DNA from: Diprion similis
Taxonomy: Eukaryota; Arthropoda; Insecta; Hymenoptera; Diprionidae
DNA length: 64,000 nt
Direction of reading: 5' to 3'
Assembly (NCBI RefSeq): GCF_021155765.1
Contig: NC_060109.1
Location: 2,877,001-2,941,000, forward strand
The notes below the pieces were generated by a model, which did no database searches, had not been told where the DNA came from, and was given only the letters and a program-made list of their open reading frames with translations. Shown here one piece after another: positions 1 to 64,000 of the stretch (its first letter is position 1; each line of letters begins with the position of its first letter). The translations under genes and the position numbers were made by a program.

Positions 1-121
1 CGAGAATAGTAACCAGGACGACAAAAATCTATAGTTAATAATAAGACTTAGTAATCACGTTAAAATAATTCTAAAAAATTACTTCAACTAATTTATTCAT
101 TGTTTCAAACAAATGACTCGC

Positions 122-3100
122 CTAAACAGTCTGACGCGCGTTTGGAATGCTTCCTTCTAGTAGAAGTATGTTCCGGACATTTCTTACAGGTGCTAGATCC
201 GATGTCCTCTTGATATTCTCCCAACGGACAGGACTGACACTGATTCTTTGTTGTGTTGTGAAATGTACCACTTGGACATTTGACTAAAATAAATATTGTG
301 AGGTGTGATTTGTCATATGATATGAGCAAAACTATCTTATAAAGAATCGAATCGCCGTGAGGAAACCATTTGCTTACCACATCGGTGCTTCTTCAGGACG
401 CTCCCAGTAGAGCAGAGTTCTTTTGGTTCTTCGAATATTACATAAAGACGTAGCACTTGTTTACTGATATCTTGTAGGCTTGTTTTATTGTCGAGAAGAC
501 TTAACTGACCACCTTCCATCATTGCTTCTATTTTCTGTCTCAACTGAATGATTTCTTGATTTGAATTATTTCCATTATCATCAATCATTTTTCCTGAAAT
601 AAAAGGATTGCCAAGCCGTAAACAAATTGTATTTTATCGACTTTTCTATATTTACCTGAATATAATAAAACATTAATAGTCAATGATCTTAATAAACCAA
701 CAAATAATTACTGAATCTTTACCAATAATTTTGTACTTCAATTCAATTTTTTCCCATTTATCGTCAGATTTTGTGTTGTTTTTTGGAGAATTTTGAGCTC
801 TTCTAACAGTAATTTTGTCATTTTTTAGAAAACGTTTAACACTTCTTCTCAGTTTACGAGTCGACATATTCAGAATGGTATGCGAAGCATTGCTGTTTTC
901 ATCCATTCCGCTATTGCAATCGAGCGCAGATTGAGAAACATTACATTCAACTTCATTGTCACACACCTCTTTCAATCGTGATTCCAATCCAGCTTTGATG
1001 TTCTGACTCAACTGATAAAGAAAATTATGCGACTAAAAATCTGACACGAAGGTACATTTTCAATTAAATTATACATATTTGAGATTTTTTATCCAAAGAC
1101 CATAATCATATATTGCTTCATCAGAGTTTACTTACTGAATTCAGAGCTGTCGAATTATTGCAGTTAGAAGTATTTGTATCCAATACGACAGTCAGATCTT
1201 GAGATATGGCATAGGGTACTTGCGTCACTGAAAGTATTGAGTATTCAATGGTATTGATTACTTTCCTATCAGGAAAATTTTGCATAGCTAAGAAAACGAT
1301 TTTCAAATTATCTAATTTGCAAAATATCGAGAAACCTTCATCACGCTTCTGCGCTATCAGCATGTTAATAAATCTACATACTAACCAGAACAATCAGGAA
1401 ACACGTCGTTATTCCATGAATGATTGCCATTGTTACAAGTCAAAGTTACATTCTGATCATCTATGTATGAAGCTGTTTCAGGTAATACGAAACCGTAGCC
1501 TTCGGCGCATACCACAACACACTGAATCCCTTCCTGCAGCACGGAGCAATCGCTATGCCCATTTATTGGAGATGGAACGTTTTTACATGCATCTAAATTG
1601 GAATTTGCGCAAAAATGGTAACCAATATTTAGCATTGAAATGAATAATTGAATAAAGATATTGACTTTAATAACCAGCTTAATTTAAGTAGAACGTAGTA
1701 TCAATTGCTAATTGGCAATGAATTTCACACTCTGTAACGAAAATTTTACTCCTTAAAACATTATTAAGCATTTCTTAATTTATATAACATACTTATGACT
1801 TTACTACGATTTAAACTTTCAATTCAATGGCTGTGGGTATATTAATTAGATTTACCTTCTACAGTGAGATTAAATGCGCAAGTTCTCGTATTATTAGCCT
1901 TGTCTGTTGCATTGTAAACGATTTGAGTTATCCCAAGATTAAAAATCTCTGTCCCAGGTGTATGACTTTTACTGATCTCTAGAGGATGTCCAGAGTTGTC
2001 ATAAAATACAGGCTCGTCCCAGGTAATATTTATTGCTGTCGACTTGTTCTCAAGTAGAAAAATAGGAGGATCAACGCAGTTTTCAACAGTGGGTGGTTCC
2101 TTGTCTGTAAAATATCTGTTTATGCATTTGAACTGAAAACAGAATATATTATTGGTTAATATTAGAACAATTTACCAGATTTTTACCTATAACAGTAGCA
2201 CTGAAGTTGCATTCCGCTCTATTTTTACTAGCATCTTGTGCTACGTACGTAACCACGTGAGTTCCGATACTGAATTTCCATGGTGCTTTGACAGCTGGCT
2301 CGGTCCAAAGCATGGGAGCAGCCTCGGCATTATCGACTGCTACTGCATCTGTCCAATTGACCATGGAATAGTTTTTTCCTGGCAAGGTCTCAGCAGTGAT
2401 GTTCGAAGGACAAGTTATAGTTGGGGGAGTGCTATCTATCGAAATTCAAAAATATTATATCACAATTAGTGAAAAGTAATTGAGTATCTCGATTCAAGAC
2501 TAATACTTTCAATATCAATTCAACGGAAATCAATTTTCAGAGAGAGATATGACGACATTGGAAAAATCAAAAATAACAGAATTTTCCTAACACAAGATCT
2601 AGTTCTACACGATTCCCCCCCCCCCCCCCCCCCCCCCCATTTATTTTATTTGCTCACCTATACATTGGGTCGCGTTGTGACGATGCGACCAAGTGCCGGT
2701 GAGTCCAACACAGACTTTGTTCTCTGGACCCGTGAGAGTGAAGCCTTCTTTGCATCGGATGGTACAGTTTGTGGCGAAAGGCAGTTTATTGAACCCTGTG
2801 CACTGTGCCGGAGTTATTTCACCATTTGGCACAGATCTCAGGGGATGACATTTGATTGCTGTTTCAGAAACCAATAAAAGCTTGTCATTATGATTATTAC
2901 CAATACACCACATAAATAGTACCTGAGGTGTAATGTTTATTATTTCTTTCCGAGAGAATCAAGAAATTGATCAAACCAAATAATAAAAAACTTACGTCGG
3001 CAAGAGACCCTAAGGCCATCCCATCTTGACAGAGGCAAACAATTTCTGGCTCTGCTTCCACGCAACTGATAACCCAGATCACATTTGTATTCACAATGAG

Positions 3101-6100
3101 TGTCTATTGGATATGCAGTGAGGCCGGCATTTATCACCTGATGCTCGTCCTCGTGCTCACACCGTATTCTTCCATGCGGCGGTGCTTTTAGTGCCGGACA
3201 TGTTTTTACTGGAACGTTATTTTGGTAGTACATATAATGATCTAGTCAAATTATTTGGAATTTGGTATTTCCAGACTTGTTTGGAAGATAAAAAAACTTC
3301 TAGAGATTATACTATACCTAAACATTATTGATGGCCAAGATAATACTTTAACTGTTTACGATAGTGGAAGGTATACTTTGACGCAAATATATCTCAACTA
3401 TTATCCAAAACTAATCCCTATAGTCAATGCACATGCTTGAATGCTCAGGAATTGAAATAAGACCCATAAATAAATTCCTGTAAATAATCTGGAAAATTCT
3501 ATTGAACACTTTGAGTACGCGTTATTCCACTTATTAACAATTACATTAATTTTACAATCTTAGGAGTCACTTATGTTAAGCTCATAATTATTTTTCCAAG
3601 TGTTTAATACAATTATAAATAAACGTTTTACAGAAATAAAATTAATATTCTCATTGTGGAAATATTATTTCTGGTATATTGAGAAATGAAATTATACTTA
3701 CAAAGACACTGTGGTTGAGTACCAGACCACACACCACTGTTAAGACAAAGTCGAATGCTGTCGCCAGTTAAATGAAAACCAATTTTACAACGAACTCCAC
3801 ACGCAGCATTAACAACATTATTACAGGCACTTGCTTTCACTAAATACCCATTTTCTGGCACTGTCAGTTTGGGACACGTTATGGCTGTAAATAATAGAGG
3901 AAATGTTTTTAACAAGAAATTGTCTTCCTGCACGATCATTGCGTAATTCAAAGTGGTCAAAATATATTGCGCGCTTTCCTTTTACGTTAATTTTCTGACA
4001 CAGCACGACAATTAGTCACTTCATTGGCCTATTCCGTTAGATCTGACCAATGAAATCACTTCGTGTCGGTTTGTGTCGGAAAATAAAAGCAGCAGAACTT
4101 CAAACTATAAATTTTATAAGAATAAGCACTCCAAAGAGTCAGACTGAAATCAAAATGATATTTCAGATGTTTTCATTTAGATACTTAATGAAATAAATGG
4201 GGAATTATTTCAAACAGCAGAACTTCAAACTATAAATTTTATAAGAATAGGCACTCCAAAGAGTCAGACTGAAATCAAAATGATATTTCAGATGTTTTCA
4301 TTTAGATACTTAATGAAATAAATGGGGAATTATTTCAAACAGCAGAACTTCAAACTATAAATTTTATAAAAATAAGCACTCCAAAAAGTCCGACGGAAAT
4401 CAGCATAATATATCAGATATTTTGATCTATATTTTTACTGAAATGAATATATGTGGAATTATTTGACTACCAATTTTCATGAATTTGAAATATTGTCAGA
4501 AAAGTTCAGAATATCAAAGTAATTTTTATATCATGAATAGGCTTGATGATTCTCTACTGAAGAGGATCCGTTTTATAACTACAAAGTTAAGTTCAAATAG
4601 AATTTTTTTAATTAAAGGGAAGATTGTAAATGAAGTGACCGTTTAATATGCCTTACACAGCCACACAAAATAAAAATTTTGACCCTGGGGTCAGGCTATT
4701 TTTTCTATATGTTTTTGGGGTCGCTGAATTCGGATTCGAAGTTCATTTCGCCCCATAACGTCAGGTTTTTAACATAACCCTAAAAAATTTTACAATCCAA
4801 GCCCAGTGAGCCCATTATATATAAATATATTAAACCTCATAATCTCTCAACCCCATAACCATTCGACCTCTTCACCCCTTGGCCTCGTAACCTCTTTACC
4901 CTATCATAACCTAAAATTCCAATAATCACATAACCTCGAAAATGATAAATAACGAACAACAACTGTCAAGTAGATAGAATTTTAGTCATTCGCTTTTTTT
5001 AACTATTAACGGGATCTTTTTTGATCGCAGGATCTGTGCAATGGGTTCCATTTGCGCTTTCCATCGTATTTCTCTGCCTGTTTCTCTTGAGCATCCGACA
5101 GAAATCCTTCATCCATCATATTTTCATCATGAGTTTTCATTATAATTAGAAATGATTATTATAATGAAAACTCGTACTTATCTCATAATACATAGTGTTA
5201 TACATTCTTTGACACCAAATATGTAGAAAGAACATTGCATTTATTTTGTTATTTCAACTGTTATATGGACCAAGTTTTGCAAACCCTAATATGTCGGTAA
5301 TTATTATATAATCTACGAGAATGATTTTATACTCAGAAGCACAATAAATATCGATCAAAATGATGAACTTTCGAAGTAAAAAATCTATTGATTTTGTGGC
5401 AGCTTCTAAAAATTTTGAGGAAAGCGTTAATCAAACCAAAAGAATTCACGATAGTTGGTTTAGAAGATATGGATGGCTGCTCAATGAATACGAGTAAGTA
5501 AGATGCAGACTGTATAGTTTGATTATAGTAACATGAGAAGAATATTTTACAACTTATTCTTATACTCGCAAAAGATGTAGAGCTGACAATTAAAAGCAAG
5601 ATACATACAAATAGCACGTAATACAATAAAATTTGTTTTGAATATTTAATGTCAGTTGGTATGCTCTTTGTTTGATGAATGAAATGCTACACAGCTTAAC
5701 GATATAGTTAGAAAGCGAACTTATAAATTTGAAGACAGATTCTTGAAGAAGGAAAAGAACTGTGCAGAGAACGAAAAGGAGAACTAAAACTTCCAGAAAC
5801 CAAAAGGAATGAGAGATCTTGTCTACCTTATCCTGAAACAACTAGTGGTCAAGTACGTGGGAATGTAGAATCTAGAAATATGAAGTAAATATTGCATTAC
5901 TTACAACAGGGCTCATCAAAACAGTTATCAAGTTACCCTGATTTTTTTTTTACATGCAAGGTTCTGTGCAATATTACATAAATGACTGCAAAATGAACTG
6001 GCTTTAATTATAGTGTTTATGGTATGTGGTATCTTAATTTGTACAACTGAGACCAGATATCATGGACACCATTTTCGTGCATTTCGATTATCATGATGTA

Positions 6101-9100
6101 CAAATGTATAATTTAGAAAAATTTTCATCGGATCAGTGTAGTATTTATAAGTTGATATTTAACACTGTCGTTTTACATCTTGTGTTCTGTTCAGTACGGA
6201 TGGCTCGCAGCAAAACAGGATTTTAAATTGGAAAAATATGGTTCGTACATGTTTACGTATCCCATCGAAGAGCCGGTTTTAATACCAGGAGACTTCCCCA
6301 CTATTGCAGCTGGCAAGGGTTTCATTTGAAAGCTTATATCGCAGTTACATTGCTATGAATAAACTACTACTTGTAAAATATATCTATACACTATTCACAT
6401 GGAATTGATACACGAAATAAATCCTTTGTCAATAAATTCAACTGACCTTCACATTTATTGCCATTGGTGGTAAACCCTGCTGTGCAAACACAATCAGCTG
6501 AACTAATTGCAGGGCTCTTGATAGTAACGTGATTCAAGTCTGGACAAGGAATACAGGCAGCATTGGAATCTCCTGGGATATCACCAGGACTGAATGTTCC
6601 ATTTGGACAAACTGTAGGTAATGAAATCCACAAATCAATCCAATGGAAATGCCGCAGTGAAGAATTACGTGTGAAGTGATACGATGTGAAAATATATCTG
6701 GGTACCAACGTTGACAGGAACCATGAAATCCAGATCCAAAATAACCAGGGTGGCATAAACAGGCGTAGTGGCCAGTGGCTGTTCCGCAAGCACAAGATGC
6801 ATTCATGTCACAACACTGCGTCTCATTGATTTTAGTCGAATTATCGGAGCACAGTAAATCACAGTCTTGTAACGAATTAACTTTAATATATTCTCCGGTC
6901 TGCAAGTCTGTAATATTAATAATCGGTGTTATTCGTGTTAATATGAGTGACAACAACTATGAGTGAAAATTTTCTATACGAATCACCATGATGCAATGCT
7001 TTGCGAGCCAGTGACTCGAATTCAGGAAAACTGTCCAAGAGGTAGCTGTGAGCGTAGCCAGGTTCACTCGCTATGTCGTGCAACTCCCCAATATTTCCTG
7101 TTCGAATTCCGAAGGTGAAAACAACGACACCAGCGTTTTTTAACAGAGTGGCAGCTGGCCTAGGGTCTCCTCCGTTGCTAAATCCATCCGTTACCAGGAA
7201 AACAGCTGTACGGGCACCTAGTCGTCTGTGTTGTAAAATATCCTGCAATTATCGTGTTACTAGAGTTGATTGTATGAACAATATCTATGCGATGCAAAAA
7301 AGAAAGTTTTGATTTAAGAGAGATTTTCTCAATTATTGAATATTTAATAAAAAATTAAACTTGCTCTTAAAGCAAGATAGCACAAAAGTGATACAGCACT
7401 TGTGCTAAGCTAAGAAAGGCTTTTGCTTCTGTACTAAAATGAATTCAAAAAATAAGTATGTACTTATACGTCATCTGGTAAAAACAAATTTCGTACATAG
7501 AAATAACTTTTTCTCGGGTATTGGTGATTTTAAAAAGTATATAAAGTACTGAATTGATACTGTTTAGACAGAAACACAGCAGCTCTAAATAAGGACATTA
7601 ATCTGAAAAATGTAAGATGTCCGTCCGTTTTCTGAGTTTCTATTAAAATTGGAAACGAATTTAAATAATTATTTCGAAAGAAATTCTGAAAAACTCTGTA
7701 AATAACACAATTTCGAGATAAATTTGGCTAATAAATTGCCAATGTTTTTTTTTACAATTCCGAGATAACTTCAGTTGAATTGTTTACATACTTTACTTAT
7801 GAAATTTATAATACTCGTACAGTTTTCTGAAAGCTTGGTGAAATCCTTCGAAATTTCTGAGTATCTCTAAAAGGAAATTTAAACCTTTCTCATATCTCTG
7901 AGAAAAATTCCTCCGCCAGTGATATTTTACAATATTATAACAGAGTTCAGAATTTATTTTTGAGGATATGGTGTTATAATTTCGGAATTCAGAAGCAATA
8001 ATATTAGTGTGATTAATTAAAAAATACCATTAATCATTCCGATTTCTTTAGTTACTTCTTGTAACAATCACCGATTGATTCGTTACGACAAATGAAACAA
8101 TAATTCGATTCGAATTGAAGAGGAGACATAAAAAGGCTGTAGGGGGCCATGTTTTTTTTTTAATCCAAAGACAAAATAACTGTCGTTGACTTGACTGTTG
8201 AATATCAATGATTTCATTTACGCGCACAAAGAAACTCGCCTTGTGCAATATATTGATTAAGTACCTCCATTGTATCGAGTTTTAAGTTTCGATTTTCGAT
8301 ACCAAATTCATACTTGTAAATCAAGAAAATGTAAAAGACTTTTTTTATCTGTGATCAATAAAAAATCTTTTTGTAAATCTCGATATCCTGCCAGTAATAT
8401 TTACTAAATATCCACTGCATGACCTATAACAGTAACTATGCAGCGAGGAAAAAACAATTTTTCACCGTTTATTGAAATTTTGGTTGGCTGGCACTCATAT
8501 GAGCCTTTTTTTAGCTCTCCTCTTCAATTGCGTACTTACAAGGGCTTCGAGTAGAGCACCTCGGGTGTAAGTTCCACCGCCTGTGTATTCGATGCTTCCG
8601 ATCTGATGATTGAGCAAATTGCACTTATGATTGTCATCTTCGACGCTCGATATTTGATCCACATGTCGTATTACGTCGGTTTTTCCAGCAAAGGTCACAA
8701 CGGCAACCCGCGTGGCTTCTCTGGCTACGGTAAAATCTGCTAGCAATTTACGAACGAAATTCAACTCACTTCGAAAATTTTCCAAACCAACTGACGCCGA
8801 TGCATCAACAAGAAAAACCAGTTCCACCTGAAAGAATAATTATTATCACAGTTCTAGCCGTTATTTGTGATTTTGTCAATTACATTTATTCGATATTTTA
8901 ATCACAAATTTCAAATGTATTTCATTCTGGTGATATTTTCAATAACGACATTATACAGGAAAAATATCTTTCTGTATTATCAAAAACAGATTTTACAATA
9001 ATTGTGCAATGGAAAGTTTTGTATATACTTAATAAACCGTTTTACTTATAATTAGTCAATTAATTTACTAACTTTAATAATTTGTCATTTTCCTTATGAA

Positions 9101-9426
9101 TATTTTACAAACTGTGTGTATACCTGGTCAGTTTTATCCCGCAATTGATCGACGTGGATTTTGAGCATTTTCGACAGAACTTCGACTTTCATTTTAGAAA
9201 TATGAGGGAAACTTTGTTGCTGAAATGATTTTTTCCTCAGTCCGTTGTTGAGGAAGTCCGCAGCCGAAGAGTTTGCAGACCCAGCGTCTTGATCCTGATT
9301 GGCTGAACGGGTGCCATTGAAATCGTGTAATTCATTCGATTGATGAACTTCGAATGAATAATCACGACGAACTAGGCCAAAAACACTAAATAATAACAAA
9401 AAAATTCTAAGGTTCAATGAAAACAT
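122..9426 (-). CDS. SVEP1: SVEP1 orthologue (VWA-EGF-sushi-HYR extracellular protein), 3' part off the window
   Basis: Secreted or matrix-associated multidomain adhesion protein. I place 15 exons: 9426-9124, 8827-8540, 7242-6987, 6907-6710, 6611-6447, 3884-3702, 3208-2996, 2858-2658, 2435-2187, 2104-1856, 1592-1386, 1227-1136, 1011-723, 593-378, 283-122; phases close throughout, and most module junctions are phase 1. The ATG at 9426 starts a hydrophobic signal peptide. Exons 2-3 form a von Willebrand A domain with the MIDAS DASAS, a GGGTYT loop and VTDG. Exon 4 is Cys-rich and EGF-like, exon 5 ephrin-receptor-like (GCC2/GCC3). Exons 6-8 are sushi domains, 9-10 HYR domains, 11 sushi-like, 12-14 a spacer, and 15 again ephrin-receptor-like. 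This is the domain order of vertebrate SVEP1. About 1,090 residues are present; the vertebrate protein exceeds 3,500, so much lies beyond position 1. The last donor here reads G|GCGAGT (GC type). The introns at 7243-8539 and 8828-9123 show nothing recognisable. Confidence 0.93.
2615..2638. repeat. 24-base poly-C tract
   Basis: An uninterrupted run of 24 C on the plus strand. On the SVEP1 coding strand it is G24, starting about 20 bases downstream of the donor of the third sushi exon (exon end 2658). A shorter C17 run lies at 46272-46288. Confidence 0.97.
4091..4465. repeat. Three tandem copies of a 125-bp unit
   Basis: Copies start at 4091, 4216 and 4341, each with AGCAGAACTTCAAACTATAA, giving a period of exactly 125. 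Copies 1 and 2 are almost identical; copy 3 is clearly diverged in its second half. The array lies in the large SVEP1 intron. No open frame or transposon end was recognised. Confidence 0.95.
4466..5359. other. Intronic stretch without a gene
   Basis: This part of the SVEP1 intron holds a stretch (about 4790-4950) dense in CATAACC and CCTCATAACC words, a degenerate short repeat. A small inverted repeat (ATGAGTTTTCATTATAATTA, then its near complement) lies at about 5130-5175. I see no coding exon before 5360. Confidence 0.6.
5360..6329 (+). CDS. Small three-exon gene nested in the SVEP1 intron, product unknown
   Basis: Exons 5360-5493, 5735-5852 and 6195-6329 give 128 residues with closing phases (2, then 0) and a TGA stop at 6327-6329. 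The first donor is GA|GTAAGT and would otherwise run straight into a stop; the second is CAA|GTACGT; the last acceptor is TCTGTTCAG. Exon 2 takes a weaker AAG acceptor, the only one I found that keeps the frame open. The product is basic and Lys/Glu-rich, with no signal peptide or membrane segment. A YGWL motif occurs twice, once in exon 1 ([11 protein letters not shown]) and once at the start of exon 3 ([10 protein letters not shown]); the C-terminus is Pro-rich. I do not recognise the family. It lies opposite to SVEP1 inside its 2.6 kb intron, so it has its own promoter by inference. The 5' and 3' untranslated parts are not defined. Confidence 0.72.
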
Positions 9427-11040
9427 ATTCACACGATATATGGATTATATTTATTGCCGCTGAAATTAGTTTCGCACGGTGAAAACACAATATTTAAACC
9501 GATTAGAAATTTCGAATCTTTAAACAATAATTTTCAAGCAAGAGATAATTCACTTCTTATACGGGTACAAGGAATCATTCTCTTATGTCTTTGGTGCCCG
9601 TGAAAATTTTAAGGACGATTAAGAACGTATCAATGAAACGAACGCCAAGACCCGACTGCGTTATATTACTTCAATTAGTATGAAACTCTAAAGCCTGAGG
9701 TCTAATAGTCCCGCGGGTGGATGGCAAAAGGCAAAAGAAATGCGTTGAAACAAGGGACACACTGTTCTTGTAATCACACACAGCTCAAGTTCACGTGACA
9801 ATCTGTGTCTCGCTTTGGACGTATTAAAAGTAAATTTCGTACATGTGTGATACAATATAAACATCCATGCATTATATGTGTATAATAGTCCATATAAAGA
9901 GAAGCTGAGAATTATAACTCTCATTATTATATAATATACATCTTATGTATGTACATCAAGGATCCAGCATCGATTATTATTGTTATTGTTTCAATGAGTT
10001 ACGTGAATTACGCATATAATTCTATTCAACCAATTCAAAATAAAAATACACAAAAGCGTGTGTTATTGAAATATCAAATATTTTGATCACTGTAAAGACC
10101 TACTACGGAACAAAAGCGATTTTTTTCATCGTTAGTCGTTCGAGTAAATTATTTAAGGCATAGTGATATTAAGTTTTGAAAATATATGATCAGTCAATTA
10201 CGTGAAGAAAATTACCACAATTATCAATTTTTTTTACTGAAAATAAAAACTACACAACTGCAAATATTCGCAAGCATTATTTCAATTAATTTGCAAATGG
10301 ACTTTGACTGGAACCGTTATTCGTAGATTGAGATACCAACTCCCAAACTTCATTCGATTCTGATTTGTTAAAAAAAATTATTATCAAAAGGAGAAGACAA
10401 CATTATCTTCAGAAAACAATTTTGCTGCCACCCAATTCAGCTGCGACGTGTTTACTTCTTTCATGGAAGCAAACATATATTTCGCATATTTGGGGTCGAT
10501 AATGTTTCTGGTTACATTCTCGAGTTGAGAATAAATTGTTTGTCAGAATCGAATAAAAATTATTACCGAATGAATTTGTTTGTTCTCATTAAACATATCA
10601 CGCCAAAGCTGATTAAATAGTAAAGATAAGCAGGCAATTACTTAATGAGACATATATGATTTTTTACCGCTAGATTCGATTACAGAGGCTAATTTTTTAG
10701 GCACCAATCGTTATCCCGAATTTCTTACCTTTATTATTACAACGAAATATAAGGCACGTGTGACAAAATATCCCGAATAACGCTACGTGCATGTATACTT
10801 TATATTTGTTAAAAATACTTCAGTCTTTTTGTCAGTTATTTCAAGTGTACAATTACATTAATCATACATTAAACTGCAGTACAAAGTTTGATCTCGTTCA
10901 GTTCTTAACGGCAGTTGAATTGAAAACAGTTACACGTTATTGCGTTTCCATTTTTTCTTTTTAAATCTACAATAATCCATACAAATATATCAATATAATA
11001 CATAAATACTATTAGTAAGGATATAATTTACAGTTATTTC
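9427..11040. other. Intergenic region between divergent SVEP1 and SelP-like genes
   Basis: AT-rich with no supported coding exon. It separates the SVEP1 start (9426, minus) from the probable first exon of the SelP-like gene (plus), so it probably contains both promoters. I could not place a TATA box or initiator with confidence. Confidence 0.6.
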
Positions 11041-11300
11041 AAGACGATACGTGTATAATAATCGAGCGTTGTGCGTCGCGGGATATGCGGGCACGTTTTA
11101 GTATAATATATAGCGAGGGAGAGGACATAAGTATGTTAAGTTAAAGAGGGAGAACTTGTGGACCAATGTCAGCAGCAGCAGCTGCGTAATACAGATATGT
11201 ATCAAGGAAAACGGATTTCAATTCCGGAGGCAGTTTTCAACTGATAGGCGCTCGTTAAACTTGCCTCTGCAGTATCGTGGCGCCGAGTTGATGCCACATT
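11041..11300 (+). promoter_or_regulatory. Probable promoter and non-coding first exon of the SelP-like gene
   Basis: This stretch is visibly richer in GC and CpG than its surroundings (CGAGCGTTGTGCGTCGCGGG near 11062) and ends at a strong donor, CCACATT|GTAAGTTTT, with the intron starting at 11301. Spliced to an acceptor just before the ATG at 12346 (for example TCTAATCAAG), it would be a 5' untranslated exon. The upstream boundary is not defined. This is inference from composition and one splice signal; transcript data would settle it. Confidence 0.4.
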
Positions 11301-12345
11301 GTAAGTTTTAATTTTTATTAATTAGTTTCTTACCATACACTCCGAGGATTTCTCGCCTAGCCGTCGCCTTACCAGTTAAGAATAATACATTACCTATTCT
11401 TGTTTCAATTTTTAGTCAAGCCTCAAGTTTAATCGACGAATTTCGTTCAGTGTCAGACGTTACGACCGTTCGAAAAACAAAAAAAACTCACAATCAGCCA
11501 AATATTATACAAGATTAATATCAACGCATTACGAAACGTAGCTTTATATCTCAATATCTCATTTATAGTTAGGTACTTTTTATTTAAACAACATCCCTTT
11601 TATTTCATTACATAAAACGGTAAAACTTCTGACATTCACAATCCGATTTTGAAAATCTGAAACGCCCTTTTCGTCACTTTAGAGCCACATATTTTCAAAA
11701 TGTCATTTTTTCTCGAAAAGCCGAAACCTGAGAGATTTTTTACGAGACATAGATTTGAACGCGATTGCAAAAAGCGAGAAGCGAAATTGATCGTTATTCT
11801 TCCTTTTTCGATGGTATAATTTTGTGGTAACAAGACTCCAAGCTGATCGTTAATCTCATTTTGATTCCTAGGGTTTCTAACTCTTTATGAAAGAAGCCTC
11901 TGCCGTGGCTAAAGGAGAAAGTACGATAGAAAGTTAATTTGGCGGAGATGTATTAACTTTGTTTGAAAAATAGCGATTTTACGTCAAAACAAGTTCGGAC
12001 CTCTTCAGGATATGATTCTAAAAAAGCTTAGCGCCCATCAATCGAAAACGAAGAAATTTCTTAGTTTGGACTCTATAATTAGAGAATAATTCTGCTGAAA
12101 CCTGCACTCATTCAATAATTTTTGAGGTCTATAATATGCTGAAGTGAATTTGAGAAAATCTGGATCGTATTTACCAAAATGATAACTAATTTTTTTCGTC
12201 ACGTTTTTAGATTAGATTTAAAACGTGTCTGAATCTTTGTTTTCCCACTTGTTGAGCTCAAATGATAGTACCACTCGTAAATTTTTTCTGAGTACAATGA
12301 AAAATCATCATAAATAACAGTATTTTCTAATCAAGGTTTACTAAG

Positions 12346-15300
12346 ATGCGATTCTTCCTGGTATTTGGTCTTGTGGTTTTCATTTCACAATGCTCTTGCA
12401 ATCCGATTGGAGTACGACCAGCGGGTCTCTCTTGGCAAAACGCTTCCTCCTGGGCTTCGGCGTTGACAATAAGAGTGAGAAAAAACACCGACGACAATGG
12501 GTACATCGAGGAATGTGCTCCGGTTCAAAGTTGGCAGGAAGAACCTGGGGTCATAAGCGTCATAGCATTTTTAGACGCGTCGTGGCAATACAGCCATCGA
12601 CAAGCCACCATGTAAGCACATTGCATTTATCTATCTTCATTTAGTATCCTCTCTGTTACTGCACAGTAGAATGTCAGTTACAAAACAATTGTAGAATTCG
12701 TAGAATTCGTCAAAGTGTCAAGGAAGGCTGATGAGAATGGCGCTGAATTTTTATTTGCTTCAAGTATTTTCGCAGAATAATAATAATCAGAATTGTCAGC
12801 GAGAACATTAATTGAATCGTTTGAATTCATCTTCCAACAGAAGTTCTAAGAATTATTAAGACGCTGGAAAAAAGAAAAATATTAATGAACTTGGATTATT
12901 CAACTTTCTTTATCTTATTTTTAGTCCACAAATCATCAGTTTTTCTCCCATTATCTATTTACAATAGAATAATATTAGGGTAATAAAGAAATGAATATTC
13001 TTGCAAAATATATTCAATAAATTCTTGACTTGACCTTATTTGGTTCTCATCATTTCAATATCCATTTGCTACAAATGAAAATGACAACCAAGCATCTGAT
13101 CTACATCAGTGCTATAAAAAAGATGAATTGATGCAACTTTGGGAAGTATTGCATGATATCGTAGCGCCAGTGTTAGCAAAATCGTCTATACAAGTGACGA
13201 TTGACGCATTGTCAAAAAATGCTGAAACTGCAGCATTAGCATAATGCTGATAACCCGAGGTCAGGAATATGAAGAAAACTTCAATGACTTAGTTTCCTAT
13301 GAACATTTTTCTCGGGTATATAAACATTTGTGCAATTATTCCAGAATCCGTCACTTCATATTATTAATTTATATCAATTCTATTGACGACAATTTCTGTG
13401 AAACGATTAATTAAAATAATTATAAGTTTGCAAGAGTGACTGAAGTTAGAAACTCCAGCTACTACAAAATTTACCTGTCGGTATCAAATTCAAAAGAACA
13501 CAATTTCGTGCTGATACTAAATTTTTTCGAACTAAATCATTTTTGTTGAAACAAATGTTTCACGCAGAATTGAAATTTTATATAAATGGATAGGATTACG
13601 AGAGGAAAGATTTTTCACGTACTTAAAAACCAGCAGAACAAATTTAAGTCGACAAGGAAAACGAGAGTTTAACTAATATTGGTTATTGAGATGAGAAAAA
13701 AAATTTCTGCAGCTCGGATTTCAGTTGATTTACACTATTTTGAGTTACGATAATTTATTTACAGGCTCAAAACACTTCAAGGTCTTTTAGAAAAGACTGG
13801 TATAAAAGGTATCCGATTTTATGTCGTAAATTCGTCGGAGCCAGAAGCTACAGTTAGCGCTATTGAAGTAGAAGACGAAAAAGAAGCTTGGGGAGCAGCG
13901 GATCTGGCAGAGGATAAACATTTTTTGAAGATAGAACGAACTAGAGAAGCCTTAAAGAACAAGATCGACCCAAATATAGAATTTATTCAAGATACGTCGG
14001 AGCTGAAAATTTGGGAAAAGTTATCTGCATCGAGGGATCAAGTTTTAGTTATAGATAAGTACGCGGCCGATATCTTAGAATTCGAAGAATAAAACTACCC
14101 TCTAATTCTAACAGTCTGTTGAAATTCTTCTTAGGTGCCGAAGGCTGAGTTACAGAGTAATAGTGCCATGGAGCATATTACATTTTCCCTATGTTAAAGC
14201 TGCAATTCTTTCAACTTACAAAGAACAGCCATGCGGAAGCTGTAACATTAGTCAAACGGAGAGTGAAGCAGATATTGCCACTGAAACAATAATGACTACG
14301 ATTGAAAGTGAAAAAACTAGCACTGAACAGCCTTTGGAATCCCTACCAGAGAACTTAAATATTGATCATATGAGAGAAATTGCTGTTAAAAAGTATAATC
14401 TTGATGCCACCGATAATACCGCAACAAAAAAATATCATGCTAAAGAGTCCCAGGATATTCCAGAGAGTGTTATAAAACTTTTAAATGGGAGTGCCAATAT
14501 ACAAAAAGGTATCAATATCGCTGATCTATTACCAACGACAGTTGCAAATTTGGATGACAGCCATGCGATCAGCTATTTACAAACTCCGATTCCAGAAGCA
14601 GAGAATAAACAGCACCAGAATACTTCCAACATTACGGACACTCCGAATGTTGATAACAATACAAAAATAGTACAGCCTGACAGTAATTTATCAGAAACAC
14701 TTTATAACGATAACAGTGATAATTTGGAACTGTTAATGCCTCAGGGAATGGAAGAAAATTCAACGGATCGCTATAGTGAAGAGGATGAAATTGATTATCT
14801 TGACAATGAACATGACCGGCGCAAGCTTGGAAACTATGAAGCCCTCAAATTGAAGAGTGGTTGGGAAAATAAGGATGGAGAAGAAAGTTCAGAGATAAAT
14901 CCTTATTCATCAAACACTAACGAATCCAGCAACAGTCAGAGTAATGAGAGCAGCTCAGAGATGAAAGTTTCAAGTCCGCTAGAAGCATTGTTCGAGAATA
15001 AAACTGCTAATCATATAAACAGAACAGCACAAGAATTCGGAGAAATGAATTCCGAGGAATATTCGCAGAATGCGGACTACTTGATGCCAATTAGGATAAT
15101 AATGCACGCACCTCACAGGCATGCATACGATGAGACATTCAAGACACATGAATACCTGGTCCTAAAACTTGGAAGGCCAGAATATCACGGGCATTCGCCA
15201 TCTGACGAAGACTTATTTGGGACAAATGAAAACAAACCAAATTCTGAAAATAACGATGACAGTGAGGAAGGCGACAAAACAGAGCCTGGTAGCGAAGAAT

Positions 15301-15821
15301 ATGAAAACAATGATAACAAAAACCACCAACACCATGGCAATCATCATCAACATCATCACAAATCAGATCAAAAGAAGGACAAAGATGATCATCTGGACAT
15401 TATTTACTATAAAGATGAAAGCCCTGGTTTTTACGGAGAAGATGCAGAATATTGGAAAGACCCTGAGAACGTAGAATATGACGAAAAGCTAGAAACGGAA
15501 CAAGCTGATAAGAAGACAGGACATGTAAAGGTGATTTTACCACTTCATTGGGTTAATCGATGCCCTGAGTATCAGTTCGAATTATAATTTCAATTTTAAT
15601 TTTAGGGTACACAAGATGCTGTGAATTTTGACGAGGTAAGTATCGATAGCGCAACTGCCAAGGAGAGTACATTCACAAATCCGCTTGAGGAAAAATCAGA
15701 GGAAGATACCGCCATTGATGATCAAATTATAAAAGATATTATCGAAGAGGAGGCCAAGACAAATCGTCTAATTGAACATTACAGTAAGCTTATTCCATGG
15801 CTGGACTATGTATTCGATTAA
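12346..15821 (+). CDS. SELENOP-like: Selenoprotein P-like secreted protein without selenocysteine
   Basis: Exons 12346-12611, 13765-14058, 14135-15530 and 15606-15821 give about 723 residues with closing phases. Residues 1-20 form a signal peptide. Residues about 45-235 match the thioredoxin-like N-terminal domain of vertebrate selenoprotein P: VISVIAFLDAS, then FYVVNS, VLVIDKCRRLSYRV, LHFPYVKAAI and a closing CGSC. At the redox site the vertebrate A-S-U-x-x-C reads A-S-W-Q-Y-S; the Sec codon position holds TGG. The rest (about 480 residues) is Asp/Glu/Asn/Ser-rich and disordered-looking, with a His-rich patch (HQHHGNHHQHHH, near 15328-15360), a feature also seen in vertebrate SELENOP. No in-frame TGA remains. 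Not splicing the 75-base intron 15531-15605 ends the protein at TAA 15585-15587 with another tail (about 670 residues). It is probably a secreted glycoprotein; a metal-binding or carrier role is inference. Confidence 0.85.
13029..13244 (+). other. Unexplained 71-codon open stretch in intron 1 of the SelP-like gene
   Basis: A frame open from 13029 to TAA 13242-13244 reads like protein rather than intron (for example KKDELMQLWEVLHDIVAPVL). It has only an internal Met, and I could not pair it with convincing splice sites in phase with exon 1. It may be an alternative exon, an old exon or a retropseudogene piece. Family not recognised. Confidence 0.25.
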
Positions 15822-15843
15822 TAACTTATCGGCATTTGAAATT

Positions 15844-15849
15844 AATAAA
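15844..15849 (+). terminator. Poly(A) signal AATAAA of the SelP-like gene
   Basis: Canonical AATAAA 23 bases after the stop of the spliced form. The 3' untranslated region would be very short if this site is used. Confidence 0.55.
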
Positions 15850-16129
15850 TTAGTTTTTCCTTATAAATCTAGATATTGTGAGTATTTGACAAAGCTCACT
15901 CTGTAAATACTTATGTCATGTTCAACAGTAATCCTTGTATGTTACCTTTCATGCATATCCTTCATAAGTACTTTCGAAGATCAGGTGTATATACAATAGT
16001 TTTCTTTAGCAAACTATCTTGTAACGTAATTTAAGTAGTTTAAAAATCTGTGATCAGGTGAAACATAGAATTTGTGAGGTGTGCTGTTTTGGTCGAAGTA
16101 GGAAACCGGTTACACCTGTGGATCAGTTT

Positions 16130-16135
16130 TTTATT
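16130..16135 (-). terminator. Candidate poly(A) signal of SHQ1
   Basis: TTTATT on plus (AATAAA on minus) about 450 bases beyond the SHQ1 stop. Other AT-rich hexamers nearby could serve; weak assignment. Confidence 0.25.
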
Positions 16136-16581
16136 CAACCTCTCCGATGGTTGGCGAATTTTATAGCGGTCTAAAATTACTTTAAACCAGTGATAACTAT
16201 CTTTGCACACAACAACAATTACTTTTTGTACAAATTTAAGACCGCAATATATGACAAATCAAAACCATAATTTTGGTACGAAAATGATACGTCTAAAGGA
16301 TAGCCATGAACTAGTATCTTTTGGATAAATTTAAATAAATAAACAACCGGTAGAAATGTAAATACAGCGGAGAAAAAAAACTTCTTCAAGTTAACTCTGG
16401 ATTTCATAAAAAATATCCGTCCTTATATTATATATCCTATGATTCCGATATATACTATTATACATATTACATATATCACTTGCAGTACGTAGATCTTTTT
16501 TTTTCCTGATTAATACAAAAATTGATCGATTTTGTTTTCATTGTCGAACTAATAGATAAAACTATCAGGTTTACTTGAAAA

Positions 16582-19500
16582 TCATTCTACTTCGCTTGTG
16601 TCGTCGGAATCGAGACTTTCCTCAGTACTTGTGCTTGATGAACTGCTACTGTCAGATTCTGTATCAGAATCAGTGTCGCTGCTATCCGACGAGCTTGAAC
16701 TTCCTCTCCGCAATCTAAAATGATCGAATATAATAAAATAATCAAATTATATAAGTTCAATGATCAATAATACCGTAAATTCGTTAGTTCTCTCCAATTA
16801 GTTAATTACTAACATTCCACATACACGCACTCATGTTTTATAATTCACTTTTAACAGTGGCTTTTACAGAGAAGTTATGAAAGAAGAGCTGTAAGGCGAA
16901 AAAATGCATAACCAAACGAATATAATAATTGTCTAAGGTGAAATGCTTTAACTTCCCAAAAAAAAAACTCAAAGGCCGTAATAGAAATATCAGGAACAAT
17001 GATAAGCATAACGTGACAGAGAACAGAAAATATTCGCCGAGGAAAAGAAAACACTCTAAACAACATGTAAAGGATAGTTAAAAAAAACTGTATTGAAAGT
17101 AGCCGTAAATTGTTATAGAAAAAATTTAGTTACTAGTGATGGAGTTAAGTATCTTTTTTTTTTGTAGTCCATCATCTATTCACAAGGAATCATATATACA
17201 AAAACGTTTAGTCTTTGATTAAACAGTCTTTCAAAAATAATTAGTATTATTAAAAATCAAAATGAAAACTCTTTTCAATTAAATTTTTACCATATTTTGT
17301 AAAACTTACAAATAGTCTAAGAACTTTTTGCTCTCCATGGTGTACGTGAATTTAGGCCTTTAAAAATAGATTAAATTATCGTGGCAATTAGGTTCTATAT
17401 ATTATAATTCTAACTTTAATATGAGACTTTCAATATCAACTGAAACAATTTTCGCCCCATACAATTTGAATATATCTACATAATTAGCAAACTTGACAGC
17501 GCTCATCAAATAAAAAATTATACATGTCTATATTAGACTGCTTGAATTAATTTGAGGACAGAGAATTGGACCAAAATCTATGACAGTAAGATAAATGTGT
17601 TGGTAAGTTAATACGGGCCAGAAATAAATTGAGTAGAACAATCTAATTGTTTACACAGCTGGAAACAATTTACCTCGCAACTTCTACTGAAGAAACATTA
17701 AAATCATCGATCTAACTACATGGATTGTATACAAGTACGATACATAATTATCGAATCGTGATCTGTTCCTAAAACATTAGCATTCCAAAGATAATCAACT
17801 TACTTCTCATCGTTCTTTTCGTTTAATGCCAAGTTGTCTACTTCGTCGACCATTTCATGAATTGCATTTTCTATAACTAGGTCTTCATCTCGAACAGAGA
17901 AAGCAGCTGCTTCTAATTCAACAAGGTCCAAGCCCATTTCGACTTTGTTTGGATGTATCTGGAACCAGAGCAACAAAGTAAAAGTGAGTATGTGAATAAA
18001 TGGGATGGAAACTTAGAGAATCACGAAATTTTTTTTAATTGACAATCAGGAATTACCGTACTCAACGATGCACTGAGAGATTCAATTAAAGAGAATGGTG
18101 TTTGCTGCAACCAAATCAAGTAGTCCTTTATATACAACTGATTCAGGATGTATCGTGGTTCGTAGGAATTGTTGAAGAGCTCGTGTATTTCACACAAACG
18201 TTTCACTACAAATTTCTTTCCTGAAGATAAGAAGCGTAATTTCACGTCAGCAAACTGAGAACCAATCGTTAAGATTTGAAATTATTTCACAAACGGACTA
18301 TTCACAAATATTTCTACAAACCTAAAGTTAGAACTATTTTAACATCGTCAAATACTTTTACAGATAGCTCCCAGTTTCTGTACAATGGGTAACACAAAGA
18401 TCTCCGCACACAAGCAGTAACAACCTCTTCCAGATTATTGAACTCCTATAACATTGGGAAATTACATTTATGTAAGAATCTACATGAAACATCATTACAA
18501 AATTGGAAACTTTCGAATACTTAAATTTCCGATTTTCTCTCAAGTTTACTTCATCAATTAATACCAATTGTAACTTGCCTGAAACCAGCAAAGCGTAGAA
18601 CTCAATTTATTTATCGTCCATCCACTTTCTACTGTATTTTCTCCCATGGTTGTCCTATGATTGTAACAACTGGCAAATAAAATGTCAACTAAGCCAAAAG
18701 AGACTTTTTCTACTTCTTTGCTATCCAACAAATACTCTTTGTTCGGTAGTTCTTTCAGTAAATCTTTTTCTATATCCGTAAGCGTGATTTCTGTGCTTTT
18801 CAAGCTCTCCCATTCTGCCTTGAAATCAATGTACGGTCTGATGTACTCTTCCTGAATTAAATCAGCCATATAATGTTCTTCACTGAACTGTTCCAATTCA
18901 TGCTTTTGCCTTAAACATGCACGCTCGATGGGAGGTGTGGCATCGGGTGCTGGCAGATCTATTATTTCACCTGTCCACCCTGACTGAAATCAAAAAAATT
19001 ATAATAAACGATGTCCCGATTGAAAACTGATCACTACGTTTGGTAGTCGAAAACTCACAATTATGCTCAGCATCTGACTTGTTTTCAACTACTTTTATTG
19101 CTTTTGTGAATTGTCTATTGAATGGAGAACCAAAAAAACTAAATAACCGACCTACCAAAGTTCATTCCGTAAGAAATCTATCAATAAAGCCAAAACATAC
19201 AAAGTATTTTAACAATCGCAGTACTTCTTGACTTTTTCTTCTGTGAGATCATTTGAGATCCCCTGTAAACTTAGGTCTTTACAAGGATTGAAAGACACAC
19301 TGTTTGCTGTATACAAGGCAACTGAAAGTGAAAAATGGCGAATGTTAATTGGAAACTGTAGAAATTTTGTCTTTATTAATAATGCATGTACTTTGAAAGT
19401 TTAAACGCGAAACGTGATGCTAAATTTTAGTGAAAGAACTTCCTAACAACACAAGCATAAATTTGTATTAACAAGCATGTATCCGTAATTATAATTGATC

Positions 19501-21220
19501 TTGCAAAGTACTGCGATGGTAAAATAATACGTGATTATTTGGATAAGAAAAGAAATCAATATCAAAAAATTACTTGTCATACCTAAAAATTGAATAACAT
19601 GACAAACTCAAATATAAATGAATTCTTAGCATGAAGTTTTACAGGAATACTAATCGTGCTGCTAGAAAATAGATGGGATACAACACTGCTAAGCCAATGT
19701 TTCTTGGCTCAAAGAATTCTTGAAATGTGCAAACAAACATAAACAGTTTTAAAACATGACTAACAAACCTCGAACGATGCCAGAGCACGGGAAACCTTGC
19801 CCCCGAAACCGTAGGTGGAAGGTTGAATAGAAGACTGTATATTTTCTTGATTAAGATTTTGAGGCACAAACCATTCATCTCCGTCTTTGTCCGCACCATC
19901 GACCGTCGCTTCTTCGCTGTCGCACTTCACTTCGTTGCTTTGTAATTCATCATTTTTCTCCTCTGCTAAACTAACAACAGGATTGCCTGGAAAATAAGCA
20001 ATATATACGTGGTAAGCCTCAAACATTGTATGCTTTTTTAATATATTCTGGAATTGAAGTCATTAGTAAATACAGGCTTAATGTATCAAATTTCAAAAGA
20101 ACTAAGCATATAAATAATGATATGCAATATGATAATACAATATTAATATGCTTTTTTTCTCGTTATCTTTATACTATGTAAAAGGGTATCAACCCGTTGA
20201 GGTATGAATAAATAGATAAACAAAAACAAAACTAAATATAAATAACATATAAAATATAATACACTCATAGGACACAACTAAGTTAAAAACAAGTCTGGCA
20301 TCATTTCGCAAAATTGAACTGATTCCAGGTCATTGATGCGTGATCATTCCATAAATCATAATATTGTACCATAAGTTTTTTGTGATAAATAGGCAGTTCA
20401 TGCAGTTCCATTTAAACTTAATAAAATTGCAATCTTTCTCAGCTTGTGACATTTCGATAATCGAATTTGGAATAATGTTTTATATCGTCATTGTTTAAAT
20501 AGTAACAAGATTAGAATTAAGAATATCTATGTGATGGAGGATTGTCAGAAAGAAATGAGAATTTTGGAGTATAATCTGTAAAGTAAGTATCAAATGCAGC
20601 AAAGTATATTCAATTGACAGCTGCAATTCTTACAAATTTTTCTTGTCATTGCAATATAATGACTTATTTTTTATATCAGGATGCGAATATTGCAGACTTT
20701 GACCTTTTAAATATATGTTTGAACATTGAATACTTTTTTAGCAACTTTATCACCATCTTACTTATAACTTCTATCGTCGGGACAGCCGGGATTCTTTTTT
20801 TCGGTGGAGCAAGCAGTGTGGTGATCATATCCAGGTTCTGAAATTCTTCTCCTTTATTGACTTTGGAGAACCGTAATGTAAAGTCACCTTTTTCAGCATC
20901 GTATGATCCGGAAGACGAATCATTCTCAACTATTTTACCAGGAAGATTCAATCTGAAAGTTAATTAAAGAGTATCTCCGTAAATATATTCTATCAAAATG
21001 GGAAAAATAAAATCTAAAAAAATTGTTCAATGTAAAGGCAACATGAAAGTAAATCAATCACATATTTTTCTATATACCTGAGATAATAAGGGGCAGAGTA
21101 AAATCTGAAGTCATAATCTTCGACATAGACTTCTGTGTCTTTAATATTTGCATACGGAGCATGAACAGTTACAGTAACTTCATCTGCTGTTTGTGTCAGT
21201 TCAAATCGTGGGGTCAACAT
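16582..21220 (-). CDS. SHQ1: SHQ1, H/ACA ribonucleoprotein assembly factor
   Basis: Chaperone that binds the pseudouridine synthase dyskerin (Cbf5/NAP57) before H/ACA snoRNP assembly. Eight exons: 21220-21078, 20952-20762, 19986-19769, 18983-18579, 18445-18322, 18220-18057, 17958-17804, 16714-16582; 510 residues, phases closing, TGA at 16584-16582. Residues about 1-105 are the CS (p23-like) domain, beginning MLTPRFELTQTADEVTV with a conserved LNLPGKIVEN. An acidic linker follows, then from about residue 170 the SHQ1-specific domain (VSFGLVDILFASCYNHRTT, KLSSTLCWFQ, RRSLCYPLYRNWEL, LYIKDYLIWLQ). The last exon is a Ser/Asp/Glu tail as in the human protein (577 residues). Intron 4 has a GC donor (CAG|GCAAGT, 18578) and acceptor TATAG at 18446; this is the only junction that restores the family alignment. 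The gene converges on the SelP-like gene, 761 bases between stops. Confidence 0.97.
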
Positions 21221-21738
21221 GATTCGTTTTTCGAAGTGACAATGATTGAATACGAAAGATTTTTACCCAGACTTCATGTGTCAAGAATTTATCAAGTATT
21301 ATATTGAATTGTATAAATGTGTCGTTTATTGAAGAGTGTATGATGAATTAGACTTCGGTTTTCATACTTTTATTTTATTTTATGCTGTTAATTTGAACTT
21401 ATTTTTTGTGGTAGTTACAGAAAACTTTTTAGTACGTTACATCTGACGTCATTTTCTGCTAATTTAAAAATTGTAAATACAAGTTGTAGTTATAATTCTA
21501 GCGGAAAACGTGCAACATGCACAAGAAATTTCCTCGGGAAATCTCACGTCGTAATTTTACCATGGACAACATAAACATGAGTAAGATCATATACTCTTTG
21601 ATCTTAATTAGGTCGAGACCTTCCCTATTGCCGCTCCATCTATGAACCTGGAGATCATCTTCAAATGCTCTAAGGTGTACGGCAGTGCTGTGTAACATCC
21701 GACTGCCAACAACCGAATGAGTTGATTCTTTTTTTAAT
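21221..21738. other. SHQ1 upstream region
   Basis: No supported coding exon. It should hold the SHQ1 promoter. A segment near 21668 (AAATGCTCTAAGGTG) resembles the end of a short repeat at about 31285-31300, so the distal half may already be transposon-derived. Confidence 0.5.
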
Positions 21739-22813
21739 CGTTTGTAGGTCGTTTGTAGGTGGTTTCCCGCCGTTTGTAAGTCAATAGTTCAATCGTTGTT
21801 AAATAAAAGAAATTTAGCTAGGGAATTCATGTGATATATTATATATATATATTCATGTCGTTTGTAGGTGATTGTAAGTGACTCTGCATCATTTTTAAGT
21901 CGATAGCTCAGTCGTTATTGATGAAACAAATTCATCTAGGGAGTTCGGGAGACGCGTCGGATGATTGTGAGTTACTTCTCGACGTTTGTAAGTCCGTGGT
22001 TCAGTCGCTATTAACAGAATTTGCAATCGGATCTTAGAGAATGTAGTACATAGAGGGAGCCTTCTGGCCGTAAAGTGGAAAGACAGAGCGAGAAAGAGTA
22101 ACATGAGTATCTCTCTCTTTCTAGGCCAGAAGCGTAGCATGGTAAATTTAGTGCCCGCATCAATGATACGCACCTAATTAAAATTTTGTATGAAATTTTG
22201 AAAAGTGTTACCTTCATTATAGTATATATTATGTACGACAATTACGTATATAAATATTATTGTACATCGTATACAATATGTTATGTATATTTCAATATAA
22301 TACATAATAACATATTGTATTATATTTGCACTCAAGAATTGAAGACAATTGTAACAAAAAAGGATAATTTTTGTTCGAAAGAAAACTTGCTTGACGAATT
22401 TGTTATTTGGATCGAATTTTTGGGATTTTGGGTTAGAAGAAGTCATTTATATGCTAATGCATTGGAGATGTTTGTAGGTCGTTCGCAGATAATTGTGACT
22501 GACAGCGTCGTTTGTAAGTCAATAATTCAGTCCATGGACTTACAAACCTCGAGAAATAATTCACAATCACCCGACCACACAAGAACTCCCTAGACGAATT
22601 AACGACTGAGCTATTGACTTACAAACGACGCAAAGTCACTTACAATTACCTACAAGCGATTTGCAAACGATTCCGTGCAAGCAAAACTCAATTTGATCGT
22701 GAATTGTAGATGTAATGGGCTGTCACTCGACTCCCTAGACGAACTTCTTTCACCAATAACGATTGAACTATTGACTTACGAACGACGCAGTCACTTACAA
22801 TCACCTACAAACG
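21739..22813. mobile_element. Inverted-repeat (foldback-like) element made of CGTTTGTAGGT units
   Basis: The left part (about 21739-22020) repeats CGTTTGTAGGT, GTTTGTAAGTC and CAGTCGTTATT blocks in one orientation. The right part (about 22450-22813) carries the same blocks in inverse order and orientation (GACTTACAAACGACG, CACCTACAAACGACG). The outermost units CGTTTGTAGGT (21739) and ACCTACAAACG (ending 22813) are exact complements. Blocks recur at roughly 140 bases within each arm, with CTAGGGAGTTC / GAACTCCCTAG in the middle. The loop (about 22030-22450) contains another short inverted pair (CTTCTGGCC at about 22070, GGCCAGAAG at about 22123) and an AT palindrome near 22266-22312. No transposase frame; no clear target duplication. 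Confidence 0.65.
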
Positions 22814-23090
22814 ACGCAAATTGAAATCACGAGGGGCTAACATCACGAGAATTCTCTAGCCAAACTTTTTTATTTGTTATTGGGCTTCGCCTTGATGAAT
22901 ATAGAATATGATTTGCTTAGAGAAATCCATATGAATAGTGTTATCTCGAAATTTGCCCACATTAAATCCAGAAAAGTTTATTTGTAACACTCCTATTTTA
23001 TTTAACACCCTAAACTTAAGACTTAAAGCAAACCAAGGTCCTCTTGATAGAATTTGCTACAGGCCCCGCGCTGGCTTAATCTGACACTGC
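22814..23090. other. Spacer between two repeat elements
   Basis: Nothing coding is visible. It separates the inverted-repeat element from the retrotransposon fragment. Confidence 0.5.
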
Positions 23091-23744
23091 TTATACGCCA
23101 GAAATCCTTCGCAATGTTTCCCAACTATTAGGGCAACAGCCCTCCCTTAGGGGTTCGTTGATGACACCAAAAAACTCCTTGCCAATTGCACTGAACACCA
23201 GCTTCAATATTTGGATTGATATACCTTCTTCGGTCCTTTTCTTCATCGGGTGTTCGTTGACTATATTCTCGCGTTCCCCCATTCCGATATTCTCAAACTT
23301 TTCCATTCTTCTTTTGTTTTGCACGCCACCACCCACCAAGATTCTTCTTCTACCTTGACCTGCACATGCATCCCTCTCTGTTGAATCAACTATGTTGTTA
23401 ATATTTTCCACGTAAAAAACGTTAAATTTGACCGCCATTTTTCCCTCCTTCATATCATCTAATATTTCAAAATGGATATCATCAATTTGTCTCAGCTTCG
23501 TTGGTCCTTCGCTAAGGAGAGAGGGAGAGGGAGAGATTAGATTTTATTGTCGCCGTAGGGCAGTAAGGAAAACGGCTTTGTTAACATTTGCCCTACAAAC
23601 AGGGAAGGTATCAACGACTGTTATAAGGGATATAAGTTCTTCGTGGTACGCGTAGTTGGACCATTTCTCGACATCAAACTGAAATAAACATTTAATCAAC
23701 CAGCTTTTCAATTCATATACTCTATTAACGTTAAGAACATTCAT
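23091..23744 (-). mobile_element. Degenerate non-LTR retrotransposon fragment (upstream of reverse transcriptase core)
   Basis: On the minus strand a frame from about 23520 to 23091 contains KFNVFYVENINNIVDS and, 70 residues later, KLVFSAIGKEFFGVINEPLR followed by EGCCPNSWE. These match the linker and the start of the reverse transcriptase domain in insect non-LTR retrotransposon ORF2 proteins, where a PxxWK block leads into the catalytic region. The frame stops at 23091, so the catalytic YxDD part is missing. A second frame at 23744-23544 may be the continuation upstream after a break. Assigned from remembered family patterns; the clade is not resolved. Confidence 0.5.
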
Positions 23745-24161
23745 ATTGAGCCTGTTTAGCGAGTCCGGACCGATAATGACAAACCACCTTTTTCATGCTT
23801 CAATATGCACAGCAGGATAACCAAAAGCAGCAGGTAGGTATCTCTTCGACTTCTATTGGATAACAGATTTGTCAAGAAGCAAGATGTACACATTAAGATA
23901 TGAGGGAATATTTAATACTACTGTTTCATCAAAAAGAGTAGCTAGAGAAATATGGCGTTTGCGAACGAGAGACAATCAACTCAACCGTAGCCTGCGCTGA
24001 CAATTAGAGGAAACGAGACCTTGATCAATCTGTATAGTATTGCGGAAAGTACACCCCACCTAATCCTTCAACCCGGCCCCGACGCCTCGGTGCCGCCATC
24101 ATGTGGCAGGATGTGGACACAAGGTCGCACGAGGGGTGTACCCCGGAGGTGATCCTGAGAT
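23745..24161. other. GC-richer flank of the foldback element
   Basis: No supported gene. It ends in a perfect hairpin, GGAGGTGATC (24145-24154), loop CTGA, GATCACCTCC (24159-24168), whose right arm overlaps the target duplication of the foldback element. Together with 27733-28070 it reconstitutes the pre-insertion locus. Confidence 0.55.
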
Positions 24162-24170
24162 CACCTCCCC
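24162..24170. repeat. Left target-site duplication CACCTCCCC
   Basis: Nine bases immediately left of the foldback element, identical to 27724-27732 immediately right of it. Confidence 0.9.
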
Positions 24171-27100
24171 ACCTATGTGAAGCTGGCCTGCAACTTAAGA
24201 TTTTTGAAATAATTAATATACCAAAAAATTGCTCCCGATTTGCTCTTAATTGCTCCGTACTTTTTATTAATTGCTCCCGCATGGATCCAGAGAAAAACTA
24301 AAAAAATGAAAACCGAAAAAAAAACTGAAATCTAGGGAAATTCTTTAAACGCGGTTTTTGGCTAAACGGAAGGGATTTAAAGGATCTTCTGTGCGGCAAA
24401 AAATTGCTCCCCGTATGCACTTAATTGCTCCACCGTCAGATTTAATGAATTCGCATTCGTTATCGAAAAAAAAAGGAAAAATGCAATGTGACCATAAAGT
24501 AGTGGGGGGTGGGCTAACTTCACAACCGGCTTGAAACAAGCCTGACGAACAAAAATTAAAAAATAATTATACTAATTAATTGCTCCTGATTTGCTCCTAA
24601 TTGCTCCGTAGTTTCCATTATTTGCTCCCGCATAGAGCCGGAGAAAAACTAAAAACAAAAAACCGAAAAGAAGAAGAATCTAGGGGAAAATGGCTGGAAC
24701 GGAGTAGGAAATAGATATTTGCGTCTATATGAATGAAATACATCAGAAAACAATTGCATTTGTATTGCTTTAATTTGCTCTACCTTTATTTCTAATTGCT
24801 CCCTCGTAATTGCAGAGTTATGAAATGATTAAGCAAGCTAGATGACGACATAACCCTACTTTTGATCGGACTCCGTTATACGGAATAAAAAAGGGACAAT
24901 TGGGCTTATATGCATAAAATGAATCGAAAACGATTGCTTTGCTATTGCTTTAATTTGCTCTATCTTTATTTGTAATTGCTCCCTCGTATTCACAGAGTTA
25001 TAAGATGATTAACAAGCTCGATGACGACATAACCCTACTTTTGATTGGACTCCGTTATACGGAGTAAAAAAGGGACATAACCCTACTTTTGATTGGACTC
25101 CGTTATACGGAGTAAAAAAGGGATAATTGGGCATATATGCATAAAATAAATCGAAAACGATTGCTTTTTTGTTGCTTCAATTTGCTCCACCTTGATTTTT
25201 AATTGCTCCCTCGTAATCGCAGAGTTTTAACATGATAAACAGGCTTGATGACAACATAACCCTACTTTTTGGTCAGCCTTCGTCATTAGTTAATCATCTT
25301 AAAAATCCCGATTACGAGGGAGCAATTCAAAATAAAAGTGGAGCAAATTGGAGCAACAAAAAATCAATCGTTTTCTGATTTATTTCGTCCATATATTCCC
25401 AATTATCCTTCGCTTTTACTCCGTATAACGGAGTCCGATCAAAAGTAGGGTTATGTTGTCACCGAGTTTGGTAATCATATTATAACTCAGCGAATACGAG
25501 GAAGCAATTAAATATAAAGGTAGAGCAAACTGAAGCAACAGAAGAGCAATCGTGTTTTGATTTATTTTATGCATACATACCTAAATATCCATCACCTTCA
25601 TCGTAAAACGGAGTCCGATCGAAAGTATGGTTATATTGTCATCGAGCTTGCTAATCATCTTAAAACTCCACGAATACGAGGGAGCAATTAGAAATAAAGA
25701 TGGAGATAATTAAAGCTTCACAAATTCAGTCGTTTCCTGATTTATTTCATCTATATAAACGCAAATATCTATTTCCTACTCCGAATGACGACGGCCGATC
25801 TAAAGTTTATGTTGTCGTCGAGCTTATTGTTAATCATCTTGTAACTCCGCAATTACGAGGGAGCAATTAAAAATAAAGACGGAGCAAATTGAAACCGCAG
25901 GAAAGCAATCGTTTGCCAATTTATTTCATCCATATATGCCCAATCATCCCTCTTTTACTCCGTATAACGGAGTAGATCAAAAGCAGGGTTATGTTGTCGT
26001 CGAGCTTGTTAATCACTTAAAAATAAAGATGGAGCAAATTGAAGAAACAGAAGAGCAATCGTTTTAGGATTTATTTTATGTATATATACCTAAATATCCA
26101 TCACCTTCATCGTTGAACGAAGTCCGATCAAAAGTATGGTTATGTCGTCATCAAGCTTATGTTAATCATCTTGTAACTCCGCGAATACGAGGGGAGCAAT
26201 TAAAAATAAAGATGGAGCAAATTGAAGCAACTGAAAAGCAATCGTTTTCTGATTTATTTTATCCATAAAGACTCAATTATTCATTTCCTACTCCGTATGG
26301 TGGATTCCGATCAAAAGGAGGTTATGTTGTCATCAAGCTTGTTAATCATCTTGTAACACCGCGAATACGAGGGGAGCAATTAAAAATAAAGATGGAGCAA
26401 ATTGAAGCAACAGAAAAACTATCGTTTGCCAATTTATTTCATCCATATATGCCCACTTATCCCTCTTTTATTCCGTATAACGGAGTCAATCAAAAGTAGG
26501 GTTATGTTGTCATCGTGCTTGAGAATCATCTTAAAACTCCGCGATTACGAGGGAGCAATTAGAAATAAAGGTGGAGCAAATTAAAACTACACAAATTCAG
26601 TCATTTCCTGATTTATTTTATCTATACATAGATGCGAATATCTATTTTCTACTCCTAATGACGAAGGCTGACCAAAAAGTAGGGTTATGTTGTCATCGAG
26701 CCTGTTTATCATGTTAAAACTCTGCGATTACGAGGGAGCAATTAAAAATCAAGGTGGAGCAAATTGAAGCAACAAAAAAGCAATCGTTTTCGATTTATTT
26801 TATGCATATATGCCCAATTATCCCTTTTTTACTCCGTATAACGGAGTCCAATCAAAAGTAGGGTTATGTCGTCATCGAGCTTGTTAATCATCTTATAACT
26901 CTGTGAATACGAGGGAGCAATTACAAATAAAGATAGAGCAAATTGAAGCAATAGCAAAGCAATCGTTTTCGATTCATTTTATGCATATAAGCCCAATTGT
27001 CCCTTTTTTATTCCGTATAACGGAGTCCGATCAAAAGGAGGTTATGTCGTCATCTAGCTTGCTTAATCATTTCATAACTCTGCAATTACGAAGGAGCAAT

Positions 27101-27723
27101 TAGAAATAAAGGTAGAGCAAATTAAAGCAATACAAATGCAATTGTTTTCTGATGTATTTCATTCATATAGATGCAAATATCTATTTCCTACTCCGTTCAA
27201 GCCATTTTCCCTAGATTCTTGTTCTTTTCGGTTTTTTGTTTTTAGTTTTTCTCCGGCTCTATGCGGGAGCAAATAATGGAAACTACGGAGCAATTAGGAG
27301 CAAATCAGGAGCAATTAATTAGTATTATTATTTTTTAATTTTCGTTTGTCAGACTTGTTTCAAGTTGGTTGTGAAGTTGGCCCACCCCCCACTACTTTAT
27401 GGTCACATCACATTTTTCCTTTTTCTTTTCGATAAAGAGTGCGAATTCATTAAATCTGATGGTGGAGCAATTAAGTGTATACGGGGAGCAATTTTTTGCC
27501 GCACAGAAGATCCTTTAAATCCCTTCCGTTTAGCCAAAAACCGCGTTCAAAGAATATCCCTAGATTTCAGTTTTTTGTCGGTTTTCTTTTTTTCAGTTTT
27601 TCTCCGAATCTATTCGGGAGCAATTAATAAAAAGTACGGAGCAATTAGGAGCAAATCGGGAGCAATTTTTTGGTACATTAATTATTTAAAAAATCTTAAG
27701 TTGCAGGCCAGCTTCACATAGGT
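24171..27723. mobile_element. 3.55 kb non-autonomous foldback transposon
   Basis: The ends are inverted: ACCTATGTGAAGCTGGCCTG at 24171 and its complement ending at 27723. About the first 34 bases are identical and roughly nine in ten match by eye after that. Terminal segments of about 530 bases (24171-24700, 27200-27723) are studded with TTGCTCCC / GGGAGCAA words. Inside, units of about 180 bases repeat, each carrying CTCCGTTATACGGAG-type palindromes and TAATTGCTCCCTCGTA. Three units point one way (about 24720-25285); about eleven point the other way (about 25300-27180). Left arm 24171-25285 therefore pairs with 26640-27723. A 48-base block is duplicated exactly in tandem at 25027-25122. No long frame, so non-autonomous. 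Long tandem-repeat arms and a 9-bp duplication are the marks of Drosophila FB elements, which are mobilised by a Mutator-related (MULE-NOF) transposase; membership of that superfamily is inference. Confidence 0.85.
25027..25122. repeat. Exact tandem duplication of 48 bases inside the foldback left arm
   Basis: 25027-25074 and 25075-25122 are identical (ACATAACCCTACTTTTGATT onward) and each includes the CTCCGTTATACGGAG palindrome. The matching place in the right arm (about 26820-26860) has one copy. Confidence 0.93.
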
Positions 27724-27732
27724 CACCTCCCC
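27724..27732. repeat. Right target-site duplication CACCTCCCC
   Basis: Nine bases directly after the right terminus of the foldback element, identical to 24162-24170. Confidence 0.9.
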
Positions 27733-29012
27733 GCGAGCACATCATGTGACTCGTTCAGGTGATGCCCCCTGACTAGCTTGATGAGCTAGTCGAACGATTG
27801 GCTCGTGGCCCTAAGAATCGAGCCCCTTGTGCCAATGCACCCTGATACATGGAACACCATAATAGAGAGTGGACACAATATAGAGACCTGATCGAGTGTA
27901 CGGCAAGTTATGAAACACGCGCCAAGACGCGCTCGTCCGCACTCGCTCACTTCCGAAACTTAACTGCCCAAGTCCGCGCGCTCGCGGCTCTCGGGCGTAA
28001 GCGGCACCCGCCTGCCCCCTGGTTCTTAGCGCTGAAACTATATTCTAACTATGCCCTGCGTCTTTAACCGCACAGATCGCCAAAGGCGCGAACGAATTAA
28101 AAATAAATTCCAAGAAAAAATCTTATTTTGAAAAACGAAAGTTAAAAAAAAATATTCTGCATTCTCATCCCAGTTTGAAACTGTGACGTAAAAATGTGTT
28201 TGCAAGTACCTGATTTTACAGAAAACTTTCATCGATTTTAAAAATGTCCATCATCATGTCAAGGATATTTTCTCACTTCACGAGATCGCCACACTTTTAC
28301 AAAATGGTGGGAAAATTCCGAAGAATTAGAGGTATTATTCTCAACCGAAACAAACCAAAAAATCCATTGATCATCAGAATCCCAGCGGGTCAGGTCGAAG
28401 ACCCGTTGGTTTAACGTGGAATGCTCCATGTATCCGAAGACTTGGTTTGACTTGAGGGTCCCCGTATATTAAATCAATTTCATATTTATTCGTGGTATGT
28501 TTAAACTGACAAAACTTACAGAGGAGGATGAAAGATTTGATCAAGATGAAAAAAACTCACCGATTTGGAGAAGTGACAGTTGTCACTGAACCTGAACAAT
28601 CCGTGGCCTCACAGCTTCTTCTCGTTCTAAAATTGAATTTGTCATTCAGCCAAGGATTGATTAAATCTGATGAAAGTGCCGATACTTCGACAGGTATGGT
28701 GTGAAAGAAGTATTTTTTTATACGAAGCCGTGGTACATAAAAGTTCGGGACAATTTCCTGTGGCACAAATATTGTCGTAACAACATGACGCCGTTGCCAC
28801 TCAGCATTGACTCCTCACTTCGGTCAAAACAGGAACTCCTTCTCCGAAAGAAGCATGTACGCATGCAATTTTGAAACTGGAGCATATATCCAAACTCGTA
28901 AATTTCTAACAACAAATTCGATTTCACAGGTATAGTATGTAATGCTTCGAAAGAATTGTTGATTGCAGTGATCCGTATATTCACACAGTACAAAACGATT
29001 TCTAATTACGCT
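27733..29012. other. Region without a recognised gene
   Basis: 27733-28070 is clearly GC-richer than its surroundings and is the right half of the foldback target locus. It has one 72-codon frame (27849-28067) that I do not recognise and do not call. A small hairpin, CGGGTC-N8-GACCCG, sits near 28385. 28080-29012 is AT-rich with short unrelated frames. Confidence 0.5.
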
Positions 29013-30150
29013 AATAATGTGTGTTACCTTAATGATCTACCGATCTGTTACGTCCGCATGGCGTGACCCATTTTATAAAAACTTACGCCGATCTCCTGAA
29101 AACCGAAAGGCCGATGGTTAAACAATTTTATATGACTACAATGGGGCAGGTGATTTTAGCACGTGATGAGGAGCAGGCTGAAAAATTGATCAAATTCATT
29201 TTAACAATTAACTTGCAAAGAGAGACGAAAGGCTTTACACGAATGGAAACAAAATGCACTGCAAAATTTACAAAGGTATCCTCCAGAATTTGATAACAAG
29301 TGAAACTTCTTCATTGAACGATGGAAACAACACTCATGGAGATTGGAGGCCGAATGGTTAATAGAAATATTTAAATAAGATCGATGTCCTGCGTGCCTTT
29401 GGTTTAATCATACGTCATATGTTTAATTTATTTACTTATTTGCCTTGGAATTTTTATTTATCTAGAATAAGGTGTCCTGATAGATTATAGCTAACTATAC
29501 AGCTTATCACTATCAGCGATTGCCGAACTATGGAAATAATCCAATTGCTTAATTTGAAGGATCTATTATTTTGCGAATTTCAGCCGTTTTGCTATTCACT
29601 TTTCAATATCAACTTTTCAATATAAGAAATCATGAAAAAGTAAATGCAAAGTAAATATATTTACCCGGTCTTTGCTGCAATACCTTCAGATTCATCACCT
29701 TTTTCTATAGAAATTGACGACGAAGATGAAGATGATTTTTCCGAAAACGGGTCGCATGATTGGGGAAGAAGAATGAATTCTGAAGTCTAAGCAGTCATTG
29801 CAAAGGAACGCGGCAATCGAGTAAATGCTCATTATCTACCCAGACTACCCAGTCGTCGTTTAACTGACCTCAAATATTTGCCTACATGGTCTTGTATATC
29901 ACGGGACAAGTTCGGTACAGAAGTACATAAGCACAGAAGAGTACCAGCGAGAGTACCAGCCTCAAGTGCACCCATCGAGTCGGACTTCACCGATATCAAA
30001 AGTCCCATAGTGAAGAATTATAAACTACCACTGAGTGACGAATTCATAACCATCCATGAAAATCACATCAACGAAAGATTAAAAAACCGAATCAATGCAC
30101 AATATACTTTTACATTGTTTCATTTAAAATTTTCTCGAGTTCGCTTTTAG
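29013..30150 (+). pseudogene. Broken transposase-like open reading frame
   Basis: Three pieces read in order on plus. First a frame ending at about 29062 with NDLPICYVRM. After a frameshift, 29063-29293 (THFIKTYADLLKTERPMVKQ and RDEEQAEKLIKFILTI). After a gap of about 390 bases, 29688-30150, with an in-frame TAA at about 29788, an acidic stretch, LKYLPTWSCI, ASSAPIESDFTDIK and LSDEFITIHENHI. The order of these blocks recalls uncharacterised insect transposase-like proteins with a cysteine or acidic mid-region and a late SSAxxE-F-xxLK block. The exact family is not identified. The frameshift, stop and gap make it non-functional as read. Confidence 0.45.
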
Positions 30151-32135
30151 TTTTTCATTGGATGGTCGTATCTGACAATTTTTTGTCTTGATTAGATTTC
30201 CAATATTTTTGGCTGGCAGCTGATGTCCAAGTTTATTGCACAAAAATGCATTCGAAAAAAATCGAGAACTCTGTGTGACCGATACTTTTAGGAGCCACTA
30301 TGTCTGATCAGCTCTCCTCCCCGTTCTCTGTATAAACCTTGTCCTTTTCAGTTATGCAATAACAAAAAAGAATTATTGAACGAAGCCATTTTCTACAAAA
30401 ATGAACATTTTCGAACATTATCTTCATCCGTGCAGCACCATGAAACTACCGAGCCTGAAAACCTAGACAATGCCTCTGAAATACCACCGAGTATACAATC
30501 CGAATCTACTGATTATTGTGCCGGTAATTTTTTACCGACATTACACGCTGCATTACCGACATGCATGTAATGTTGGTAAAAAAAAAAATGTCCCCAAAAT
30601 GAGATGTCAGTGTTCTTCGTAATTGAAAACCAGATCAGCTGCCATTTCATCATTTTACCATCAAATCGTATGGGAGTGGGCTCACTGGGATCAAATTGTG
30701 TGTTTCATCAGCACCGAGTGGCATCATACCGGATAGTTCGATCCTTTTGGTACAATTGTGAAAATTTTTTCTATTTCGGTGAGTAATATTTTATTTTATT
30801 TATTCGGTAATACTTATTCACGATTAAAAAGAATGTATTTCGTGTATCGCTGCAGGTAATCTGTGTAATATCAAATATATGTAAGAACCTGACTCCAAGG
30901 GAATGTAAACAGTAACCTAACCTACAATTTCTAATATAACTTACTTGTGAAAATTGACACTCGAACCATTTGATTTGTCACTTTCTATTTTACAAATTCA
31001 GCATTTCAGAACCATCGTGAAATTTTGATGTATTTATATTATGTTCACACTGCGCACTTCGAACTACTCAAGCGCACGTCAAACACTACGTGGGCACTGC
31101 AGTCTGCGCCCTTACCGCATCGCTTGGTGCAGCTCTGACGTAGTCACGTGACTATTTTGAACCGGCTAATCAAATTTTGTGAGAGAGAGAAAGCTACTCA
31201 TGCCACAATATCTATCCTTTATACACTCACCCTCTATATTATCTTCACGATTATGGGACAGCATATGACTGGCCCCTCTATGCACTACATGCTCTAAGGT
31301 GGCCATCGATCTGTAGTTTTTACAATCTACGCCAATGGGTACCACGTGCCATTACCGGCCATGTGCGTCCACAGCGGACATAACCTAAACTAATGTAACA
31401 CAATCTAAAAGTTATGAATTGTTTTAAAAAAAATCTGAAGCCTAAAATTTGAAACTGTATGTATAGCCGTAGGTAGTATTTTCTGATTTATTTTACTTTG
31501 CGCAATATCTATTTACACGGTTGAATGACCGCAATGAATTCATGCCACATCCTCGCACGGGAGGTTAAATTACGTTCACAATCAGGCTGTGTTATATCGG
31601 CACAGAGGATTTCAGGTATTCTCGGATTCTATCACTATCCTAATATTGCATACGACAAAACCTACTGGGAACACCATCATCGTCTGCTATCAGGTTCGTT
31701 CGGAACGCATCTGATAGTACTGACAATAATCTGTAATAATTACATCACTGTTATATACGTTCTCAAATGGTTGATATCATAATAAATACCCAGTTCTTGA
31801 CGTATTTTCGAAATGACTCTCGTATGAATTGTGTTAACGATGTAGCATTCAGTGAAATCACTCCACCGTGCAAACAGACACTACGTTGCTTTTAACAACT
31901 GTAAATCTTGATTCTGAACCTATTATGTAAAATTTCTAATCGAGGGTGTACTTAGAATTAATCAGACAAATTGATTTTAGGTTCTTAAATCTGCTTCATG
32001 TGTCGTCGACGATCCATTAACTACATGTGATTAGTATTCGTAATGTTATTACATTGTATTTTCAAAAGAATTTTGGAAAACTTCAGCAAGATTTTATCTA
32101 AATAGTCTGAAATCGCCGCATCCAACACCTACAAA
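30151..32135. other. Intergenic region upstream of POLR1A
   Basis: No supported gene; frames at 30376-30570 and 31525-31782 look random. A hairpin lies at about 30528-30580 (TTACCGACATTACA with TGTAATGTTGGTAA). A short repeat at about 31140-31300 shares the 25-base end CCCTCTATGCACTACATGCTC... with the complement of 22033-22057 (23 of 25). The POLR1A promoter should lie in the last several hundred bases. Confidence 0.5.
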
Positions 32136-35100
32136 ATGTACAAACAATCAAGATCGGGCATGACAATGTCTGCAAAACATCTGGTCCCAGAAAACCTGGA
32201 ATTTTCAATGTTTACCAACGAGGATATTCGCAATTTAAGCGTTACAAAAATCAGCACACCTTTGTCCTTTAACATTTTGGGCAATCCACTGAAAGGCGGG
32301 CTCTACGACCCAGCGTTAGGTAACGATTCTATTTTCTCTTAAGAATACTACTCTTACAACCATGTAAAAAAACTATTTTAAATTAATTTAAATAGTTTTT
32401 AATTGCTAATGTATTAACTGAATCGAAATAATCCTGTCTTTGTTTTAGTTTTTTAAATATTCAGCATGTTTAATCGTATTGAAACATTCATTTCAAGGTC
32501 CAGTGAGCGAAAAGTCAGATCCCTGCGGAACATGTGGCGGAAATATAACAAAATGTTCAGGACACTTTGGACATATAGAGTTGCCACTGCCAGTAGTAAA
32601 TCCGTTATTCCACAAGCAGTTGGCTAGCATCATTAAATTGACTTGCTTGCGTTGTTTCAAACTGCAAGTACCAGAGCCTATGAAACTGTTGTTGGTAGCT
32701 AAAATAAAACTGTTGGACGAGGGCTTTGTCTCAGAGTTTAGTGATTTGGAGCAAGAAGTTCAATCCATTATAGCTGCGGGCGGCGAAGATACTGGAATCG
32801 TTGAATTCGTGAAGGAAGTTATTGAGGCTCACGTAGAGAGGCTCCATAATCGTCAGAAGCTAAATCACATTGTGCCCCTTCTTTCTGAAGAAAATCGTTC
32901 TAATGCAAGAAATGTTAATATGCAACGATGGATGCACGTTGAAAATATACTCAGACAATTTCAACCTGGACATATCTGCATACATTGTCAAGATAGTATC
33001 CCAAAAATTAGTACGTTCAGAAACCGAATTATGACCACTAAATCAGCCAATGATGAACCGGATGAAAGGTAAGCCATTAGGAGACTGATATGAACAATTC
33101 ATATGCTTCTCTCAATTTGAGAAATTTCCACTGGACTATTTGTATTTTAATATCATACAGAAAAGTCATTTTTAAACTTCGTAATGAACTGGAACTTGTT
33201 TTTCATATGTTCAACGATGTATATTGGATACCAAAAATCCACGCAACTAGTCTTAGTCCCCAATTTAGCTGTAAATTTTGGAAACTTATAGATATTTAGA
33301 ATATAGGTCCATCTCGTTAAAATGTGGAATGATATCATATTCAGTAAAATCTAAGAAATTCTAAGAAAGTAACGTTCTCGTGGATTAATTACTGTTTCAG
33401 CAAAATTAAACGAGGAATCGTTAGACGATTGGAAACTGTTCTGATGATGCCAGACCAGTCGCAAAAGTATTTGCGTGAGCTCTGGGATACGGAAAGAGAT
33501 GTATTGAAAATAATAATGCCTTGTTTGAGTACAGTGCATACGGAATATCCAACAGACATTCTTTTCTTCAGTATAATACCTGTACTTCCACCGATCGTAA
33601 GGCCAGTTAACTACATCAATGGACAACTGATAGAACATCCTCAATCCCAAGTCTATAAAGCTATTATACAGGACTGCTTGGTGCTCAGAAACATTATACA
33701 AACAATTCAAGATGGAGATACTTCAAAACTTCCCGAAGAAGGCCGAGTAAGTGAAGGAATTACAATTGTCCAGAGTAATTTCATATGATCTCATCGGTCA
33801 AACTTCACTTTACAAATTTTCTCTGACCATTTTGTAGATGGTTTTTGAACAAATAAGAGGAAATTCGCCGTCAGAAAAACTTCATAATGCTTGGCAGCAG
33901 CTCCAAGCAAACGTCGATCATCTGATGGATCGTGACGTAAACAAAACGACGGAATCAGCAAACTGTCAGGGGCTGAAACAGGTGATTGAGAAAAAAGAGG
34001 GCATTATTCGCATGCACATGATGGGGAAGAGGGTGAATTTTGCAGCCAGATCAGTCATCACTCCTGATCCCAATTTAAACATCGACGAAATTGGTATTCC
34101 CGAAGCTTTCGCTTTGAAGCTGACCTATCCAGTTCCAGTAACACCTTGGAATGTTGCCGAATTGCGACAAATGATAATTAACGGACCAAACGTCCATCCA
34201 GGGTAATTTATTTCTACATTCCAAGCATTTTTTTCACATCTGTATATTATTTTTAAATAATTGAATCGTAGGAACTGAAACAAACTTTTGCATAGCATAG
34301 TTTTTTTTTTATCCTCTTCGGAATGAAAAGATAGTAATATTTCAAGAGCAATACTACTTGATTTTTCAAATAAGTAAATAATTTAAGCATTCGTCACTGA
34401 AAACAGTTATAAAAATCTATGTAAAAAATTTCTACTACTTTAATCCATTTATTTAAATTCTAGGGCAGTTATGGTGGAGGGTGAAGATGGCTCAACAACG
34501 CGTATTAGCGCGAGTGCAGCTGTGCAAAGAGAATCAATTGCCAAACGACTTTTGACCACAAGCGTTAAGGCGACCAAATTTTTTAATGGCATAAAGATAG
34601 TTCACCGTCATTTACACAATGGAGATATATTGCTTTTGAATCGTCAGCCAACCTTACACAAGCCAAGTATCATGGCCCATAAAGCCAGGATATTGAAAGG
34701 GGAGAAAACGTTGCGCCTTCATTATGCAAATTGTAAAGCTTACAACGCCGACTTTGACGGTGATGAAATGAACGCGCATTTTCCACAAAACGAACTTGCC
34801 CGAAGTGAAGGATACAATATAGGTAAACCTGTGAATGTCTCCAAAATTTTCTGCCAGTGTAAATCATATAAAATTCTAATGCCAAACCATTTCATAAATT
34901 TTTTTAGCCAACGTTTCTAGCCAGTACCTCGTCCCGAAAGATGGTACACCGTTGAGCGGCTTGATTCAAGATCACATGGTTTCTGGAGTACGTTTGACAC
35001 TCAGAGGAAAATTCTTTTCAAGGTGATTATTACAGAACTTTTTAATATCAAAGTAAAATCTAAAAATTGACTTTTGTTTTATATCAACAAAACTTTTGTC

Positions 35101-38100
35101 TCCAGAGAAGACTACATGCAGTTAGTTTACTGCGCATTATCAGATATTCAGGGTGATATAACGCTATTACCACCTGCCATTATCAAGCCAGAGTTATTGT
35201 GGTCTGGTAAACAGTTATTATCAACAGTTATAATTAATGTTACACCACGTGGCAAAGCAAAGATTAATCTTACCGCTAGTGCAAAGATTGGCCCAAAAGC
35301 ATGGGAAGCTAGGAAGCCGCGACGTTGGAAATGCGGCACCGAATTCAGTGATCCAAAAACAATGTCAGAAGCTGAAGTAGTTATACGTAGTGGCGAACTG
35401 CTATGCGGCGTGCTCGACAAAATTCATTATGGCGCTACACCTTATGGACTGATACATTGCGTATACGAGGTTCGTACATTTAGATTTTGTAATTCATTTC
35501 AACAGAATGTATCATTTTTTCAATACTATTGATGTAAATCTCTGAAACAGCTTTACGGTGGTACATACTCAAGCAGGATGCTGAGTGCGTTCGGAAAATT
35601 ATTCCAAGCATTTCTTCAGAGAGATGGCTTTACTTTGGGAATAGAAGATATCTTGATTCTTTCAAACGCTGATGAAGAACGTACGAAATTCATCGAGTCA
35701 TGTAGAAAGGTAACAATGACACTTTACATCAATAAGATATGGAAATTGAGCTATTCAAAATTTAAAATGCAAGTAGAATTCGTAACTTCCATGGAACCAC
35801 GTCTAGCTTCACAGAAATTCTAATGAGAGGGTGCTTGTGTAATATGTTGTACGATTGCAGAAAATTCTCTGAGGACTATAGAATATAATAGAACTCCAGA
35901 TGGTTTCCTAAGACTTTCCTCGTCATTCAAGATCAATTTCAATCATTTGAGACTGTTTTAGAATGTGCATACTCACTTTTGTCTTCTGGGTTGTGTATAC
36001 TTGCTTACTTCGTATTCTGGGAAACAGATCTGCCAAAAGGAATGTTAAATTACAAGCCTGTCTGACCTGTGTACTCAATTTTCACTCAAGACATGATTTA
36101 CACCAGATCTACAATATATTCATCCTGTATTGTCATATATTAGGTAGGCGAAAGTACCCAGAAATCGGTGCTCGAGTTGCCTGAAGAGACACCGATGACA
36201 GAAGTAAAATCAAAAATACAAGAATCATACTTGAGAAATTCTAAGTTCCAAGCGCAAATCGATCGTAAATACAAAACTGCTCTGGATGTCTATACGAATG
36301 ACATAAACAAAACATGCCTGCCAGCTGGACTCCTTAAAAAATTTCCGGATAATAATTTGCAACTTATGGTTCAGTCCGGGGCTAAAGGTTCGACTGTTAA
36401 TACCATGCAGATTTCTTGCCTACTTGGGCAAATTGAATTGGAAGGAAAGAGACCGCCGCTAATGATCAGTGGCAAAAGTCTTCCCTCTTTCGCTGCTTAT
36501 GATCCAACGCCAAGAGCTGGCGGCTTCATTGACGGTCGTTTTATGACAGGAATTCAACCCCAAGAGTTCTTCTTCCATTGCATGGCAGGCAGAGAAGGGT
36601 TGATTGATACTGCGGTGAAAACCAGTAGATCTGGATACTTGCAGAGGTGTTTAATCAAGCATTTGGAAGGCTTAACCGTCAGTTACGATTCAACTGTTCG
36701 CGATTCTGACGGCAGTTTAGTTCAGTTATATTACGGAGAAGATGGGCTTGATGTACCGAGTTCTCAATTTCTAAAAAACGAGCAACTGGATTTTTTGGTC
36801 CATAATAGAAATGCGATTGTTGAAAAGGAATTGCTAAGCCGTCTCAAAGACGATCTGAGCACTGAGAAAATCTTGAAGACAGGACGGAAAATGCAAAAGT
36901 GGATGAAGAAACACGGTGATCCCTTACAGAAGCGTCGCGCAAGCGAATTTGCCAAATTTTCTGAAAAAAATCGACTAGATGATCCCAAGTACAAAAAGAT
37001 CAATAAAGTTTGCGGCAGAAGCAAGGGTGCATTACGTTTGATGAGAGAATGGGTAAATATTGACAAAGAGACGAAGGAAAGTTACAAGTGCTCGCGATGC
37101 CCTGACCCTGTGATTTCAAAGTACAAACAGGACTCCAACTATGGAGTTCTAACGGAAAGAATAGAAGGCTTGATAAACGATTATCTGTCAAAAAGGAAAG
37201 TCGAAAAGTCTGCAGATATATCCGAAGACGAACTCAGAGATCTCTTATCATTCAAAGTAATGAAGACCCTTTGCCAGCCCGGAGAGCCCGTAGGATTACT
37301 AGCAGCGCAATCAATCGGCGAGCCGTCAACGCAGATGACGTTGAATACTTTCCATTTCGCGGGACGTGGTGAAATGAACGTAACCCTCGGAATTCCGAGA
37401 TTACGAGAGATCCTTATGATGGCCTCGAAGAATATAAAAACACCCTCGATGGAAATTCCATTTAGGCAGAGTCTTGAAAATCTAGAAAAACAATCGGATA
37501 ACTTAAGACTAAAGTTAACCCGATGCACTTTGTCAAACGTCTTGAGAAGTATTGGTGTGGACGGAAGATTAGAAATTGAACCTCAGAGAAGGATGACTTA
37601 CAAGTTGATGATAAAATTCTTACCTCACAAAAGCTACAAACGAGAATACTGCGTAGGACGCAAGTACGTTTTACAAGCAACGGAATATTTCTTCTTCAAA
37701 GAACTGTTTAAAGAAATAAAAAAAGCAGCTCAAGTATCCGGGGCTTTGTTGTATAGTGAGGAGAACAAGGAATCAGCTAACGATGATCAACTAGACGCAG
37801 ATGACCCTGAAAGTGTGCCTAGCAATTCGACTAAAGGGAGACTAGATTTTGGGGAAATGCACGAATCTTCTGACGAAGACGAAGCTGCCGAGGATGCAGA
37901 TGCGACTGCAGCTAGATCACTTTCCAGACACAAAGAAAGTCAGGAATATGATGACCCTGAAGAAACGAACGACGAGTCTGATGAAAACGAAGATGAGAAA
38001 AAAGAGGATGACAAAACTGTGTCAACTGAATCAAATGGAGGTGCAGAGACAAAGAACAATGAGTTCAAAAATATGATTACAGAGAAAAGGAAAAAACTAA

Positions 38101-39480
38101 TTGTTGACATGTACCCCCATGCTATTGAGTACAACTTCGACGATAGGAAATATTTATCATGCGAATTAAAGTTCTGGGTAGGTATTATAGTTAGAAAAAG
38201 TTAATATTGATCGTACTAATATACATGCTATTATAAAAATTCATTTTTCAGCTACCTTTGAAAATGACAAAACTGGACTTATCTACGATCATTAAATCTG
38301 TCGCAGAAAAGGTCGTATTATGGCAAACGCCTCAGATAAAGCGAGCATTTACATTCCAAAATCTGAACAATGAAACTGTTCTGAAAACTGATGGAATAAA
38401 CATTGTAGTAAGTATACAATCGTAATTATATTTCAATTGTCCTCGATATTATGTAAAGTACTCACCAAAAACAGTACACGAAGTAAAACTGAGGTCTCCG
38501 TTATAGTTTTCCAATTAGATTCCAGAAATGTCCTACTTTTCATATTTACAACAGCTTTAATAGCTGAAAATTATTTTCAAACGGCAATTTTCATATCGCT
38601 ACACATTTGATATTATGAAAAGATTGCATCGTTGGCATTCTCGCTATAAAATTTAAAAAGATGGTCATAGCAAAACGTTTAGCAAGCTAATTTTTCCAAA
38701 ATGTTACTAAAATAGTTTGCCTAGCATCGTAAAGACAATTGTCTAATCTTGTTGCTACTTATGGTTTGAAAATATTAACTCGTTTTATTTCTTCCTCAGG
38801 AAATGTTCAAATACAACGAAATCCTAGATCTCAACAGATTATACTCTAACGACATATATGGGATTGCACAAACCTACGGCATTGAAGCAGCGAATAGAGT
38901 GATAGTAAAAGAAGTGAAAGATGTGTTTAAAATGTACGGAATTACTGTAGATCCGCGACATTTGCTTCTGATCGCTGACTACATGACTTTTGATGGAACT
39001 TTCCAGCCGCTAAGTCGTAAAGGAATGGAGAACTCTGCATCTCCCCTCCAGCAAATCAGTTTTGAGAGTTCGCTCACCTTCCTGAAGAATGCTACGCTAC
39101 ACAGTAAGCAGTCGTATTATTAAATTTTGTTCAATCCTTCAAAAATCTAAAAATAAGATCAGTCCGCGAATAAGACGACGAGGACCAATTTGGTGGGTGC
39201 TGTCAACGACGAAAAACCTTTGCTTATGTTCGGAACAATACGGTATATAATATAGAGAAAACCGTAATTAAGTGCACCATTGACATTTGCATAAAGATTG
39301 GTTTTTCATCCACAGTGGAGTCGAACTTTCAATGTTTTTTCACTACAATTATTCATTTCAGACAAACGAGATGACCTCGTCTCACCATCCAGTCGCTTGA
39401 TGATCGGTCAACCTTGCAAATCTGGGACAGGATCATTTGATTTGATGCATAGAATGGAAATGTACATTCCGAGTCAGTGA
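32136..39480 (+). CDS. POLR1A: RNA polymerase I largest subunit
   Basis: Catalytic subunit of RNA polymerase I, transcribing pre-rRNA in the nucleolus. Twelve exons: 32136-32319, 32498-33068, 33401-33746, 33838-34202, 34464-34822, 34908-35022, 35106-35469, 35551-35709, 36144-38177, 38252-38407, 38800-39103, 39362-39480; 1,691 residues (human 1,720), all phases closing, TGA at 39478-39480. The N-terminal clamp has a zinc site, [20 protein letters not shown]. The active-site loop is [14 protein letters not shown] in exon 5, with the Mg-binding D-F-D-G-D. Downstream come [12 protein letters not shown], the bridge-helix/funnel region ([20 protein letters not shown]), the trigger-loop region ([34 protein letters not shown]) and the C-terminal cleft ([40 protein letters not shown]). 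An acidic Asp/Glu/Ser insert (about 37790-38030) matches the expander/jaw region. In-frame Mets at 32160 and 32166 are alternative starts; the first ATG was taken. Confidence 0.98.
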
Positions 39481-39546
39481 CCAATAGAGCAGAAGTTATA
39501 TTTACACAATGACAAACATGTGGCCGCTAAATGCAGAAATTAATGA

Positions 39547-39552
39547 AATAAA
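39547..39552 (+). terminator. Poly(A) signal of POLR1A
   Basis: AATAAA 67 bases after the POLR1A stop, the first canonical signal downstream. Confidence 0.6.
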
Positions 39553-40313
39553 TTATTTAAAATTCGGTCTGAATATTCTTTAATCCCGAACAATTGAAAA
39601 ATAAAAATGTCATTACGAATTCATTTGTGTCATTTTTAACTGCATTGACATAATTTACACGGTATTTTTTCGTCAAATGAATAAACTATATCAAATGCTG
39701 CGATAACAATGTTCTTTTTTTGTTACTTATCTGTCAATTCATTTATGTATTTGGAACTTGTGATTTGTATCAATCAAAGCGTATTGTTAACTAATTAAGT
39801 ACCTACATAGTAAAAACAAAAAGATAATACACGGTTCTGTAACTTTTATAATTATATATTTATCAATGGTTTTAAATGAAAACTCTACTAAATCAATGAA
39901 AACGATCGTTAGATGAATTGAATTTGTTCTAAACTGGATTCTCTCTTTGCTTCTTACCTTACACCAACAAAATGAAAGCAGACATTTTAATTAGCGTTAT
40001 TGTGGTGATACCTAATCACCTAAATCATATACCTATTTTATATTAACGATATATTCTACCATCTGTATTGTATTATAATATAAAATACAATTTCTTTCTG
40101 TAGACAAATCGGACAATTTTTCGATGACAACTTAAACGTTAGTTTCTAAGAACTGTTGTGTACTGCAATGAATTTTATAAAAAGGCCGATATAAAGTATA
40201 TGAAAATGATTTGACTGAAAAATAATTGATCATGAATGTATAATCATATTACTCGATGTATATGAGTATATATAATTACAGCATCAATGTCGACATTTCA
40301 AGGTTTTCTTTCC

Positions 40314-40319
40314 TTTATT
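40314..40319 (-). terminator. Candidate poly(A) signal of the thioredoxin gene
   Basis: TTTATT on plus (AATAAA on minus), about 300 bases past the thioredoxin stop. A TA-rich microsatellite (about 40500-40558) lies between. Confidence 0.4.
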
Positions 40320-40619
40320 TTTATTCTATTTCAGTAATAAGAAAATTCAACATTAAACTGTGTATTGTATACAGATTGGTATGTAATAATATATCTGTGC
40401 GACAGCACAACAGAACAGTTTTCAACTGGATTTATCCTATTATAAATGATGCGCTGACAATAACTTTAAAAATCAGCGGAATATTTCAATTTCTGATTTC
40501 TATATACATATACATATATATATTTGTATATACTCATACATATATATGTGTATATAATGATTTGTGTTTAGCATTGTTTACAATTAAAAATAATGGAATA
40601 GATTTCTTTTTAAAGATTT

Positions 40620-41129
40620 TCACTTGTGTTTTTGAATAGTGCTTTTTAGTTTGTCGAAATTGGCACCGGCAAATGACTCCAGCTGAAACAATAATATGCG
40701 ATATTTAATTGACAAATATTTCACACAGCACATGATTTGCAGTGAAAATGAAAGTAGAAAATAAAGTCAGACCGGAAAAAACACTTGAAAAACTTCTTAC
40801 CACGGTAGAATTTTTAATGAAAACGAAGGTGGGCATGCTCGATATTTCATACTCGAAGGCAATATCCTCGCACTCGTCGACGTCAACTTTGAGGATGATG
40901 ACGTCATTGAGTTCCTGGAGAGGAAGCAGGAGAATTAATTTTCACATGTTCACATTGGAATGGAATTGCATAAAAATTCAATATCTAGTTGTAATTAGTA
41001 TTTTTTTCTCACCTTGGACAATTCCTCGAGCTTTGGCGCAATCATTTTGCACGGTCCACACCAAGTAGCAAAGAAATCTATGACCACCAGCGTACCTCCA
41101 GCCTCAGCCAATTTGGCCTTCAGGTCAGC
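40620..41129 (-). CDS. TXN: Thioredoxin (first coding exon not located)
   Basis: Cytosolic disulfide reductase. Exons 41129-41013, 40914-40801 and 40682-40620 (TGA stop at 40622-40620) give 97 residues, all phase 0. The catalytic motif is [19 protein letters not shown] in the first of these; the second has [13 protein letters not shown] and the cis-Pro loop [11 protein letters not shown]; the third ends [17 protein letters not shown]. Family length is about 105-107, so only some 8-10 N-terminal residues are missing. A possible upstream piece, 41775-41741, encodes LQTLINIPHDR with a GTAGGA donor in the right phase, but it lacks an ATG and would need another exon. The gene converges on POLR1A. 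The first intron may extend far into the desert to the right. Confidence 0.92.
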
Positions 41130-41141
41130 CTAAAAATAGAG

Positions 41142-44100
41142 CAGAGAAATTGACTTAGTTTATTAAAAAAAAGTACTCGATAAGAAATTGACTATTTCTA
41201 TGAACATAGCACGACAATAATTGAACTGTAAACAGTTTCTGCGCTATATTACAATAACACTTGGACAGTACTAAATTTCACTAGGTTGAAGTTAATAACT
41301 TTATCGTAACGAAATGCTGGAAAAAAAGAAACTAAGATTTTAAAGTAAATGTTCCTTAATCCTAAGTTGTAGTTATTTAAATGGGGCAAAGTCGTACAAA
41401 CATTAAATTAGATAGTTGCGTTGATTTTACATATGTGTACACGAATGTGAAATCGAATATTAATACATAATCCTAATAGAACTGCCAAATAATTTCAACT
41501 AAAGAATGTTAGACAAGCGTATTGAAAAAATTGAGAAAGTAAGGAGAACTGCGAATAAGACAATTAAATGATTTGTGTACTAAACATCGTTGCACATCAA
41601 CTATGGGTCATAAAATTCACCTCTAACAATAGGCTGATTTAACAGTAAAGAACTAACATGAGCATTGTTTCTCTTCAAGTAAATTCTTGTATATACAAAA
41701 TGTTGTCACGGCAACCAGGAAAAACAAGGCCAAGTCCTACCCTGTCGTGGGGTATGTTAATCAAGGTTTGTAGACCTATTAATAGAATTGTAGAATGATG
41801 AAGATAGCTCAATCATAATATTGATTTCGTTACTAAATGTCAAAAAAATATATGTTTGGTATAAATATTCCAGGTAATTTAGTTTAGTATATTACGGGAA
41901 AACACGCTTTTGCATGATACAATTTATTATGCTAGAGTTCTGGAATAATTTATGAGAGTATAACGTGGCGTCTCAATTTGTATAAACAGGTATACACAGG
42001 TATTGAATTTTCACTCACAAAGAATTCCACAGTTTTGTCAGTAATATAATTGTGCATGTAATACATTCATTTTCTAGGGCTCTAGAACCTCGGTGTAGTG
42101 TACAAAATCTATAAATCCTTTCTACCTCTTGACTTTTCATTACCTGCTAAATTTTATCGCACATAAATTAGATGTAACAGTATCTCACAGTCATTACGAA
42201 TCGATTGATTACATGTCATAGTTTTAATAACCCAGATACTTCTGTCCGACAATGCAAATCAATATGAATAAAAAGTATATGTTGTCATGCTTTTTTAGAT
42301 ACTTGACTTGCTAATGTGTTTAAAGTGAACAATTGACAATTGCCATAGTGATTTCCTATTCCATCAATCGAATATTGTTTATCTACATTCTGATAAATAT
42401 TTTGTAACATTGACAAATTTGAATAATCAGAATGACAGATTTTTGAAAGCTTAAAATTTTTATTGCAAGCTATGAACACGTTTAAAAAAATTCAATTTCC
42501 TGTGTTTTGATAATGGTGTAAAAAAAAAATAATTGTATTTAGTACTCGATTACAAGCGAAAGTCGAACAGCGGTCAAACTGACACAAAAAAAAAGAAAGT
42601 TATTGCCAGTAATTCAAATAGCTGTATTTTCCTTCTATTTTTCTCTCATCAAAATCTCAGTAACAAAGAACGACATATCAGTGATCACATCAGTCGACTT
42701 ATTGTTAGACTTAGACCAATTGTGTAGACGTTCATAACATTTCATTGCATTGAAGGATAACTGAAAGTTCATACGATTTTTCAAACTTTATCTTGAGTTT
42801 GGATATTAACCAGATACATGACAAGATTACATAAAATGACGTCATATTTCATGTAATTGCTCGAGATAACGTAAATGTCGATAAAACTTGCATAAAACTA
42901 TCATTGCCATACGACATCATGAAACTTTATAAAATGTTACTGAACTTTAATGTAACAACTGTCTTAGTCGATTTTTAAAATTTCGTGAAAATGTACAAGA
43001 TTTCGTTCTATACTTTTGTAAAGTTTCGCTAAAATGTAATAAATTTCTTCAAAATTTTGCACAAAATTGTACAGCATCTCCGAGGGATTTGGCTAATCTC
43101 GTACTCGATAATTTGTCAAAATTGCTCTATATCCTTATCATGAGATTTGACGATTATACGAACCAAATGACGTCACTCCCCCTCCCAATATGGCCGCGAT
43201 CGCGGTTTCGTGAATTCGGCGAAGTGTCGTAAGTTATGAAAAAGTTTCAATAGGGCACGGAATGTATGACTCTTAACTGAGATATATATATATATTTATA
43301 TATATAACATTTTACATGCATGCTCTATATATAGATCAAAGAGATGACAGCAATTCATCTCGTTGACTTGTATTTTGATTCACGTTATTCCATCAAGTTC
43401 AGCTTATTATCGTGTCGAAAACGTTGCGTTTCCGCGTGATTGAAGATAGTAACGTTGCTGTAACTATGCATGTTCAGAAAAAATCTTCGCACCATAAGAC
43501 TAGTCTGAAATTTAGTAAACTAAGCTGAACTAAACATACCCATATTTTCAAAAACCAACTCCTTGAAAAACCGTCTAGAATTGCATTGCAACACTGGGTC
43601 GTTCAGGGAACAGTCTTTTTCTCAATATGAATTTTTATTAACAATACTTTTGAACTTATGATTCTGCCAACTTTTGGATAATGTAGTTGACACTTTGAGA
43701 AAAAAAACTCTGACAACGGGTGTGAAAAACAAGTGTTCACACGGAGGGTCTAGTGATGCATCATATTCTACACTGGAAAGATTATTTTCAAAGCTTGTTG
43801 TTGTTCAACAGTATTAAATTGTATTCCATGAGATATCGTATACTGCACAAAGAAAGGGTTTTTTGAATGTACTAAATGTTGCGGTTAAACAGGGCGAAAG
43901 AAATATCACTTGGTAAATTCAATGATTTTTTTTTATTTTTGGGTACATTGTTAAACCACAATTTAAGGATTTAATTAAACAGTGGAACATCCCGATAGCG
44001 GACACCTGTTTAGGGTCGGAAATATTGTATATCTCCTTAAAAGATGCATCAAATATCACTTATATAAGAGAGCGTATAGACGGGTCACGATAAAAGCAAA

Positions 44101-44164
44101 GAACATAAAAAATCCGTGAACCAATTTATGTTATAATATAACTGGGCGAAAATTAGCTGACGAA
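41142..44164. other. Gene-poor region, perhaps the thioredoxin first intron
   Basis: No exon supported beyond the tentative 41775-41741 piece. A perfect 12-base palindrome CCGCGATCGCGG (about 43194) sits in a small GC-rich patch near 43180-43230, next to a TA repeat (43284-43308). That patch could be a promoter; nothing proves it. Confidence 0.4.
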
Positions 44165-44810
44165 CAAAATAGTCTTTCCGTTTTTTCATGAGGATGAAGT
44201 TGGTAACGCTATTGGAATGATTAACGTTTCGGAAAATTGTAATTTCACAATTGCAGGAATGTCTGAAATTCAGTAAATCATAATAAGGCAAAACGTATTG
44301 ATATTTTGAAAACTTGACTGCTTCAAAGTCACTATAAACTTGCACAATAGTAATTTTTTTCCCCCCAATGTTTCGTCACGTTAACGTTACTAACTTCGCA
44401 GCCTCATGCTTTTCCACGATACGTCTGCATGACTTGAGACATGGATGATTTCGTCATTTCAATTGCAGCGTTAACGAAAGCATTTAAATTTTTTATTTTC
44501 ATCGACATTTGTTACGTGAGCGCATGTGATTCGTGACTCCTAATCTACCTGCATTTCGAGACATATCATCGAAGCGCTAGATTATGTTTATTAAAAATCA
44601 AGATTAGCAGAAGGTTAAAGTTCGCAAGGAGACATTGGGGAAAAAATCACAATTTTCTTATTTTTACAATGACTTTGAAGAAATTAAAGATTTCAAAATA
44701 TGAGTATGTTTTGTTTTATTACGATTCACTGGATATCAAACAATTTCAGAATAGCCAAATGCATAACGGTTTTTACCGTTACTCACTTCGACATGATAAA
44801 TTAGCAACGA
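44165..44810. repeat. Diverged inverted repeat, arms about 200 bases
   Basis: The complement of about 44165-44385 aligns with about 44620-44810: ACATTGGGG near the loop, then ACTTTGAAG, TTTCAAAATAT and TTATTA(T/C)GATT at matching spacing, roughly 70% identical by eye. The loop is about 235 bases. Arms read outward give similar peptide strings (SKYQYVLPYYD and SKYEYVLFYYD), which follows from the DNA similarity and is not evidence of coding. Probably an old foldback or MITE-type element. Confidence 0.6.
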
Positions 44811-47800
44811 ATCCGGCTGAGTTCATTCATGTTGTAATAGCTGCGAATATATTCGCTGAATCACGCCGCTTATCAATTGTTCCAAGTCTAAAATAAGCTG
44901 CGGTCTTTTGCCGGTTGTAATTATAGTATTTCCGGCACTGCGTACTATTTAATGGATGTATCTACACATCCTACGCCGACGAATTAGGGAGATATGCAGA
45001 GCGTGCTGTATAAACGACGTAATCAAAGACAAAAACGAGTACCAAGGATAGAGAAGAAGTTGCATAATGCGATCACATTTCTCCGATCCGTAATTATTTA
45101 GGCCGCTCGCGATCTCGGGTATGATCAATATTGTAAAAGCAAGCCTGATGCGGGCGAATCGAAGCCGGAGCGAAGGTCGATGAGAAGGATAAAAGAGGCG
45201 GAAAAAATACCGAAGAGTTGTATGTGAGCCTAAAGAGGGAAATAGTGCGACGAGGAGTGCCGACATTTTATCAAATGTTATCGCTCTAGTACTTGGTCAA
45301 TTATCGACAGATTATCAATCCAGATCCCTTTACTGAGGTTGTAAACTTTCTACCCGCGTGCACTGAGCAAACTCTATGAACGCGTTCAACCAACGGGTGG
45401 GACATTTTTTACAAATCGGCACTACAAAGTTTAAAAGATATAACGATAATAATCCTAGACTTGGTCGACTTAGGAAATGAGACATGCGTCGATGGGTCAG
45501 CCTTCCAGTTACAACTAACACGCCACTGGCAATTATTGCCTTCTCCATTTCCTTTCAAGGTTATCCGCCCGCCTATTCCTCCAACAGCGTAATAATCTTT
45601 AGGTTAAACTTGTTTAACTGGTTATTGTTCTCGTTCAACATGTCATTTATTATTATTTTCTTTCTCTCTCTCTCTCTTGATTTTTGTCTAGAAGGGAGTG
45701 GACTTACCGAGCTAGCAATTTGGTTAACCATTTTTAACGATGAACGAGTTGCTTCTTTGCAGCGTACTTCGCGATGCCGTCACTTGACTTCGTAAGTCCG
45801 CACTTGGAACACTGAGCTGGACTGATCAGTGAGGAAAAGTGAACGTAAAACTAGGGGAGTGGAGACCAATGATCGAATGACGAATACCGCCACGGCAGCG
45901 CCATGGTCTCGGATACGACGGTGTAATTGAGGTGTTTCCGGAAATGCCCGAAGAAACCCGAACCGATATATGAATTGATATCTATACAACATCGATATAC
46001 AATGTATTGCCTCCTGAACACTATTTCATATGGTGTCATGGCTGCCAACTTTCATGGGGATTGTATGGAAGACTCGACACTCGGATTGCGGATCTATGTG
46101 GAAATTCCACACCCTTAACGTGACTTTTATTCACGGAAAAATATCCTGCTACGGTAGTTTGCTTGCAACTAGAATTCCCTAGAATAGATTTTAAATGAAT
46201 TGATTATAATAAAAATTACTACAACAGACTAAAGCAAAATCGAAAAAATCGTGAAAGAAACCAGATTTTATCCCCCCCCCCCCCCCCCATATTTTTGCTA
46301 ATTCCGCATCCTCAGTGAGGTCAAGATGCGGGCTTTGTATGGTGTCACTTCCGGTTTTAGTATATACGATTGAACTTTCAGTGCCTTCCTTTCACACTCT
46401 CATTGCACTCTCGTCTGATTATTATTTTTCGTATGCGGGATCGGAAACGTCATTGTGAATCATAATGACCGAGGGACCAAATTGACGCAATATCTTCCGG
46501 GTAAAATTTCCCTTCGGGGAATACCGATTACTCAACAGTCAGAATTTCGAGTAAAACAGCCTGTACGTTTTAGAGGAAAGGTGGAATAATCATACTGAAA
46601 AGAGAAAAATAAATCCCGCTTAATAATGAAATATTTTTAATTTTTCGATGCTCGTATAATTCTTTGCTATAGGATCTCGATTTGATTGATCTTTTCACAT
46701 TATTGTGGCCTTGGAAAAGAGCGTTTGGTATGATTGCTCTGTGATATTGTTCAAGGCTTATGAATTTCAAATTATTGAATTTTGCCGCGCGGCGAAGGTA
46801 TTGTCGAATTTTTCTAATTCCTTCAAATATAGTTTTTCGAACTCAGCTAAGAGTGCTAGTTATTTATTATATCATACAGAAATTATCAATATAATTGATC
46901 TTCACGTACACAGCATGTATGATCTTGAAAATGCTGTTACTTCATTTCATTAACATTTCTTCCAAGTATCATTCAAAAGAAACATTTTACATTTACATAA
47001 ATTTACGTAAACTTTTCGACTTTGATATCTTACGTATTTGCTACTCACAAAATCTCCGCAGTTATACGCCCTTCAATGATTAGGAATTCGGACATATCAA
47101 ATGTTTCTAATAAACAAATTGGCACAAGAACATACTTATTAATTTCCCTAATTGCATTGCAGGATTCCGGGAAATGAACAGACAAAGCACATAAATTTCT
47201 TTTACTGTCACATTTTCGGTTACTCACAATCAGAAGCTTTTGTACATGAGGATACATTGCAACATTAAGTATCATGCAACGGTATAAGTATCATGAATGG
47301 TAATTCCTATTGCCAATGATTCCTCAGTGTAAAAGCCCATGGTATAAACTATAAGTCCTAACGGATTCGATGGATGATTGGCTATATTCTTTGAACACGT
47401 TCTGCTCATTTCTCGTCATGGGACTGTAGCCTCAAGGATACTCATCGCCACACTATAGCTATCTACATGACATAAGCATGACTGAAGACGTGTATAATAA
47501 CGTTCCGGTTCCACAAGCAAGCGAATGTGCACGTATGCGAAAAATGATGTTTATGTGTGCCGAGACCCGGATTAAGGGGGTACGAGGCGTAAGGCTGCTG
47601 TACAAAAAAGACCGAATGGCGATTGTACAAGATGGTCCGATAGGTTAAATTTAAAAAGTCGTGATAGAAAATTAAATCAACTAAGGTTGAGAAAAACATT
47701 TTTATTATAATATTTCTCTTACCTAATTAAGTTTTTATGAAATATTATTATATAGGGAAACTCGTTTTGTATTATCTTTGATATTGAGTAATTATATTTC

Positions 47801-50329
47801 ATTTTACGCTTAACGATGGCGAAATCATCTATTGTATTTTCAAAATCTAAATCACGAGCGATTTCACTCTCTATACGAAGCATTTTCATATTTTCCTGCG
47901 ATATTAAAGAAAAAATTAGCAAATTTCTCGAACATTGTGCAGGAAATTCTTCGTAATCAGATTACAGCGAGACATCGATATTCATGCGACCCTTTATTGG
48001 TAAAGGTTAAACTGTATTTATGACAATGTTATAACATTCATCAATGATTCGCAACGTATGTGATACCTAGCCTGGATGCAGTACAAAAACTATATCGAAT
48101 GCCGCAAGTGTAGGGATAATCAAACAACGGTATTATATTATTAATGAAATATGCATTAATTAATTTAGTCATTATTTCATCCTTTGATAAACGTTATTGC
48201 CGTTTAGTTTCGAGTACGGATCATGGTTTGAGGTTTCCATGCTATTGTGCACTGCTGTATGCTTCACTGAAGTACATACATACAATGGAATTCACTTGAT
48301 TATAAAATAATATCATTCCCTATCATTCCTCTTCGAACTATGTGAGCATCCATCTATTATAGTAACCGTCGATTGTTTCTATTGCACATCATGACGGCAT
48401 ATTCGGTTACGATTATTGCGTGAGATACCATAGACACGTCATTCTGACGTATCATGTCCAGCCGCCACGTAGTACAAACTAAGCCCGTCATCTTTACAGA
48501 TTTAGGAACCCACCAACCAGCCATGTGATTGTTATACCTATGAATAGGTATGTATTGCATACCTATGAGGTATGAGAGACCAGAGTATGGCCGATTCTGA
48601 CCCAGACCTTAAATGTTTCAGCGGATCAGGAAGAAGGTGACGCGAGTATTATGTTGAAGGTCACCGATACCAGTCTTTTTTCTTGCCCCAAAAAATTCCG
48701 ACGGTCAGAATTAAAAGGAATCGCCTGAACGCAACTAAAGTAAAATAATTAATTTCATGGCATGTGCGCATAAATGGTTTTTTTTTGAAGAGTGTACACA
48801 TGTCCCAAATCCTATTTTATGTGCTACCTCTCGTGTAGTCGAGTTGTTGACGAAGGTAGCACAGAAATGAAATTAAAGTTCGTATATTTTTGTCAATATA
48901 TAACAATTATATTACAACAGAACGAATTTTACAATTATTGCAAAATTTACTCAACAGTAAATGAAAAATGTTGTTTCTGAAACACGTAAAAGTGATATAC
49001 ATGTATAGTTTCCTTTATTATGGTTACATGGATGATAAAGGATTCTTAATATCTAAGGTCTTTTGATTTGTTCAAACTGTCACGTAATACACGTGATAGC
49101 ATCGTGTTGCAGAAGCGTACACGTCAGAATATGCATTTGGTAATGTTAACAGTATGATTTCCTCAAAGGTTTCTGAACACGCGATCAAGCCGAGTCAGAA
49201 TGGTACAGAACGCCCACCGAATTATGCACACCGAACATAACTATATATAGATCAATGTAACTGACATCATCAATCAGTGTGACTTTTTCGTATTTTATCA
49301 TGCAACGATCCAAAACTATGTAATGAAATAAGAGAACCGCGGTACTTATTATCAAAATAGGAAGGATGAGAAATCTTTCGGCTTTAAACTTAAATATACG
49401 TCGATTTGGCTTTAAACTTAAATACCTATACGCCATTTTGGCTTAAAATTCTTTTTTTAATATTTAGCTTGAAAAAAGTCTAAGGAACGATTGACAATGA
49501 AAAAAAAAAAATTATAAAAAACTGTTTTTACCGTAGCAAAAATATCTTGTATTTTTTTTTTACATGAAAACTCCCAATAGAAGATGAAAACTGCTATATT
49601 TGCAACATTATTCACTGGGTCAAATTACATTTTAACACTAAAAAAATGCAATTCCACTCATTAAATGATACAAATAAATCGAATTATTTTTCATTCGAGA
49701 ATTTCAAGCAAAAGCCAAATGTTTTTTATTAGTGCATTGCAGAATATACCTATAGAATCGAATATAGGGAAAAACTTGAGTCTCATTCTGAGAATCATAT
49801 ATGTATATATGTATACAATATGGTTCTTCTAAGTCCAACTTTCGTCTCCAGTTTTTATACGTGATATAACTCTGACATTTGTCATATAACATATAACTGT
49901 GTATCTGAAAACTATAATAATATTCAACGTATCGTATGAGCAGGAATTTTCAAGTTTTTCCCTATATTTATCTCGTATATATATAAAAATATAGGGAAAA
50001 ATTTGAAAATTATATTGAATACATACCTATATGTCGGAGAATGGCCAGATAAAACTCGCGAGCTTCGTGTTGGGTGTGTGGAACGCATTATGAACCACCG
50101 TTTATTTAACAGAATTAAAACTATGAACTTTAATTAACAGAACTTTTCAAAAGAGATTCAATTTACAATATTTCGTCGACACGTCAATATAATTAAATAT
50201 CTGTTTGTTTACTAAATCTTCATTCCTCTTTTTGAACACAGCTACCCTCGAAATAATAGGAGCACGCCATGGCAACTCTACTCTTTCATCATCCTTGACT
50301 ATATCCAATATACACTCCGATTTCTAGCG
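44811..50329. other. Gene desert
   Basis: No coding exon supported. Contents noted: a GC-richer patch (about 44960-45950); a C17 run (46272-46288); a short direct repeat GGCTTTAAACTTAAATA (49378 and 49408); and a hairpin with 25-base arms (49945-49969 with 49987-50011, TATAGGGAAAAA core) whose core also occurs near 49763. Confidence 0.5.
46272..46288. repeat. 17-base poly-C tract
   Basis: An uninterrupted C17 run followed by CAT, as is the longer C24 run at 2615-2638. Confidence 0.95.
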
Positions 50330-50338
50330 TCGTATAGA

Positions 50339-50490
50339 CTTTGATATAGCAATGTCCTAAATACGTCTGATGTCCAACGCAGATCCAGCTTCGATAAAAC
50401 TAACGTCTTAAATACGTCTGATTTTGTACATCAGGCCCACTTCGATAAAGTAACGTCCCAAATACGTCTGACTTCTGACGGCAGTTCAAA
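50339..50490. repeat. Three tandem copies of a roughly 51-base ACGTCT-rich unit
   Basis: Units begin near 50339, 50390 and 50441 with TT(T/C)GATA(T/A)A and share AAATACGTCTGA. Further ACGTC words continue to about 50570 (ACGTCGTGAG, AGACGTCTACG, CGACGTCTTTACGACGT), and the block ends near GTGTTGACTGGG. The whole looks like a repeat-derived block. Confidence 0.6.
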
Positions 50491-51404
50491 AGAGATCAAA
50501 AAAATAAAGTTTTTCATACGTCGTGAGTTGAAACTTCATCAGACGTCTACGCGACCCGACGTCTTTACGACGTGTTTAACCCAAAATCCGTGTTGACTGG
50601 GTATATTGAATTCTATCTTCTCGTGTAATAAATGAGACACATGATAACATGTGAAAACATGTTACAATGTAAATCGTAGTTTAATTACTTGAATATTTCA
50701 TGAAAATAGTGCTGTGCTTAATCATTTCTCTTCCCATTGCTAATCTAGATCAAATTTTGGAAAGTACCTTAGCTAATGGCTGTACTGTAACTGCCTAAAA
50801 TATGAGATAGCTAAATCGATAAAAGTAGGAATGTTACTTCTGGTATGACGTCACTTTCTGAACTGACGAAATACGGTAAATCTAGGAAATTTTTGCGGTG
50901 AGAAATCGGCGCATATATTGAGCATAAGTAAACATATTCAATTGTTTCTCGGTACGATTTTTGTAGTATTCATGAGAAGCACTGCATCGTCTGCACAATG
51001 CACGTTCGAGGTTACAAACAAGTCACGGAGAATGAAAATACGCCATACAATGAGAACTCGATCGTCGCATTCAATTATCGACGATTATGTTTTGTTTATT
51101 AAACAGTGAAAAGTCGCGCGTCGCTTCCTGCTTTGCATTTTATCCATTATTTCTGATTGACGGACCCACATTTTACAAAAAATATTTTTTTTACGGGCGA
51201 ATGCGACTTTGACCACCGGGGTCCGAGCAACTACCACGGTCAAGACATTTACCCTCACGAACCTGTGCTTCCGAGAATTCAGGTTGGAGTGAAGCGGCTA
51301 TGGGCAGGCATCATTGGCGATGTTCTGGCATGAACTTGAAATTCATTTTCTTTTTGATTTTTTTTTTTTTTTTTTAAATCAGCCAGCTACAAGTAGTTTA
51401 TTTG

Positions 51405-51720
51405 GTTCAAGTTTTCGTGGGTAATTTCAAATTCTCAAAGTGATTCCTGATTTCAAGAATACAAAAATTTCAAAGGATTTTAAAATATCTTCGGGATTTC
51501 AACAGATTTCGAAAGATTGCAAGAGACTTCAGATGATTTCAGAATATTTCATGGAGATTTCAGAGGATTTCAGAAGATTTCAATGATTACAAAGGATTTC
51601 AAAATGTTACAAAGATTTTAAGTGGATTCAAAATATTTTAGAGAAGTTCAGTGAATTTCAAGAGATTTCAGCAGATTACAAAAATTTCAGAATATTTCAA
51701 GATACTTCATAAGATTCACG
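51405..51720. repeat. Degenerate short tandem array of GATTTCA-type words
   Basis: About 300 bases of variants of AGATTTCAGA and GGATTTCAAA repeating every 10-12 bases or multiples of that. It is strand-asymmetric (few C on minus-strand motifs) and has no long open frame in any direction. Confidence 0.7.
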
Positions 51721-51903
51721 GAAAGGTGTACACCAGATTTCACGAGTGACCAATCCCTCGGGTTTAACTATTAACACATTTTAACAATCAGTAGCAAATT
51801 CCATTATCGAAAATGTGAATTTTTTTACATTTGATGTCGCTCTACGACGTAGTGGATCTGACTCAGAAACAAATAGAAGAGAGTCACACGATATATTCTT
51901 ACT

Positions 51904-52101
51904 TTGGAGATTACGAAAACTCCGCCAATTACGTATATTCGGTGTAAAATAATACTTCATGTTGTGTTGCAACACGAACTAACACGTGAGAACTACGAGT
52001 CTTTCCTTTCTGACCAGCTGTCAGAACATCTCGAAGATCTACCATTTTCCGTTCGCCAAACGATGTGGTTTCAGCATGACGACTCCCCGGCGCATCCTTA
52101 G
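51904..52101 (+). pseudogene. Truncated DDE transposase fragment
   Basis: The frame has LTRENYESFLSDQLSEHLED followed by LPFSVRQTMWFQHDDSPAHP, then a stop. Insect mariner-like transposases carry this arrangement, with the second catalytic Asp in the WFQHDGAPAHF block; here the block reads HDDSPAHP. Neither the N-terminal DNA-binding part nor the last catalytic residue is present, so this is a dead remnant. No terminal repeats seen. Confidence 0.6.
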
Positions 52102-52109
52102 AGCATATT

Positions 52110-53547
52110 ATGCTTATTAAACGCCAGTACAAATTATCTATTCACATTTACTTGTTTATTGTTAAATAAAAAAAATTGCCAGCCAATTTGTTGCAGCGCA
52201 TAACTACGCAGGTTCTTTTAAACAAGTATGAAATTATAACAGTTGCAACTGCATCATTGTTGAATTGGCCTGGTTCACATGGAATTGTCATCAACTTACC
52301 ATATTTTAGTTAATACGAAAATCGCCTTACACAGAATTTACGTTATATTCATCATTGCGATTGCGTGGAGTGGAGTGGCTGGCGATGGATTAATAGAAAA
52401 TCGTTAAGTTTATCGTTATACCTAATTGTTTGATGAGAATAGACCACCAGGTAGGTAAAGGTAAAAATACAGCTTAACATATCGTCTTCAAATGAGTTTA
52501 TTGTAGAGATGAAAGATCAATGATGACTTGTTTGTCCGAAACGAAAACTTCCCGTGAAGATAAGAAAAAAAAAAAAAAAAACAGAATGCATTACTTATTG
52601 GAGAAAGATCAAGCGCGAATTATGATGAATACAAGAAAAGTTATGTGCTAGCAATTGAATTTTAAGTATAGTATATTTGTTTTTTTGTACCAAAGGTTCA
52701 TTGGTATAATAAAATACATCTTGATCTTGTCTCGAATTCTTTGACCACTTGATGTTGATTTTCAAAAAAACGTTACCACGTGGAAGTAGCTAAATCATTT
52801 CTTCATTACAAGTTGGCAATACCGGAGAATGGCCTCATCACATTGTCCCTCAACGCAAATGCCTCGTCAAGTTTTGTGTTTACCTCACACAAGAACTTTG
52901 TACTGTTGTCTACGGCTAAATAAAAAATTCGGTCGAAAGTGATCACATCCGATTCATTTCGCTACGAACAAGGGTGCGATATCAAATTCTTGAAAGCCCT
53001 CCAGAGCCGTTAGGATGAGTTTCCAATCATGGGTGTCTTACCTCAAAATGCTTTCCTAGACAGCCTCTACAGACCCAGTAATATGTCCTGAGTTAACGCA
53101 AACGTTCTGCGTCAACTGAAAACGTATTGGAGTGCTTTTGTTCAAAATTGCCTATAGAATGGAGCTGTAAAACCCTTTTTTGCGTTTAAGATACGTGGAC
53201 TGCGATATTTGGAGATATTTACGACAAAGTCGAAATCCACTAGGTACTCCCCTAACATGTAATAGCTTTCTCAATATTTCGGAAAAAATGTCGTGAATGC
53301 CGTTGGTTGCTTGCAGCTTCGGGTTAACCCCAATATATTAAATTCCGGCTGTTATTTCACTTCCAGCCCGTAAAAACTTTTGCACTAATCATGGACAAGA
53401 ACTTTCATTTGACGTTATGGCTTCGTTACTTATACTTTCCCATTCGACCCATTTACCACAGGAAAAAAAGGATTGCTCTTTGTAATATGTATATACGTTG
53501 GTATATACGAGATAGTAAAGTTTGACGTAGTATGGTTATTCGTATTA
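52110..53547. other. No gene recognised
   Basis: AT-rich with a few degenerate frames (for example 53020-53230) that are interrupted by stops and could not be assigned. Confidence 0.45.
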
Positions 53548-55560
53548 AAGGGTATGGCCGGGTTTGTATGGAAAATCTGGGGGATCGATTTGACATCGAA
53601 TAAAAATAATTCAGCAAAATTTTTAGCTCCTTATCTCAAACGGTTTTCAAGATTTAAAAAAAAAACCTCTGTTCGATTTTTTTTTACAATAGTAAAATTA
53701 AAAATTAATGCATAGTGATTTTTTTCCCAATTCTTAGGAGTAAACGGGATCAAAAAACACTTTTATTATGAATCTCAGGTGGAAAGTCGATTTTTAAGAA
53801 CAGAAATAGAACTATAATCATTTTTTACCGTGTTATTTGAAAGTGTCCAACCCCAAACTTTGTCAAAAAATGTTTTCTATACCCCTTTACAATCAGGAAT
53901 TTTTTTTTGAAGTGGGGGAACATTATGAAAAAAAATAAAAATTAATTTTTTTTTTCAAAATCTTCCGTTAATCCTTTGAAAGCAAACATTCTTTGAATAA
54001 TCGTATGATCGTGCAAATTCTCACGCGGGAGTTTTTGGGGTTACTGATTACGAATTCGCTATCAAATTTTCAAAATTCAAGATGGCAGATTCAAGATATG
54101 TGTTATTTTCAGCAAAATTCTACAATTTCCTAAATTTTTCGCCGCCAAATTGAATCCGCCATTATGAATTTTGAAAATCTGAGTTAGGATTCGTAATCAA
54201 CGACTCCAAAAACCCACTTTCACTAAATTTCAAGTTATTTCCTTGGATAGATTCTTCAAAAATGAATTTTTCCAAAAAAATCGTCTTTTTTTTTTTTAGT
54301 TTGTTTATTTATAAATCTTATATATTATAAACAGTTATAATAATTAGACTGTATTTTTATGTTCGTTCATTACTAATTTAACTAAAAAGTGCAAAAAAAA
54401 AACGGATCTGAATACGTAAAAAAGTAAATAAATTAGAAAACTTCAAGAAAATCGAGGTGGGAACGTCGCTTCCCACTACGCTTCAAAGGATTAAGAGGAC
54501 ACGTTAATGAAACTCTAAACTTTTTCGATATTCCTGAAACTTGAACCCATAATAAAGATCTATAAAACAAGTGTTTTTCACTCGGTTCCAATCAGTTACG
54601 TTCCACATGTGTCCCATTATTATTTAAAATAACGTCAAAAAGTGGTGTTTTTCGAAAAGCTCTTTGCGCCACAATTCTCGTTGTAAGAATCTGAAAAATT
54701 GCCACAGCCATTAGAGGAGCGTAAAGAACAAAAGTTGCCATGGAAATTGCAATCCGAGATGTTACCACCTAATTGTCCCAATAATTGGTCAATGACAATT
54801 TATGTGAATTTTTGTGAAAATTGTCAATTATGTAGTAACTTGTTGGATTGCAATTTCCATGGTAAATTTTGTTCACTACGCTCTTCTGATAGCAGTGCAT
54901 TTTTTCACATTTTTACGATGAGAATTGTGATGCAAGGAGCTTGTCGAAAAACATCACTTTTTCACGTTATTTTAGATAATAACTGGACACATGTGGAACG
55001 TAAATGATTTGAACCGAGTAAAAACCACTTATTTCATGGAGCTTTATTATGAGTTAAAGTTTCAAACTAACCGAAAAAGTTTAGAGTTTCACTGACGTGT
55101 ACCCTTAACGCAAGATTTTGAAAAAAAAATCAGTTCTTATTTTACCACTTAAAAAAAAATTAACAAATTCCTGATCGTAAAGGGGTGCAGAAGACATTTT
55201 CTGACAAAGTTTCGCGGTGGACACTTTTAAATAACTCGGTAAAAAAAATTATTATAGTTCTACTTCTGGTCTTAAAAATCGGTTTTCCACTTGAGATTCG
55301 TAATGAAAGTATTTTCTTATCCCGTTTACTCCTAAGAATTCGGAAAAAAATCACCATTTATCAATTTTGAATTTTACTATTGACTATTGATTTAACTAAA
55401 ATCGAAAAAATGTTTTTTTTTCGAAAATCTCGAAAACCGTTTGAGATAATAAGCTGAAAATTTAACTGAATTATTTTTATTTCATGTCAAATCGATCCCC
55501 CAAGTGCAAATGAAAAAATCCACGGGGGCAGATTTTCCATACAAACCCGGCTATACCCTT
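53548..55560. mobile_element. 2 kb palindromic element with long inverted arms
   Basis: The left end AAGGGTATGGCCGGGTTTG (53548) mirrors the right end CAAACCCGGCTATACCCTT (ending 55560). Homology continues inward along nearly the whole length to a centre near 54790 (GGAAATTGCAATCC with GGATTGCAATTTCC). The left arm is longer only because it carries a separate insert at 53972-54490. TA dinucleotides flank both ends (53546-53547 and 55561-55562), consistent with a TA target duplication, but two bases prove little. No transposase frame. The right end lies about 620 bases upstream of the TMEM53 start. Confidence 0.75.
53972..54490. mobile_element. TTAA-flanked MITE-like insert nested in the palindromic element
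   Basis: A 519-base segment flanked by TTAA on both sides (53968-53971, 54491-54494), with inverted ends TCCTTTGAA(A)GC and GC-TTCAAAGGA. The opposite palindrome arm (about 55095-55125 on plus, read in complement) has the same flanking sequence with a single TTAA and no insert. TTAA duplication is typical of piggyBac-type elements. Its own middle (about 54028-54215) folds: AGTTTTTGGGGTTACTGATTA mirrors TAATCAACGACTCCAAAAAC. Confidence 0.8.
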
Positions 55561-55562
55561 TA

Positions 55563-56181
55563 GCATGAATAGGATATTAATGAACATACATTATAGGTAT
55601 ATGTAAGAATATAGTGTATACAAAACGAGCGCATGATACGGTATACATAAAACTGCATATATCCCTATCGGTATATCTATTCGTAACAATTAGGAATGAA
55701 GAACGTCGGTAATATCGAAGAGATCATTTGTCAGATCGCGAATCCAACTTCCGATAGCTAAATTAAATGAATAGTGTACTTTTTGCGACGTATGTATAAA
55801 AATACGTCAGTATATAAAATTTCGAAGCAGTTGAAAATACACAAATAACTTGTATATCAGCGTTCTATTTTTTTAAATTCAAAATCATCGTGCAATATAA
55901 TAGTTGCTTGACGATAACGACGATTTGAAAGATAATTTTCTTCACCGTTTGAACTCGTAGTGCGTAGTCATATTGGCGCCGTTTCTGGGAATTCAAGCCC
56001 TACTATTATTTCTGGCCCACATAAGCTTCGTTATATTGATTTCCCCGAGATCTCCCGAATACAACGTCTAGGTTTCTACAACGCAAACTCGGTATATTAT
56101 ACACGCATACCTACAGCGTCCGGCACTTCCGTTTTAAAACGGATTCTTGGGGATTCCGGACTGTGAGGTATTATACCCACG
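55563..56181. other. TMEM53 upstream region
   Basis: No coding exon. 55960-56181 is less AT-rich and probably includes the TMEM53 promoter and 5' untranslated sequence; no core promoter motif could be fixed. Confidence 0.4.
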
Positions 56182-58211
56182 ATGTCTGAACAGGATGATC
56201 TCGAGTATTACATTAAATTCCCAACACCTTATCCACCGGCTCCGAAGGACCCTTCATCCGGAAATAGTGCCGCAGAGCCTCATGAGGAATTCGTATTCGT
56301 ATACGACGAAGACAAATTACCAGTGGTCATCCTCTTAGGATGGGCCGGCTGCCAGGACAAATATCTCGCTAAATACAGCGCGATTTACGAAGAAAAAAGG
56401 TAGATCTTCGTAACACAATACAAAAGGTTTTCTTTTTTACAATATTTGACTATTAAGACTGAGGGCAATACTAGTGACCGTTAGAATTTAAAAGCACTTA
56501 TAGTCGATATGATAAAATGTAGATTAAATGAGCAACAACGCAACTACAATTTACTCTCAGTAATATTATAAAAAAAAAAAAAAAAAAAAAAAAATGAATA
56601 AAAATTGTTTTCGTTATTATCGTATCATCAAAATCTCTATTGCTAAACCGATAGTATTTTTTACATACTAAATTGTAAGATTGTAATATTACGCTGTAAC
56701 AATGGTGGTTTAATGATTATTCTCTTAAATCTGTGCGTTGGTAGTAACAGATTACAGTAATTGTGTAATTCATAATTTTTCAGCTGCGTAACCCTTAGGT
56801 ATACGGCACCGGTGGAATGTTTGTTCTGGAAGCGTTATCGAATGAAGGATATAGGGAGAAGGCTCGTCCAAGTCATTGCGGATATGAATTTACACGAACA
56901 TCCAATCTTCTTCCATGTGTTCAGTAACGGGGGTGCATTTCTTTACCAACATGTCAGCTTCGCGATGCAGCAACTGGAAACACCATTAAAGGTACATAGA
57001 AGTCATAGCTACGTCACAGTTGTGTGAAAATCTCATAAACTGTTATTTTTATTGTCTCAGGTCAAAGGTGTGATATTCGATAGTGCGCCAGGCGAACGAA
57101 GAATAAGTTCCTTGTTTCGGGCCATTAGTGCCATTCTTGGCGGACATCCCTTCACTAACATACCGATGTCATTCGTCATCACAATCTTCCTTTCAATCTT
57201 GTGGCTTTTCGAAGTACGTACAGATACTATTTCATAAAGTAATACATGCTTTTATTTACCGAAGAATCACTAATTCTGAAACCCATTTAAAATTATGTAA
57301 AACATAATTAAATTCTTCATAGTTCGATGGTATTCGAGGAAATATTGTTCGGGGGCTTTGAAATTCGTTAAAATTTGGTCACATGGATGATGAAAATCAG
57401 TTGAAAAGAATGATAAAAATTAATGGCCTACAATGTTTTCAACGATTTTAATAATGCAGTGTTCTACTAAATAATACTGTGAAATTCTACAGAATTCCAA
57501 TTTCAAGGAGACTCTGTGTTTTATTGCACAGACCGTAGCATCATACTGAACTAATGATGAATATTAGTTTGTAATATCCTCAATGGGACAGGCCATAAAC
57601 GAGTGCATTAAATCTTTTCAATTTTCACTATATCAAAATCTAACTCTAGTCTCGCATTTTTAAAGATTGATCCCTTTAATATCGTTTCAAAACTATCTTT
57701 CTTGTGACAAAAATACTTGTTTCATCACCACGCTGTTGTAGGTCATCGCACAATCTTGGAAGGAAGGTTGCCCGATCCCAACAAATCCCATAGCACTTGC
57801 TGAAGAAACGCACTCTTGGCCACAACTGTTTCTTTATTCCAATACTGACGACCTCATACCAGCCAAAGTATGTGATTTTATCTGAGAATTACCTCAGAGT
57901 TCACGACTTCTTTTATTTTAATAATGTATTGCATTTTGCTTGAACAGGACGTAGAAAAGTTTGCCAGTCGACGTGCTGCCAGAGGAGTCAGAGTACAAAT
58001 GGTCAGATTCACAGACTCGCCTCACGTCAAACATTACGCTGCTTATCGGGAGGTCTACATCAACATTGTATGTACCTTCATTCACGAGTGTTTGATACCC
58101 GATAACTCGTCAGATTTAAAAGAAGCGAGCCACCATACAAAGCCTGTCGAAAAGCCACAACTGACAAAAAGAGTCATACTTTCAAGCGAAGCCTCGAAAC
58201 CATTGATGTAA
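56182..58211 (+). CDS. TMEM53: TMEM53 homologue (DUF829 family)
   Basis: Nuclear-envelope/ER membrane protein family (NET4 in mammals) with an alpha/beta-hydrolase-like fold; in vertebrates linked to BMP/SMAD signalling, enzymatic activity unproven. Exons 56182-56399, 56784-56991, 57061-57213, 57742-57867 and 57948-58211 give 322 residues, phases closing, stop TAA at 58209-58211. Family landmarks: [19 protein letters not shown] near residue 55, [25 protein letters not shown] (Ser at the nucleophile-elbow position), [12 protein letters not shown], a hydrophobic segment [36 protein letters not shown] with a conserved Asp, and a closing His in [10 protein letters not shown]. The C-terminal 35 residues beyond the core are unconserved. 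A 24-base poly-A run lies in intron 1 (56571-56594). Confidence 0.95.
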
Positions 58212-60074
58212 AGTAAGATATTTTACCAGGGTAGTAAAATGATACGGCAACATAATTACTAGGTAAAAATCAATAATCGTATGTTATAGATATGATAATA
58301 TTTTTCAGGTAACTGTATCTGAAAAACTTGTGCACATTATAACGCTTTCACTTATTGTTAGAATATTCTATTGACAATGAGTGTAAAAAGAATTTTAATC
58401 TTGAAACAGCTATACATTATTTATTTCAAATAATAGGAATGATGATTTGTAAATTATCTTTTAAACTTTGCGTGAAAGCACAATATCGATAAACCCAGTC
58501 AGTTTGTGATAGTCAGGTGCATGACACGCTTGAATTTAATGAAAGTATGAAAATCTGTGTAAAATGAAATTTAGAAAAAATTATCATGTAAAGGGGAATG
58601 AAGATATGGGTCTAGAAGCTGTAAATCATAATTACAATTTTCAACCATCAACTAAATTATTAGATGCACACCTTTATTCTACGAAAAAATATGGTCGAAT
58701 AGTTATGAAAGCTGTTCAAATGAGAACTGAATATTCAAACTAACACTTTTAGTGAAATTGTTGTGCTATCTATGACAAATGGCCAAGGAAACCAAGAAGG
58801 ATTAGGTAGATGAAATAAATGTAGAAGAAATCTACAGATTTTTAGTACGTAATAAAAAATTATTCAATACTAAAAGTAAATTGAATGTAATAGTATAATT
58901 AAGTTGAAGGGTCTAAAAAACATGTGAAGCAATCCAAATTATTATGGTGTAAAAAAAAAATAGGAATTACAATCACTTTGATGACGAAATATGAAGAAAC
59001 GGCTGCTCACTTCTGTCAGCTTTGTTAATAACTGATTAGGATAAATATAGCTACAATACGCAACTTTAAATATAGTCAATGCTCTCTATAACTTGACTAG
59101 ATAGAAATAAATTTATAACTTCAATTTTTCAGCAAAGTATTGATACCACTTTCTGCTATGTAATCGACACTAATTTAGTGAAGAAAATTTTGAACTGTAT
59201 AATTTGTCAAATTATGAGGATCAAGCTGGTCTTGATGTCCGTTTCGATAGATAATTATTAATATAATTAGGATTCTACTGTTTCTCTGTTTCGCTAAAAA
59301 TTGGGATGTGTTTTTAAAATGATAAAAAAGTAATCTAATGATTTGTATTCATTTCATGTTAAATAAATAACTGTTAATGCGTCCACAAAAATATGTTTTA
59401 ATCTGTTGATTAGTTTTATAAATAAAGACTGATAAATGACTTCAGAATGCATTTCCTGATTTCCATTTTGTTCTTCTTTTTTCTCTTTTTTACAACATTA
59501 GAATCACGCCCGTGCGCCTTGCGTGTTCTGAGACCAACAATAAGTTTCGAGAATGATAACAGTAGTAAAAAGTTTCGTATAGCCTTACTCAACTAATACA
59601 TACATATGTTTGACGCCTAAGTGACGATGAGTGTCCGACTTTGGAGCGTACATATTCTATTTTCGCATCACGAGAACTATATCCTACCTCATAATTGCGA
59701 ACACAGATACAAATAGGACTGAGAAATGCGAAAAGTTAATCAGCAAGCTTCTGATTGAAGAAGAAACAAGAAAAACTCGTAAATAGGATAGGATGAAGAG
59801 AAATAAATAAAATGACCAATTCGCAAGTTGATGGCAGATGATAAGACAAATAAAAATAAAAATGTTGACGACTTGGTACAACGACGTAAACTTTTCACTA
59901 GTAACAGTTTTGTGAATCTCCGCGACACGTGCCAATTTTCTAAGTAATGTCAAACCTGAATTAAAATGATTCGACAGTTTTCATTGATATAACTGAACAA
60001 TATGTGGAAAATTGAAAAAAATTTATTATTATCTGAACAGTAGCATTAAGTTGAAAGTTTATACTTTTTAACAG
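58212..60074. other. Between TMEM53 and the next gene
   Basis: AT-rich. Candidate AATAAA signals at 58814-58819 and 59362-59367 could serve TMEM53. The missing 5' exon(s) of the downstream gene should lie here; an ATG frame at about 59628 was noted but cannot be spliced convincingly. Confidence 0.4.
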
Positions 60075-63000
60075 ATCATTAGTAAATTGGTGTTGCGGTG
60101 ATCATCACGAAGAAGATAGTCGAACTCTAAAGGGTACAGAGCCAAAGATTTCAACAGAATTTTCCAGCTCTACAGATACCAAGGTACACTCTCGATCGTC
60201 GAACTTTTTTACCGATCTTCACAAGCATAAAAAAAAGCCAAATACAGTTCGTTCCAAAACTAACATCAAACGCCACGAAGAGCTATCCTTCTTCGTTAGG
60301 GAACCGGAACAGTTAAAGAAAAATACTGAAGATTCGTTGGAGGAGAACAAGCAGAAGGCGTTAGTTATTCAAAATACTGGAATTATTTGTGCTATTAGTA
60401 ACACGCAAAAGAAATTAGAGCTTGAATTTCATATGTAGAATAAAAAGTGGGCACTGTTTCGATGAAATTTATCTAGTTTACATAGCGAACATTTCTGTTA
60501 ACGGATTTCAATTAGATGGGCTGATTTTTCAGGCCAATTCAATGCAACGGTGCTGTAAATTCCACCGCACCATCGCGTCAATCGTTTTCAAATAACGGAG
60601 ACAGATCACTTTTCAACTTCAGGCACTTTGCTGACCCTGAAGAAGTACTTACGGCGTATATAAACGTCTACGTGTACAACAGGTAAGCATTGATTATGTT
60701 ACCAAAAATTAGGAGAGAGACAATTTGTAAATGAAATGAAAGATTCATGCATTTAGAACTCGTCTAGGAAGAGTAGACAAGAAAAGAGTATCTGCCGCAG
60801 TTATTGCGTTGCACAATATTCAGAAGGCAGCTTCTGTAGAAACAAACGATCCGGAGGGAGAAAAATTGTCGAACGCCAATGGCGCCAGAGAAAATTTTCT
60901 GCGAACTGCTAAGGTTTGAAAGAATCCGTTCAAAAGATACAAAATATTAGTAATAATCAGTTGTCATGGTAATTAGATTCATTGGTTTCTTGTTCATGTA
61001 TGATGTACTTTCGAACCTTGACTTTGAAGTTCCAAATTGGGTGCGATTCTGTTGCCAACCATACGAAAACATGTTTTTAAAATCGATGTCCGAGAATAGT
61101 AGGAAATAGTTTGACTTTGAAATGCTCTTCTCAAAATGCCAAAATGCTTTCACCACAAAATAGTCAAACTTGAGTTTCCTGAAATTGGAAAAACGTTTAC
61201 CGTCAATCAAGTTTATAGCTGAGAGGACAATGGCGACAAACAATTTCATCTTCGAGTTTGGAGCTCTGGGCGCATCTGGTTTGCTAAATAGTGGAACTCA
61301 TCATGTACCATTGATGCAAGGAAGAAACGAACTGAATACTGCAATTAACATTAGTCCAGTCTTATCTAATACGGATAACAGTGAGTAATAATGTCATTTG
61401 ATGTTAAAGAGGGGTAAACAAGCATAAAATGATAACAATAAAAATTTATATGTCATTTAGGTCAAAGAAAGAATAAATTAGCAGATGAGAAAAAGGTGCA
61501 TTGGCGCAAATCACAGAAGTCCGTAACACTTTTGCCAAAATTAAGTTATACCGAACTGGGAACTGACCATGTTGATTGTTTGCCAGTCAAGAATTTGCAC
61601 GGTAGCATGGCAGTACTGCCCAATATTCCTCGAAAGAAGAACTCGAGTTCAAGAAAAATTCAACTGCAGCAGAATGCAATCAATAGTAGTAAGGGTAAAA
61701 CTATAAAAATTATAATTGAATGAATTGAATGATACGGAAATTCATTCATATTCGAAATAGTTGAAATGAAATTTAAATCATTCAGTTTGCAAAATAGATA
61801 TCTGTATCTATCTATTTCTATTTCCTGTACAAACTTACATCGCACTAATTATAATTTAAAGCATCCAAGAAACTACAAGTTCATAAATTTTCTTCAGTCT
61901 ACATCCTGCAATAATTTCAATCCGTTTGAGTTGGTGGATATCATATGCAGTTTTACCTTTTTTTAAACAAACTTTTAATTTCAAATCGTTTAAAAGTTTA
62001 TCCGACATCTTTCAAGAACAATGAGCAATTTTAAAAAAATAATTTGCTTCAGATTTACTGTCAGAAACGTGCTTTTTTTCTTTTCCAGAATTGCCAAGTG
62101 CCAATGTCAACGGAGAAGTTAAATCTAACTGGCAGTTACTGAAGCAAAAGAGAAACTGGAGTCATGCAAAGGATGCCAAAACCGATGAGCATACGAAGAA
62201 GCTTTATCAAACGATAGAAAAAATGTCCAATGAAAGATGCAAAACACAATCCTCACACTCGGACATAAAGTCTGCTTATCTTCCACACAAAGCAACCAGT
62301 AAGACATTAAGATCAATATTTGTAAGTAATTGCGACAAGGAAACTAAAACTCTGTTTTCAGATTCAGTATTAAACCCAAGTAAGAAAACCATGAAGGACC
62401 AGAAAATGTTGAAACCAACATTTTTCGAAAGGAAAGATAATAGTTTGACTCAAAACGCATCACTAAAATGTATGCGAAGCATAAATATGGAGAATGATAT
62501 TGTCAAAAGATATCATACTAATTTTGAAAGAACATGCTACCCAGGCACAGGAAATGAAAATAAAAACAAGAGCAAGAAAGCGATGACTAAGTGCAAAAAG
62601 GATGGAACTACAGCAATCAAATCCGAAGCAGAGAAGTATTTGGATAAGTACGCCTCGATCTCAGATGAGGAAAGGAGCGCTAATAACCAGAAGACAATAT
62701 CATGTCCAACTTCTGAGGCCGTAGTTGATATGCTAGAAAAACTGAATATTTACGACACTGGGTTCCACATAGACAAGGAGAGAGATGAAAAATTCAGGAA
62801 TGTTGGTATAAATCCAGAAAAATATGAAAATTCAAGGCAGTTATTGATTGCCGAAACTCCAAACTCGTTTTCAAATAATAAAAAAACAATTAAGATGAAA
62901 GAAGAATTGCCGGAAGAGATAATGTCAGCAAAGTGTAATAAAAATATTAACAACCGTCGTTGTAACAGCAATGAGGTAGCAAATGTTTCAGAAATGCAGA

Positions 63001-63614
63001 TACGCAAATCAGCGCCGATATGCAAAGATCAAAAACAGTTATCTACCCTTGAACAAAGCAGCAACACAAATCAAAATGATGAAATTGCAGTCAAATATAA
63101 CAATCCTTTTGTTGAAATTGGTTTGAGCGCACTAGAAGGTCAGATACCAAGTCACTTACGCTATCAGATACGGAAATCAAATTTTTTAAACAAAGAGTTA
63201 TCATTTAAGCCGGCGCGATACTTTCAAGGTTCTGTAAATTTTAGCAACCCTCTAAATTCTTGTGAAAAATTCATATTTGGTGTTGAAAATGATAGTGAAA
63301 AATGGCTGATGCAAAAGATACAGCGAATAGTGGCAAATACTGTTGGTAATCGTCACACAACAAAAGACAAGGAAAAACCTTTGAAGGATAAATTGAAGTT
63401 TTATAACAGTTGTGAAAAATTGCATGAAATAATAGATAAAAAATTGACCGAAAACAGGAAGGATAAGAAAAACTTAGTCGACATGAAAAAACAGTCATTT
63501 GTTCAAAAGTTCTTGGCAGTCCAAAACGAGATACTAATCAATCCTCGATTGCAGGCGATTTTGCCAAGTTTGGTAAATCGACTGCCAAATTTTTCAAATG
63601 GCATTGCTCGCTAG
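60075..63614 (+). CDS. Unrecognised multi-exon gene, 5' end unresolved
   Basis: Exons 60075-60359, 60533-60682, 60757-60913, about 61212-61380, 61461-61694 and 62089-63614 (TAG stop) join in phase 2, 2, 0, 1, 1, giving about 839 residues without an initiator Met in the first. Donors include GC|GTTAGT, AG|GTAAGC and A|GTGAGT. The predicted protein is Lys/Asn/Ser-rich and hydrophilic, with no signal peptide or membrane segment. Possibly structured segments are RHFADPEEVLTAYINVYVYN with the following basic helix (exons 2-3) and the C-terminal 150 residues (for example IPSHLRYQIRKSNFLNKEL). The start of exon 4 is uncertain: acceptors at 61211 or 61223 both keep phase. An ATG at 61230 could instead start a second gene. 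No family recognised; probably lineage-specific or fast-evolving. Confidence 0.65.
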
Positions 63615-64000
63615 GTGAGAATAAAAATCAGTTTGTACTCCAATACAAATCTCTTTATCTCTTTCAACTAAATAAGGATGAAATTATTGATGGAATCAAT
63701 ACTGATGGAAAAATTTCAATCATTCAAAACCCTTACTTGCAACCATGTAACGATAAAGAATATTATACAAATTGTACCAGCATTTTGTAAGTGCATAAAA
63801 CAATGTCCGTAAATTTTGATAGAAATTATTTTTGACGGTTTGAAATGAATAAAACATGAAATTACCGATGATGATGGTAAATTTTTTTTTTGCATATTCA
63901 CTATAATGTACAACATAAGTAATAAACTTTGGCTTCCATTGATACTTGTTATGCTGCAGTCAATATTTATCTTTTTTTTATTTACTTATCCTGGACGACC
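63615..64000. other. 3' flank of the unrecognised gene
   Basis: Contains AATAAA at 63848-63853, about 235 bases after the stop, a plausible poly(A) signal. Nothing else seen. Confidence 0.5.

Follow-up and report, generated by a model that had tools for sequence, protein, structure and literature searches.

A hymenopteran SelP_N protein family with tryptophan and serine in place of the U-x-x-C redox residues

Results

A four-exon SelP_N gene in Diprion similis

The window analyzed here is a stretch of 64,000 nucleotides of Diprion similis contig NC_060109.1 (positions 2,877,001 to 2,941,000). A gene encoding a SelP_N domain lies within it at 12346-15821, with all of its features on the forward (+) strand; frames and splice borders give four exons and a protein of ~720 amino acids. 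Exon 1 (12346..12611), recognized by its frame, a GT donor, and identity to the database protein P0013, contains the start codon, a hydrophobic N terminus (presumed signal peptide), and the first strand and the start of the active-site helix of SelP_N. The middle of the domain is encoded by exon 2 (13765..14058), which has AG and GT borders and is identical in the database protein. Exon 3 (14135..15524) covers the end of SelP_N, a disordered linker, and conserved C-terminal blocks, and exon 4 (15606..15821) contains the stop codon. The reading frame is open to a TAA, with no in-frame TGA. The hydrophobic N terminus is a helix at residues 2-14 in the structural model, and a His-rich run occupies residues 584-595 (15324..15359). 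At the DNA level, exon 2 matches a single place in the genome (269 Mb, 60 contigs); diverged paralogues may exist.

P0013, annotated as "protein PFC0760c-like isoform X2 [Diprion similis]," is 100% identical to the predicted protein over the searched region. With the exon 3 end chosen here the protein has 721 residues, compared to 718 in the database model, which lacks three residues (TGH) where exons 3 and 4 meet. There is no GT donor at this place (15501-15530 and 15597-15612), and thus either the database model or the splicing departs from the usual pattern here. An earlier note on this DNA had given 12598-14230 as the domain. That interval actually runs from the last part of exon 1 through intron 1, exon 2, and intron 2 into the first part of exon 3, and it begins downstream of the TGG codon discussed below.

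Elsewhere in the window, neighboring coding pieces at 6391-6804 (-), 18561-18989 (-), and 32449-38201 (+) have matches to an ephrin-receptor-like repeat, to the SHQ1 domain, and to domains of the RNA polymerase largest subunit. Tandem arrays with units of ~179 and 227 bases (10.6 and 1.9 copies) occupy 24847-27169.

Trp and Ser at the redox site

The Diprion protein matches Pfam SelP_N (PF04592) with an E value of 1.1e-25 and 90.8 bits, against a curated cut-off of 23.2. Its pairwise score to human SELENOP is 199, compared to a mean of 32 (standard deviation, 5; maximum, 57) for 300 shuffles. Both results bear out the proposal of a selenoprotein P-like N-terminal domain, and the three blocks said to be shared with the vertebrate protein are real, reading VIAFLDAS, VIDKCRRL (which spans an intron), and LHFPYV in Diprion. 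When a 37-row hymenopteran profile was aligned to the human sequence, W was matched to U and S to C within a single gapless stretch of 48 columns. Masking the W column left this alignment identical, which rules out misalignment; no better alignment with Sec elsewhere emerged.

The residue at the selenocysteine position is Trp80, encoded by TGG in exon 1. The earlier note had read this codon correctly and had placed it at 12573-12575, while its true position is 12583..12585. The accompanying claim that Ser replaces the partner Cys also stands: Ser83 (AGC, 12592..12594) is likewise in exon 1 and falls within the gapless alignment. The Diprion N-domain therefore has W-x-x-S and not the U-x-x-C redox motif. 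W80 and S83 also occupy the start of the active-site helix, where TlpA/ResA oxidoreductases have C-x-x-C, and because the codon is TGG, an in-frame UGA of the SPS1-UGA type is absent from the former Sec position. As judged from these sequences, replacement of both U-x-x-C residues, and with it loss of U-x-x-C chemistry, is well supported.

AlphaFold models predict a thioredoxin-like fold for the SelP_N domain, in agreement with the earlier suggestion that the domain kept its fold. Trp80 immediately precedes the helix that bears the active site in thioredoxin folds. PDB sequence searches returned chance matches only.

Distribution across Hymenoptera and beyond

Two protein searches, with 12 and 39 rows, gave 49 different proteins, aligned as A1; all 49 have a SelP_N match at an E value of ≤0.001. 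We treated 46 of the 49 rows as hymenopteran, 9 of them by similarity only. Nine of the 46 were set aside, as their gene models are incomplete or different at the site, leaving 37 that cover it. The tabulation of orthologues that the earlier note had called for gives Trp in 33 of these, Gln in 3 (Microplitis and two Cotesia, all Microgastrinae), Lys in 1 (Ceratosolen), and Cys in none. Ser83 is present in all 37. Orthologues carrying Cys, which might have exposed the TGG as a sequencing error, were thus not encountered; such an error is ruled out by the identity of P0013 at the site and by the presence of W in Neodiprion and 31 further rows. Among the 37, P0032 and P0036, assigned to Hymenoptera by similarity, both have Trp and are placed among the ants in the tree. 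Xylocopa (P0051), outside A1, has Trp too.

In a tree of 39 rows, rooted unreliably on two long-branched non-hymenopteran outgroup rows, no more than two changes between the states W, Q, and K are required; the rows with Q group together as a clade (100/98 support), and K is confined to a single tip. Because the Trp form is present in the sawfly lineages (Diprion and Neodiprion), Cephus, Orussus, parasitoids, ants, and bees, Trp would most simply be ancestral to living Hymenoptera, with two later changes. On this sampling of sequences, it is an order-wide hymenopteran character and not an oddity of the Diprion genome.

A third protein search, run with an alignment led by the caddisfly protein, contributed just Xylocopa and two species of Timema. 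The site exon is missing from all four Timema models: P0046, P0050, and P0052 begin downstream of it, and the sequence of P0045 at that place is unrelated. These models are compatible with an in-frame TGA at that position, which is not proof of one. The SelP_N protein of the caddisfly Arctopsyche grandis (P0047) has a redox site shortened by two residues, with no Cys there, and from this sequence the site seems to be altered outside Hymenoptera as well.

Two further observations concern single species. Anthophora plagiata has two SelP_N proteins, P0028 and P0043, suggesting a duplication; the P0043 model does not include the site. In Diprion, codon 189 (14139-14141) is CGA (Arg), while 36 of 37 rows, including Neodiprion, have the Gly of a DRCG motif; Arg189 is thus a Diprion-specific change, adjoining Cys188.

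Conserved cysteines and C-terminal blocks

The domain keeps four other cysteines. Cys57 (12514..12516) is present in 36 of 37 rows, with a gap in the remaining one, and Cys188 (14136..14138) is present in 37 of 37. A CGxC-type pair, Cys220-Gly-Ser-Cys223 (14232..14243), has both cysteines in 37 of 37 rows, and these are invariant over the 49 A1 rows, outgroups included; many rows read CGPC. Fully conserved domain columns number 23, Ser83 among them, and W80 is the majority residue in 89% of rows.

Beyond the linker (residues 230-499), where the column majority has a median of 22% and never exceeds 68%, there are three further conserved blocks. Block 1 (residues 500-545; 15072..15209) reads IRIIMHAPHRH ... 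EYLVLK ... YHGH in Diprion and RIIMxAPHxH with YHxH across the family. Block 2 (residues 614-627; 15414..15455) is DESPGFYGEDAEYW, with the pattern DESPGxYGExAxYW, and block 3 (15726-15818), at the end of exon 4, is HYSKLIPWLDYVFD, with the pattern HYSKLxxW. None of the three is exception free; Nasonia, for example, has Asp for the second His of block 1. Blocks 1 and 3 are recognizable in Timema and the caddisfly, and in a Fopius model block 1 forms three strands and the last block forms a helix. Given the conservation of the four cysteines and the three C-terminal blocks, the hymenopteran SelP_N protein is constrained and probably functional. It does not look like a decaying remnant. With C57, C188, C220, and C223 retained, the domain may still have a redox or disulfide role elsewhere.

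Selenium machinery

Two hallmarks of SELENOP, Sec codons in the C-terminal part and a SECIS in the 3′ untranslated region, were not found in the Diprion gene. No SECIS family match was found in 12000-17500. A fossil SECIS hairpin had been proposed as worth seeking after 15821; in a scan of 15822-18000 for SECIS-like folds, the best score (-14.0) was no better than those of 20 shuffles (mean, -12.6; lowest, -18.0), and none was found. A tRNA-Sec model gave nine places, none above the cut-off (53 of 11439 first-look candidates were scored). The eight of these that were passed to ARAGORN were all called tRNA-Ser, and on this coverage a hidden tRNA-Sec was rejected.

According to the bumblebee genome paper, none of the Hymenoptera investigated has selenoproteins, and bumblebees are without tRNA-Sec, eEFsec, and pstk, while SecS, secp43, and SBP2 are retained (PMC4414376). 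Mariotti et al. (2015) likewise describe Hymenoptera as selenoproteinless and report that the SPS1 of the order retains an in-frame UGA, presumably decoded by read-through (PMC4561486). For the honey bee, an earlier study put the number of selenoproteins at one (PMC2375036).

Discussion

In our judgment, the Diprion gene probably belongs to a family of hymenopteran proteins, probably secreted, in which the SELENOP N-domain serves as a noncatalytic scaffold or binding module. The Sec position would have become Trp (TGG) no later than in the last common ancestor of the living Hymenoptera, with the partner Cys becoming Ser at that stage or being Ser already beforehand. The thioredoxin-like fold would have been retained, with U-x-x-C chemistry no longer possible, since no nucleophile or resolving thiol is left at the start of the active-site helix. 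We imagine that the side chain of Trp80 fills or covers the groove of the former active site and that the domain acts by binding and not by catalysis, within a secreted scaffold stabilized by disulfide bonds among C57, C188, C220, and C223. A disordered, glycosylatable linker would join it to the conserved C-terminal blocks, and these (RIIMxAPHxH and YHxH) may bind metal, ligand, or receptor. We hold this combined picture, of Trp80 in the groove, structural disulfides, and binding by both the domain and the C-terminal blocks, with moderate confidence. It would fit the earlier suggestion that the domain took on a new job in binding or transport. Several observations speak against it. Trp is dispensable, as Gln occurs in three Microgastrinae and Lys in Ceratosolen; in the caddisfly protein the site is shortened by two residues; and the four conserved cysteines leave space for thiol chemistry elsewhere.

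That last point raises the question of whether redox function was retained and relocated to C220/C223, with W/S as an abandoned first site. The pair is invariant in all 49 A1 rows, outgroups too, and in many rows it is CGPC, the thioredoxin motif. However, the human domain has an equivalent CGNC beside its UxxC, and the CGxC pair was therefore not newly recruited; in the model it follows the last domain helix (205-217) and is not at a helix start, and, together with C57 and C188, it brings the cysteines to four, sufficient for two structural disulfides. We regard relocation as unlikely. A different possibility is drift: loss of Sec would have weakened constraint on the active-site corner, so that Trp is a tolerated leftover and the protein was kept for its Cys-rich and C-terminal parts. 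The Gln and Lys replacements and the caddisfly deletion are what drift might produce, and several insect genomes are reported to show only the exon-4 part of SelP, with nothing upstream (PMC2397514). Against this, Ser83 is found in 37 of 37 rows and W80 in 89%, compared to a median majority of 22% in the linker. This conservation argument is not conclusive, since 47 of the 167 domain columns (residues 57-223), W80 included, are at least as conserved as W80. On balance, drift seems to us rather improbable.

We give almost no weight to an artefact, in which a sequencing error, wrong alignment, or editing masks a Sec or Cys codon. The codon coordinates given earlier were wrong by ten bases, and for 9 of the 46 rows taken as hymenopteran the gene model does not cover the site, but Trp appears in 33 of 37 rows, which come from separate genome projects, and the profile alignment is gapless and independent of the Trp itself.

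The noncatalytic binding module can be set against known systems. The Diprion protein resembles the SELENOP N-domain (PF04592) in its Pfam match above the cut-off, in its predicted thioredoxin-like fold with TlpA/ResA relatives, as described for that domain, and in the conservation of DRCG-, FPYV-, and CGxC-type blocks. It differs in having Trp and Ser for the Sec and Cys of U-x-x-C and, compared to SELENOP as a whole, in a C-terminal part without Sec or Cys, different C-terminal blocks, and no SECIS found. As with reported insect Cys homologues of selenoproteins, the gene survives Sec loss with a sense codon (PMC4561486); unlike them, the hymenopteran SelP_N proteins have Trp (or Gln or Lys) and in 0 of 37 rows Cys. 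SPS1-UGA in Hymenoptera and SPS1-Arg in other insects are described as another gene that, in insects lacking selenoproteins, ended up with something other than Cys at its former Sec position, although hymenopteran SPS1 is said to have retained the UGA, thought to be read through, whereas the Diprion gene has TGG (PMC4561486). The short insect SelP homologue, for example that of mosquito, is reported to consist of the Cys-rich exon-4 region only (PMC2397514). The region downstream of the thioredoxin-like part is shared with it, and the hymenopteran proteins add the upstream thioredoxin-like part with its changed site.

How Trp came to occupy this position is a more speculative matter. According to one review, SELENOP of certain insects has a single Sec (PMC7435645), and a statement in a 2020 review, citing Baclaocos et al., makes Sec likely the ancestral state in insects. 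For the hymenopteran lineage an ancestral Sec is putative; no TGA was seen at this codon in any insect, the four Timema models being without that exon. TGA and TGG are one base apart, and read-through of the UGA of human MDH1 is reported to incorporate Trp and Arg (PMC5133446). By analogy, Trp might be a fossil of Sec loss: in the hymenopteran stem, as the Sec machinery failed, UGA would have been read by near-cognate tRNA-Trp, the Trp-bearing protein would already have had a useful nonredox function, and TGG would then have been fixed, leaving a new binding site that lasted in most of the order. The UGA that SPS1 is reported to retain in Hymenoptera (PMC4561486) would be the unfixed counterpart. 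We offer this as a doubtful scenario.

In the literature searched, we found no description of the Trp form or of an order-wide loss of both redox residues; Baclaocos et al. (2019) may already list these genes. Already known are the domain family, the absence of selenoproteins from Hymenoptera, and the database names "Selenoprotein Pa" and "Selenoprotein Pb" for some members.

Selenocysteine is usually said to be kept, exchanged for cysteine, or lost together with the gene that encodes it. In this case, an entire insect order retains the gene with a residue incapable of the chemistry, and the partner Cys is gone as well. The SELENOP fold is thereby separable from its redox role, providing a natural test of nonredox function of the N-domain. 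Ant and bee proteins labeled "Selenoprotein Pa" or "Pb" should accordingly not be counted as selenium carriers. If Sec was ancestral, these genes would be a sequence-level record of one selenoprotein outliving the loss of Sec.
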